Virus record (IMG/VR): IMGVR_UViG_3300021961_000316
Span: 1-34,378 of that record
DNA: 34,378 nucleotides
Reading direction: 5' to 3' (one strand)
From: a virus
Shown here: positions 1-34,378 of the stretch, one piece after another
Numbering within the stretch: the first letter of the stretch is position 1
Layout: each line of letters starts with the position of its first letter
Position numbers and translations under genes: made by a program
Notes under the pieces: generated by a model
What the model was told of the DNA's origin: nothing
Database searches by the model: none
Seen by the model: the letters and a program-made list of their open reading frames with translations, nothing else

Positions 1-133
1 ATTACGGGATTTGAAATTTGGTCACCGTCTGGATGACTTAACAGTGCTTGCATGGCCTTTGCGGCGAAGTAATCTCGCAGGCTCATTCCTTCTTCCGCCA
101 TTGCTTCAGTCCATGCTTTATCTCCCCATTCTT
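1..133. repeat. Terminal direct repeat, left copy (contig overlap)
   Basis: These 133 bases recur at the right end of the window. The two copies are identical except for one base in a C run: four Cs here (124-127), three in the right copy. Only the four-C version keeps the gene spanning the join open, so this copy is probably the correct one. The simplest reading is an assembly overlap from a circular or circularly permuted genome, as expected for headful packaging. A true short terminal repeat is less likely because the repeat lies inside a coding region. Confidence 0.95.
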
Positions 134-182
134 TGCCGGCGCGTGGAAATGCTGGCCCACCTGTGTGAATGATCTTTGCCAT
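1..182 (-). CDS. Small conserved phage protein spanning the contig join (N-terminal part)
   Basis: This is the N-terminal part of a 79-residue protein. It starts at ATG 182, whose last bases form a TGATG overlap with the stop of the Sak4-like gene, and it runs off the left edge. Joined to the piece at the right end it reads without interruption. It opens with MAKIIHTGGPAFP and contains GMSLRDYFAAKAMQ near residues 32-45. That GM(S/T)LRDYFA signature is common in small tailed-phage proteins of unknown role, often in early or replication clusters. There is no signal peptide, membrane segment or catalytic motif. Function unknown; the gene is well supported by coupling and by the intact frame through the join. 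Confidence 0.85.
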   Translation of the reverse strand, partial: MAKIIHTGGPAFPRAGKEWGDKAWTEAMAEEGMSLRDYFAAKAMQALLSHPDGDQISNPV

Positions 183-856
183 CACTTGCCTCCAATCTTG
201 GAAATGACTGCGCTCAGGTCCGGTGCCTCCCAGGCATCCAGCTTGCCGCTGCGATCCTTGGCCAGCCAGAGTCCATCCGAGTCGCACATCAGCGCACGCT
301 GGGTGGCTCCGTCGCCATCTTTCTCGACACGCAGGGCCAGCACCTCGTCGAAGAAGTAAGGCAGCGCCTGGCCGGTCTTGTTGCCAGGCATCGAGGGCGA
401 GTACAGAACCCGTCCCATCTCGTCCTGCGTCTTCTCCAGCTTTGCGCTCATGTACACATGGCGGCCAGGCAGATCGCGGAAAGCGCGAATGATGTCGGCC
501 ATCTGCTCCTGCATCGCACCGTAGGCCTGGCGTGGGTCTTTGGTGGCCTTCTTCTCGGTGTTCAGGCAGACCTCAGCGATCTCGCTGATGCTGTCCAGTG
601 CCACCGATTTGTAGGACTTGGCCTCGTCGCTGCTGGTCAGCCAGGTGTAAGCCTCCTGCAGCTCAGTCATTGAGGTGATCTCAATGAATGGCAGGTCGGC
701 GTCCTGTATGGACAACAGGCCGCCTTCAGCCGAGAGAACGATGGGCTTGGGCAGGCTTTTAATGAGGCTGGTCTTGCCAGCCCCTGCTTGGCCATAGACC
801 AAGACTTTTACGCCGTTGGCGGTCAGGCCAGCGGTCTTCTTCACGTTGATTGCCAT
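182..856 (-). CDS. Sak4-like RecA-fold recombination ATPase (AAA_24)
   Basis: A 224-residue cytoplasmic ATPase and first gene of the leftward early operon. It has a Walker A motif GQAGAGKT at residues 22-29 and a Walker B-like strand ending in VALDSIS near residue 87. Length and motif spacing fit the phage AAA_24 family that includes Sak4 single-strand annealing proteins, which pair ssDNA with help from an SSB. A DUF669-type SSB gene two genes downstream supports this. Start: ATG 856 is preceded by AAGGAG at an 8-nt spacing. The stop overlaps the next start as TGATG. The likely role is strand annealing in recombination-dependent replication. Members are often labelled only 'nucleotide-binding protein', so the exact activity is inferred. 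Confidence 0.85.
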   Translation of the reverse strand: MAINVKKTAGLTANGVKVLVYGQAGAGKTSLIKSLPKPIVLSAEGGLLSIQDADLPFIEITSMTELQEAYTWLTSSDEAKSYKSVALDSISEIAEVCLNTEKKATKDPRQAYGAMQEQMADIIRAFRDLPGRHVYMSAKLEKTQDEMGRVLYSPSMPGNKTGQALPYFFDEVLALRVEKDGDGATQRALMCDSDGLWLAKDRSGKLDAWEAPDLSAVISKIGGK

Positions 857-911
857 GAGTGGCTCTCCTTGGTAGTTGCTGCGCCTTTGGGTGATTCCGT
901 TCGCGCAGTGG

Positions 912-940
912 TTGCACTATACTCCAAAAAAATGTAGAAT
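912..940 (+). promoter_or_regulatory. Rightward sigma-70-type promoter
   Basis: A -35 box TTGCAC (912-917) and a -10 box TAGAAT (935-940) are separated by exactly 17 bp. Transcription would start near 947 and give a leader of about 33 nt before the XRE-like gene. Each box differs from consensus at only one or two positions. Confidence 0.7.
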
Positions 941-945
941 GTCAA
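916..945 (-). promoter_or_regulatory. Leftward early sigma-70-type promoter
   Basis: Read on the minus strand, a perfect -35 box TTGACA (945-940) is followed after 18 bp by a -10 box TATAGT (921-916). Transcription would start near 909 and drive the Sak4-like gene and the early operon. It overlaps the rightward promoter over 916-940, so the two cannot be occupied by polymerase at the same time. Confidence 0.75.
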
Positions 946-979
946 CACCCCACCAATTTTTTTTTATAGGGAACTGAAA

Positions 980-1168
980 ATGATGACCTTGGAGCAGATA
1001 CGAAATGCCCTATCTGACCGCATGCCGGTCAAGGTGGCAGAGGCCACCGGGCTGCACTACAACACCATCCGAGAGGTGCGAGACAACCCTGAGGCCAACC
1101 CGACCTACAAGGTAATGCTGGCTCTGTCCACCTACTTGGAAGGCCGGAGCAATGACCAGCAAAGCTGA
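980..1168 (+). CDS. Small Cro/XRE-like helix-turn-helix regulator
   Basis: A 62-residue protein (61 if the second ATG at 983 is used). It contains a helix-turn-helix of the XRE type: VAEATGLHYNTIREVRDNP, followed by a conserved tail in which a tyrosine precedes a LALSTYLEG-like helix. This is the minimal form seen in small phage regulators of the Cro type. It is the first gene rightward of the control region and probably binds the overlapping promoters at 912-945, so autoregulation and control of the leftward operon are likely. The ribosome-binding site is AGGGAA, about 6 nt upstream. Its 3' end overlaps the next gene by 17 nt. No dimerisation or inducer domain is present. Confidence 0.8.
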   Translation: MMTLEQIRNALSDRMPVKVAEATGLHYNTIREVRDNPEANPTYKVMLALSTYLEGRSNDQQS

Positions 1169-3041
1169 AGCAGCCCTGACCTACGCCTCTTGGGGCTGGC
1201 ATGTCATCCCGGTGGTCCCCAATGGCAAAGTTCCTGCCACCCAGCATGGGGTCAAGGATGCCACCACAGACCCCGAGCAGATCGCCAGATGGTGGGCACA
1301 GAACCCAGACTTCAACATCGGCATCGCAGCCGGTGAGCGATCTGGCATAGTCGTCTTTGACATCGACCCTCGCAACGGTGGCGATGCGTCATGGGCCGCA
1401 TGGCTCGATGCCAATGGGCGGCTTCCAGACGGTGCCATGCAGATGACCGCAGGCGGCGGTGAGCATCACCTCGGCGTCTACAACCCAGAGATCAGGTCTT
1501 GTAAGCTCGCTGAAGGCGTGGACCTGCTGGCCGATGGGCGCTACTTCGTGGCCTTTCCCTCAAGCATTGAAGGGCGCAGCTATCAATGGGAAGCCTCATC
1601 CGATCCATTTGACGGCGTGGCACCATTCACGATCCCCAGCCAATGGCTTGAGTCCTACAGGGCGATGCGCAAGCCTGCGGAGCGCCAGGCCAGCACCACT
1701 GGCGGCGGTCTGATTCAAGGCAGTCGAAACAACGGCCTGACAGCCCTGGGCGGTGCGATGCGGCGCTACGGCATGACAGAGGCCGAGATCATGGCCGCGC
1801 TGGCCATTGCCAATGAGACCCGCTGCGAGATTCCTCTGCCATCCTCTGAGTTGGTCCAGATCGTCAAGAGCGTGGCCAGGTACGAGCCGGAGAGCGATGT
1901 AGCGGCCTCAACAAGCATCGGCTCAGAATCTGCCGAGTTCATCTTGTCAGCAGCCCAGGCAGAGACGCAAGAATATTTTTTCACCCGCGCCACCTCCTAT
2001 CTTGGCCAACCCGCTCCCTTGCGCTGGATCATTAAGGGCTGGATTCCCGATAGTGGCGTGAGCATGGTTTATGGTGAGTCAGGCTCTGGCAAAACCTTCA
2101 TCACCCTGGACATGGCCTGCAATATCGCGGCAGGCTTGCAGTGGCATGGCCACAAGACCAAAGCAGGCTTGGTGGTCTACATGGCCGGGGAAGGGAACTA
2201 CGGCCTGCGCCAGCGGGTGACAGCCTGGTGCAAGGCCCACGATGTCCAAGAATTGGACAACCTCCTGATCTCGAACAAGGCAATCGACATCGACAGCCCA
2301 GCCGCGGCAGCCCAGATCATCAACGCGGTGCGCGAAATCACCCAGGACGATGCGGTGGCAATCTTTATAGACACTGTGAATAATCACATGTCTGGGGATG
2401 AGAACAGCGCCAAGGACACCCGCAACATGCTCAATGCCTGCAACATCGTGGCCAGGGCGCTTGGCTCCAGCGTGTGCCTCAATCACCACACCGGGCATGC
2501 AGCCGAATCCAAGCAGCGGGCGCGTGGCTCCAGCGCCTGGAAGGCATCGCTTGATGCCTCCATTCTTGTCTCCAAGAACGACAACAGCATCGAGATTACC
2601 TGCACCAAGATGAAGGACGCAGAGCCTCCGAATCCGTTCTTCGGCAAGCTGGAGACAGTGCCGCTGGGATGGATTGATGAGGATGGCGAGGAAATAAAAG
2701 GCGCAGTATTTGTGATTGAAGAAAATGCACCGGAGAAAAAGGAAAAAAAGGATTCTGAAATTCAAAAAGATATTCGCAAATTCACAAACGCTTGGTGGGC
2801 TGCTGGGGCTGAAGACCGAGACAAAATGCCTTATCTATCGCGCAGTGCATTACTTGAATATCTCACGATAAATGAAGGACTGACAGAATCTACTGCAAAA
2901 ACTTATGCCCAGGAAAGTAAAAAAGGCAGGTTAATTTATAACCTGCTAAACGCTCAAATTATTCGTGCTCATCAACATGGCTGGGTGGTCTGTGACAGCG
3001 CTACAGCGGCAACCTTGATGGTCCGAAGGACTGAAAAGTAG
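1152..3041 (+). CDS. Replication protein: primase-polymerase (Prim-Pol) plus RepA-like helicase
   Basis: A 629-residue protein. Residues 1 to about 190 match the bifunctional Prim-Pol domain: GWHVIPVVPNGKVPA at the start, the metal-binding pair in VVFDIDPRNGG (residues 72-82) and a following GGGEHH segment. A central RecA/RepA-like ATPase (AAA_25) has Walker A GESGSGKT at 308-315, a Walker B-type strand ending in FIDTVNNH and a conserved LNHHTGH segment. It should synthesise primers and unwind the origin. From about 2690 to the stop the DNA becomes much more AT-rich (22 of 60 bases are G or C in 2701-2760), so the C-terminal part, probably the DNA- or partner-binding domain, may have been exchanged. 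Repeats just downstream look like its target. Confidence 0.9.
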   Translation: MTSKAEAALTYASWGWHVIPVVPNGKVPATQHGVKDATTDPEQIARWWAQNPDFNIGIAAGERSGIVVFDIDPRNGGDASWAAWLDANGRLPDGAMQMTAGGGEHHLGVYNPEIRSCKLAEGVDLLADGRYFVAFPSSIEGRSYQWEASSDPFDGVAPFTIPSQWLESYRAMRKPAERQASTTGGGLIQGSRNNGLTALGGAMRRYGMTEAEIMAALAIANETRCEIPLPSSELVQIVKSVARYEPESDVAASTSIGSESAEFILSAAQAETQEYFFTRATSYLGQPAPLRWIIKGWIPDSGVSMVYGESGSGKTFITLDMACNIAAGLQWHGHKTKAGLVVYMAGEGNYGLRQRVTAWCKAHDVQELDNLLISNKAIDIDSPAAAAQIINAVREITQDDAVAIFIDTVNNHMSGDENSAKDTRNMLNACNIVARALGSSVCLNHHTGHAAESKQRARGSSAWKASLDASILVSKNDNSIEITCTKMKDAEPPNPFFGKLETVPLGWIDEDGEEIKGAVFVIEENAPEKKEKKDSEIQKDIRKFTNAWWAAGAEDRDKMPYLSRSALLEYLTINEGLTESTAKTYAQESKKGRLIYNLLNAQIIRAHQHGWVVCDSATAATLMVRRTEK

Positions 3042-3160
3042 AGTGGGACAATTGGGACAGGACTGGGACAATTGGGACTTTTGTCCCGAGGACAAGGCGA
3101 GGCAGCCTGGGACAGGACAGGACACACACCTTTAGGGTGTGTCCCATTGTCCCAGCCACG
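3042..3160. repeat. Iteron-like repeat cluster, candidate replication origin
   Basis: The gap after the replication gene is packed with copies of TGGGACA. Forward copies lie at 3044, 3053, 3064, a variant at 3073, and 3108. Inverted copies are at 3140-3146 and 3148-3154, with a partial one at 3082. A 15-base unit TGGGACAATTGGGAC occurs perfectly at 3044-3058 and 3064-3078, exactly 20 bp apart (two helical turns). A hairpin ACACACC-TTTAG-GGTGTGT sits at 3123-3141. This arrangement beside a Prim-Pol/helicase resembles an iteron origin. A role in mRNA folding or termination is the alternative. Confidence 0.6.
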
Positions 3161-3192
3161 ATGTGCATTTTTTGACCTGAAAGGAACAACCT

Positions 3193-3576
3193 GTGGATAA
3201 GTGCAAGACCTGTGGGTCGGACCAACTTGATGTCGGAATCACCAACATCACATCGGGCGCGACCGTTTATCCGATCTACTGCAAAGCATGCGGAGAAGTG
3301 TTTGCAAAATATGTGAAGAAAAGAATTGCCTTGGAACACGCCAGAGAAAATGGCCCGCTGAAATATTTAAAAACAAGAACAGCAGAATATATTGAGAAAC
3401 GACAAATTCAAATTAAATGCGAAGTGTGCGATGCAGATGAAGGTGAATTACACCATTGGGCACCTCAGTATTTATTCGGCAATGAAGCCGACTACTGGCC
3501 CGTTGCTTATCTTTGCCGCGCTTGCCATAAAAAATGGCATGATCTCGTAACTCCGAACATGAGCGCCAGAACATGA
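3193..3576 (+). CDS. HNH-like double zinc-ribbon protein
   Basis: A 127-residue protein starting at GTG, with AAGGAA upstream. The N-terminal half carries one zinc ribbon (CKTCG near residues 4-8 and CKACG about 25 residues later). The C-terminal half has CEVC, then HHWAP, then CRACHKKWH, the Cys-pair/His-His/Cys-pair layout of HNH-fold proteins. A nuclease or a structural DNA-binding role are both possible. The final catalytic histidine or asparagine of classical HNH enzymes is not obvious, so activity is uncertain. It lies between the candidate origin and the methyltransferase, and its stop overlaps the next start as ATGA. The DNA is AT-rich relative to the genes after it, suggesting separate ancestry. 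Confidence 0.7.
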   Translation: MDKCKTCGSDQLDVGITNITSGATVYPIYCKACGEVFAKYVKKRIALEHARENGPLKYLKTRTAEYIEKRQIQIKCEVCDADEGELHHWAPQYLFGNEADYWPVAYLCRACHKKWHDLVTPNMSART

Positions 3577-3755
3577 CACCCATTCACGACTCCCCCAACT
3601 TCGCAAGCTGGCAACAAGAAACCCTCGCCAAGTTCGCAGCCGAGGTCTACGAACGACTGGTGGCCGAGCAGGCCGCAAACGAGCAGCTTCGCCTCGACCT
3701 TAAAGATGCCATGAAACTAGCGCGGCAACAAAATCTGAAAGACAATGCAGCATGA
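3573..3755 (+). CDS. Small conserved hypothetical protein, coiled-coil
   Basis: A 60-residue, mostly helical protein beginning MTPIHDSPNFASWQQETL. Residues 20-55 are rich in Leu, Glu and Ala with heptad-like spacing and could form a coiled coil. Both ends overlap their neighbours by the four bases ATGA, so it is translationally coupled to the HNH-like gene before it and the methyltransferase after it. Proteins with the opening MTPIHDSPNF occur widely in phages near replication genes, with no known function. There are no cysteines, membrane segments or catalytic motifs. Confidence 0.7.
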   Translation: MTPIHDSPNFASWQQETLAKFAAEVYERLVAEQAANEQLRLDLKDAMKLARQQNLKDNAA

Positions 3756-5014
3756 CCACAAAAACCCACAATCCCGCAGATAAAGTCGAACGCTGGAGCA
3801 TCGACAAGCTCACGCCCTACGCACGCAACAGCCGCACCCACTCCGACGAACAAATCAGCCAGCTGGCAGCCAGCATCAAGGAATGGGGCTGGACAACACC
3901 CGTTCTGGTGGATGAGGACGGCAGCATCATTGCCGGCCACGGTCGTACCCTCGCAGCTCAACGCCTCAAGATGACCGAAGTCCCTGTCATGGTGGCCAAA
4001 GGCTGGAGCGATGCCAAGAAACGCGCCTACGTCATAGCCGACAACAAACTGGCGCTGAACGCCGGCTGGGACAACGATCTGCTGGCGCTCGAGCTGGGTG
4101 AGCTAGGTGATCTTGGGTTCGATCTGAATCTGGTGGGGTTTACCGATGAGGAGATCGCGGCGCTAATGCCAGTGCAAGGCACCGATGGCCTCACCGATCC
4201 TGACGATGCTCCGGCCGTGCAAGAAAACCCGGTCACAGTGCCTGGTGACGTCTGGGTGATGGGAAAGCACCGCCTTCTGTGTGGTGATTCGACCAGCGTC
4301 GACGACCTGACAAAACTCACTGGCGGCCAACTGGTGGATATGTGGCTGACAGACCCACCATACAACGTGGCTTACGAGGGCGGCACAAAGGAAAAGCTGA
4401 CCATCAAAAACGACGAGATGGGCGACGATCAGTTTCGACAGTTCTTGCGCGATGCTTACACCGCTGCCGACATGGTGATGAAACCTGGCTCGGTGTTCTA
4501 CATCTGGCACGCCGACAGCGAGGGCTACAACTTCCGAGGCGCGGCCAAGGACGCTGGATGGACGGTGCGGCAGTGCTTGATCTGGAAGAAGTCCTCGATG
4601 GTCATGGGACGCCAGGACTACCACTGGAAGCACGAGCCGTGCCTGTACGGCTGGAAAGACGGTGCTGGACACCTCTGGGCGGCTGACCGCAAGCAGACCA
4701 CCATCCTGGAGTTCGACAAGCCCAGCCGCAACGGCGAGCATCCGACCATGAAGCCGGTGGCGCTGTTCGAGTACCAGATGCTCAACAACACAAAGGGCGG
4801 CGACCTGGTGCTCGACTCCTTCGGCGGCTCCGGAACCACCCTGATCGCAGCCGAGAAGAACGGCCGCACGGCAATGCTGATGGAGCTGAACCCGCGCTAC
4901 TGCGACGTCATCGTCAAGCGCTGGCAGGAGTTCACAGGCAAAATCGCAGTTCACGCAGAAACTGGACAACCTTTCGCGGAGGTTAAAGATGGCAGCACGA
5001 AAACCCACAATTGA
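3752..5014 (+). CDS. DNA methyltransferase with N-terminal ParB/Srx-like domain
   Basis: A 420-residue fusion. Residues about 14-110 form a ParB/sulfiredoxin-like domain with the signature IIAGHGRTLAAQRL. Residues about 170-405 are an N6/N4-type DNA methyltransferase with DPPYNV at 201-206 (catalytic) and DSFGGSGTT at 355-363 (AdoMet binding). Catalytic motif before the AdoMet motif is the beta-class order. It would methylate adenine (N6) or cytosine (N4) in phage DNA, protecting it from host restriction or marking it for replication or packaging. No partner restriction enzyme is present. The ParB-like part probably helps bind DNA or may hydrolyse nucleotide. It overlaps the small terminase gene by 26 nt, a placement common in phages. 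Confidence 0.9.
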   Translation: MTTKTHNPADKVERWSIDKLTPYARNSRTHSDEQISQLAASIKEWGWTTPVLVDEDGSIIAGHGRTLAAQRLKMTEVPVMVAKGWSDAKKRAYVIADNKLALNAGWDNDLLALELGELGDLGFDLNLVGFTDEEIAALMPVQGTDGLTDPDDAPAVQENPVTVPGDVWVMGKHRLLCGDSTSVDDLTKLTGGQLVDMWLTDPPYNVAYEGGTKEKLTIKNDEMGDDQFRQFLRDAYTAADMVMKPGSVFYIWHADSEGYNFRGAAKDAGWTVRQCLIWKKSSMVMGRQDYHWKHEPCLYGWKDGAGHLWAADRKQTTILEFDKPSRNGEHPTMKPVALFEYQMLNNTKGGDLVLDSFGGSGTTLIAAEKNGRTAMLMELNPRYCDVIVKRWQEFTGKIAVHAETGQPFAEVKDGSTKTHN

Positions 5015-5447
5015 AAAATCGGTTCTAAAAAAGCCGGATGGCCGGAAAAACAACGGCGGCGCACGGGAAAACGCTGGTCGGATGGCCTTTGAGCCGACCG
5101 ACGCAGAGCGCAAACAGGTCGAGGCAATGTCAGGCTACGGCCTGCCAATCGAGCAGATCGCCATCCTGGTGCGCGGCGGCATCGACACCGACACGCTGCG
5201 CAAGCACTTTGCCACCGAGCTGGTGGCCGGCAAGGCCAAGGCGAACTCTGGCGTCGGTCGCACTCTGTTCCAGAAGGCAATGGGCGGCGACACGGCGGCC
5301 ATGATCTGGTGGTCCAAGACCCAGATGAAGTGGAAGGAAACCCAGGCGCACGAGCTGACCGGCGCAGACGGCGCGCCCCTGGAGTTTGCAAAGATCGAAC
5401 GAGTGGTCATCCGTGGCAAAGCAGACGCTGAAAATTCAGACGCCTGA
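4989..5447 (+). CDS. Terminase small subunit (putative)
   Basis: A 152-residue protein directly before the large terminase. It starts at ATG 4989 with GGAGG upstream. A basic N-terminus with GGARENAGR precedes a helix-turn-helix-like segment around residues 45-75 (YGLPIEQIAILV, then DTDTLRKHFATEL), followed by a helical region that could oligomerise. This matches small terminase subunits that recognise the pac or cos site as a ring. It overlaps the methyltransferase by 26 nt and the large subunit by 35-62 nt depending on that start. The assignment rests on the HTH pattern and the position. Confidence 0.8.
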   Translation: MAARKPTIEKSVLKKPDGRKNNGGARENAGRMAFEPTDAERKQVEAMSGYGLPIEQIAILVRGGIDTDTLRKHFATELVAGKAKANSGVGRTLFQKAMGGDTAAMIWWSKTQMKWKETQAHELTGADGAPLEFAKIERVVIRGKADAENSDA

Positions 5448-6642
5448 GTGGGCGCTCCCGCTGCTTAACCCAGCACGCTACAAAGGTGCATGGGGTGGCC
5501 GAGGCAGCGGCAAGTCCCACATGTTTGCCGAGCTGATGATCGAGGCCCACATCATGGATCAGAAGCGGCGCAGCGTCTGCGTGCGCGAGGTCCAGAAGTC
5601 GCTGGCTCAGTCGGTCAAGCGCCTGCTCGAGACCAAGATCGAGCAGATGAACGCTGGCGCTTACTTCGAGGTCCAGGAGGCCGTCATCAAGTCCAAGAAG
5701 GGCGATGGCATGATCATCTTCCAGGGCATGCAGAACCACACAGCCGACTCGATCAAGTCGCTGGAGGGCTATGACTGCGCCTGGGTGGAGGAGGCTCAGA
5801 GCCTGAGCCAGACCAGCCTGGACCTGCTGCGGCCAACAATCCGCAAGCCCCAGTCCGAGCTGTGGTTCACCTGGAACCCGCGCCAGCAGACAGATCCGGT
5901 CGATCACCTGCTGCGTGGCCCAACGCCACCCAAAGACGCCACCGTCCTGAAGGTCAACTTCACCGACAACCCGTGGTTTCCAGACGTCCTGCGCGACGAG
6001 ATGGAGTACGACAAGCGGCGCGATCCTGACAAGTACAGCCATGTCTGGATGGGCCAGTACCTGACCAACAGCAGCGCCAGGGTCTTCAAGAACTGGCGCA
6101 TCGACGAGTTCGAGGCACCTCGAGACGCCATCCACAGGCTCGGCGCTGACTGGGGCTTTGCCATCGATCCGACCGTCTTGGTTCGCTGCCACATCATTGG
6201 CCGCACCCTGTACATCGACCACGAAGCCTACATGGTGGGCTGCGAGATCGTGAACACGCCTGAGCTGTTCATGACAGTGCCGGAGTCCGAGAAGTGGCCC
6301 ATCGTGGCCGACTCGGCCAGGCCGGAGACCATCAGCCACATGAAAAAGAACGGCTTTCCCAAGATCATGACGGCGGTCAAAGGCCCGAAGTCGGTCGAGG
6401 AAGGCATCGAATTCTTGAAGAACTACGACATCGTGGTTCACCCACGATGCATCCACACGATTGACGAGCTGACCCTTTACAGTTATAAGCAAGACCCACT
6501 GACAGGTAAGATTCTGCCGATCCTGGAGGACAAGAAAAACCACGTCATCGACGCCTTGCGATACGCCTGCGAGGCGGTGCGGCGGTCCAGTGCGGCCAAG
6601 CCTGCCGTCTTCACGCCTTTGCCAAACGTAAAGAAGTGGTGA
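5413..6642 (+). CDS. terL: Terminase large subunit (PBSX-type, Terminase_3)
   Basis: The ATPase/nuclease motor that packages DNA into the prohead, about 409 residues from GTG 5413 (a TTG at 5386 would add nine). Walker A GGRGSGKS lies near residues 28-35, and a Walker B-type segment CAWVEEAQSL about 100 residues later. The C-terminal RNase H-like nuclease has its acidic residues in LGADWGFAIDPT, IVADSARPETI and KNHVIDALRYAC. The architecture fits the PBSX/Terminase_3 family. It starts inside the small-subunit gene, as expected for a coupled pair. With a P22-like portal and coat, headful cutting from a pac site is the likely packaging mode, but family alone does not prove it. Confidence 0.95.
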   Translation: MAKQTLKIQTPEWALPLLNPARYKGAWGGRGSGKSHMFAELMIEAHIMDQKRRSVCVREVQKSLAQSVKRLLETKIEQMNAGAYFEVQEAVIKSKKGDGMIIFQGMQNHTADSIKSLEGYDCAWVEEAQSLSQTSLDLLRPTIRKPQSELWFTWNPRQQTDPVDHLLRGPTPPKDATVLKVNFTDNPWFPDVLRDEMEYDKRRDPDKYSHVWMGQYLTNSSARVFKNWRIDEFEAPRDAIHRLGADWGFAIDPTVLVRCHIIGRTLYIDHEAYMVGCEIVNTPELFMTVPESEKWPIVADSARPETISHMKKNGFPKIMTAVKGPKSVEEGIEFLKNYDIVVHPRCIHTIDELTLYSYKQDPLTGKILPILEDKKNHVIDALRYACEAVRRSSAAKPAVFTPLPNVKKW

Positions 6643-6670
6643 GACAATCGCACAAATTGAGGAACTAATT

Positions 6671-8731
6671 ATGGCCAGAATCTCTAACGACCAGCGCCTT
6701 GCCAATCTTCACACAGAAGCCTTGGCGCAGTTCGACGACGTTCAGAGCGCACTGCGCGACGAGCGCCTGCAGTGCCTGCAGGATCGGCGCTTCTACAGCC
6801 TGGCAGGCAGCCAGTGGGAAGGCCCACTCTGGGACCAGTACGAGAACAAGCCGAAGTTCGAGGTCAACAAGATCATGCTGGCCGTGATCCGAGTGGTCAA
6901 CGAGTACCGCAACAACAGGATCACGGTGGACTTTGTGTCCAAGGATGGCACCGAGAACGACAAGCTGGCCGAGGTCTGCGACGGACTGTACAGAGCCGAC
7001 GAGCAGGCATCCGTGGCCGACGAGGCCTACGACAACGCCTTCGAGGAGGCGGTCGGCGGCGGCATTGGCGCTTGGCGTCTGCGCACCGTTTACGAGGACG
7101 AGGAAGACCCAGAGGACGACAGGCAGCGCATTCGCATCGAGCCGATCTTCGACGCTGACAGCTCGGTGTTCTTCGACCTAGGTGCCAAGCGCCAGGACAA
7201 GTCCGATGCTAAGTTCTGCTTCGTGGTCACCAGCATGACCCGCCAGGCCTACAAGGACACCTGGGGCGACGACCCGACCGACTGGCCCAAGATCATCCAC
7301 CAGTACGAGTTCGACTGGTGCACGCCAGATGTGGTCTACGTGGCCGAGTACTTCAAGGTCGAGGAAAAGACAGAGACCATTCGCATCTTCCAGGCTATTG
7401 ACGGCACCGAGGAGCGTTACAGCCAAACCGACTTCGCAGCCGACGAGACCCTTGAGGACACGCTGGCCGCCATTGGCACCCGCGAGGTGCGGCAGAAGAA
7501 GGTCAAGCGCAAGCGCGTGCGCAAGTACGTCATGTCCGGTGGCCGAGTGCTTGAGGACGCTGGCTACATCGCAGGCAACTGCATTCCCATCGTTGTGGTG
7601 TACGGCAAGCGCTGGTTCGTTGACAACGTCGAGCGCTGCATGGGCCATGTGCGCCTGGCCAAGGATGCCCAGCGCTTGAAGAACATGCAGCTCTCCAAGC
7701 TGGGCGAGATCAGCGCACTGTCCAGTGTCGAGAAGCCGATCCTCACGCCTGAGCAGGTGGCTGGCCATCAGGTCATGTGGTCTGAGGACAACCTCAAGGA
7801 CTACCCATACCTGCTGATCAACCCGATCACAGGGCCAAACGGCGAGCAGCAAATCAGCGGCCCAATTGCCTACACGAAAAGCCCACAAATCCCACCGGCA
7901 ATGGCTGCGCTCCTGCAGATCACCGAAACCGACATGCAGGACATCTTGGGCAATCAGCAAGGCGCTGACAAGATGGTGAGCAATATCTCCGGCAAGGCCG
8001 TCGAGATGATCCAGGCTCGAGTCGATGGCCAGGCCTTTATTTACATGAGCAACTTTGCCAAGGGCATGAAACGCTGCGGCGAGATTTGGCTCTCGATGGC
8101 AAGGGACATCTACACCGAAGAAAAGCGCAAGATGAAGACGGTGGCGGCCACTGGTGAGGCTGGCATGGTCGAGCTGATGCAGCCGAGCATTGACCAAGAG
8201 ACCGGCGAGGTGGTCATGCAAAACGACCTGTCCAGCGCCACCTTTGATGTGATCGCAGACGTCGGCCCGTCCAGCTCGAGCAAGCGCCAGGCGACCGTCA
8301 GGGCACTGACCGGAATGCTCTCGATCACGCAAGACCCAGAGACCGCACAGGTGCTGACGGCGATGGCCATGATGAACATGGAGGGCGAGGGCGTCGGCGA
8401 TGCCAATGCCTACTTCCGCAAGAAGCTGCTGCGCATGGGCGTGGTCGAGCCGACCGAGGATGAGGCCAAAGACCTCATGGCAGAGATGCAGGGCAAGCCC
8501 CAAGACCCGAATGCCATGTACCTCCAAGCCGCTGCCGAGGAGGCCACCGCCAAGGCTGCGCAGGCCCGTGCCAACACGGTCAAGACCGTGGCCGACGCAG
8601 AACTCAGCCGAGCCAAGACGCTCGAGACGCTCGGCAAGGTTGACGAGACAGCACAGAACATGGCGCTCACAAATGCAGAGGCTGTGCAGGAGATTCTGCG
8701 TGGCCAGATCATTCAGCCTGTTGTCAGGTAA
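6671..8731 (+). CDS. P22-like portal protein
   Basis: A 686-residue portal that would form the dodecameric ring at one capsid vertex, through which DNA enters and leaves. Size (P22 gp1 is 725 residues) and sequence character fit the P22 portal family: an N-terminal segment with QWEGPLW and FEVNKIMLAV, a stem and wing region, and a long Ala/Glu/Lys-rich helical C-terminus (residues about 600-686) resembling the barrel helices of P22 portal. It follows terL by 28 bp with GAGGAA upstream. The order terS-terL-portal-scaffold-coat supports the call. The long open frame on the opposite strand here is an artefact of codon bias. Confidence 0.92.
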   Translation: MARISNDQRLANLHTEALAQFDDVQSALRDERLQCLQDRRFYSLAGSQWEGPLWDQYENKPKFEVNKIMLAVIRVVNEYRNNRITVDFVSKDGTENDKLAEVCDGLYRADEQASVADEAYDNAFEEAVGGGIGAWRLRTVYEDEEDPEDDRQRIRIEPIFDADSSVFFDLGAKRQDKSDAKFCFVVTSMTRQAYKDTWGDDPTDWPKIIHQYEFDWCTPDVVYVAEYFKVEEKTETIRIFQAIDGTEERYSQTDFAADETLEDTLAAIGTREVRQKKVKRKRVRKYVMSGGRVLEDAGYIAGNCIPIVVVYGKRWFVDNVERCMGHVRLAKDAQRLKNMQLSKLGEISALSSVEKPILTPEQVAGHQVMWSEDNLKDYPYLLINPITGPNGEQQISGPIAYTKSPQIPPAMAALLQITETDMQDILGNQQGADKMVSNISGKAVEMIQARVDGQAFIYMSNFAKGMKRCGEIWLSMARDIYTEEKRKMKTVAATGEAGMVELMQPSIDQETGEVVMQNDLSSATFDVIADVGPSSSSKRQATVRALTGMLSITQDPETAQVLTAMAMMNMEGEGVGDANAYFRKKLLRMGVVEPTEDEAKDLMAEMQGKPQDPNAMYLQAAAEEATAKAAQARANTVKTVADAELSRAKTLETLGKVDETAQNMALTNAEAVQEILRGQIIQPVVR

Positions 8732-8809
8732 ATGAAAAAGCGCGAGAATGTGATAAACGGCATCCACCCAGCCGTGTCAATGGGTGAGTTTGATGGGGTC
8801 AGAGAATGA
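8732..8809 (+). CDS. Possible 25-residue micro-ORF bridging portal and scaffold
   Basis: An ATG directly follows the portal stop (TAA-ATG). The 25-codon frame, MKKRENVINGIHPAVSMGEF and five more residues, ends in TGA that overlaps the scaffold ATG as ATGA. It fills the whole gap between the two genes. This could be a real small protein or a coupling device that carries ribosomes from portal to scaffold, since the scaffold's own ribosome-binding site is weak. No domain can be assigned. Confidence 0.4.
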   Translation: MKKRENVINGIHPAVSMGEFDGVRE

Positions 8810-9702
8810 GTAAAAAGGCAGTATCAGGAGATGAAAGCCAAGACGACGAGACCGTAGTTATTGAGGACGAAGACCAAAGACCTGAGCAAGAAACCAGCGA
8901 GTATCAATCCACTGGTGACCAGGACGAAGGCCAGAATGCCGAAGATGGCGAGGGCGAGTCGGACGAGGTGATCGTCTCCATTGGTGAGGAAGCGCCACCT
9001 CCCGAAGAACAGACTCATGCGCCTGAATGGGTGCGCGAGCTGCGTAAGACGAACCGAGAATTGCAACGTCAGAATCGAGAGCTACACAGCAAGCTGCAGA
9101 CAACCGCACAGACTGAGACCAAGCCGGCCGTGCTGGGACCAAAGCCGAAGCTGGAAGATCACGACTACGACGCTGACAAATTCGAGGATGCACTGGCCAA
9201 TTGGTTTGAGCGCAAGCAAAAAGCCGACGAGATGCAAGCCGCGCAGGAAGCTGAAGTTATGAATCAGCAAAAGGCGTGGAAGGCAAAGCTGGATGGCTAC
9301 GGCAGGGCGAAAGCTGAGCTGCGAGTCAAGGATTTTGAGGATGCCGAGGCCGTGGCCCAGGAACTCTTCAACATCACCCAGCAGGGCGTGGTGCTTCAAG
9401 GTGCAGATAACCCTGCGCTCGTCATTTACGCACTCGGCAAGAATCCGAAGAAGGCCAAGGAGCTGTCCGATATCAAAGACCCCGTGAAGTTTGCCTTTGC
9501 GGTAGCGAAACTGGAGAAAGAATTGAAAGTTACCAACCGTAAGGCAGCCCCGCCACCCGAGAGAGTCGTGTCAGGAACTGGCCGAGTATCTGGGGCGGTG
9601 GACTCAACCCTTGAACGGCTGCGAGAAGAAGCTGCGAAAACTGGGAACTACACAAAAGTCACTCAGTACAGAGCGCAAAAACGAGCAGCATCAAAAAACT
9701 GA
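8806..9702 (+). CDS. Scaffolding-like protein
   Basis: A 298-residue protein in the scaffold position between portal and coat. Residues 1-70 are extremely acidic (Glu/Asp/Gln-rich). A coiled-coil segment follows (VRELRKTNRELQRQNRELHS, residues about 77-96), then a charged helical body. The C-terminus is basic (QYRAQKRAASKN), as in P22 gp8, whose basic C-terminal helix-turn-helix docks onto coat protein. It should direct coat assembly into a prohead and leave before or during packaging. Sequence similarity to P22 gp8 cannot be judged by eye, so the call rests on position, composition and the C-terminal charge. Confidence 0.78.
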   Translation: MSKKAVSGDESQDDETVVIEDEDQRPEQETSEYQSTGDQDEGQNAEDGEGESDEVIVSIGEEAPPPEEQTHAPEWVRELRKTNRELQRQNRELHSKLQTTAQTETKPAVLGPKPKLEDHDYDADKFEDALANWFERKQKADEMQAAQEAEVMNQQKAWKAKLDGYGRAKAELRVKDFEDAEAVAQELFNITQQGVVLQGADNPALVIYALGKNPKKAKELSDIKDPVKFAFAVAKLEKELKVTNRKAAPPPERVVSGTGRVSGAVDSTLERLREEAAKTGNYTKVTQYRAQKRAASKN

Positions 9703-9722
9703 TTTTTTTATAGGAGCCAATC

Positions 9723-10997
9723 ATGGCCAATAGTTTTTCCAAAGAAGAGCGCGTTGCGTTTGAAGACATCCTCGAAGGTTTCCAAGACCTGCTGGTGCTG
9801 TCGCGTCACGTGAACATCTACAACACCGACCAGACGATGATGGCTCGCACCAACGACACCATCTGGCGTCCGCAGCCGTACATCGCGCAGTCCCAGAACA
9901 GCACTCCTGGCACTCCCGTGACGTACCAGAACATGACCCAGTTGGCTGTTCCTGCCACTCTGGGCTTCAGCCAGACCGTGCCCTGGACCATGACCACCCT
10001 CGACCTGCGCGATGCGCTGCAAGAAGGTCGTCTGGGCGAGTCTGCCAAGCAGAAGTTGGCCTCCGACATCAACGTGGCGATCATGAACACCGCAGCCGCC
10101 CAAGGCACGCTGGTTGTTCCTGTGGCCACCGCTGCCGGTGACTACGATGACGTCGCTCTGTGCGACACCATCATGAACGAGCAGGGCGTGCCTGACTACG
10201 ACCGTTTCCTGGGCCTGTCCAGCCGTGACTACAACGGTCTGGCCGGTAACCTGTCCCAGGCTTCGCGTTCGTTCGGCAACCAGAAGTCGGATCGTGCTTA
10301 CGAGCGCAGCTTCGTCGGCATGGTCGCAGGCTTTGACACCTACAAGTTCGACTACGCCAACCGCATCGCTGTGGCCGCTGGTGGCACCACCACCATCGAC
10401 ACCACTGGTGCCCAGGCTCAGTACGTGCCGCAGGCCACCTCGACCGCTGTCGGCGGACAGATCAACGTGGACAACCGCTACCAAACCGTTACCGTGTCCA
10501 ACTCGGTCGGCGTGGTTGCTGGCGATTGCTTCACCATTGACGGCATCGAGGCAGTGCATCACATCACCAAGGTGTCCACTGGTCGCCTGAAGACCTTCCG
10601 TGTTATCAGCGTCCCTGCTGGCGGCACGACCTTGGTCATCAGCCCCCCGATCATCGCGGCCACCGCACCGGCCACCGATGCAGAGCTGCAGTACAAGAAC
10701 GTGCAACTGGTTGCCGCTTCAAGTGCTGCACCCATCAACTGGCTGAACACTGGCGCTTCGGCGATCAACGTGTTCTGGCAGCGCGATGCTCTGGAGATTC
10801 TGCCTGGCCGCTATGCAGTCCCGTCCGATGCTGGCACCGCAGTGATGCGTGCCACCACCGACCAGGGCGTCGAGTTGGTCATGCAGAAGTTCTACGACAT
10901 CGACAGCATGGTGATCAAGTACCGCCTCGACACCTTGTTCGGCGTGGTCAACAAGCAGCCTGAAATGTCTGGCGTCTTGTTGTTCAATCAGCCCTAA
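9723..10997 (+). CDS. Major capsid protein, P22 coat-like (HK97 fold with inserted domain)
   Basis: A 424-residue coat protein (P22 gp5 is 430). An N-terminal NDTIWRPQPYIAQ segment and the pair INVDNRYQTVTVSNSVGV then GDCFTIDGIEAVHHITKV (residues about 245-285) match the beta-barrel I-domain that P22 coat inserts into the HK97 fold. A later NVFWQRDALEILPG is also typical of the family. It forms the icosahedral shell. It is preceded by ATAGGAG and followed within 20 bp by a strong intrinsic terminator, which would let coat mRNA accumulate separately from downstream tail transcripts. Confidence 0.93.
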   Translation: MANSFSKEERVAFEDILEGFQDLLVLSRHVNIYNTDQTMMARTNDTIWRPQPYIAQSQNSTPGTPVTYQNMTQLAVPATLGFSQTVPWTMTTLDLRDALQEGRLGESAKQKLASDINVAIMNTAAAQGTLVVPVATAAGDYDDVALCDTIMNEQGVPDYDRFLGLSSRDYNGLAGNLSQASRSFGNQKSDRAYERSFVGMVAGFDTYKFDYANRIAVAAGGTTTIDTTGAQAQYVPQATSTAVGGQINVDNRYQTVTVSNSVGVVAGDCFTIDGIEAVHHITKVSTGRLKTFRVISVPAGGTTLVISPPIIAATAPATDAELQYKNVQLVAASSAAPINWLNTGASAINVFWQRDALEILPGRYAVPSDAGTAVMRATTDQGVELVMQKFYDIDSMVIKYRLDTLFGVVNKQPEMSGVLLFNQP

Positions 10998-11012
10998 GCT
11001 GAGCTAGAGAGG

Positions 11013-11040
11013 AAGGGGCTTCGGCCCCTTCTTCTTTCCA
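11013..11040 (+). terminator. Intrinsic terminator after the coat gene
   Basis: An 8-bp perfect stem, GAAGGGGC / GCCCCTTC, closes an ultra-stable TTCG loop (11021-11024) and is followed by a pyrimidine-rich tail TTCTTTCC. It lies 15 bp beyond the coat stop. Genes on both sides run rightward, so partial termination here would set the coat-to-tail transcript ratio. Confidence 0.85.
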
Positions 11041-11058
11041 CATTCCAAGGAGCGCATC

Positions 11059-11229
11059 ATGCCAATGACCAAAGGTTACTCGCAGAAATCCATCAGCAAG
11101 AACATCTCCAAGGAGATGAAGTCTGGCATGCCTCAGAAGCAGGCCGTGGCCGTGGCCCTGTCCACTGCACGCAAGGCAGCCATGAAGGCTGGCAAGCCCA
11201 GCAAGGCACCTGCAAAGGCCAAGAAGTGA
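11059..11229 (+). CDS. Small basic phage protein (DUF6496-like)
   Basis: A 56-residue, strongly basic protein starting at ATG 11059 with AAGGAG 6 nt upstream. The core MKSGMPQKQAVAVALSTARK is the Lys-Gln-Ala-(I/V)-A-(I/V)-A-L helix found in many short phage proteins annotated as DUF6496, usually beside structural genes. The tail is Lys/Ala/Pro-rich. It may bind nucleic acid or capsid; no activity is known. It is the first gene after the coat terminator, and its stop overlaps the next start as GTGA. Confidence 0.75.
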   Translation: MPMTKGYSQKSISKNISKEMKSGMPQKQAVAVALSTARKAAMKAGKPSKAPAKAKK

Positions 11230-11390
11230 AGCAGGGTCTCTACGCCAACATTCACGCCAAGCGTGAGCGCATTGAGCGCCAGAAGGCCGCAGGCAAGACG
11301 CCTGAGCGCATGCGCAAGCCTGGCACAAAGGGCGCACCGACCAAGGCCGCATTCGTGGCGTCGGCCAAGACAGCAAAGGCAAAGAAATGA
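11226..11390 (+). CDS. Small basic conserved phage protein
   Basis: A 54-residue protein starting at GTG 11226, four bases into the previous stop (GTGA), and ending in an ATGA overlap with the next gene. It reads KQGLYANIHAKRERI, then ERMRKPGTKGAPT, then AFVASAKTAK. The GLYANIHAKR...RKPG(T/S)KGAPT pattern recurs in many phages near head genes. It is very basic, lacks cysteines and membrane segments, and has no known function. Coupling at both ends and the conserved pattern make it a real gene despite its length. Confidence 0.75.
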   Translation: MKQGLYANIHAKRERIERQKAAGKTPERMRKPGTKGAPTKAAFVASAKTAKAKK

Positions 11391-11845
11391 GCGTGTTCCC
11401 CTCATTGGTCTACAAAAGCCCAGGCATCTACCAAAAGCCAAACGGGAAAAGCTACGGCTTTGCCAGCGTACAAAGCCAGGAAGAACTGGACGAGAAGCTG
11501 GACAATGGCTGGTTTTTGTCGGCTGCAGAGGCCATTGATGCCGCAGGCGACAGCGCATTTCCTCCGACCAAGCCCAGGCCAAAGTGGGCGATCAAGCCAG
11601 TCAAAAAGAAAAAACCAGCCAGGCCGCTGGACTGGCGCGAGCAGGCCAAGGCCAAAGCCGCTGCCGCAGCAGTTGTTCCGGTGGCAGAGCCTGAGCCGGA
11701 GCAGATCGCAGATGATGCACCACCAACCCGTGCAGAGATGGAGGCCAAGGCCACAGAACTCGGCATCCGATTTGATGGTCGCACAAGGGACAAAAAGCTG
11801 GGACAATTGATCCAAGATCGGCTGTCCGAGCAAACAGGAGAATGA
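11387..11845 (+). CDS. Hypothetical head-tail region protein with C-terminal HeH/SAP-like motif
   Basis: A 152-residue protein. Residues 1-60 look globular (SLVYKSPGIYQKP, then SYGFASVQSQEELDEKL, then GWFLSAAEA). Residues 60-105 are a Lys/Pro/Ala-rich linker. Residues 112-147 (RAEMEAKATELGIRFDGRTR and the LIQDRL that follows) look like a helix-extended-helix (HeH/SAP-like) fold, often a DNA- or protein-contacting module in phage head-completion proteins. It sits between the small basic genes and the gp4-like gene. Function is not established. Confidence 0.65.
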   Translation: MSVFPSLVYKSPGIYQKPNGKSYGFASVQSQEELDEKLDNGWFLSAAEAIDAAGDSAFPPTKPRPKWAIKPVKKKKPARPLDWREQAKAKAAAAAVVPVAEPEPEQIADDAPPTRAEMEAKATELGIRFDGRTRDKKLGQLIQDRLSEQTGE

Positions 11846-11846
11846 C

Positions 11847-12329
11847 ATGGGATGGACCAAGCGCCAATTCATCGAGCAAGCCTTCGACGAGATCGGCTTG
11901 GCCTCCTACGCCTTTGACCTCGGACCAGAGCAGATGCAATCTGCCCTGCGCAGGCTTGACACCATGATGGCTGCCTGGAATGCTCTGGGCATTCGACTGG
12001 CTTATCCGCTGCCATCCAGCCCACAGGACAGCGACCTTGACGAGCAGACAAACGTGCCGGACAGCTCCAACGAGGCCATCTACACCAACCTAGCCATCAA
12101 GCTGGCCCCGAGCTACGGCAAGCAGGTTATGCCAGACACCAAGGCCACTGCCAAGGAGTCCTACAACACGCTCCTATCCCGTGCGGCCATGCCTATGCTC
12201 CAGCAGATGCCTGGGACCATGCCATCCGGTGCAGGCAACAAGCCCTGGCGCGTCTACGACGACCCGTTCTTGCGCCAACCCGTCGATCCAGTCCTGGCAG
12301 GTCAGGACGGCCCACTCGAGTACAACTGA
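11847..12329 (+). CDS. P22 gp4-like packaged-DNA stabilisation / tail accessory factor
   Basis: A 160-residue protein matching the P22 gp4 family in size (166 in P22) and layout. The N-terminal helices with KRQFIEQAFDEIGLASYAFD and ALRRLDTMMAAWNALGIRL are characteristic, followed by YTNLAIKLAPSYGK. In P22, gp4 binds beneath the portal after packaging and begins closing the capsid. The start has a well-placed AGGAGAATGAC upstream, and the stop is 12 bp before the next gene. Position between the coat and gp10-like genes agrees. Confidence 0.85.
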   Translation: MGWTKRQFIEQAFDEIGLASYAFDLGPEQMQSALRRLDTMMAAWNALGIRLAYPLPSSPQDSDLDEQTNVPDSSNEAIYTNLAIKLAPSYGKQVMPDTKATAKESYNTLLSRAAMPMLQQMPGTMPSGAGNKPWRVYDDPFLRQPVDPVLAGQDGPLEYN

Positions 12330-12341
12330 GGAAAAGCAGCC

Positions 12342-12797
12342 ATGCCCACGATCAATCAACTTTCACCCCTCACGCAGTTATCTGGTGGCGACCAGTTCCC
12401 GATCTATGTGCCCAACAACGGCGACGCACGCAGGGTCTCGGTCACGCAACTCCTGCAGTATTTCCAGCAGACCTTTGCAGCCCCGACGGTATCCACCAAC
12501 TTGTACACGCCTGGGACCGGATTCAACATCACGGTGCCGACTCCGACCACCGAGCAGCAGTGGATGCTGATCCAGCCTGCTGGCACTTTGGCCGCTGGTA
12601 CGGTCACGCTGCCGCTGAACACTGGCGTGCCTGACGGCACCCAGGTGCTGGTGACCACCACCCAGATCATCACCAGCTTTACGCTGGCCTTGAACGGTGC
12701 AGCGGCATCCTTCGGCGCACCGACCACGCTGGCCGCCAATGCCTTCTTTACGATGCGCTTCTACCAGGCCACTAATAGCTGGTATCGGGTGGCCTGA
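12342..12797 (+). CDS. Hypothetical virion protein, beta-rich
   Basis: A 151-residue protein. The first 45 residues (INQLSPLTQLSGGDQFPIYV, then a segment ending RVSVTQLLQYFQ) resemble the N-terminal anchoring stretch seen in some phage tail or fibre components. The rest is beta-rich, Thr/Ala/Gly-rich sequence of a jelly-roll type, ending in YQATNSWYRVA. It lies between gp4-like and gp10-like genes, a structural setting. A decoration or tail-surface role is inferred only. GAGGAAAAGC lies upstream of its ATG. Confidence 0.65.
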   Translation: MPTINQLSPLTQLSGGDQFPIYVPNNGDARRVSVTQLLQYFQQTFAAPTVSTNLYTPGTGFNITVPTPTTEQQWMLIQPAGTLAAGTVTLPLNTGVPDGTQVLVTTTQIITSFTLALNGAAASFGAPTTLAANAFFTMRFYQATNSWYRVA

Positions 12798-12798
12798 C

Positions 12799-13083
12799 AT
12801 GGCCACCAAAGACAGCCGCCTGGCTCGCGTTGGCGTCGAGGGCTACAACAAGCCCAAACGCACGCCATCGCACCCGACCAAGAGCCACGTTGTCGTGGCC
12901 AAGGTCGGCGACCAAGTGAAGACCATTCGCTTCGGCCAGCAGGGCGTCTCAGGCAGCCCAAAGAAGGAAGGCGAGTCCAATGCCGACAAGGCTCGGCGCG
13001 AGTCTTTCAAGGCCAGGCACGCTGCCAACATTGCCAAGGGCAAGATGAGTGCTGCATACTGGGCAAACCGCGAAAAATGGTGA
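12799..13083 (+). CDS. Conserved hypothetical phage protein (KTIRFGQQGV family)
   Basis: A 94-residue basic protein starting at ATG 12799, just after the previous stop. It has KTIRFGQQGVSGSPKKEGE at the centre and a C-terminal block SFKARHAANIAKGKMSAAYW ending in ANREKW. This combination recurs in many podovirus-like genomes next to gp10-type genes, without a known role. The KxxxSAAYWANRxKW end suggests a compact helical domain. There is no signal peptide or membrane segment. A longer upstream frame exists but lacks a ribosome-binding site and would overlap the preceding gene by 100 nt. Confidence 0.72.
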   Translation: MATKDSRLARVGVEGYNKPKRTPSHPTKSHVVVAKVGDQVKTIRFGQQGVSGSPKKEGESNADKARRESFKARHAANIAKGKMSAAYWANREKW

Positions 13084-13088
13084 CCTGA

Positions 13089-14534
13089 ATGCAAGTTCCA
13101 ATCCTCTCCGGCATCTACGCTGACAACACGCCAGAACTGCGCACCGCATATCCTGTAAACATGGTGCCGGTGCCAAAGGCGTCTGGCATCAGCAATGGCT
13201 TTTTGCGGCCTGGCGATGGCATTGTGGCCAACGGCACAGGCCCAGGCGTAGACCGCGGCGGCATCAACTGGAACGGCGTCTGCTATCGGGTCATGGGAAC
13301 CAAGCTGGTGACCGTGGCCAGCAATGGCACTGTGACCGTGCTTGGCGATGTTGGTGGGCCAACCACCGAGCTGGTGACAATGGATTACAGTTTCGATGTG
13401 CTGGCCATTGCGTCCGGTGGCCGCCTGTACTACTGGATTCCGGTCAACACCACAGCAACATCGGTCTGGAACCCAACGGCTCCCATCTTGCGTCAAGTCA
13501 CCGATCCAGACCTTGGCGTGGTGATTGATGTGGCGTGGGTGGATGGCTTCTTCATGACCACCGACGGTGCAAACCTGGTCGTCACTGAGCTGACAGACCC
13601 GATGCAGGTCAACCCGCTGAAATACGGCAGTTCTGAGGTTGACCCAGACCCCGTGGTTGCGCTCATCAAGCTGCGCAACGAGGTCTATGCACTGAACAGC
13701 AACACCATCGAGGTGTTTGACAACGTGGGCGGCCCACTATTCCCATTCGCACGAATTGATGGCGCACAAGTCCAAAAAGGCGTGCTTGGCACGCATGCCT
13801 GCTGCACCTATCTGGAGCGCATCGCATTTCTTGGCGGTGGCCGCAATGAAGCCCCAGGCATCTACCTTGGCGCAGCGGCCACCACCCAGAAAATCAGCAC
13901 GCAGGAAATTGACAATCTGCTCCTTCAGTACACCGAGGCGCAACTGGTCAAAGTTCAACTGGAAGCACGCAACGACAAGAACCACCAGCACCTCTACGTC
14001 CATCTGCCAGATCGCACGGTGGTCTACGATGCCTCGGCCAGCGAGGCGCTCGAGCAGCCCGTCTGGTTCACGCTCACCAGCACCATTGTCGGATTCAGCC
14101 AGTACCGCGCACGCAACATGGTTTGGATATACGACAAGTGGCTGGTCGGCGATCCGCAGTCCAGCTCCATCGGCTATCTGGTGCAAGACATTGGCCACCA
14201 CTGGGGACAGCAGGTGCGATGGGAGTTTGGCACGATCATCGTCTACAACGAAGGCAACGGCGCGATCTTCAATCGCCTTGAGCTGGTAGCACTGACCGGC
14301 AGCGTGGCGCTGGGCAAGAACCCGCAGATCAGCACCAGCTACAGCGTGAACGGCCTGTCTTGGAGTCAAGACCGCAGCATTGCAGTCGGCACAATTGGCA
14401 GCACTGCAAAACGTCTGGCCTGGTTCCAGCAGGGTCACATGCGCAACTGGCGCATCCAGCGTTTCCAAGGCGACAGCGATGCCCACGTGTCGTTTGCACG
14501 GCTTGAGGCCCAGATTGAGGCGTTGGCGTACTGA
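13089..14534 (+). CDS. P22 gp10-like packaged-DNA stabilisation / tail hub protein
   Basis: A 481-residue protein of the P22 gp10 type (472 in P22), the hexameric hub that extends the neck below gp4 and holds the tailspikes and needle. The start QVPILSGIYADNTPELRTAY and PVNMVPVPKASGISNGFLRP is characteristic of the family. Repeated beta-propeller-like strands follow (NWNGVCYRVMGTKLVTV; WVDGFFMTTDGANLVVTEL). The C-terminus ends GDSDAHVSFARLEAQIEALA. Its stop overlaps the next ATG as TGATG, so the two are coupled. Confidence 0.88.
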   Translation: MQVPILSGIYADNTPELRTAYPVNMVPVPKASGISNGFLRPGDGIVANGTGPGVDRGGINWNGVCYRVMGTKLVTVASNGTVTVLGDVGGPTTELVTMDYSFDVLAIASGGRLYYWIPVNTTATSVWNPTAPILRQVTDPDLGVVIDVAWVDGFFMTTDGANLVVTELTDPMQVNPLKYGSSEVDPDPVVALIKLRNEVYALNSNTIEVFDNVGGPLFPFARIDGAQVQKGVLGTHACCTYLERIAFLGGGRNEAPGIYLGAAATTQKISTQEIDNLLLQYTEAQLVKVQLEARNDKNHQHLYVHLPDRTVVYDASASEALEQPVWFTLTSTIVGFSQYRARNMVWIYDKWLVGDPQSSSIGYLVQDIGHHWGQQVRWEFGTIIVYNEGNGAIFNRLELVALTGSVALGKNPQISTSYSVNGLSWSQDRSIAVGTIGSTAKRLAWFQQGHMRNWRIQRFQGDSDAHVSFARLEAQIEALAY

Positions 14535-15559
14535 TGGCCACCGCACCCGTCTCCCGCAGGCTGAACCTGACCCGCGACCAGCTCGCGGCGTTCCTGACTG
14601 ACCAGCAGCAGATCAGACAGTTTGAGCTGCTGTTTGCTGTGGTGGACGAGCTGCAGGTCATCACCGGCACCGACTTCGAGTACCAAGCAGACACGGCAGC
14701 GGCCACGGCCAACGAGGCGCTGGCTCAGATCAGTCGCTTGGCGCAGGACACGGCGGTCGATGATGCCGTGCTGAATGCAAAGGTCCAGCAGGCACTGGAT
14801 GCCATTCCAAGGCTGGCCCAAGTGCTCAATCTGCTGGCTCTTGCGCCAGTAGAGCAGCACAACAACTCGGTCACCACCGACTACATCGACTTCAACACCA
14901 ATGCGCCTGATCCGGCCACCAAGGTCGGCAGGCTGCACTGGAACGGAGGCTACACACTCAACCTGGACATGACGCCAAACGTCAACCAGTCCATTGGAGA
15001 GTCGCAGTACTACTACATCAAGGCCTCGGCAACCATTGCCAAAGGGCAACTGGTGGTGTTCGACGGGTCTGTCGGCTCCTCTGGAGTGCTTAAAGGCAAG
15101 CCTGCCACCGCATTGACAAATGGCCAGCTCGTCATGGGAGTGGCAGCCGAGGCGATTGCCAACAACGATTTTGGACTTGTCTCCAGCTTTGGACTCGTGC
15201 GAGGCTTCAACACCACTGGCACACCATACGGCGAGACATGGGTAGATGGCGACATCCTCTACTACAACCCATCATTTGCTGGCGGCCTGACAAAGAATCT
15301 GCCTCAAGCACCGACCCCTCATGTGGTGGTTGCGGCTGTGGTCAATGCTGCCACTGCAGGCTCTGGTTCTGTCTTTGTCAGGGTACAGGCCGAACCACTG
15401 GTCAGCCAACTCTCTGACGTTTACGCTCCAGCACCTTCCACAAACGACGTTCTTCTCTACGATGGCGTCCAGCAGCGCTGGGAAAGTGGTCCACTGACGT
15501 CAGCGGCGCTCCCTGCGTTTGTCAAATCTAACCTGGTGCTCACATGGCTTTCGATGTAA
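14534..15559 (+). CDS. Tail structural protein in the needle position (putative)
   Basis: A 341-residue protein with a helical N-terminal third (residues 1-115, Gln/Ala/Leu-rich, coiled-coil-like) and a beta-rich C-terminal part. The latter contains KASATIAKGQLVVFDGSVGS, a VFD-type beta domain seen in phage decoration and fibre proteins. In P22 the gene after gp10 is gp26, the coiled-coil tail needle that plugs the capsid. Position and the helical N-terminus fit an analogous plug or a fibre, but the C-terminal domain differs from gp26. It is coupled to gp10-like by TGATG. Confidence 0.6.
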   Translation: MATAPVSRRLNLTRDQLAAFLTDQQQIRQFELLFAVVDELQVITGTDFEYQADTAAATANEALAQISRLAQDTAVDDAVLNAKVQQALDAIPRLAQVLNLLALAPVEQHNNSVTTDYIDFNTNAPDPATKVGRLHWNGGYTLNLDMTPNVNQSIGESQYYYIKASATIAKGQLVVFDGSVGSSGVLKGKPATALTNGQLVMGVAAEAIANNDFGLVSSFGLVRGFNTTGTPYGETWVDGDILYYNPSFAGGLTKNLPQAPTPHVVVAAVVNAATAGSGSVFVRVQAEPLVSQLSDVYAPAPSTNDVLLYDGVQQRWESGPLTSAALPAFVKSNLVLTWLSM

Positions 15560-15879
15560 TCACACCCACCAAGCTGGGCCAGGCGGCAATCACCACTGGC
15601 GTAACAACGCTCTACACTGTCCCGGCCAGCACCCGCACGCTGCTTAAAGAGTTCAGCATCGCCAACACGACGGCGGCGGCCATCAACGTGCGCGTGTTCT
15701 TGGTTCCTGCAGCAGGCACTGCTGCCACGACAAACGCCTTCCTGTATGACGTTTCCGTGCCTGCAAACAATGCCTTGCAGTACAACGGTGTGCAGGTCAT
15801 GAATGCAGCCGAAACCATCCAAATCCAGGCGGCATCTACTGGCCTGACAATCACAGCAAGCGGCGCAGAGGCCGTGTAA
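15544..15879 (+). CDS. Small beta-sandwich virion protein, copy 1 of a paralogous pair
   Basis: A 111-residue protein predicted to be all-beta (Thr/Val/Ala-rich alternating pattern) with no helices longer than a turn. Shared landmarks with the next gene are TT-x-YT near residue 22, K-x-F then NT..AA, V.LV followed by a Gly-rich turn, a VP turn, and a final LTI.ASG. The two are clearly diverged tandem duplicates of equal length. The ATG lies 16 nt inside the preceding gene. Probably a surface decoration or tail accessory protein; no catalytic motif. Confidence 0.65.
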   Translation: MAFDVITPTKLGQAAITTGVTTLYTVPASTRTLLKEFSIANTTAAAINVRVFLVPAAGTAATTNAFLYDVSVPANNALQYNGVQVMNAAETIQIQAASTGLTITASGAEAV

Positions 15880-15888
15880 GGAGAAACC

Positions 15889-16224
15889 ATGACCGTCATC
15901 ATCAAAGTGCTAATCCCTGCTAAGCAGGCCGAGAACAGCCAGACCACGCAGTACACGGCCACCAACTGCAAGGCCATCATTGACAAGTTCACTGCCACCA
16001 ACACGAGCGCAGCAAATGTGACCATTAGCGTCAATCTGGTGACCAGTGGCGGCAGTGCAGGCACGAGCAACTTGATCGTGGATACCCGCAGCATCGTACC
16101 GGATGAGACATACACTTTCCCAGAACTGGTTGGCCAGGCGCTTGAGTCTGGGAGTTTTATTTCCACCATCGCCAGCGCAGCCACATCGTTGACAATCCGC
16201 GCATCTGGCCGCGAGATCACCTGA
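15889..16224 (+). CDS. Small beta-sandwich virion protein, copy 2 of a paralogous pair
   Basis: A 111-residue protein with the same length and beta pattern as the gene before it (TTQYT, IIDKFTATNTSAANVTISVNLV, SIVPDETY, SLTIRASG). It has its own good ribosome-binding site, AAGGAG, 5 nt before ATG 15889. An Ig-like or jelly-roll fold is likely. Two copies kept side by side suggest either a heteromeric complex or a decoration site with two related subunits. Function inferred from context only. Confidence 0.65.
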   Translation: MTVIIKVLIPAKQAENSQTTQYTATNCKAIIDKFTATNTSAANVTISVNLVTSGGSAGTSNLIVDTRSIVPDETYTFPELVGQALESGSFISTIASAATSLTIRASGREIT

Positions 16225-16236
16225 TAGGAGTAAGAC

Positions 16237-16644
16237 ATGGACTACGCAAAGATGCCGAAGATGATGATTTCTGGGTTTGGTGGCATTCCTTACGATGAAG
16301 AGTTCCTGACCACAGCCGAGAACAAAAAGAACACCCAGGTCGCCATCGACGACTGGATGCTCGGCCCTGAAAACCCGAGCAACGAGCCGACCGCCAACAA
16401 GACTTTCTGGGTTGCCGTCGGCAAGGCCATGCAGTGCGACGAGAAAGAGGCCCGTCGGCGGCGCTGCTCGAACTGCGAGTACTACGACAACTCGGTCGAG
16501 ATGCAGCTCAAGATGGAGCGCATCCCACGCAATGAGTGGGACACGGATGCAGGCTTTAGGGGCTACTGCGAAAAGCTGGAGTTCATCTGCCACGACCTGC
16601 GCGTCTGCCAGGCTTGGGAAGAGCGCGAAGACGAAGAAGATTGA
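16237..16644 (+). CDS. Hypothetical cysteine-rich protein
   Basis: A 135-residue acidic protein. An N-terminal stretch (ISGFGGIPYDEEFLTTAENK) is followed by RRRRCSNCEYYDN near residues 69-81, then cysteines in GYCEK, FICHD and RVCQAW. The C-x2-C ... C ... C ... C-x-x-W spacing suggests a structural zinc site. ATAGGAG lies upstream of the ATG. Two early minus-strand proteins carry similar Cys modules. No function is known for this protein in late clusters. The Asp/Glu-rich end (EEREDEED) is striking. Confidence 0.6.
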   Translation: MDYAKMPKMMISGFGGIPYDEEFLTTAENKKNTQVAIDDWMLGPENPSNEPTANKTFWVAVGKAMQCDEKEARRRRCSNCEYYDNSVEMQLKMERIPRNEWDTDAGFRGYCEKLEFICHDLRVCQAWEEREDEED

Positions 16645-16647
16645 CGG

Positions 16648-17172
16648 ATGGTTGAAATGTGGGAAAATGCAGTCGCTGAGCCTATCGAGCCGCCAGCAGC
16701 TCACCCTGAACAGGAGCTGCGCATGACTGGTGTCGATTGGCTGAAGGAGAACCTGCAAAGGTCTCTTGCGCTTCCTGCGCAAGCCGTCGAGTGGCTGCTC
16801 ATGCTCTATGGTGCCATTCAGGTCTTTGACGATGTGGCCGACGGTGATCCAGTCGAGCGCGAAGACCTCAATGCAGTCATCTGGAACAGCCTGGTTGGCA
16901 TGGGCCAGAATGCATTCTGGCAGGCAAACGCACCCACACTCTCTCCCATCGTGGCCTCCATGATTCTCAAATGGCAGGCATCTGACCAAGCCGAGCGAGC
17001 AGGCAAGGCCGACGCAAAATCATTTGTCTGGCGTGCAGGATACTATGACGTTGTGCTGATCGCTGTGGCGCTGTGCCACGGCACTCAGCGTGCTACAGAA
17101 GCGGCGTCTCAAGTCATGGAACTGTATGGCGAGACGCTCGAAGATTACATCAAGGAGTTTAGCCATGCCTGA
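16648..17172 (+). CDS. Hypothetical helical late protein
   Basis: Up to 174 residues. An internal ATG at 16723 has a better ribosome-binding site (CAGGAG) and would give 149 residues, so the start is uncertain. The sequence is mostly helical, with WLLMLYGAIQVFDDVADGD in the middle and a hydrophobic segment YYDVVLIAVALCHGTQ near residues 131-146. It lies just before the ejection-type genes and overlaps the next start by 8 nt. It may be a chaperone for, or component of, the ejection apparatus; in P22 a small protein, gp14, occupies this place. No sequence link to gp14 can be claimed. Confidence 0.6.
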   Translation: MVEMWENAVAEPIEPPAAHPEQELRMTGVDWLKENLQRSLALPAQAVEWLLMLYGAIQVFDDVADGDPVEREDLNAVIWNSLVGMGQNAFWQANAPTLSPIVASMILKWQASDQAERAGKADAKSFVWRAGYYDVVLIAVALCHGTQRATEAASQVMELYGETLEDYIKEFSHA

Positions 17173-17896
17173 TCCAGTAACTGGCTTAATCGTTGGAGGC
17201 TCTCAACTGATCGGCGGCATGATGCAGGCCGATGCAGCAAGCGAGGCCGCAGGTATTCAAGCAGGAGCAGCAGAAGCTGGCATGGCAGAGCAGCGCAGGC
17301 AGTTTGATGCCTTGCAGGCCTTGCTCAAGCCTTACCAAGAGGCAGGCCTTCCAGCACTGGCTCAGCAGCAGGCGCTGCTTGGCCTGCAAGGCCCAGAAGC
17401 AGAGCAGGCGGCCATTGAGCGCATCCGAGGTGGAGAGACATTCCAAGCACTTGCCGGACAGGGCGAGGAAGCCCTGTTGCAGCGTGCCTCTGCCACTGGT
17501 GGGCTGCGTGGTGGCAACATCCAGGCCGCACTGGCTCAGTTCCGGCCACAGCTTCTGTCCAGCCTCATCGAGCAGCAATACGGACGTCTTGGCGGCATGA
17601 CTACGTTGGGCCAGCGGTCTGCTGCCGGTGTCGGCGCTGCAGGCATGGAGACAGGCTCCAACATCAGCAATCTACTGGCCCAGCAGGGCGCAGCCCGTGC
17701 TGGTGGCGAGCTGGGAGAGGCCAAAGCCTATGGCCAACTCTTGAATATTCCAGCTCAGATGGCTGGCATGAGGGCTGGTGGTGGTGGCGGTGGCTTTGGT
17801 GGACTACAGGCAGCATTTTCACAGACGGCACTTGGCGGCTCAGGTTTTGGCACCGGCTTGGCCTACGGAAATCAAGACCTTGGGGCTTACTTCTAA
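17165..17896 (+). CDS. DNA ejection / internal virion protein 1 (gp7/gp20-like)
   Basis: A 243-residue protein starting at ATG 17165 (AAGGAG upstream). It begins with a small-residue helix GLIVGGSQLIGGMMQADAAS, followed by Ala/Gln-rich helices and a Gly-rich end (RAGGGGGGFGGLQ). This composition, and the first place in a run of three large Ala/Gln-rich proteins between neck and tailspike genes, match P22 gp7/gp20/gp16, which leave the capsid first and form a conduit through the host envelope. The glycine-zipper-like N-terminus could insert in membrane. The assignment is by context and composition. Confidence 0.72.
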   Translation: MPDPVTGLIVGGSQLIGGMMQADAASEAAGIQAGAAEAGMAEQRRQFDALQALLKPYQEAGLPALAQQQALLGLQGPEAEQAAIERIRGGETFQALAGQGEEALLQRASATGGLRGGNIQAALAQFRPQLLSSLIEQQYGRLGGMTTLGQRSAAGVGAAGMETGSNISNLLAQQGAARAGGELGEAKAYGQLLNIPAQMAGMRAGGGGGGFGGLQAAFSQTALGGSGFGTGLAYGNQDLGAYF

Positions 17897-17905
17897 GGAC
17901 GACTC

Positions 17906-19588
17906 ATGGCAATCAATCCACTACAACAGCCGATCAACTACGCAGTTGAGGTTCAAAGCCCGTTTGAGGCAGCAATCAGCGGAGTCAAACTTGGTGCTGG
18001 CCTAGAAGAACTCGAGGTCGCAAGGCAGAAGCGTGCTATGGAGGCGCAGCAACTACAAGCCGCGCAGGCACAGCAACGTCAGTTCCAGTCTAACCTTAAC
18101 TCGTTCTTTGCAAAGCCAGCAGCCGAGCGCACGTTCGAAGAACTGCAACCTTTGCTGGTCGGCGCGAACAAGCAGCAGTTTGATGCCTTGAAGCTGGTCG
18201 GCGAGAACATGAGCAAGGAAAGGCTCGACTCATCGAAGAGATTCACATCGCAGGTGCTGCTGGCATTTGAGGCCAATCCTGAAACAGCGAAGACGCTGAT
18301 TCAAGAGCGCATCAACGCTGAGACCGACCCTGGCCAGAAGCGTGCATTCCAAGACATTCTGACCATTGCAAACCAAGACCCAAATCAAGCCGCAAGGCTT
18401 GTGGAGTCGCTTGGGGCTGGCACGTTTGGCGAAGACTGGTACAAGGGAATTACCGCTGTAAGAGCAGAGCGTAGGACTGCGGCCAGAGAGCCAGAAGAGC
18501 TGAAACGAATCACTGCTGCTGCAAACACAGCGGTCACTGAGTCACAGCTCAAGGTGCAAGAACTTCGCGCAAAACTTGAGGCAGAGCCAGATGTGGCAAT
18601 TCAAAGGCAGTTGGCCACACAATTAAAAGAGGCTGAAGTAGAAGAGAAAAAAGCGTTGGCCGCTAAGGCGTTCGCAGATGCTCGTGTCGCTGAAGGCACT
18701 GTTGCCACCAGGATTGGCAAGGCAGCAAGTGAGGCAGATGAAGCAGCAGTCAAGGCTAAATTTGCCGAGCAATTGGCACAAGCTGGACTTAATGAAAAAA
18801 CTTGGAATATCAAGAATCTGCAAAGTCAGATCAATGATCGGGCTGCAAAGCTAAATCTTGATAGGCAGACCACTGCGGCCACGGTCGCAGAGAAAATGTC
18901 CAGCATTCAGGCACGACTAACTGAAATCCCGCCAGAGGCCAGGAAGCTGATTAACGAGTCGGCCACTTTGGCGTCAACTTCAAAGCAAGCAGCGACGCAA
19001 TACAACGATCTTGCAAAGCGGATTGAGGCTGCAGAAGGCGGCAAGGGCGCGTTGACATCTGCCACAGAGTGGCTGGCGAAAGCTACTGGTTCACAAGATG
19101 CCTGGACACAAATCAGAAACGAATACACTAGGGTTAGAAATTCAGTGGCTATCAAGTCGCTGCCGCCTGGAGTTGCGACCGACAAGGACATTGAGCTGGC
19201 ACTGAAGGGCATTCCTCCTGAGAACGCCAACGCTGCCACCTTGGCGTCATTTCTGCGTGGCTCTGCAAAGCTGCAGGATATTGACTCGGCAATCAACAAT
19301 GCCAAAACAGACTGGCTATCTCAGAATAATGGCCTGTTGACCCGTGCAAAGGGCTCATTCATTGCTGGCGACTACGCAGCAAAACCTGGCGAGACATTTA
19401 ACGACTTTGCTCAGCGCATTGTTGGTGATGTGTCGCAAAAGTATCGTTCACCAGCGCAGATCGCAGAAGAACGACGACAGCAGGCTGTTGGCCAGATACC
19501 GACTACTGCTGCACCAGCAGCGGCACCAGCGGCCACGCCAGCAAGCGTCATGTCTCAAGCAGATGCAATCCTTCGCGGAGGTCGCTAA
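17906..19588 (+). CDS. DNA ejection / internal virion protein 2
   Basis: A 560-residue, largely alpha-helical, Gln/Ala/Glu-rich protein. Residues 30-70 (EELEVARQKRAMEAQQLQAA onwards) and about 185-320 look like long coiled coils, with few hydrophobic stretches and a Pro/Ala-rich linker near the end (TAAPAAAPAATPASVMSQ). It is the middle gene of the ejection trio. AAGGACG lies upstream of the ATG, and the next ATG follows the stop without a gap. It is expected to be packaged inside the head and delivered to the host periplasm with the DNA. Confidence 0.7.
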   Translation: MAINPLQQPINYAVEVQSPFEAAISGVKLGAGLEELEVARQKRAMEAQQLQAAQAQQRQFQSNLNSFFAKPAAERTFEELQPLLVGANKQQFDALKLVGENMSKERLDSSKRFTSQVLLAFEANPETAKTLIQERINAETDPGQKRAFQDILTIANQDPNQAARLVESLGAGTFGEDWYKGITAVRAERRTAAREPEELKRITAAANTAVTESQLKVQELRAKLEAEPDVAIQRQLATQLKEAEVEEKKALAAKAFADARVAEGTVATRIGKAASEADEAAVKAKFAEQLAQAGLNEKTWNIKNLQSQINDRAAKLNLDRQTTAATVAEKMSSIQARLTEIPPEARKLINESATLASTSKQAATQYNDLAKRIEAAEGGKGALTSATEWLAKATGSQDAWTQIRNEYTRVRNSVAIKSLPPGVATDKDIELALKGIPPENANAATLASFLRGSAKLQDIDSAINNAKTDWLSQNNGLLTRAKGSFIAGDYAAKPGETFNDFAQRIVGDVSQKYRSPAQIAEERRQQAVGQIPTTAAPAAAPAATPASVMSQADAILRGGR

Positions 19589-21667
19589 ATGGCAACCGCA
19601 CAAGAGTATGCAGCCTGGATTGTCAAGAACGCTGACAAGCAAGGAACTCCTGAGTTCGACACTGTTGCCCAGGCATATCAGTTTGCAAAGGCTCAAGAGA
19701 CCACGGCGACCACACAGGCGCAGATTGCACCGCCACCAACTACGCCAACACTTGGCCAGCAACTAATTGGGGCAGGCGAGACAGCATTGGCACTTGGCCC
19801 AGGGTCTGTTGCTGGCCTTATTGGCACGGTTGGCGGTACTGTTGGAGGTTTGGCACAGGAAATTCTTGGTGGGAGGTTTGGCACTGCTGAAGCGGCCAAA
19901 GCAGTTGAGCAAGCAGCGGCCAGAGGTGCACAGGCATTTTCAGCACCATTTCAGCCCAGCACTCCAGCAGGCCAAGAAATGACACAGTCTGCTGCACAGT
20001 TCTTGGCAACAGCAGTTCCTCCTGTTTTGCCGGTGGTTGCTGCGCCTGGCCAGTTGGTCCAGGCAACCAGGCTGGCTGCGCCTATCGTGCAAGCCACAGC
20101 TCGGCGTGGCGCAGCAGCCACCCAGCAGGCCGCACAGGCGGCAGGACAGGCCGTTGTTAAGCCAGTGCAGGCGGCCACCACTGCTGTGCGCGGAATGATT
20201 GCGCCGACTGAAGCAGCGCCAGTGCAAACAACTGTGCCAGCAATGGCAATGAAGGCGGCTCCGCTGGATGTGTTGGCCGATCCTGGCGTTCGTGCCAGAC
20301 CATCAGCAGCACCGCTTGATGTTGCAACCACGGGTAAGCGCGATCTTGTTCTGGATGCCATTGGAATTCCTCCAGAGTCTCGCAGGCTTGGGGCTCGCAC
20401 AGGCGACAAGAATCAGATCCAAACCGAGATCATGGTCAGCAAGCTCGAAGGCGCGCAACCCATGCGCGAACAGCTTGATCTGGAATCTCAGCGCTTGGCC
20501 GAATATGCGTCGGCCATTCAGCGCGACACTGGTGGCACTGCAGGGGCAACACCACTCATGCGTGGTGAGGCCATCAGCGCTCCTTTGGAGGGCTATCAGA
20601 ACTGGTACAACGACCAGATCAAGAGTCTGTACACGCAGGCCAATGAAGCTGCGGCTGGCCAAGGCGGCATTCGCTTAGACCGTCTGAAAGCCTATCTCAA
20701 CGAACCGGCCAACTTCAAGGGCGACGGTCGAACAGTTGCTCGTGACATGAGAAACGAGCTTGTGCGTCTTGGCGTCATGGACAAGAAAGGCAACTTGGCC
20801 GACATTGATGCTCAGACTGCGGAGCGCATCAGACAAGAGGCTAATCGGCTGTTCGACCCAACTAAGCCTCAAACCAAAAATGCAGTTGGTGGTGTTAAAG
20901 ACGCCATTGACGAGGATGTGCTTTCCGTCTTGCCTTCTGATGTTTACATGGATGCAAGAGCCAAGCGAACGCAGTACCGCACCATTTTTGAAGACCCAAA
21001 GGGCTTGGCGCAAATTTTGGATATCAGCGGCCCAGAGGGTGTAAATCGCGCAGTGGCATTGGATGTGTTGCCAGACAAGCTGGTGAACTACGCGGCAAAG
21101 AACACCGCGCAATTCAACAACATCATCCGCACACTTGAAACTCTGCCAACTCCAGAGCTTCAAGAGCTTGGCAAAAAAGCCCTGGCTGAAGTTCGTGCAC
21201 ATTTGGTCGAGAAGATGATCTCAAAGAACATTGATCCGACTGAAACTGCCCTGGGTGGTGCAGTTGTCTGGAAGGGCACAGACGACACTCTGAGTCGTCA
21301 GATGGCCCCGTACAGAGGAAAGACAAAACAACTGCTTGGAGATGAGCTTGCAGACCGTCTGGAGACTTTGCGTGTTGGTGCTCGCATTCTTCGGCCGTTT
21401 GACCCAAACCCAAGTGGCACAGCCACCACGGCATTGAACCTTCAAACAGAACTGTCAAAGAAGGCAATCACCGCTGCAGGTGGGCTGGTTGGCGCTGGCA
21501 TTGGAGCAGTCACTGGAGGTCCAGCAGGCGCAGCAGGTGGAGCACTTGCAGGCGCTTCCGGAGCCAAGAAAATCATCAGCGTTCGCCAGCAGCAAGCCAT
21601 TGATGAAGCCATCAAGAAATCTTTGCGTGCTCAGAAAAAGCCAAATCCACCAGCAGGAGGCTTTTGA
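19589..21667 (+). CDS. DNA ejection / internal virion protein 3 (gp16-like)
   Basis: A 692-residue protein, the largest of the trio. Residues 1-35 form a folded start (EYAAWIVKNADKQGTPEFDT). A long Ala/Pro/Gln/Thr-rich, low-complexity region with small-residue helices runs to about 220 (LGPGSVAGLIGTVGGTVGGL). A charged helical body follows, then a C-terminal glycine zipper (AAGGLVGAGIGAVTGGPAGA) before a basic tail. Glycine zippers are typical of proteins that form membrane channels, and the position fits P22 gp16, needed for DNA entry. No lytic transglycosylase motif was seen. Confidence 0.72.
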   Translation: MATAQEYAAWIVKNADKQGTPEFDTVAQAYQFAKAQETTATTQAQIAPPPTTPTLGQQLIGAGETALALGPGSVAGLIGTVGGTVGGLAQEILGGRFGTAEAAKAVEQAAARGAQAFSAPFQPSTPAGQEMTQSAAQFLATAVPPVLPVVAAPGQLVQATRLAAPIVQATARRGAAATQQAAQAAGQAVVKPVQAATTAVRGMIAPTEAAPVQTTVPAMAMKAAPLDVLADPGVRARPSAAPLDVATTGKRDLVLDAIGIPPESRRLGARTGDKNQIQTEIMVSKLEGAQPMREQLDLESQRLAEYASAIQRDTGGTAGATPLMRGEAISAPLEGYQNWYNDQIKSLYTQANEAAAGQGGIRLDRLKAYLNEPANFKGDGRTVARDMRNELVRLGVMDKKGNLADIDAQTAERIRQEANRLFDPTKPQTKNAVGGVKDAIDEDVLSVLPSDVYMDARAKRTQYRTIFEDPKGLAQILDISGPEGVNRAVALDVLPDKLVNYAAKNTAQFNNIIRTLETLPTPELQELGKKALAEVRAHLVEKMISKNIDPTETALGGAVVWKGTDDTLSRQMAPYRGKTKQLLGDELADRLETLRVGARILRPFDPNPSGTATTALNLQTELSKKAITAAGGLVGAGIGAVTGGPAGAAGGALAGASGAKKIISVRQQQAIDEAIKKSLRAQKKPNPPAGGF

Positions 21668-21668
21668 A

Positions 21669-21737
21669 ATGAAGCACTCAACGCATTGCCACCCGTGCAG
21701 CCTTGATAGACAATTCGACCAGGAGAACCAACAATGA
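21669..21737 (+). CDS. Possible 22-residue micro-ORF bridging ejection protein and tailspike
   Basis: The ATG lies one base after the previous stop, and the 22-codon frame (MKHSTHCHPCSLDRQFDQEN and QQ) ends in TGA overlapping the tailspike ATG as ATGA. It fills the whole gap, like the micro-ORF at 8732-8809. The tailspike ribosome-binding site (CAGGAGAACC) lies inside it. It may be a coupling leader rather than a functional peptide. Confidence 0.3.
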   Translation: MKHSTHCHPCSLDRQFDQENQQ

Positions 21738-23725
21738 GCGCACTCTCGATTCAAGTCCCATTCCCTGTCTTCCAGGACAGGGATGGGCAGCCATTGGAGA
21801 ACGGTTACGTCTGGATTGGCGTAGCCAACCTGAACCCGCAGACCAACCCGGTAGTGGCGTACTTTGACGCAGCCCTCACCATTCCAGCGCCTCAGCCTTT
21901 GCGCACGCTCAATGGATACATTTCACGCGCAGGCACACCAGCCCAGATCTACGTCGATGGCGTAAATTTCAGCATCCTGGTGCAGGACAGCAAAGGCTCA
22001 ATGGTCTACAACTTCCCAGACGGAACTGGCATCAGTCCGGATGCTTCTGGCGTTGTTTACAACCCACCATATACCGGGTCTACGCCAACCAACGTACAAA
22101 CCAAGTTGGCTGAGTCTTTGAATGCTGTTGATGATTTCGGCGCTGACAACACTGGAGCTACCAATACCACCACTGAACTACTTGCTTTCTACACCGCATG
22201 TATTGACACCGGTCGTCCGGGTCACATTCCGACAGGCACTTATTTAGTCACTCCAGGTGTGCTGAAATTTTACTCAGGCGGCGTAAATAAGCTATGGCCC
22301 AACATCACAACAGATGGTCACTACGCAGTGTTCTTTGATGTGGATGGCACTGGAAATATCAATGCGCCAATTATTGAGATCACCACGGTTCTTGCTAATA
22401 GCGCCAATCACCCAGCAATCTTGTCACAATATTGGCAAGGCGGCTCTCATGGTGGTCTTACTTTTCGAGACACCACGGGGCAAACTGCTGACCAAAGACA
22501 CGGTTTTTCTTTAACTGGTTTGTGGTTTACCAATTTTGGCGTAATAAGTGGTTTAGGTCTTCGCGGCAGCACTATTTATCAACCGCAAAATATGATAGGT
22601 GGCACAAACCCCGATCCTTGGTCTTGCGCCACGCTGTCGTTTGATGCAATTTTTGGCGAGAATAATGCAGGAAGAACCGTTACCAGTGAAAATGGTGTTG
22701 GTCTTGACTCATGGTTTATCAAGTTAGTTGGTTGCATTAACAATGCTTCTGGCGGATGGTACGGCGCAGGAACAGGGACGGTAATTGAGCAAATATCTGG
22801 CGCGGGTGTTGATGGTGGTCTTGGTTGGTTTTACGATGATGGCGCTGATTCAGGTAGCCCGTTTGGTGGCAACCGAATCACAATTGGCGTTGTTGAATGC
22901 GATGGCTGGCAACAGGGTTTCCGCATTAACAAGCTCACTGATTTTAACTTTACACAGTTTCGTTTTAACCATCGGTACAGCGCAGCAGCAGGCAAATACT
23001 GGCCTGAACGCTGTTTTGAAATTACGGCAGGCGCTGACCCTAGCATCCGCACCGGATACATCAATGCTTTTAACCGCATTGAATCAGGTGGAACACTTGC
23101 AGACCTCGGCAACTTTATGCAATGCAACAACTCAAGTTCGATTGCCGGACTTGTAGTGAATGTTGATTACGCAGACAACGGTGGCCTTGGTGTCACAGAC
23201 GCTTGGATTACGCAAAACAGCCAAATGTCCACAGCAATGTCAATCCGAGTATCTAGGTTGACAAAAGTGCTATGGGATTCTTTTAACAAGGGACTTTCTG
23301 ATGCACTTGGAAGTGCTGCTGCAACCCTTGTTCCAAACACTGGATGGGGAACATCAGCGGCCAAGTTGACATTCAATGCTGCTCAAGTAGCCGCATCTTT
23401 GTCTACACAGTACGATCTTGCTACCAGCACTTATACAGCGCCTTACACTGGTTTGTATCAAGTTCAAGTTAATTTACCTTTAACTTGCGCTATTGGCACT
23501 CGCATTAGGACGGGTTTTTACACAACTGTTCAAGGCACTCAATGCGCCAAGGCAGAATACCAAGTTAATGCTGGTGTTCAAACATACAGCAACGTGGGTC
23601 AAGTTTATTTGAATCAAGGCGACACTGTTTTTGTGGTCGCTGACCAAAACACTGCTGCTGCCACGCTTGCCGCAACAGGTCTTCTCAATGCCGATGAAAC
23701 TCGGTTTGTTGTCATTCCACTTTAA
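21734..23725 (+). CDS. Tailspike with P22-type head-binding domain and beta-helix
   Basis: A 663-residue receptor-binding protein. Residues about 8-110 are the P22 tailspike head-binding domain (PFPVFQDRDGQPLENGYVW, then QTNPVVAYFDAALTIP, then NGYISRAGTPAQIYVDG), which attaches the trimer to the gp10-like hub. Near residue 134 the motif VDDFGADNTG begins a pectate-lyase-like beta-helix, likely the polysaccharide-binding or depolymerising part. Residues about 535-663 resemble a C1q/TNF-like jelly roll (TYTAPYTGLYQVQVNL, YLNQGDTVFVVAD), a common trimeric tip. From about 22,100, right after the head-binding domain, the DNA becomes AT-rich, marking an exchange of the receptor-binding part. Catalytic residues cannot be assigned by eye. 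Confidence 0.9.
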   Translation: MSALSIQVPFPVFQDRDGQPLENGYVWIGVANLNPQTNPVVAYFDAALTIPAPQPLRTLNGYISRAGTPAQIYVDGVNFSILVQDSKGSMVYNFPDGTGISPDASGVVYNPPYTGSTPTNVQTKLAESLNAVDDFGADNTGATNTTTELLAFYTACIDTGRPGHIPTGTYLVTPGVLKFYSGGVNKLWPNITTDGHYAVFFDVDGTGNINAPIIEITTVLANSANHPAILSQYWQGGSHGGLTFRDTTGQTADQRHGFSLTGLWFTNFGVISGLGLRGSTIYQPQNMIGGTNPDPWSCATLSFDAIFGENNAGRTVTSENGVGLDSWFIKLVGCINNASGGWYGAGTGTVIEQISGAGVDGGLGWFYDDGADSGSPFGGNRITIGVVECDGWQQGFRINKLTDFNFTQFRFNHRYSAAAGKYWPERCFEITAGADPSIRTGYINAFNRIESGGTLADLGNFMQCNNSSSIAGLVVNVDYADNGGLGVTDAWITQNSQMSTAMSIRVSRLTKVLWDSFNKGLSDALGSAAATLVPNTGWGTSAAKLTFNAAQVAASLSTQYDLATSTYTAPYTGLYQVQVNLPLTCAIGTRIRTGFYTTVQGTQCAKAEYQVNAGVQTYSNVGQVYLNQGDTVFVVADQNTAAATLAATGLLNADETRFVVIPL

Positions 23726-23737
23726 GGAGTAGAAATA

Positions 23738-24868
23738 ATGTTGAAAACAGTTTCCTCTATCACCAATGCTATTGGTGCGCTGAATTATGTTGGTACATGG
23801 AACGCCAGCACAAACACTCCAACTCTTGCGTCTGGTGTCGGTACAAAAGGCGACTATTATCAAGTCAGCGTAGCTGGTTCAACATCCATCAATGGAATAT
23901 CAAATTGGGGGGTTGGCGATGTTATCGCGTTTAATGGGACCACATGGCAGCGCATCGAAGGCGGTGCCGATCTGAATGGTGTCAATCTGACAGTAACTGG
24001 CGTTGCAACCGTCCAAGGTCTGACAGTTGGCAAGGGCGGCGGTGCGGTGTCGACAAGTACGGTTCTTGGTGTGAATGCCTTAGCATCCAATGCATCTGGC
24101 ACAGAAAACACAGCAATTGGAAATCAATCCCTGAATGCAGCAACGACTTCATTTAACACAATTGTTGGAAGCAGAGCTGGTGCATCTACCAGCACAGGGC
24201 AAGCAACAGCATTTGGTGCTCTTGCATTGCAAAACAGCACAACTGGCATCGGCAACGTGGCTGTCGGAGGGTATGACCCCAGTACGGGCTACCAGGCCGC
24301 TTTGCGAAGCCTCGTCAGCGGGAACTACAACACAGCAACAGGCAATGGTGCTTTGACTGCCACAACCGCATCTGGAAACACTGGCTTTGGTTGTTTGGCT
24401 GGTTACAACATCACCAGCGGCTCCGATAACGTCTACGTTGGCTATCAATCATCGGCATCATCTGCAACAGTCACCAGTGAGATTGCTATCGGTGCAGGCG
24501 CAACTGGCAAGGGCACTAACACAGCTTTCATCGGTGGAAGTGCTGGAGCATATAACGGTGCAAACTCAGCTACATGGGCCGTGACCTCTGATGAACGAGT
24601 CAAGAAAAACATTGTCGATCTTGATTCATCTTTGGACAAAATTCTTGCACTGCGTCCTGTCGAGTTTGATTACAAGACTGACGGAAAACATGACGTTGGT
24701 TTCATTGCTCAGAAATATGCAGAGACATTCCCAGATCAAGTTCGTGCCGGTGATGACGGAATGCTTTCGATCAACCAAAATCTTGTCCCATATCTTGTGA
24801 AGGCAATTCAAGAGTTGCACTCGATGATCACTCAACTTCAAACCCAACAAGGAGCCAGCAATGTCTAA
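23738..24868 (+). CDS. Tail fibre with C-terminal S74 intramolecular chaperone
   Basis: A 376-residue protein. Residues 17-75 form a small N-terminal domain (NYVGTWNAS, YYQVSVAGSTSINGI, WGVGDVIAFNGTTWQRIEGG) typical of phage fibres. Residues 95-270 are a repetitive shaft of short Gly/Asn/Ser-rich repeats (NTAIGNQSLNAAT-like units). The C-terminus is a Peptidase_S74 chaperone starting at TSDERVKKNI, with the cleavage serine at residue 284. S74 domains help the trimer fold and then cut themselves off, which would leave a fibre of about 283 residues. AAGGAGTAGAA lies upstream. It ends 8 nt inside the next gene. Confidence 0.88.
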   Translation: MLKTVSSITNAIGALNYVGTWNASTNTPTLASGVGTKGDYYQVSVAGSTSINGISNWGVGDVIAFNGTTWQRIEGGADLNGVNLTVTGVATVQGLTVGKGGGAVSTSTVLGVNALASNASGTENTAIGNQSLNAATTSFNTIVGSRAGASTSTGQATAFGALALQNSTTGIGNVAVGGYDPSTGYQAALRSLVSGNYNTATGNGALTATTASGNTGFGCLAGYNITSGSDNVYVGYQSSASSATVTSEIAIGAGATGKGTNTAFIGGSAGAYNGANSATWAVTSDERVKKNIVDLDSSLDKILALRPVEFDYKTDGKHDVGFIAQKYAETFPDQVRAGDDGMLSINQNLVPYLVKAIQELHSMITQLQTQQGASNV

Positions 24869-25202
24869 AATTGAAAACCTCGAATGGTCTATTCAAGGCC
24901 TACAAGTTGCACAAAAAAACAACGTCTCTGATGTTATTGTTTCCGCGATGGTCAACATCAAAGGATTTATTGGCAATGACAGTGCATCTGTGCTTTGCCA
25001 GCAAGATATTACTTTTGATCAAAATGGATTCACGCCATTTGACCAAGTGACAGAATCACAAGTTGTATCTTGGATACAAGCAGCAATGGGTCAACAGAGA
25101 ATTGACCTGTTAAAAATTAACATCGAAAACCAGATGCAAGAGACCATTGCATCAAGAGATCAACCAGTTGTTTTTAAGCCTGTTCCTTGGGCTGTAAATT
25201 AA
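24861..25202 (+). CDS. Small fibre-associated protein (putative)
   Basis: A 113-residue protein starting within the fibre gene at ATG 24861, after AAGGAGCC. It opens with IENLEWSIQGLQVAQKNNVS and contains FTPFDQVTESQVVSWIQAAM, then a helical end and KPVPW. Short proteins of this type commonly follow phage fibre genes in aquatic phages; their role is unproven (assembly factor or minor tip component). It has the same AT-rich composition as the fibre, so it probably moved with it as one host-range cassette. No catalytic motif. Confidence 0.62.
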   Translation: MSKIENLEWSIQGLQVAQKNNVSDVIVSAMVNIKGFIGNDSASVLCQQDITFDQNGFTPFDQVTESQVVSWIQAAMGQQRIDLLKINIENQMQETIASRDQPVVFKPVPWAVN

Positions 25203-25215
25203 ATAGGAGTCTGAC

Positions 25216-25569
25216 ATGTCTACTAATTCACAAATCGCATTTGCACCACTCGGCAACACCGTTGTAGTGGCAGCCGCTGCATCAGCTCCTACTGGCATAC
25301 AGGCGCCTGTTTACGCTAAGTTTGATCCGCAGAACGCAGGCCAGTTCCGATTCATCAATGCAGGCACCACGAATGTGTTCTTGGGCACTGGCAGCACCGC
25401 AGCAGAGGCCGCGGCCAATGCGGTGGCTCCAGTGGCCGGCAACCCTTCACCGGCCATCGTACTGCTGCCTGGTGCCGTGGAGATTCTGCGCTTCAACCAG
25501 ACCACATTCTTCAGCGGCCTGTCCAGCTCGGCAGCGACCGTGTACATCACTCCAGGCCAGGGGTTGTAA
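25216..25569 (+). CDS. Small beta-rich structural protein (putative)
   Basis: A 117-residue protein rich in Ala/Thr/Val with alternating beta pattern (PVYAKFDPQNAGQFRFINAG, then TTNVFLGTG, then VEILRFNQTTFFSGLSSSAA). It ends in VYITPGQGL. It follows ATAGGAGTCTGAC. GC content returns to the genome level here, so the AT-rich host-range cassette ends just before it. The pattern (equalising an observed value with an offset, then LRF, then TVYITPG) is typical of small virion surface proteins. Its stop overlaps the next start as TAATG. Confidence 0.58.
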   Translation: MSTNSQIAFAPLGNTVVVAAAASAPTGIQAPVYAKFDPQNAGQFRFINAGTTNVFLGTGSTAAEAAANAVAPVAGNPSPAIVLLPGAVEILRFNQTTFFSGLSSSAATVYITPGQGL

Positions 25570-25748
25570 TGGGCACCATTGACGCAACAGAAGCGCGACT
25601 GTCAACGCATGAGGAGGTCTGCGCAATTCGCTACGATCAGATCCATGCGCGGCTCAAGCGCATTGAGGGCATCATGATCAAGACCGCTGGCATCATGCTG
25701 GTGTCGATGGCAGGAACAATCTTTGCGGCGATCTGGATGACAAAGTGA
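25569..25748 (+). CDS. Small membrane protein, XhlA-like (lysis cassette)
   Basis: A 59-residue protein. Residues 1-34 are a charged amphipathic helix (EARLSTHEEVCAIRYDQIHA), and residues 36-56 form one hydrophobic segment (IMIKTAGIMLVSMAGTIFAA). This layout is that of XhlA-type haemolysin/holin-associated proteins. It is coupled at both ends (TAATG upstream, GTGA downstream) and opens a cassette of four membrane-protein genes before the endolysin. It could be a holin partner or a regulator of lysis timing. Confidence 0.65.
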   Translation: MGTIDATEARLSTHEEVCAIRYDQIHARLKRIEGIMIKTAGIMLVSMAGTIFAAIWMTK

Positions 25749-25984
25749 TTCCAAAGGACAAGCTGCAACACCTGGCGATGGGCATCGGCTCGACCGTCGT
25801 TTTAGCCGCGATCCACTTCCTTCCGCTGGGCTGGGCCGTTGCCATCGGTGGCATCGTGTTTGGCATCTTCTACGAGTTCCAGCAGTGGTATCGCAAAGAA
25901 GGCCAACCTGATGCTTGGGATGCTGTTGCCACCGCGCTGCCTGGCATTATGATCGGCGCTGCCTGGGAACTGCTGAAGGTGTAA
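25745..25984 (+). CDS. Small polytopic membrane protein (lysis cassette)
   Basis: A 79-residue protein starting at GTG 25745. It opens with the motif IPKDKLQHLAMGIGSTVVLA, then a second hydrophobic segment (WAVAIGGIVFGIFYEFQQW) and a third near the end (ALPGIMIGAAWELL). The DKxxH...G start resembles small inner-membrane proteins of the YfiM/VanZ-like type that are frequent in phage lysis regions. It could be a holin or antiholin. Two or three transmembrane passes are likely; no lipobox is visible. Confidence 0.65.
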   Translation: MIPKDKLQHLAMGIGSTVVLAAIHFLPLGWAVAIGGIVFGIFYEFQQWYRKEGQPDAWDAVATALPGIMIGAAWELLKV

Positions 25985-25986
25985 AT

Positions 25987-26412
25987 ATGTCAGATCAAGA
26001 CCTAACTCACGAACTGGCGCTCATCAAGGAACAGGCCAAAGTGGAGCTGAATAGGCTGCAAGCGCAAAGCACAGCCAAAGAAGTCGCAGGCAAAGCCATC
26101 GGCGAAAGCGGCCTCTTCTACATCACGCTGATTATCGTCATCGGCGTTGGCTCTAGTGTGGTGCTTGAGAATGAAAAGATTGCCGCAGTGATGGGTCTGC
26201 TTGGCGCGGCATTGACTGCGCTCATCTCCATGCTCAACGGCATCGCTGGTGCAAATGCCAAGCAGGAAAAGCCTGAATTTGAAATCATGAAGCAGTTGAT
26301 TGAGAAGCTGGATCGTCTTGACCGTCCAGAGCAGCCGATGCGCGTTGACGTTGAAGGCGACAAGGTAACGGTGCGTAAGGGTGACGACGTTGTCACCGCA
26401 AAGAAGGAGTGA
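25987..26412 (+). CDS. Membrane protein with N- and C-terminal charged domains (lysis cassette)
   Basis: A 141-residue protein starting at ATG 25987, 2 bp after the previous stop. An N-terminal amphipathic helix (HELALIKEQAKVELNRLQAQ) precedes two hydrophobic segments at about 44-62 (LFYITLIIVIGVGSSVV) and 67-86 (AAVMGLLGAALTALISMLNG). A charged C-terminus follows, ending in VDVEGDKVTVRKGDDVVTAK. Two passes with both tails in the cytoplasm fit a class II-like holin or an accessory membrane protein. The basic C-terminus may bind the membrane surface. Confidence 0.62.
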   Translation: MSDQDLTHELALIKEQAKVELNRLQAQSTAKEVAGKAIGESGLFYITLIIVIGVGSSVVLENEKIAAVMGLLGAALTALISMLNGIAGANAKQEKPEFEIMKQLIEKLDRLDRPEQPMRVDVEGDKVTVRKGDDVVTAKKE

Positions 26413-26414
26413 GC

Positions 26415-26906
26415 ATGGACTGGCTTAAGCAGATCGCACCAACGATTGCCACCGCCCTGGGTGGCCCACTTGCAGGCATGGCCGTCTCGGCAGTCTCCAA
26501 GGCCATTGGCGTGGATGAGGCAAAGGTCGGAGACCTGATCGCCTCCAACAAGCTGACCGCCGACCAGATCGCGCAGGTCAAACTGGCTGAGATCGAGCTG
26601 CAAAAGCAGGCGCAGGAACTTGGCCTGAACTTTGAGAAGCTGGCCGTTGAGGACCGCAAGTCTGCCAGGGAGATGCAGGCCACCACTCGCTCAATGATGC
26701 CTCCAATCCTGGCTGGCGCAGTCACACTGGGTTTCTTCGGCATCATGGTGATGATGTTCTTCAACCAGATTGACAGCAACAACCCTGCCATCTTGATGAT
26801 GCTGGGCAGCCTGGGCACCGCCTGGACAGGCATCATTGCCTACTACTTCGGCAGCTCGGCTGGCTCGCAGGCCAAGACCGATCTGCTCTCCAAAGCAACC
26901 AAGTGA
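26415..26906 (+). CDS. Holin, 3-TM type (GTA_holin_3TM-like)
   Basis: A 163-residue protein with AAGGAG 5 nt before ATG 26415. It starts with a weakly hydrophobic helix (IAPTIATALGGPLAGMAVSA), then a charged coiled-coil section, then two strong membrane segments at 97-116 and 123-146 (GFFGIMVMMFF; LGSLGTAWTGIIAYYFGSS). This matches the 3TM holin family found in many phages and in gene-transfer agents. It would form the inner-membrane lesion that lets the endolysin out. It is directly upstream of the endolysin gene, which supports it as the main holin of the cassette. Confidence 0.8.
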   Translation: MDWLKQIAPTIATALGGPLAGMAVSAVSKAIGVDEAKVGDLIASNKLTADQIAQVKLAEIELQKQAQELGLNFEKLAVEDRKSAREMQATTRSMMPPILAGAVTLGFFGIMVMMFFNQIDSNNPAILMMLGSLGTAWTGIIAYYFGSSAGSQAKTDLLSKATK

Positions 26907-26913
26907 GGACGCC

Positions 26914-27426
26914 ATGAAACAGAACTTCGACGCTGCTCTGGCTGCTGTGCTGCACCACGAGGGTGGCTTTGTAAATCACCCCAAAGACCCTGGCGGCATG
27001 ACGAACCTCGGCTGCACCAAGAAGGTCTGGGAGGAGCATTGCGGCCATGAGGTGGACGAGAAGACCATGCGTGCGCTCACGCCTGCCGATGTGGCACCTC
27101 TGTACAAGACAAAGTATTGGGACAAGGTTCGCGGCGATGAGCTGCCATCTGGTGTCGATTACGCTGTCTTCGATGCCGCCATCAACAGCGGCCCAGGAAG
27201 GGCTGCAAAGTGGCTCCAGACATGCGTTGGCGTCGAGCCTGATGGTGGCATAGGCCCGAAGACTTTGGCGGCTGTGGCGAACTTTGACTCACAGCAGCTC
27301 GTCGAGGACTATTCCGAGCGCAGACTGTCATTTTTGCAGGCACTTCCAACCTGGCCAACATTCGGCAAGGGCTGGGGCAGGCGAGTTGCTGATGTGAAGG
27401 CCAAAGCCATCAGCATGATTGCCTGA
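26914..27426 (+). CDS. Endolysin, glycoside hydrolase family 108
   Basis: A 170-residue lysozyme-like enzyme starting at ATG 26914. The GH108 catalytic segment HHEGGFVNHPKDPGGMTNLG has Glu16 as the likely acid. A C-terminal peptidoglycan-binding part follows (SGPGRAAKWLQTCVG, then DGGIGPKTLAAV). It should cut the glycan strands of peptidoglycan. There is no signal peptide, so release depends on the holin. It is the last rightward gene, with only 3 bp between its stop and the last leftward gene. No Rz/Rz1 spanin pair was recognised after or inside it. Confidence 0.92.
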   Translation: MKQNFDAALAAVLHHEGGFVNHPKDPGGMTNLGCTKKVWEEHCGHEVDEKTMRALTPADVAPLYKTKYWDKVRGDELPSGVDYAVFDAAINSGPGRAAKWLQTCVGVEPDGGIGPKTLAAVANFDSQQLVEDYSERRLSFLQALPTWPTFGKGWGRRVADVKAKAISMIA

Positions 27427-27429
27427 GAC

Positions 27430-27741
27430 CTACTGCGTGGCCTTGCGATTGCGGCAGGCCTCACGCATCGCTGGGGTGAAGTCAGGGTGAAACGATGCCA
27501 GGCTGCAGTCGATCACCCGTCTTTCAGGTGCGACTATTGCAGATGCTGCGATCAGGACGATCCACATGCAGGTTACCAGCACCACGGCCAGCACCACGAG
27601 CATGGCACTGGCCATCCTTTTCAGGTATCCAGCCACAGGGCTGGCAGACAGTGGCTCAGCAGCAAGCATGACTGGTCTGCACTTGGCCACACGGGCAGGG
27701 CACTCGCGGCCCTGCACGCAGTCTTGGTCACAGCAGTTCAT
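27430..27741 (-). CDS. Small membrane protein with N-terminal Cys-rich motif
   Basis: A 103-residue protein, last gene of the leftward operon. It starts NCCDQDCVQGRECPAR, a Cys-x3-Cys-x6-Cys signature seen in small phage proteins of unknown role. One transmembrane segment follows at about residues 43-68 (ASAMLVVLAVVLVTCMWIVL), then a short tail with three more cysteines. The start is ATG 27741, overlapping the upstream stop as ATGA; an earlier start would lack coupling. Combining the motif with a membrane span is unusual, since the Cys motif usually stands in soluble peptides of 40-70 residues. Confidence 0.65.
   Translation of the reverse strand: MNCCDQDCVQGRECPARVAKCRPVMLAAEPLSASPVAGYLKRMASAMLVVLAVVLVTCMWIVLIAASAIVAPERRVIDCSLASFHPDFTPAMREACRNRKATQ
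27435..27466. other. Hairpin at the convergent operon junction
   Basis: GCGT plus GGCCT (27435-27443) pairs with AGGCC plus ACGC (27456-27466) with a 2-nt bulge, giving a 9-bp stem 8 bp past the endolysin stop. No U-rich tail follows on either strand. It might slow or stop converging polymerases; it also lies within the coding end of the leftward gene. Confidence 0.3.
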
Positions 27742-27893
27742 TTGTCCAAGCCCAAGAACAAACATGCGTGCTTGTGGCTCACACCTTTGGAGTCGATGTA
27801 GTTCTCTCCGCAGCCGACCATCCACTCCATGAACAGGATTGCCATTGCCACACCGATTGCGGTGGCCAGCGCCAGGTTGAGCAGCTTTTTCAT
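27738..27893 (-). CDS. Small exported or membrane-anchored protein
   Basis: A 51-residue protein. KKLLNLALATAIGVAMAILF forms a signal-anchor or signal peptide (positive start, then about 18 hydrophobic residues), followed by WMVGCGENYIDSKGVSHKHA and a short tail. The sequence around Cys28 (VGCGE) is not a clean lipobox, so a lipoprotein is possible but weak. The start at ATG 27893 has GGAGG 7 nt upstream and overlaps the preceding stop as ATGA. Its own stop overlaps the next ATG the same way. The role is unknown; host-envelope interaction is conceivable. Confidence 0.65.
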   Translation of the reverse strand: MKKLLNLALATAIGVAMAILFMEWMVGCGENYIDSKGVSHKHACLFLGLDK

Positions 27894-28039
27894 TTCTTGG
27901 CCTCCGAAGGTGGCACCCAACCCATTGCGCGAAAGCGATCCATGATGTTGGTGGACGCTGCTGGCACGTAGCGCCAGTTTGGGTTTAGCAGGCTGGCCCG
28001 TTGGGCCAGCCAGGTTGGTTGTTGCTGGCTGTTTTGCAT
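27890..28039 (-). CDS. Small hypothetical protein, 49 residues
   Basis: Reads QNSQQQPTWLAQRASLLNPN, then WRYVPAAST, then DRFRAMGWVPPSEAKK. The start at ATG 28039 has a good AAGGAGAC site 5 nt upstream, and the stop overlaps the next start as ATGA. The C-terminal pattern (Y-V-P-A-x-S-T-x-I-x-x-R-F-x-x-x-G-W-x-P) looks like a compact conserved phage peptide. No known domain. It also contains a perfect 9-bp inverted repeat at 27991-28011. Confidence 0.65.
   Translation of the reverse strand: MQNSQQQPTWLAQRASLLNPNWRYVPAASTNIMDRFRAMGWVPPSEAKK
27991..28011. repeat. Perfect inverted repeat (hairpin) inside a small gene
   Basis: GGCTGGCCC (27991-27999), loop GTT, GGGCCAGCC (28003-28011). It encodes residues in the N-terminal part of the 49-residue protein. 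The stem is GC-rich and strong. Rightward it is followed by a moderately T-rich stretch, so it might hinder late transcripts entering from the endolysin side. Confidence 0.6.
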
Positions 28040-28049
28040 GGTTGTCTCC

Positions 28050-28235
28050 TTAGATTTTGAACTCATGGGCCTTCAGGAAGGCAATCTCTTGTTCGGTTGC
28101 CATGCACACGGACATCATGTGCTTTTGCAGGTAAGCCTGCAGCTTGGCCCTGTTGCTGGGCGATGGGCACTTGCGGTAGGTTTCGATCAGTCTGCTCACG
28201 TTCAGCTCCTTGCTGGTTGGTTGCGATGACTGCAT
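28050..28235 (-). CDS. Small conserved hypothetical protein
   Basis: A 61-residue protein from ATG 28235; an in-frame GTG at 28253 would add six residues, and neither has a strong ribosome-binding site. It contains LNVSRLIETYRKCPSPSNRA, then KLQAYLQKHMMSVCMATEQE and IAFLKAHEFKI. The final block (H-x-M-x-x-C-x-x-x-x-x-E-x-x-F-L-K-A-H-x-F-K) resembles small proteins found in many phage early regions. It is helical, with no cofactor motif. It sits 42 nt after the NrdR-like gene. Confidence 0.65.
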   Translation of the reverse strand: MQSSQPTSKELNVSRLIETYRKCPSPSNRAKLQAYLQKHMMSVCMATEQEIAFLKAHEFKI

Positions 28236-28264
28236 CTTACCACGATTTCCCACAATCTAATCAA

Positions 28265-28296
28265 CTAGGGATAAACCCTAGTCTTTTGCCTTTTTT
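28265..28296 (+). terminator. Possible rightward terminator inside the leftward operon
   Basis: CTAGGG (28265-28270), loop ATAAA, CCCTAG (28276-28281), followed on the plus strand by TCTTTTGCCTTTTTT. The orientation suits rightward transcripts, that is, late mRNA that has read through the convergent junction 840 bp earlier. The stem is only 6 bp and the T tract is interrupted, so it may instead be an operator or stabilising hairpin between two leftward genes. Confidence 0.4.
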
Positions 28297-28436
28297 GCAG
28301 CGATGATCTTGGCCACCTTCTCGAGCGTCGTGAAGCGGTGTTCATTGGCGCACTCGTAGCGGCGATATTTGGCGTTCTCTGCACGCTGGCGAGTTTCCTT
28401 CACCAGCGTCCAGGTGCCGCAGACAGGGCACTTCAT
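28278..28436 (-). CDS. NrdR-like zinc-ribbon protein
   Basis: A 52-residue protein beginning MKCPVCGTWTLVKETRQRAE, continuing RRYECANEHRFTTLEK. The arrangement CPVCG, then an ETR segment, then RRYEC and RFTT-x-E, copies the zinc ribbon at the start of NrdR, the ribonucleotide-reductase repressor. The second metal pair is changed: Cys29 and His33 replace the usual Cys-x2-Cys. The ATP-cone of NrdR is absent. It probably binds DNA or a host protein. It could imitate NrdR DNA binding to alter nucleotide synthesis, but that is speculative. The start overlaps the RHH gene stop (ATGA). Confidence 0.72.
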   Translation of the reverse strand: MKCPVCGTWTLVKETRQRAENAKYRRYECANEHRFTTLEKVAKIIAAKKAKD

Positions 28437-28606
28437 GCAGCCACCTTCTTGTTTTCGTCAGCCAGCCCCTGCTTGATGTAGTGCAATACCTGGGCGGCCA
28501 GTGTCCTGGTGTCGTTTTCTGCCTGGCGGCGCAGCGCCAGCTCAACATCTGCTGGGATGCGGATTGTCATGTAGCGATCCTTGGTCTTGGCGTCTGTGGA
28601 GGCCAT
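28433..28606 (-). CDS. Ribbon-helix-helix (Arc-like) protein
   Basis: A 57-residue protein. DRYMTIRIPADVELALRRQA matches the beta-strand plus first helix of Arc/MetJ-type regulators, and NDTRTLAAQVLHYIKQGLAD forms the second helix. It should dimerise and bind a DNA major groove through the strand residues Tyr-Thr-Arg region. The start is a TGATG overlap with the preceding gene, and the stop is an ATGA overlap with the NrdR-like gene, so it is tightly coupled within the early operon. It is a candidate regulator of early or late phage promoters. Confidence 0.75.
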   Translation of the reverse strand: MASTDAKTKDRYMTIRIPADVELALRRQAENDTRTLAAQVLHYIKQGLADENKKVAA

Positions 28607-28845
28607 CAGTCTGTGCCCCCAGCATTGGTGACCACATCCTCGAACATGTCTGCGGTGGCCTGGCCGGTGGCCAGCTCGACAGGGATGCCGTGCGTGAGCA
28701 GGCTTACCAGATCGTCCTGGCCAGCCACCTCGATGTCGAATCGGGTCTGGGCTGCGTACTTGATGGCCTGGGCCTGGTTGGCTGCACGAATCAGGCGGTG
28801 CTTGTTGGTTTCGGTGTCGGTGACGACATAGATGCGCGTGGTCAT
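28606..28845 (-). CDS. Conserved hypothetical early protein
   Basis: A 79-residue protein starting at ATG 28845 with AGGA upstream. It reads MTTRIYVVTDTETNKHRLIR, AANQAQAIKYAAQTRFDIEV, then GIPVELATGQ. The start (R-I-Y-V-V-T-D, then L-I-R-A-A-N-Q-A-Q-A) suggests a small alpha/beta fold found in phage early regions; the role is not known. It is coupled on both sides: ATGA with the VRR-NUC stop, TGATG with the RHH start. No metal ligands or membrane segment. Confidence 0.68.
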   Translation of the reverse strand: MTTRIYVVTDTETNKHRLIRAANQAQAIKYAAQTRFDIEVAGQDDLVSLLTHGIPVELATGQATADMFEDVVTNAGGTD

Positions 28846-29204
28846 GTGTTTCCTATGTGGTTGGTGAAAAAAGTGCTGATCTGCTCTTTTGCATGACCAG
28901 CACCTTTTCCCACTATACAACAGAATCCCACACTTTCCAGATATGCGATCCAGTCTTTTTGCTCAGCACTGAGGCTGCCGCCTTTGCTGCGTTTCATCTC
29001 GACCCACAGGCTCCAGGCAGGCACGAACAAGTCGGGCACGCCAGAGGCCACACCTTCGGCCTTCAGGCGGCCAGCGGTGGCTTTGCTCCTGGCCCCGCCA
29101 TTTGGGATCGCAAAAATGCGAACGCCTGGCCAGGACTGCCGGAACCAGCGCACCAGCTCGCGCTGCTCCTCATGCTCGGTTGGGATACGGCCTAGAACGG
29201 ACAT
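28842..29204 (-). CDS. VRR-NUC family nuclease
   Basis: A 120-residue stand-alone VRR-NUC domain (PD-(D/E)XK superfamily). EHEEQRELVRWFRQSWPGVR provides the N-terminal helix with its Glu, GVASGVPDLFVP gives the catalytic Asp, and WVEMKRSKGGSLSAEQKDW provides the E-x-K motif and the Q. Viral VRR-NUC proteins are thought to resolve Holliday junctions or cut branched DNA. That role would fit with Sak4, SSB and helicase in recombination-driven replication and in removing branches before packaging. The start is taken at ATG 29204, with GGGAG at 5 nt; a GTG 12 bp upstream is less likely. Confidence 0.88.
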   Translation of the reverse strand: MSVLGRIPTEHEEQRELVRWFRQSWPGVRIFAIPNGGARSKATAGRLKAEGVASGVPDLFVPAWSLWVEMKRSKGGSLSAEQKDWIAYLESVGFCCIVGKGAGHAKEQISTFFTNHIGNT

Positions 29205-29389
29205 TCTGGCTCCCACTTAGGGCAGGCATCCACCTCGGATGCAAACTCTGCTGGCGGCGTCATGAAGAACTCCACGCACAGGCCATCAACCCCATAGTGT
29301 TCGCAAGTAAAACAACACTTGGGCGGGCCAGCCCGTTCCCATTCACGCCATTGAATCAGGAACTCTGGCTCTGGTGGTCTGGTGGTCAT
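29192..29389 (-). CDS. Small zinc-finger-like protein (four-Cys module)
   Basis: A 65-residue protein with PPKCCFTCEHYGVDGLCVEF and, further on, EVDACPKWEPECPF. The spacing C26-x2-C29-x8-C38-x17-C56 is a likely structural zinc site, of the kind seen in many short phage proteins (C-x2-C-x(H/Y)...G-x-C...C-x-x-W). AAGGAGA is 4 nt upstream of ATG 29389. It overlaps the sigma-like gene by 47 nt and the VRR-NUC gene by 13 nt. A similar Cys module is appended to the PD-(D/E)XK nuclease in this operon. Confidence 0.7.
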   Translation of the reverse strand: MTTRPPEPEFLIQWREWERAGPPKCCFTCEHYGVDGLCVEFFMTPPAEFASEVDACPKWEPECPF

Positions 29390-29813
29390 GTCGTCTCCTT
29401 TGCTCGTACTTCCAAAAAGACCAGGGCATCACCCTGTCGTCCAATTCCCACATCGGCACGCCAGTCAGCTCTGACTGGTGCTTGCGAAACCTGCGCATTG
29501 CCTTCATCAGAATCTGGCGCACACGCTCTTGCGTGCGGCCCATCACCTCGCCTGCCTCGCGCAGCGTGTGGTTGTCCAGCACGCACAGGATGACAGCTTG
29601 CTCCTCCTGCTCGGTCAGCGGTGTGATGGCCACCAGGCGGCGCGCAAAGTCCTGCCTGATCCACAGATCAGGATCAGTCTGCGTCGGCCACCAGAAATCA
29701 ATCGGCTCGCATGGCTCTGGCTCAATGTGCCGGCTGTACCAGATGGCCTTGACCTCGCTGGGCAGGTTGGCCACACCCAGCTTGCCATAGTGCGGCAGGG
29801 CGCGGCCTCTCAC
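29343..29813 (-). CDS. Sigma-factor region 4-like transcription regulator
   Basis: A 156-residue protein from GTG 29813, which overlaps the helicase stop as GTGA and has GAGGAG upstream. Residues about 68-112 match sigma-70 region 4: LTEQEEQAVILCVLDNHTLR, then EAGEVMGRTQERVRQILMKA. In sigma factors the ERVRQI helix contacts the -35 box. Regions 2 and 3 (the -10 recognition parts) are missing. The protein could be an anti-host factor or, more likely, a late-transcription activator that docks at -35-like sites. The N-terminal 60 residues (including IDFWWPTQTDPDLWIRQDFA) have no assigned fold. Confidence 0.78.
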   Translation of the reverse strand: MRGRALPHYGKLGVANLPSEVKAIWYSRHIEPEPCEPIDFWWPTQTDPDLWIRQDFARRLVAITPLTEQEEQAVILCVLDNHTLREAGEVMGRTQERVRQILMKAMRRFRKHQSELTGVPMWELDDRVMPWSFWKYEQRRRHDHQTTRARVPDSMA

Positions 29814-31426
29814 TCCCAACTCCTCTTCAAAACACGGTGAAACTTCCCATCCATTTTGTATTCGATGGCCTTGGGCGGCTGGCTGTTGCTCATCTGCACG
29901 GCTAGGTAGTCCAGCCCCTCGCTATCGCTCATGCGCTCGGCCTCGGCCAAATGCGCCCCCGACGAGTTGGCCATGTTGAAAAGCTGCTGCATCGCCCGCT
30001 GCCCAGCATAGCCATCGTGCAGCACAGGCAGATATTCAATGATCGGCTTGTCGGACAGACTACCGTAATAAGTGCAGGACAACATCTCTTTGCCGCTGGC
30101 CTTGCTGATGTGCCTGCGCCAGTTCCAGGCAGTGACCTCTAGGTCTTTGCCTTCCAGGCCCATGATGTCGTCGTTTCGAAGCTCCAGTTTCTTGCGCTCC
30201 GGCTCGGGGAACGGATGGCCGCAAGCAGGGCAGGCAGCAACAGAGATGGCGCACAACTCTCCGCAGTTGTCGCAGACCTTCACTGGTGCCTCGCCATTGC
30301 CATCTCCTGCCTTCTTGGGAGGCTGCACTGCGGTGATCGGACCGTGCGTGGCCACCACCCCAGCAAAGTCCAGCACCAGGCAGTCGGCCTTGCCAGCGTG
30401 CGGCCTCATGCCTCGCACGGCCATTTGCAGGTAAAGCCCTGGTGACATCGTGGACCGCAAAAATGCAATGCAGTCCAGCGCAGGGAAGTCGTAGCCAGTC
30501 GTCAAAATTCCAACCGAGCAAATGGCACGCATACGCCCAGACTCAAAGTCAGATAGCTTGCGCTCTCGCTCCGACTTGCTATGCGTTGCGTCCAGGGCTT
30601 CTGCAGCAATACCGGCAGCACGCAGGCATTTAGCCACGGCCTCAGAGTGCGCGACACCGGAGCAGAAGATCAGCCAGTGTTTACGGCTGCTTGCCTTCTC
30701 AATGATTTCTTGCACCACAGCTTGGTTATGGTCATCGGTGTTGAACTTGGCTTCCATTTCAGACGCAATGTATTCTCCCTGGCGCTTATGCAGTCCGTCC
30801 GTCTCCAGCTTGTGCGTGGTGATTTTTGAGCGCAGCGGCACAAGGTGGGTTTTGAAAACCAATTCCTCAATGCTCACCGGCTCCAAAATCTCGGAAAAGA
30901 TTGCGGTTGGCCCTTCGGTTATTAGCCCTTGACCAAGACGGTACGGGCTGGCACTCAGGCCCACAATCCGCATGTCCGGGTTGATCTCCAGAAGGTCGGC
31001 GATCAGTTTGCGGTAAATGCCGTTCTCAGTGGTTGATACGGCGTGCACCTCGTCAATGATGCACAAGTCAATGTGCCCGATTTGCTTGGCGCGTTTGGCC
31101 ACAGACCCAATGCCAGCGTATGTGATTGGCTCCTCCAATTGACGCTTGCCCACGCTGGCGCTGTAAATGCCAAGAGGCGCACCGGGCCACAGCTTGCGCA
31201 GTTTGTCAGCGTTTTGAAGAATCAACTCTTTGGAGTGCACCAACATCAAAATTCGCGTCTCAGGCCAGTTTTGCAGCGCATCTTTGGCAAGCGACGCAAT
31301 CACTACGGACTTGCCAGACCCGCCTGGCATGTTCAATACTGGATGGCCTGTCGAATTTTTCTCAAACCACGCATACAGCATGTCCAATGCGCGAGACTGG
31401 TACTCTCGCAATTCTATTTTTTCCAC
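29810..31426 (-). CDS. SF2 DEAD/DEAH-box helicase
   Basis: A 538-residue superfamily 2 helicase starting at GTG 31426 (AGAGG upstream), inside the tail of the HNH gene. LREYQSRALDMLYAWFEKN is the Q-motif-like start. Walker A is MPGGSGKS at 33-40 and the DEAH-type box IIDEVHAVS lies near residue 125. Later come the SAT-equivalent VGLSAS, motif IV/V (ILTTGYDFPALD) and a Q-x-x-x-R-x-x-R-like motif VI (YLQMAVRGMRPHAG). A zinc ribbon (CDNCGELC, CPACGHPFPEP) lies near residues 390-420. It likely unwinds forks or recombination intermediates. The annotated start looks secondary: the original start seems to have been separated by the HNH insertion. Confidence 0.9.
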   Translation of the reverse strand: MEKIELREYQSRALDMLYAWFEKNSTGHPVLNMPGGSGKSVVIASLAKDALQNWPETRILMLVHSKELILQNADKLRKLWPGAPLGIYSASVGKRQLEEPITYAGIGSVAKRAKQIGHIDLCIIDEVHAVSTTENGIYRKLIADLLEINPDMRIVGLSASPYRLGQGLITEGPTAIFSEILEPVSIEELVFKTHLVPLRSKITTHKLETDGLHKRQGEYIASEMEAKFNTDDHNQAVVQEIIEKASSRKHWLIFCSGVAHSEAVAKCLRAAGIAAEALDATHSKSERERKLSDFESGRMRAICSVGILTTGYDFPALDCIAFLRSTMSPGLYLQMAVRGMRPHAGKADCLVLDFAGVVATHGPITAVQPPKKAGDGNGEAPVKVCDNCGELCAISVAACPACGHPFPEPERKKLELRNDDIMGLEGKDLEVTAWNWRRHISKASGKEMLSCTYYGSLSDKPIIEYLPVLHDGYAGQRAMQQLFNMANSSGAHLAEAERMSDSEGLDYLAVQMSNSQPPKAIEYKMDGKFHRVLKRSWE

Positions 31427-32175
31427 GTCACGCCTCTTCTGACATTGTTGATTGTTGATCTGGTGACACCAAACTTATCTGCCAGTTGTTGGCCATTCAT
31501 GTCAGAATTCAATATTTCTTTGGCGTTCTCTGCAGTCAGTTTTGATCTACCATTTTTTTCTCCAATGTAGTGCCTACCTTTTTGCAATGCGTCATGTGCG
31601 TTGTCTTTCTGTGTGCCGACAAAAAGATGGTCAGGGTTAACGCATCCTGGGTTGTCGCAGTGGTGGCAGACAATCAATCCTTCAGGAATCTCACCAATGT
31701 GAATCTCATACGATAGGCGGTGTGATCTTGTGTTTTGATTTGCGCCGGGCAAGATTCCATATCCATCTTTGTCGGTGTGCGCTCTCCATTGCCAACAACC
31801 ATTTTCAAGTTTGACAAACCGAGAAAAAAACCGGTCTTGCAAAGAACCAGATTGGCGCAGCCTCATTTCTTTCATGGCGACCGCGCTTTTCTCTGCTTTC
31901 AAACAACCGCAAGACTTGCTGCTCCCACTCCTGATGGTTTCGCCATAAACGACGCGCTGTGTGCCGCACTCACAAACACAGTTCCAAAACTTTCCAGTTT
32001 GTGATGCGCCAGATGGTTTTTGCGCTTCAGACACAACAGTCCACCTGTGAGACTTAAGTCCGACCATGCTGATGATTGGCTTGCCCATAATGCAAATGTC
32101 CTTGAGTTTATGAGGATATTTGCATTGTAACGCATAAAGCTGGTCAATGGTTCGCTGTTGGTAGTCACGCAGCAT
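31414..32175 (-). CDS. HNH homing endonuclease fused to a helicase-like N-terminal remnant
   Basis: A 253-residue protein. Residues 1-15 (MLRDYQQRTIDQLYA) copy a helicase start, not an endonuclease. Then come a Cys-rich domain (NCVCECGTQRVVYGE, KSCGCLKAEK), an HNH_3 domain (NGCWQWRAHTDKDGYGIL, then LIVCHHCDNPGCVNPDHLF with its HH, N and H residues), and a C-terminal DNA-binding helix-turn-helix (MNGQQLADKFGVTRSTINNV). It should nick or cut a specific site to spread. ATG 32175 is TGATG-coupled to the nuclease; an internal ATG at residue 31 (MGKPIIS) could be the native start. The DNA is AT-rich (21 of 60 G+C in 31501-31560). Confidence 0.9.
   Translation of the reverse strand: MLRDYQQRTIDQLYALQCKYPHKLKDICIMGKPIISMVGLKSHRWTVVSEAQKPSGASQTGKFWNCVCECGTQRVVYGETIRSGSSKSCGCLKAEKSAVAMKEMRLRQSGSLQDRFFSRFVKLENGCWQWRAHTDKDGYGILPGANQNTRSHRLSYEIHIGEIPEGLIVCHHCDNPGCVNPDHLFVGTQKDNAHDALQKGRHYIGEKNGRSKLTAENAKEILNSDMNGQQLADKFGVTRSTINNVRRGVTWKK
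31427..32130 (-). mobile_element. Putative HNH homing element inserted at the 5' end of the helicase gene
   Basis: The segment between the helicase-like remnant (32175-32131) and the working helicase start (31426) contains only the HNH reading frame. It is AT-rich, and it is flanked by two related in-frame copies of the helicase beginning: LRDYQQRTIDQLYA before, LREYQSRALDMLYA after. Boundaries are approximate. No group I or II intron core could be recognised by eye. This looks like a free-standing homing gene insertion with re-initiation of the host gene. Confidence 0.5.
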
Positions 32176-33206
32176 CAACCCACCACCCTCCCACCAAACT
32201 GCTTGCGCAGATCATGCAGTTGAGTCCAGCCCTTATCCGCACAGGCAGCAGCGTTTGCAAGCAGCTCCTTGGAGCTGAACACGCCTTCTTGCTCAGGGTC
32301 TCCGTTGGCCACATTCGTGCCATTGATCTCATAAACAGCCGTCCACTCGTCTGGCCCGTCCTTGCGCTGCCAGGCCACCAGATCAGGATGTAGGACATGT
32401 CCTTCACATCCAGTGCGCTGGGCATCCACTGGAATCACAGCATCCCACTTGGCGCAGTGCCACTCGCTGGCCTTGGTGGACGTGCTGTGTGCACAGGTGC
32501 GGCAGTTCACATGCTTGGTTGTCTTTGTGCTGTGGCAGAACTCGTGCGCATCGCAAAACTTGCACTGATACCAGCTCGGGTCTGTGCTGATCGGTGGCGG
32601 CATCCGATCCTCTGTGGCCAGCCTGTGGCCTCGCTGGATGTACTTCTCGGCCACTTCTTTGTCGTAACGCACTCGCTCGGTGTGGATACGGTCATCGTCC
32701 TTGCAGACAGCCAGATAAAAGGCACGGTCGATCTTGGTGCCGTGCATGTAGAGCTGCATCTGCACAAAATGCTCGGGCTTGGACTTCTCCACGCCTTCTT
32801 TCACCAGGTCATCAAATGACTTCTTGCTGTGCGTCTTGAACTCGGCCACATGGCGCTTCTTGGGCGCTTCTGGCACGCCAGACTCGATGATGGCGTCCAG
32901 GCTGCCGGACACATGGCAGCCAAGGTCTACCCTGGTCTGCTTGCCTGATGTGCTGCGAATGTCCATGCCAATGGCTCGCAGGTCGCTGATGATGTTGGCC
33001 TCCTCGAGCTGGCCCCTGCGGAACAAACGCAGGATGCGGCCAGGGAACTTTGACTGCACAGCCCAGCGAAACGACAGCCACAGCCAGCGGTCGCATGCGT
33101 GGCCAAGCTGGCTGCAGCCCATGTGGCCCCTTGGCTGCTCAGCTTTTGCTTCGTGCGCTTTGTCAATCAGCGCCTGGATGGTATGCTCTGACTCGGGTAT
33201 CTTCAT
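32175..33206 (-). CDS. PD-(D/E)XK exonuclease with Cas4/AddB-like Fe-S cysteines
   Basis: A 343-residue nuclease starting at ATG 33206 (AAGGAG upstream). Core motifs are GHACDRWLWL (Cys38, Arg40), GSLDAII (Asp104), AEFKTHS (Glu122, Lys124) and QMQLY (Gln149-Tyr153), the RecB-type arrangement. Cys38 together with CKFCDAHEFC (Cys215, 218, 224) reproduces the C ... C-x2-C-x5-C pattern that holds a 4Fe-4S cluster in Cas4, AddB and Dna2. A second Cys set (235, 238, 251, 267) forms a separate C-terminal zinc-like module, then a helical tail. It would resect DNA ends to give ssDNA for the Sak4-like protein. No CRISPR genes are present. Confidence 0.87.
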   Translation of the reverse strand: MKIPESEHTIQALIDKAHEAKAEQPRGHMGCSQLGHACDRWLWLSFRWAVQSKFPGRILRLFRRGQLEEANIISDLRAIGMDIRSTSGKQTRVDLGCHVSGSLDAIIESGVPEAPKKRHVAEFKTHSKKSFDDLVKEGVEKSKPEHFVQMQLYMHGTKIDRAFYLAVCKDDDRIHTERVRYDKEVAEKYIQRGHRLATEDRMPPPISTDPSWYQCKFCDAHEFCHSTKTTKHVNCRTCAHSTSTKASEWHCAKWDAVIPVDAQRTGCEGHVLHPDLVAWQRKDGPDEWTAVYEINGTNVANGDPEQEGVFSSKELLANAAACADKGWTQLHDLRKQFGGRVVG

Positions 33207-33234
33207 GCCCGTCTCCTTTTGGTAGTTGCCCATT

Positions 33235-33267
33235 GCCCCAGGTTCCTCACGGTTCCTGGGGCTTTTT
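33235..33267 (+). terminator. Terminator-like hairpin between SSB and nuclease genes, rightward orientation
   Basis: GCCCCAGG (33235-33242) pairs with CCTGGGGC (33255-33262) around a 12-nt loop and is followed by TTTTT on the plus strand. That is a textbook intrinsic terminator for rightward transcription. All genes here run leftward, where the hairpin lacks a U tail. It may stop antisense or read-through transcripts, or act in leftward mRNA as a stabiliser or attenuator in the 66-nt gap. Confidence 0.6.
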
Positions 33268-33272
33268 CTTGC

Positions 33273-33794
33273 TTACTTCTTGACCCAGGGCGGCGAGGCC
33301 TTGGCCGGTGCAGACGCTGCTGCCGGTGCTGCTGCCGGTGCAGCGGCCTGGAAGGTTGGCGCTGCACCACCGTTGATCGCACGGTAACCCTTGACCTCGT
33401 TGCTGGCCTCGTAGGTCTTGCCGGTCTTCTCGTCGGTGCGTGCTGCTCGAATGGTCAGCTTGATGTTGACATTGCCACCGATGAGCTGGTCGGTGTCGGT
33501 CACCTTGGCCAGCCCAACTGCACGCATGATGTCGCCAAGCTGCTGGCGGCCAATCTCCTCGGCCTTGGCACTAGCGTTCTTGATGTTGAGGTTCGAGAAG
33601 ATCACCCGACCCTGGTGGCTCGGTCCGGTGATGTCCAGGCGCAGCTTGATGTACTGGCCCGTGCCGTCGTTGGTGGCCTTCAGTTCAGCCTGGGTGACAG
33701 TGGCGTTGTAGTTGCCTTCAGGCAGCGGCTCGAAGTTGCCGCCAGTGCCTTGCGGCAGTTCGTTTGCGTCGAAAGTTTGTCCAAGAAAAGCCAT
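33273..33794 (-). CDS. Single-stranded DNA-binding protein (DUF669-like)
   Basis: A 173-residue protein. PLPEGNYNATVTQAELKATN and GTGQYIKLRLDITGPSHQGR form the OB-fold start typical of the DUF669 family. VIFSNLNIKNASAKAEEIGR and NGIxxAVG-type helices follow, and the Ala/Pro-rich linker ends in the tip SPPWVKK. Flexible tails of this kind in SSBs recruit partner proteins, although here the tip is basic rather than acidic. It would coat ssDNA for the Sak4-like annealer and the replication proteins. GGAGTAATCATC precedes ATG 33794. The terminal hairpin region lies just after its stop. Confidence 0.87.
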   Translation of the reverse strand: MAFLGQTFDANELPQGTGGNFEPLPEGNYNATVTQAELKATNDGTGQYIKLRLDITGPSHQGRVIFSNLNIKNASAKAEEIGRQQLGDIMRAVGLAKVTDTDQLIGGNVNIKLTIRAARTDEKTGKTYEASNEVKGYRAINGGAAPTFQAAAPAAAPAAASAPAKASPPWVKK

Positions 33795-33799
33795 GATGA

Positions 33800-34192
33800 T
33801 TACTCCTTGATGGTGATTTTGAAAGAAGGGCGGCCAGGCTTGGCCGTGATTGCGCCAGCCAGTGGCCGAGTGATGCGCTCGTCGGAGGCCTTCCAGATGG
33901 CCATGTTGATCTCAGGCGTCCAGCGAAACAGGCTACTCAGGTGTTCGGTCAGGCCAGCCTCTGCGGCCAGCTCCTGCAGCTTGTCGGAATCAACCTTGCG
34001 GTCAATGCGGCCAGCGATCTTGACCACAAAGCCTTCTGGCTCAGCAGTCTCAGTGCCCTCGAAGTTCTCAGCCAAGGCCAGCAACTTGACGATCTTGTCC
34101 TCGATCTTGCGACGCTCAGTCGTGGCATTGCCTTCTTCGGACTTGTAGCGCAGCCAGTCTGCGCTTAGTGCTTTCAGGTCAGGCTGCATCAT
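33800..34192 (-). CDS. Conserved early phage protein (DUF7173-like)
   Basis: A 130-residue protein. Residues 1-45 are helical and charged (DLKALSADWLRYKSEEGNAT, ERRKIEDKIVKLLAL). A small beta part follows (EGFVVKIAGRIDRKVDSDKL), then a helical section with LFRWTPEINMAIWKASDERI, ending RPSFKITIKE. This order, next to a DUF669-type SSB and a Sak4-like ATPase, is recurrent in phage recombination operons; the protein may be an accessory of that complex. Two adjacent ATGs (34192, 34189) are possible starts; the first overlaps the previous stop as ATGA and has AGGAAATC upstream. Confidence 0.72.
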   Translation of the reverse strand: MMQPDLKALSADWLRYKSEEGNATTERRKIEDKIVKLLALAENFEGTETAEPEGFVVKIAGRIDRKVDSDKLQELAAEAGLTEHLSSLFRWTPEINMAIWKASDERITRPLAGAITAKPGRPSFKITIKE

Positions 34193-34378
34193 GATTTCCT
34201 CACTTCCAGCATCGCGTCGGCCAGTACATAGGCTGCTTGCGCGTAGATTACGGGATTTGAAATTTGGTCACCGTCTGGATGACTTAACAGTGCTTGCATG
34301 GCCTTTGCGGCGAAGTAATCTCGCAGGCTCATTCCTTCTTCCGCCATTGCTTCAGTCCATGCTTTATCTCCCATTCTT
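34189..34378 (-). CDS. Small conserved phage protein spanning the contig join (C-terminal part)
   Basis: The C-terminal portion of the 79-residue protein that begins at 182. It ends with IYAQAAYVLADAMLEVRKS and a TGA that overlaps the next ATG. Inside the repeated segment the missing C (three here, four in the left copy) makes an apparent new start ATG at 34374 and breaks the upstream frame. The true protein is read from the left copy into the unique bases 34246-34189. Confidence 0.85.
   Translation of the reverse strand, partial: RMGDKAWTEAMAEEGMSLRDYFAAKAMQALLSHPDGDQISNPVIYAQAAYVLADAMLEVRKS
34247..34378. repeat. Terminal direct repeat, right copy (contig overlap)
   Basis: 132 bases that duplicate positions 1-133 except for one missing C in the run at 34370-34372. 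Trimming it leaves a circular unit of about 34,246 bp. The single indel in a homopolymer near the very end suggests a sequencing or assembly error. Confidence 0.95.

Follow-up and report, generated by a model that had tools for sequence, protein, structure and literature searches.

Overlapping divergent promoters are already known as a kind. In bioA/bioBFCD of E. coli, in tetR/tetA of Tn10 and in the mer promoters, they are placed under one regulator, which makes them similar to the phage promoter pair described here; they differ from it in that bacterial or transposon genes are served and small-molecule signals are involved. Competition at overlapping promoters has been documented (PMC12825309, PMC4207663). 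The bacterial bidirectional promoters (Warman, Grainger; PMC12825309) resemble the phage pair in being pseudo-symmetrical DNA that gives rise to divergent mRNAs and, as is predicted for the phage, accommodates one polymerase orientation at a time. According to the same work, interference between overlapping promoters requires strong or activated transcription and is not seen at basal level; at each of the five bidirectional promoters tested, basal transcription was too low for competition. The Pc/Pr pair of pLS20 with its regulator RcoLS20 (PMC4207663) shares with the phage pair the overlap of divergent sigma-type promoters, their unequal strength, a geometry that should admit one polymerase at a time and an HTH regulator encoded on one side. 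According to Bendtsen et al. (cited in PMC4207663), an overlapping pair becomes a switch only if the promoters are unequal and a regulator acts differently on each of them. In the open-licence papers searched, no phage precedent for an overlapping divergent pair was found.

Results

Promoter geometry and strength: The features of the locus are collated in Table 1; positions refer to the window, that is, the whole stretch of 34,378 nucleotides that was analysed. On recheck, the coordinates and hexamers given for both promoters in the preliminary description proved exact. The spacers are 17 bp (rightward) and 18 bp (leftward), and TTGACA/TATAAT-like hexamers of the sigma70 type at a spacing of 16-18 bp are present in each direction. 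The stretch common to both promoters (916-940) comprises 25 bp, with an overlap of 2 bp between the rightward -35 and the leftward -10 (916-917) and of 1 bp between the leftward -35 and the rightward -10 (base 940); 13 bp lie between the two -10 elements. Transcription starts are predicted at about 909 (leftward) and about 947 (rightward), that is, about 38 bp apart. Because 25 bp of core promoter are shared, mutual exclusion is likely, in line with the earlier view that this geometry should admit one polymerase at a time. The promoters had also been said to face each other, which has to be corrected: the arrangement is divergent, with arrows pointing outward and polymerases moving apart, and a convergent reading was rejected on this ground.

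Table 1. Positions of promoter elements, leader features, genes and transcription units in the window.
Feature	Position	Strand	Basis
Rightward promoter -35, TTGCAC	912-917	+	Sequence; with its -10 ranks 7
Rightward promoter -10, TAGAAT	935-940	+	Mirrored TAnnnT in 93/100 relatives
Leftward promoter -35, TTGACA	940-945	-	Consensus scan and matrix score
Leftward promoter -10, TATAGT	916-921	-	Scan, matrix score, relatives
5'-Terminal hairpin, leader of the leftward (Sak4) mRNA	878-909	-	Covariation, CM match
Leftward ribosome-binding site AAGGAG	865-870	-	Sequence
Probable rightward ribosome-binding site AGGGAA	968-973	+	Sequence
Sak4-like RecA-related ATPase (AAA_24), first leftward gene	182-856	-	Pfam PF13479, 3.5e-29
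Cro/XRE-like HTH protein (62 aa), first rightward gene	980-1168	+	PHROG 18104, fold model
Prim-Pol primase/helicase, second rightward gene	1152-3041	+	Pfam Prim-Pol 1.9e-33, AAA_25, PriCT_1
Rightward unit	980-27426	+	ORF layout, PHROGs
Leftward unit, continued past the circular junction	27738-34378	-	ORFs, domain matches, 132-bp terminal repeat

Both promoters had been called strong. This held for the leftward one, which ranked first (14.6 bits) among the 68,704 positions scored on both window strands with a simple sigma70 matrix and agrees with the consensus at 11 of 12 bases. The rightward one (rank 7 and 9.6 bits in the same scan, 8 of 12 bases) is moderate, strength being judged by score in both cases. 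The consensus scan returned the leftward promoter and missed the rightward one because TTGCAC agrees with TTGACA at only 3 of 6 bases.

Genome layout: The ends of the window carry an inexact direct repeat of 132 bp (1-132 and 34247-34378, 97% identical), and the map is therefore effectively circular with a length of about 34.2 kb; by its sequence, the genome is circular or terminally redundant. On the circular map, almost every gene belongs to one of two units that start at the 123-bp intergenic region (857-979); the exception to this layout is a short region at about 27.4-27.7 kb, in which the units converge. The rightward unit contains genes for the HTH protein, Prim-Pol, a methylase, terminase, portal, coat, tail and lysis; portal, scaffold, coat and neck genes are of the P22 type, and tail and endolysin genes are also present. 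At 3752-5011 (+), a ParB-like N-terminal domain is fused to an N6/N4 DNA methylase. The first gene of the leftward unit encodes a Sak4-like ATPase (76% to the Sak4-like protein of phage 1N2-2), beyond which DUF7173, DUF669, an exonuclease-like protein, a helicase, a sigma region 4 protein, VRR-NUC and a weak Arc-like ribbon-helix-helix (RHH) match were found. The sigma-70 region 4 protein (29343-29819, -; Pfam 7.4e-11) occurs without other sigma domains and is a possible regulator of later transcription; the small Arc-like RHH protein (28433-28606, -; weak match to PHROG 228, 0.0015) is a candidate for a second regulator. An HNH endonuclease ORF (31414-32178, -) is located directly upstream of the helicase ORF (29810-31426, -), and its N terminus is similar to that of the helicase (MMLRDYQQRTIDQLYAL vs. 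ELREYQSRALDMLYAW), which gives the appearance of a helicase gene into which an HNH element has been inserted.

No match to an integrase or to a CI-type repressor was obtained among the ORFs scanned (Pfam, PHROGs), and the annotations of the complete relatives ct3Oc712 and 1N2-2 contain neither. The hallmarks of lambdoid lysis-lysogeny control, namely a divergent CI-type repressor gene and an integrase, are thus missing from the scanned ORFs, the first leftward gene being Sak4, and a temperate switch was rejected because repressor and integrase are both lacking. A related roseophage group is likewise without integrase and probably strictly lytic (PMC12629253). The phage comes from fresh water and is apparently virulent. 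A host search in genome contigs with the Prim-Pol protein gave 81 pattern matches, 0 of which were confirmed.

Conservation of the promoter pair: Relatives (233 loci) were obtained from three scans of viral contigs, and their intergenic regions were compared; the promoter tests were run on intergenic sequence, and the automatic choice of start codon was wrong for some relatives. Two promoters of at least 6 bits each with an overlap of at least 20 bp were present in 58 of 101 distinct regions (dinucleotide shuffles: mean 3.5, maximum 9), and a mirrored TAnnnT -10 pair with a gap of 3 or 12-15 bp in 93 of 100 (shuffled: mean 9.5, maximum 19); the relatives are kin and not independent samples, the shuffle comparisons overstate significance, and the counts serve as a guide rather than as probabilities. 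The three inner bases of the -10 elements vary freely (14 leftward and 19 rightward hexamers), and a fixed TAnnnT with free inner bases is the pattern expected if both strands serve as promoters. The rightward -35 is retained as TTGCAN or TTGAAC in many relatives. About 12 bp between the -10 elements are missing in a gap-3 subclade (L102, L139, L152 and similar loci, upstream of the HTH gene), in which both promoters were re-formed with other -35 elements (mostly 8.4 bits rightward and 10.4 bits leftward). A subclade with weak -35 elements (gap 15) is a real exception; where the -35 elements are poor, the rightward promoter scores below 6 bits in many members. Judged by its ranks in the window and by these comparisons, the promoter pair is real, conserved and functional-looking, and not a chance match.

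Mirrored overlaps were also recognised in named phages: Idiomarinaceae phage 1N2-2 (TTGACT-17-TATGAT/TTGACA-17-TAGATT, 12.9/13.6 bits), Alcaligenes phage CASP1 (TTGCCA-17-TAGAAT/TTGACA-17-AATAAT, 13.1/13.1 bits), Alteromonas phages PB15 (11.2/13.5 bits) and XX1924 (11.4/13.6 bits) and, in a weaker version, Salicola phage CGphi29. In the first four, the pair is located between a leftward ATPase gene (Sak4-type where annotated) and a rightward HTH gene. In the annotation of 1N2-2, two divergent blocks extend from the promoter region, with the exception of one HNH gene. The head and tail genes of 1N2-2 are of the siphovirus type and those of the window of the P22 type; the regulatory module is therefore common to different structural types. 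Stenotrophomonas phage vB_SM_ytsc and Microcystis phage Me-ZS1, which have the same gene order and a more distant Sak4, carry two separate divergent promoters with the -10 elements 73 bp apart. Such separate promoters, with the ATPase/HTH/primase order retained (loci L244 and L247), provide a natural contrast to the overlap.

These data bear on a serious rival explanation, according to which the promoters would be ordinary compact divergent ones that overlap simply because the intergenic space is small and the sequence symmetrical, and the overlap would play no part in regulation. Such a view is in keeping with the frequency of bidirectional promoters in bacteria (19% of the E. coli RNAs detected; PMC12825309) and with the finding of that study that basal competition was not seen at them. 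The overlap is, however, kept across different hosts, head types and distances between the -10 elements (11-15 or 3 bp), both promoters were re-formed in the subclade with the shortened spacer, and the 73-bp spacing in distant phages of the same order argues that the overlap is not forced by gene order. An incidental overlap is consequently considered unlikely, though it deserves to be taken seriously.

The preliminary description had interpreted the pair as a two-way switch between a recombination operon and a replication/late operon. If the region were a genuine two-way switch, whether bistable or temporal, repression of one direction by the Cro-like protein would free the other, and leftward recombination would be followed by rightward late expression. 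The presence of unequal overlapping promoters with the regulator gene on the weaker side, as in Pc/Pr of pLS20 (PMC4207663), and a left promoter about 5 bits stronger in the window are in its favour. The distribution of functions speaks against it: Prim-Pol is encoded on the right and Sak4, DUF669 and the exonuclease on the left, so replication/recombination genes are present in both operons, both units are needed for DNA work, and there is no clear early/late division. Moreover, no repressor gene opposes the Cro-like gene and no integrase was matched in the ORFs scanned, and in relatives with regulator type C the rightward promoter is equal to or stronger than the leftward one, from which it follows that the polarity is not conserved. 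The two-way operon switch is therefore not supported and is judged rather improbable.

Leader hairpin: The leader of the leftward mRNA can be folded into a hairpin in which an internal loop separates a 6-bp stem from a short inner stem capped by a loop. Across 17 diverse leaders, 96.7% of the cells were paired and 43 cells were changed on both sides, giving a covariation score of 0.757 (0.171 shuffled, at most 0.18 slid); in 93 leaders, 97.2% were paired, versus 66% shuffled and 34-38% slid. Scores of relatives carry the hairpin, the stem differing among them. Its covariance-model match (35.1 bits) is a single copy in the window, and no Rfam match was obtained for the region or for the whole window. 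The leaders of 1N2-2 and CGphi29 fold with the same outline, and covariance model R1 gave no score for these two phages. The hairpin begins exactly at 909, the predicted leftward start, and thus provides independent support for the left promoter. Our guess is that this element, close ahead of the ribosome-binding site, stabilises the mRNA at its 5' end or binds a protein; with its covariation, it is a further candidate regulatory RNA.

Regulator gene and its exchange: That a Cro/XRE-like gene comes first on the right was borne out. The 62-residue protein matches PHROG 18104 (transcriptional regulator, 1.2e-9), and its predicted structure is a four-helix HTH (pLDDT 90.8), the nearest PDB folds to which are XRE HTH proteins (best 2ofy, TM 0.66 but E 0.026). 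No Pfam match was obtained for it even at E<=1, P22_Cro (PF14549) included, and no PDB match with the single sequence; a PDB search with a profile of the Cro-like protein gave weak XRE matches. By its modelled compact helical fold and its PHROG regulator match, the protein is assigned to the Cro/XRE-type HTH proteins. Relatives carry other HTH families at the same place, among them P22_Cro and HTH_3 types (P22_Cro match of 1.7e-18 in regulator type B). The first rightward gene is thus swapped among unrelated HTH/Cro families, and the mirrored layout stays.

In 70 pairs of relatives, the leader is near-identical (score >0.93) and the regulator different; in the best of these, such as L168 and L169, Sak4 is identical too. 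Divergence within the swap pairs starts at or just before the left -10; the right part of the promoter region is thus exchanged together with the regulator, and both modules contribute to each promoter. Leader, promoter, Sak4 and regulator gave similarity matrices that are all correlated with one another (rho 0.13-0.48); it is the individual swap pairs, and not these correlations, that support a module boundary.

Within a regulator type, conserved blocks extend over the right -10 and the left -35, where an operator is expected, and the Cro-like protein presumably binds at the promoter region. The mirror could also be mainly a dyad operator, that is, a binding site of the regulator, with the promoter likeness of one strand being incidental. 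Such an explanation would account for the type-specific blocks, which follow the regulator type, and for the near-perfect inverted repeats seen in several relatives (L027, L048). Both strands, however, keep only the promoter-defining positions (TAnnnT with a free middle), and the mirror persists while the regulator family changes. A Cro operator sought as a type-specific palindrome did not exceed column-shuffled controls in any of four regulator types, a type C palindrome over the left -35 (AGTGCAAGCACT) being suggestive only, and the sigma70 matrix scan found no further strong promoter-like site in the 123-bp intergenic region. An operator as the main function of the mirror is therefore regarded as very improbable.

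Discussion

We consider it probable, with some reserve, that this apparently virulent phage has a single master promoter region, 912-945, in which polymerase competition and autoregulation set the ratio of the two directions. This proposal builds on the promoter pair, its geometry and conservation, the two-unit genome and the regulator exchange, all of which are read from the sequences. Two sigma70-type divergent promoters would be packed as mirror images, each -35 lying on the other's -10, and host RNA polymerase would fit in only one orientation at any moment, so that every binding would start either the leftward or the rightward unit. The leftward choice would yield Sak4 recombination and accessory genes, and the rightward choice the Cro-like regulator, Prim-Pol and the packaging, structural and lysis genes. 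The ratio of the two units would be fixed by the intrinsic promoter strengths, the left being stronger here; that the left promoter is strong in the window makes interference plausible. The small HTH protein, which would be the first product of the rightward unit, would most likely bind in or beside the shared region and adjust or shut down early transcription as a negative feedback. Control of the ratio is, like binding of the Cro-like protein, something that we infer. Regulation could, however, pass to two proteins of the leftward unit, the sigma region 4 and the RHH protein. We do not think that the region is a bistable switch.

A wider reading is put forward more tentatively and is rated as less likely than not: a widespread lytic phage group may run its whole genome from a mirror-symmetric pair, at which every polymerase that binds would choose between the two genome halves and which would act as a docking joint for swappable Cro/HTH cassettes, with competition keeping the units in proportion and no lysogeny switch. 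Cassettes could then be swapped with both promoters left intact, since each has its -35 in the other module.

What sets the phage case apart is that a single pair seems to be the only conserved site from which the entire genome is entered in many phages, and that the precise mirror persists through replacement of the regulator gene, beside relatives with separated promoters. The occurrence of overlapping and separated arrangements in cultured phages makes the regulatory use of polymerase competition testable.

The comparison with the known systems can be summarised as follows. In pLS20, the overlapping pair controls plasmid conjugation with the aid of multiple RcoLS20 motifs and DNA looping, whereas the phage pair, at which no operators were found, drives two units of a lytic phage. 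In bidirectional promoters of the Warman type, the -10 is shared or overlapping and the starts are usually 10, 18 or 23 bp apart (PMC12825309); the window pair falls outside this class, since its -10 elements are separated by 13 bp and its predicted starts by about 38 bp, and since the -35 of either promoter overlaps the -10 of the other. The immunity region of lambda and P22 (cro, PR/PRM, PL) is similar in that a Cro-type protein comes first in the rightward unit, and the likeness to P22 extends to a P22_Cro-family gene at the same place in some relatives. The layout is nevertheless unlike that of lambda or P22, as the preliminary description had maintained: there is no CI/C2 gene between the units, there are no separated operators, and the leftward and rightward lytic promoters coincide.

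Follow-up and report, generated by a model that had tools for sequence, protein, structure and literature searches.

How does a phage of this group begin to copy its DNA, and which of its proteins would recognize the starting point? The question is raised by a cluster of short repeated words in the virus record IMGVR_UViG_3300021961_000316, the 34,378 bases of which constitute the window analysed here. The initial annotation had regarded the cluster as a candidate origin with iteron-type sites for the initiator encoded next to it. Besides the initiator, the window encodes a terminase and a P22-like portal, and at 3752-5014 a protein in which a ParB_N domain is fused with an N6/N4 DNA methylase domain. 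A terminal repeat of 10-200 bases, which would point to a circular sequence, was not found in the record.

The repeat array behind the initiator gene

The array spans positions 3044-3154 and has units on both strands; its first unit lies two bases past the stop codon of the Prim-Pol/AAA_25 helicase gene, which bears out the initial placement immediately downstream of the replication initiator. A position directly 3' of the initiator gene is also a feature of the pri-rep-ori arrangement of SaPI/PICI elements. The features of the locus are the following:

980-1168, plus strand: small Cro-like regulator, just upstream of the initiator gene (phrog_18104, 1.2e-9)
1152-3041, plus strand: initiator gene, encoding Prim-Pol, PriCT_1, an AAA_25 (RecA-like) helicase (Pfam 1.9e-33, 7.6e-12 and 4.3e-37, respectively) and a C-terminal domain
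2718-3038, plus strand: C-terminal domain, residues 523-629, proposed reader of the repeats (modelled winged helix; its identity tracks the word)
3044-3078, plus strand: left set of four direct units (cores at 3045, 3054, 3065 and 3074), 9 and 11 bp apart (sequence)
3083-3087, minus strand: inverted unit GTCCC, which closes the left set (an inverted copy recurs here in most relatives)
3090-3102, plus strand: scaffold element GGACAAGGCGAGG (AAGGCG at 3094-3099), constant while the word changes (comparison with relatives)
3108-3124, plus strand: right set of direct units, TGGGACA-GGACA-GGACA, 5-6 bp apart (sequence)
3120-3144, no strand assigned: hairpin GGACACACACC-TTTA-GGGTGTGTCC with conserved CTTTAG apex (sequence, relatives)
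3140-3154, minus strand: right inverted units, two copies of TGGGACA (sequence)
3159-3163, plus strand: CGATG, which recurs just past the array in many relatives

The count of at least seven TGGGACA-type units within 111 bp, given initially, holds for the core GGGAC, which occurs eight times between 3045 and 3153 (plus strand at 3045, 3054, 3065, 3074 and 3109; minus strand at 3083, 3141 and 3149), and is too high for the exact heptamer, of which there are six copies (plus strand at 3044, 3053, 3064 and 3108; minus strand at 3140-3146 and 3148-3154). The perfect 15-base repeat at 20-bp spacing is exact, TGGGACAATTGGGAC being present at 3044-3058 and 3064-3078; upon extension it becomes an 18-mer repeat at 94%. 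The hairpin seen earlier is likewise present, with the arms GGACACAC and GTGTGTCC at 3120-3144. The proposed spacing at whole helical turns fits the left half, since its units are 9 and 11 bp apart, and fails in the right half (5-6 bp). As in iteron origins, the direct short units are repeated beyond chance: the count of the top 6-mer was matched by at most one of 200 dinucleotide shuffles, and the array is the densest 6-mer cluster of the window, with 7 copies per 150 bp, followed by clusters of 6 and 5.

Folding of the strand 3042-3170 was compared with shuffled sequences and gave z values of -3.4 as DNA and -3.9 as RNA. With regard to an AT-rich region for unwinding, a T-run at about 3168-3173, past the array, and the TTTA apex of the hairpin were seen; between the two unit sets there is no AT-rich stretch, 14 of the 20 bases at 3088-3107 being G or C. 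The skew check suggested by the initial annotation did not reveal a switch at the array: the cumulative GC skew of the window has its extremes at 9,645 and 16,221, with no extremum near 3.1 kb, and neither supports nor refutes the origin reading.

The initiator and its C-terminal domain

The approximately 100 residues that follow the AAA_25 domain have no Pfam match above the curated cut-off. AlphaFold2, run with 74 sequences, yielded a model of this C-terminal domain with a mean pLDDT of 88.5 and the element order helix, strand, helix, helix, helix, strand, strand, helix, which in the model is a winged-helix arrangement. Fold matches are many, but they are weak and concern generic winged helices (best Foldseek E 0.095; best Z 7.2, a retron effector), and a sequence search of the PDB with the domain returned none at E ≤ 1. 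Matches to RepA_N were obtained for 7 of the 74 members, all weak (best E 0.018), and the domain of the window is not among them. The combination of a Prim-Pol domain with a C-terminal winged helix, as in pRN1-type proteins, is found here, the winged helix by model only.

In the window protein P0001 and in L060, L131 and L134 the helicase is preceded by Prim-Pol/PriCT_1, and in L078 and L223 a TOPRIM primase precedes the same AAA_25 domain, so that the primase end is exchangeable as well. What follows the helicase in L223-L225, L227, L226 and L378 seems unrelated to the usual C-terminal domain; L223-L225 and L227 have words of their own (ACCCCC, CTAACA), and perhaps a different reader domain.

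Arrays in related phages

Relatives were collected from IMG/VR together with six named phage regions, the identity being mostly 40-97%. A search of genome contigs with P0001 gave 81 pattern matches and no relative among them. The first set comprised 73 loci, 13 of which were left out as the gene end was not reached. At least five GGGAC/GTCCC units past the gene end were present in 54 of the remaining 60; of the other six, five carry a different word and one retains just 47 bp of sequence. The wider nonredundant set contained 106 loci, or 103 after removal of three with too short a downstream stretch, and in 87 of these 103 a 6-mer is significantly repeated in the 200 bp after the stop codon (at most one of 200 dinucleotide shuffles reaches its count). 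The units hence adjoin the initiator gene in these 87 relatives too, as would be expected of an iteron origin. The top 6-mer was counted 7.2 times on average after the gene, as opposed to 2.6 times in shuffles and 2.5 times in coding stretches; the coding controls never reached five copies, and stretches 500 bp further on did so in 5 of 92 cases.

The word itself varies widely. The 87 arrays have 31 different top 6-mers, some of which represent one word in another register, and merging of words by any shared frequent 6-mer leaves eight word classes among 88 loci. Among the words are GGGACA, CGTAAC, CGTCAC, GGTACA, GGGGCA and others, with one word common to all copies of an array. In named phages the word is GCGTGACA (Rhizobium phage 16-3), GGTTCA (Alteromonas PB15), GGTACA (Idiomarinaceae 1N2-2) and GGGGACA (Salicola CGphi29). 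Avoidance of stray GGGAC sites was considered and rejected. Outside the array the window has 26 copies of GGGAC, compared with 56.6 expected from dinucleotides; the scarcity is equal in loci with the word CGTAAC (ratio 0.45) and GGGACA (0.48), and is therefore a matter of composition, not of avoidance.

Relatives that keep the gene and lack the repeats, named initially as evidence that would speak against an origin, do exist as a few exceptions, most relatives having an array. In ct76p945 a related gene is kept and no comparable cluster occurs in the whole 40 kb record (at best 5 copies per 150 bp); L313 and L317 have the gene and no clear array within the available stretch. The contig of L133 ends too early, and the best cluster in L237 is located about 2 kb further on. 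For L158 and L212 the best unit window starts before the stop codon, and the array thus seems to reach into the gene end. In L083, L084, L101, L114, L121 and L128 a gene has seemingly been inserted between the initiator gene and the array, which lies 680-780 bp past the stop codon; the word in these six loci is still CGTAAC, as in their clade. Recombination within an array is indicated by L004 and L007, which have the same left half and a different right half and downstream DNA, with the same word.

In the CGTAAC clade (L082-L148), CGTAAC/GTTACG clusters once more, with three or more copies at +600 to +1,900 from the array start. This second cluster is situated in the 3' part of an apparent downstream gene in 35 of 44 loci; of the nine loci without it, eight have less than 600 bp there and L060 has none. 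Such a cluster recalls the P4 pair of ori plus crr, or a control site. Neither the window nor the exchanged groups L131/L134 have a second cluster of their own word. Further repeats were encountered in two other settings: L202 carries at 5381-7741 long downstream runs of the CCCAGG/CCAGGC type, unrelated to its ACGATA array, and L016, L035, L039, L047 and L053 have ATAGGG-/CTATAG-type motifs a short distance ahead of downstream start codons, which could be a promoter or operator common to these loci.

A constant scaffold under a changing word

Across the different words the usual order of elements is the same. Direct units come first, followed by an inverted unit and a GGCAAGGCG-like element; then come further direct units, a hairpin whose tip is often CTTTAG, and inverted units. 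With a gap-tolerant search for the hairpin apex, which settles on a different hairpin in some loci, among them L053, L060, L065 and L083, and with thirteen named loci omitted from the hairpin, scaffold and spacing counts (including L158 and L202, in which arrays are visible), at least two direct copies were found left of the apex in 88 of 88 loci and at least one inverted copy right of it in 84 of 88; a stricter hairpin pattern misses 32 of the 88 loci, the window included. A GGCAA/AAGGCG-type motif precedes the apex by 33-52 nt (median 40) in 56 of the 86 loci used for this gap-tolerant count, compared with 5.7 expected from shuffles. In the 69 loci used for spacing, 116 of 203 intervals between left units measure 9-12 bp, and 53 of 95 between right units measure 4-6 bp. 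The direct copies outside the hairpin change their word along with the copies inside.

The word follows the C-terminal domain

If the C-terminal domain reads the array, its sequence should change with the word. For this comparison 137 Prim-Pol-type loci of 187 unique loci were paired (9,316 pairs), all TOPRIM-type loci and eleven named loci with no reliable automatic word being omitted. Two loci were taken to have the same word if they share any 6-mer present at least four times, a rule lenient to one-base changes, so that L060/L061 do not count as a different-word pair. At a C-terminal identity of at least 0.7 there are 1,895 same-word pairs and not a single different-word pair. Same and different words are separated with an AUC of 0.96 by C-terminal identity and of 0.80 by helicase identity. 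Where the helicases are at least 0.95 identical, the C-terminal identity amounts to 95.5% in same-word pairs (n = 250) versus 50.9% in different-word pairs (n = 9). At a helicase identity of at least 0.85 it falls below 0.65 in 15 of 15 different-word pairs, which are not independent and represent two locus groups and about three exchanges, and in 8 of 1,322 same-word pairs. All eight involve L161, a counter-case in which the C-terminal domain has diverged and the common word is kept.

The boundaries of the exchanged DNA can be followed in individual pairs. L132 and L135 have helicases that are 99.6% identical, C-terminal domains that are 51% identical, and the words CGTCAC and CGTAGC. Between L131 and L134 the DNA identity of about 90% falls approximately 300 bp before the stop codon, stays at 45-75% through domain and array, and is 82-90% from +353 onwards; between L274 and L281 it falls at about -300 from the stop codon, is low through the array and recovers at about +650-670. 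As the dip spans both domain and array, the two have been exchanged in a single piece. A more gradual change is displayed by L060 and L061 from the same metagenome, the words of which are one base apart (CGTAAC and CGTACC). Here 11 of 540 residues differ before the C-terminal domain and 27 of 96 within it, and silent changes are common in both parts (149 before the domain, 32 within). Including this pair, the exchange comparisons comprise about four independent events, not hundreds.

Within the arrays that have a GGGAC core, residue 587 is Gln in combination with T (46 loci) or C (9 loci) before GGGAC, and Lys in combination with G (8 loci). Exceptions are L161 and L307, where Lys goes with C, L221, where Gln goes with G, and L077, L213 and L229, which have other residues. 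On the helicase tree of 64 loci there are three independent contrasts, which usually all agree and none of which opposes (sign-test p 0.25); in a smaller set of 63 loci about 2.9 contrasts agree, none opposes and 1.1 are without difference. Residue 587 is a lead only, as the first candidate letter of a recognition code.

Origin, operator, RNA element or partition site

It may be asked whether the array is indeed an origin and the C-terminal domain its reader. An origin could also be read by another factor, such as host DnaA or a further phage protein, with the co-change of domain and word arising from adjacency only; the exchanged DNA is after all one continuous stretch over the C-terminal domain and the array. 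This is nevertheless quite unlikely in view of the complete absence of different words among the 1,895 pairs at C-terminal identity of at least 0.7, the retention of the clade word in arrays displaced by the inserted gene, and the unchanged word after recombination within the array (L004 versus L007). A single conserved host factor, in particular, is improbable because there are many different words. In the window the gene directly upstream of the initiator gene codes for a small HTH protein, and a search turned up such a protein in the exchanged loci examined as well, so the repeats might be operators of this Cro-like regulator or an autoregulatory site instead of an origin. The Cro-like protein, however, is identical in 53 of 53 residues across the CGTCAC/CGTAGC exchange (L131/L132 versus L134/L135) and 96% identical in L060/L061 despite the changed word, and therefore cannot account for the new words; the array, moreover, sits after the large gene of the operon. 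Operators are for these reasons a very unlikely explanation.

Highly improbable, too, is an action of the element as RNA, be it a terminator or a structured regulatory RNA that ends the initiator message. It would agree with the better-than-shuffled folding of the strand as RNA and with the conservation of the hairpin apex across words, yet the direct copies left of the hairpin change their word with the arms, which base pairing alone would not require; Rfam gave no family at threshold (best E 0.38), and in the window no T-run directly follows the hairpin. That the protein encoded 600 bp away, at 3752-5014, contains a ParB_N domain (6.7e-7) brings to mind a parS-like partition site, but the word varies with the C-terminal domain of the initiator, and we regard a partition site as extremely unlikely.

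Proposed mechanism and implications

The best explanation remains that of the initial annotation, an array of iteron-type initiator binding sites that serves as a replication origin. We propose that its units are recognized by the initiator's C-terminal domain, with helicase loading, opening and priming to follow, and assign this reading a probability of roughly 0.8. It draws on comparative evidence from sequences: the array stays behind the gene even in distant relatives, and it is the C-terminal domain, rather than the helicase or the adjacent Cro-like protein, that varies in step with the word. Binding of the units by the C-terminal winged helix is the most likely mechanism, SaPI Rep and SCCmec Cch2 serving as the analogy. 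We infer that this domain would bind the word in both orientations, with one unit per turn on the left and closely packed on the right, and that the ring helicase of the same polypeptide would thereby be loaded. The strands would open around scaffold and hairpin, and the Prim-Pol domain would lay the primers from which synthesis starts.

The concerted replacement of C-terminal domain and array is best read as the exchange of one cassette, and it could in part be mere linkage because the two are neighbours. Going further, one may tentatively picture, at somewhat less than even odds, an "address and reader" cassette in which the winged helix and its iteron word are renewed jointly, through both exchange and gradual co-change, on a constant scaffold, such that near-identical phages become mutually blind at the origin. 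Incompatibility of co-infecting relatives or origin-directed nucleases could drive this turnover. If this were true, the replication specificity of widespread uncultured phages would be set by an exchangeable cassette of about 100 residues and 110 bp, there would be a testable explanation for the possible coexistence of close relatives in one cell, and the many pairs of word and domain would amount to a natural code of recognition. They would furthermore supply abundant naturally matched combinations of DNA word and winged-helix reader from which specificity could be decoded, and a group of origins that are potentially orthogonal to one another. Ordinary phages would then join in a domain/origin exchange so far shown for PLE, a nuclease-attacked satellite.

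Comparison with known replication systems

The closest parallels are found in SaPI/PICI elements. As set out in PMC7581432, their pri-rep-ori has a short-iteron origin directly 3' of the initiator gene, recognized by the C-terminal domain of the helicase, as proposed for the window; in SaPI Rep and SCCmec Cch2 alike, it is the C-terminal domain that binds repeats located just behind the protein's own gene. PMC6092414 shows iteron sequences for each element and an origin organisation in common. In SaPI/PICI two iteron sets flank an AT-rich region, whereas in the window the two sets flank the G+C-rich GGCAAGGCG, followed by the CTTTAG hairpin. SaPI/PICI are satellites, in contrast to the phages of the window group with their own portal and terminase, and the window differs further in having Prim-Pol and AAA_25 helicase in one chain.

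In PLE, according to PMC8263062, the DNA-binding domain of the initiator and the origin covary and are swapped together, the rest being conserved, with cognate recognition established by experiment and a phage nuclease aimed at the origin as proposed selective force. PLE employs an N-terminal RepA_N domain and three repeats of about 30 bp in two groups, as opposed to the C-terminal domain and many short words of the window. The archaeal plasmid pRN1 (ORF56/ORF904) resembles the window in its small repressor, its Prim-Pol/helicase/winged-helix protein and a downstream hairpin element, a stem-loop described in PMC4234260 as needed for replication, movable and variable in sequence. It has an SF3 helicase, one 100-nt stem-loop and no iterons, unlike the window with its AAA_25 helicase.

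P4 alpha contains a TOPRIM primase, in contrast to the Prim-Pol/PriCT_1 and AAA_25 domains of P0001. The P4 helicase belongs to SF3, and the P4 iteron is GGTGAACA. According to PMC4234260, P4 alpha unites primase, helicase and C-terminal winged helix in one protein, as modelled for the window, and the P4 protein binds the origin repeats (ori, crr). This source likewise depicts the oriV of RSF1010 with iterons and hairpins near a hexameric helicase and a hairpin-directed primase, similar to the window; in RSF1010 (RepC iterons, ssi hairpins, RepA, RepB') the functions are distributed over three separate proteins, in the window they are joined in one chain. Extrachromosomal mycobacterial prophages were rejected as a parallel because no iterons were found in the passages of PMC7157519 covered. 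The open-licence PMC literature yielded nothing on arrays of this kind in these phages. SaPI/PICI, PLE and P4 already exemplify the principle of an iteron origin carried along with its reader; within that open-licence literature, neither a word turnover of this scale on a single scaffold nor near-identical helicases bearing exchanged cassettes were found described, and both look new.
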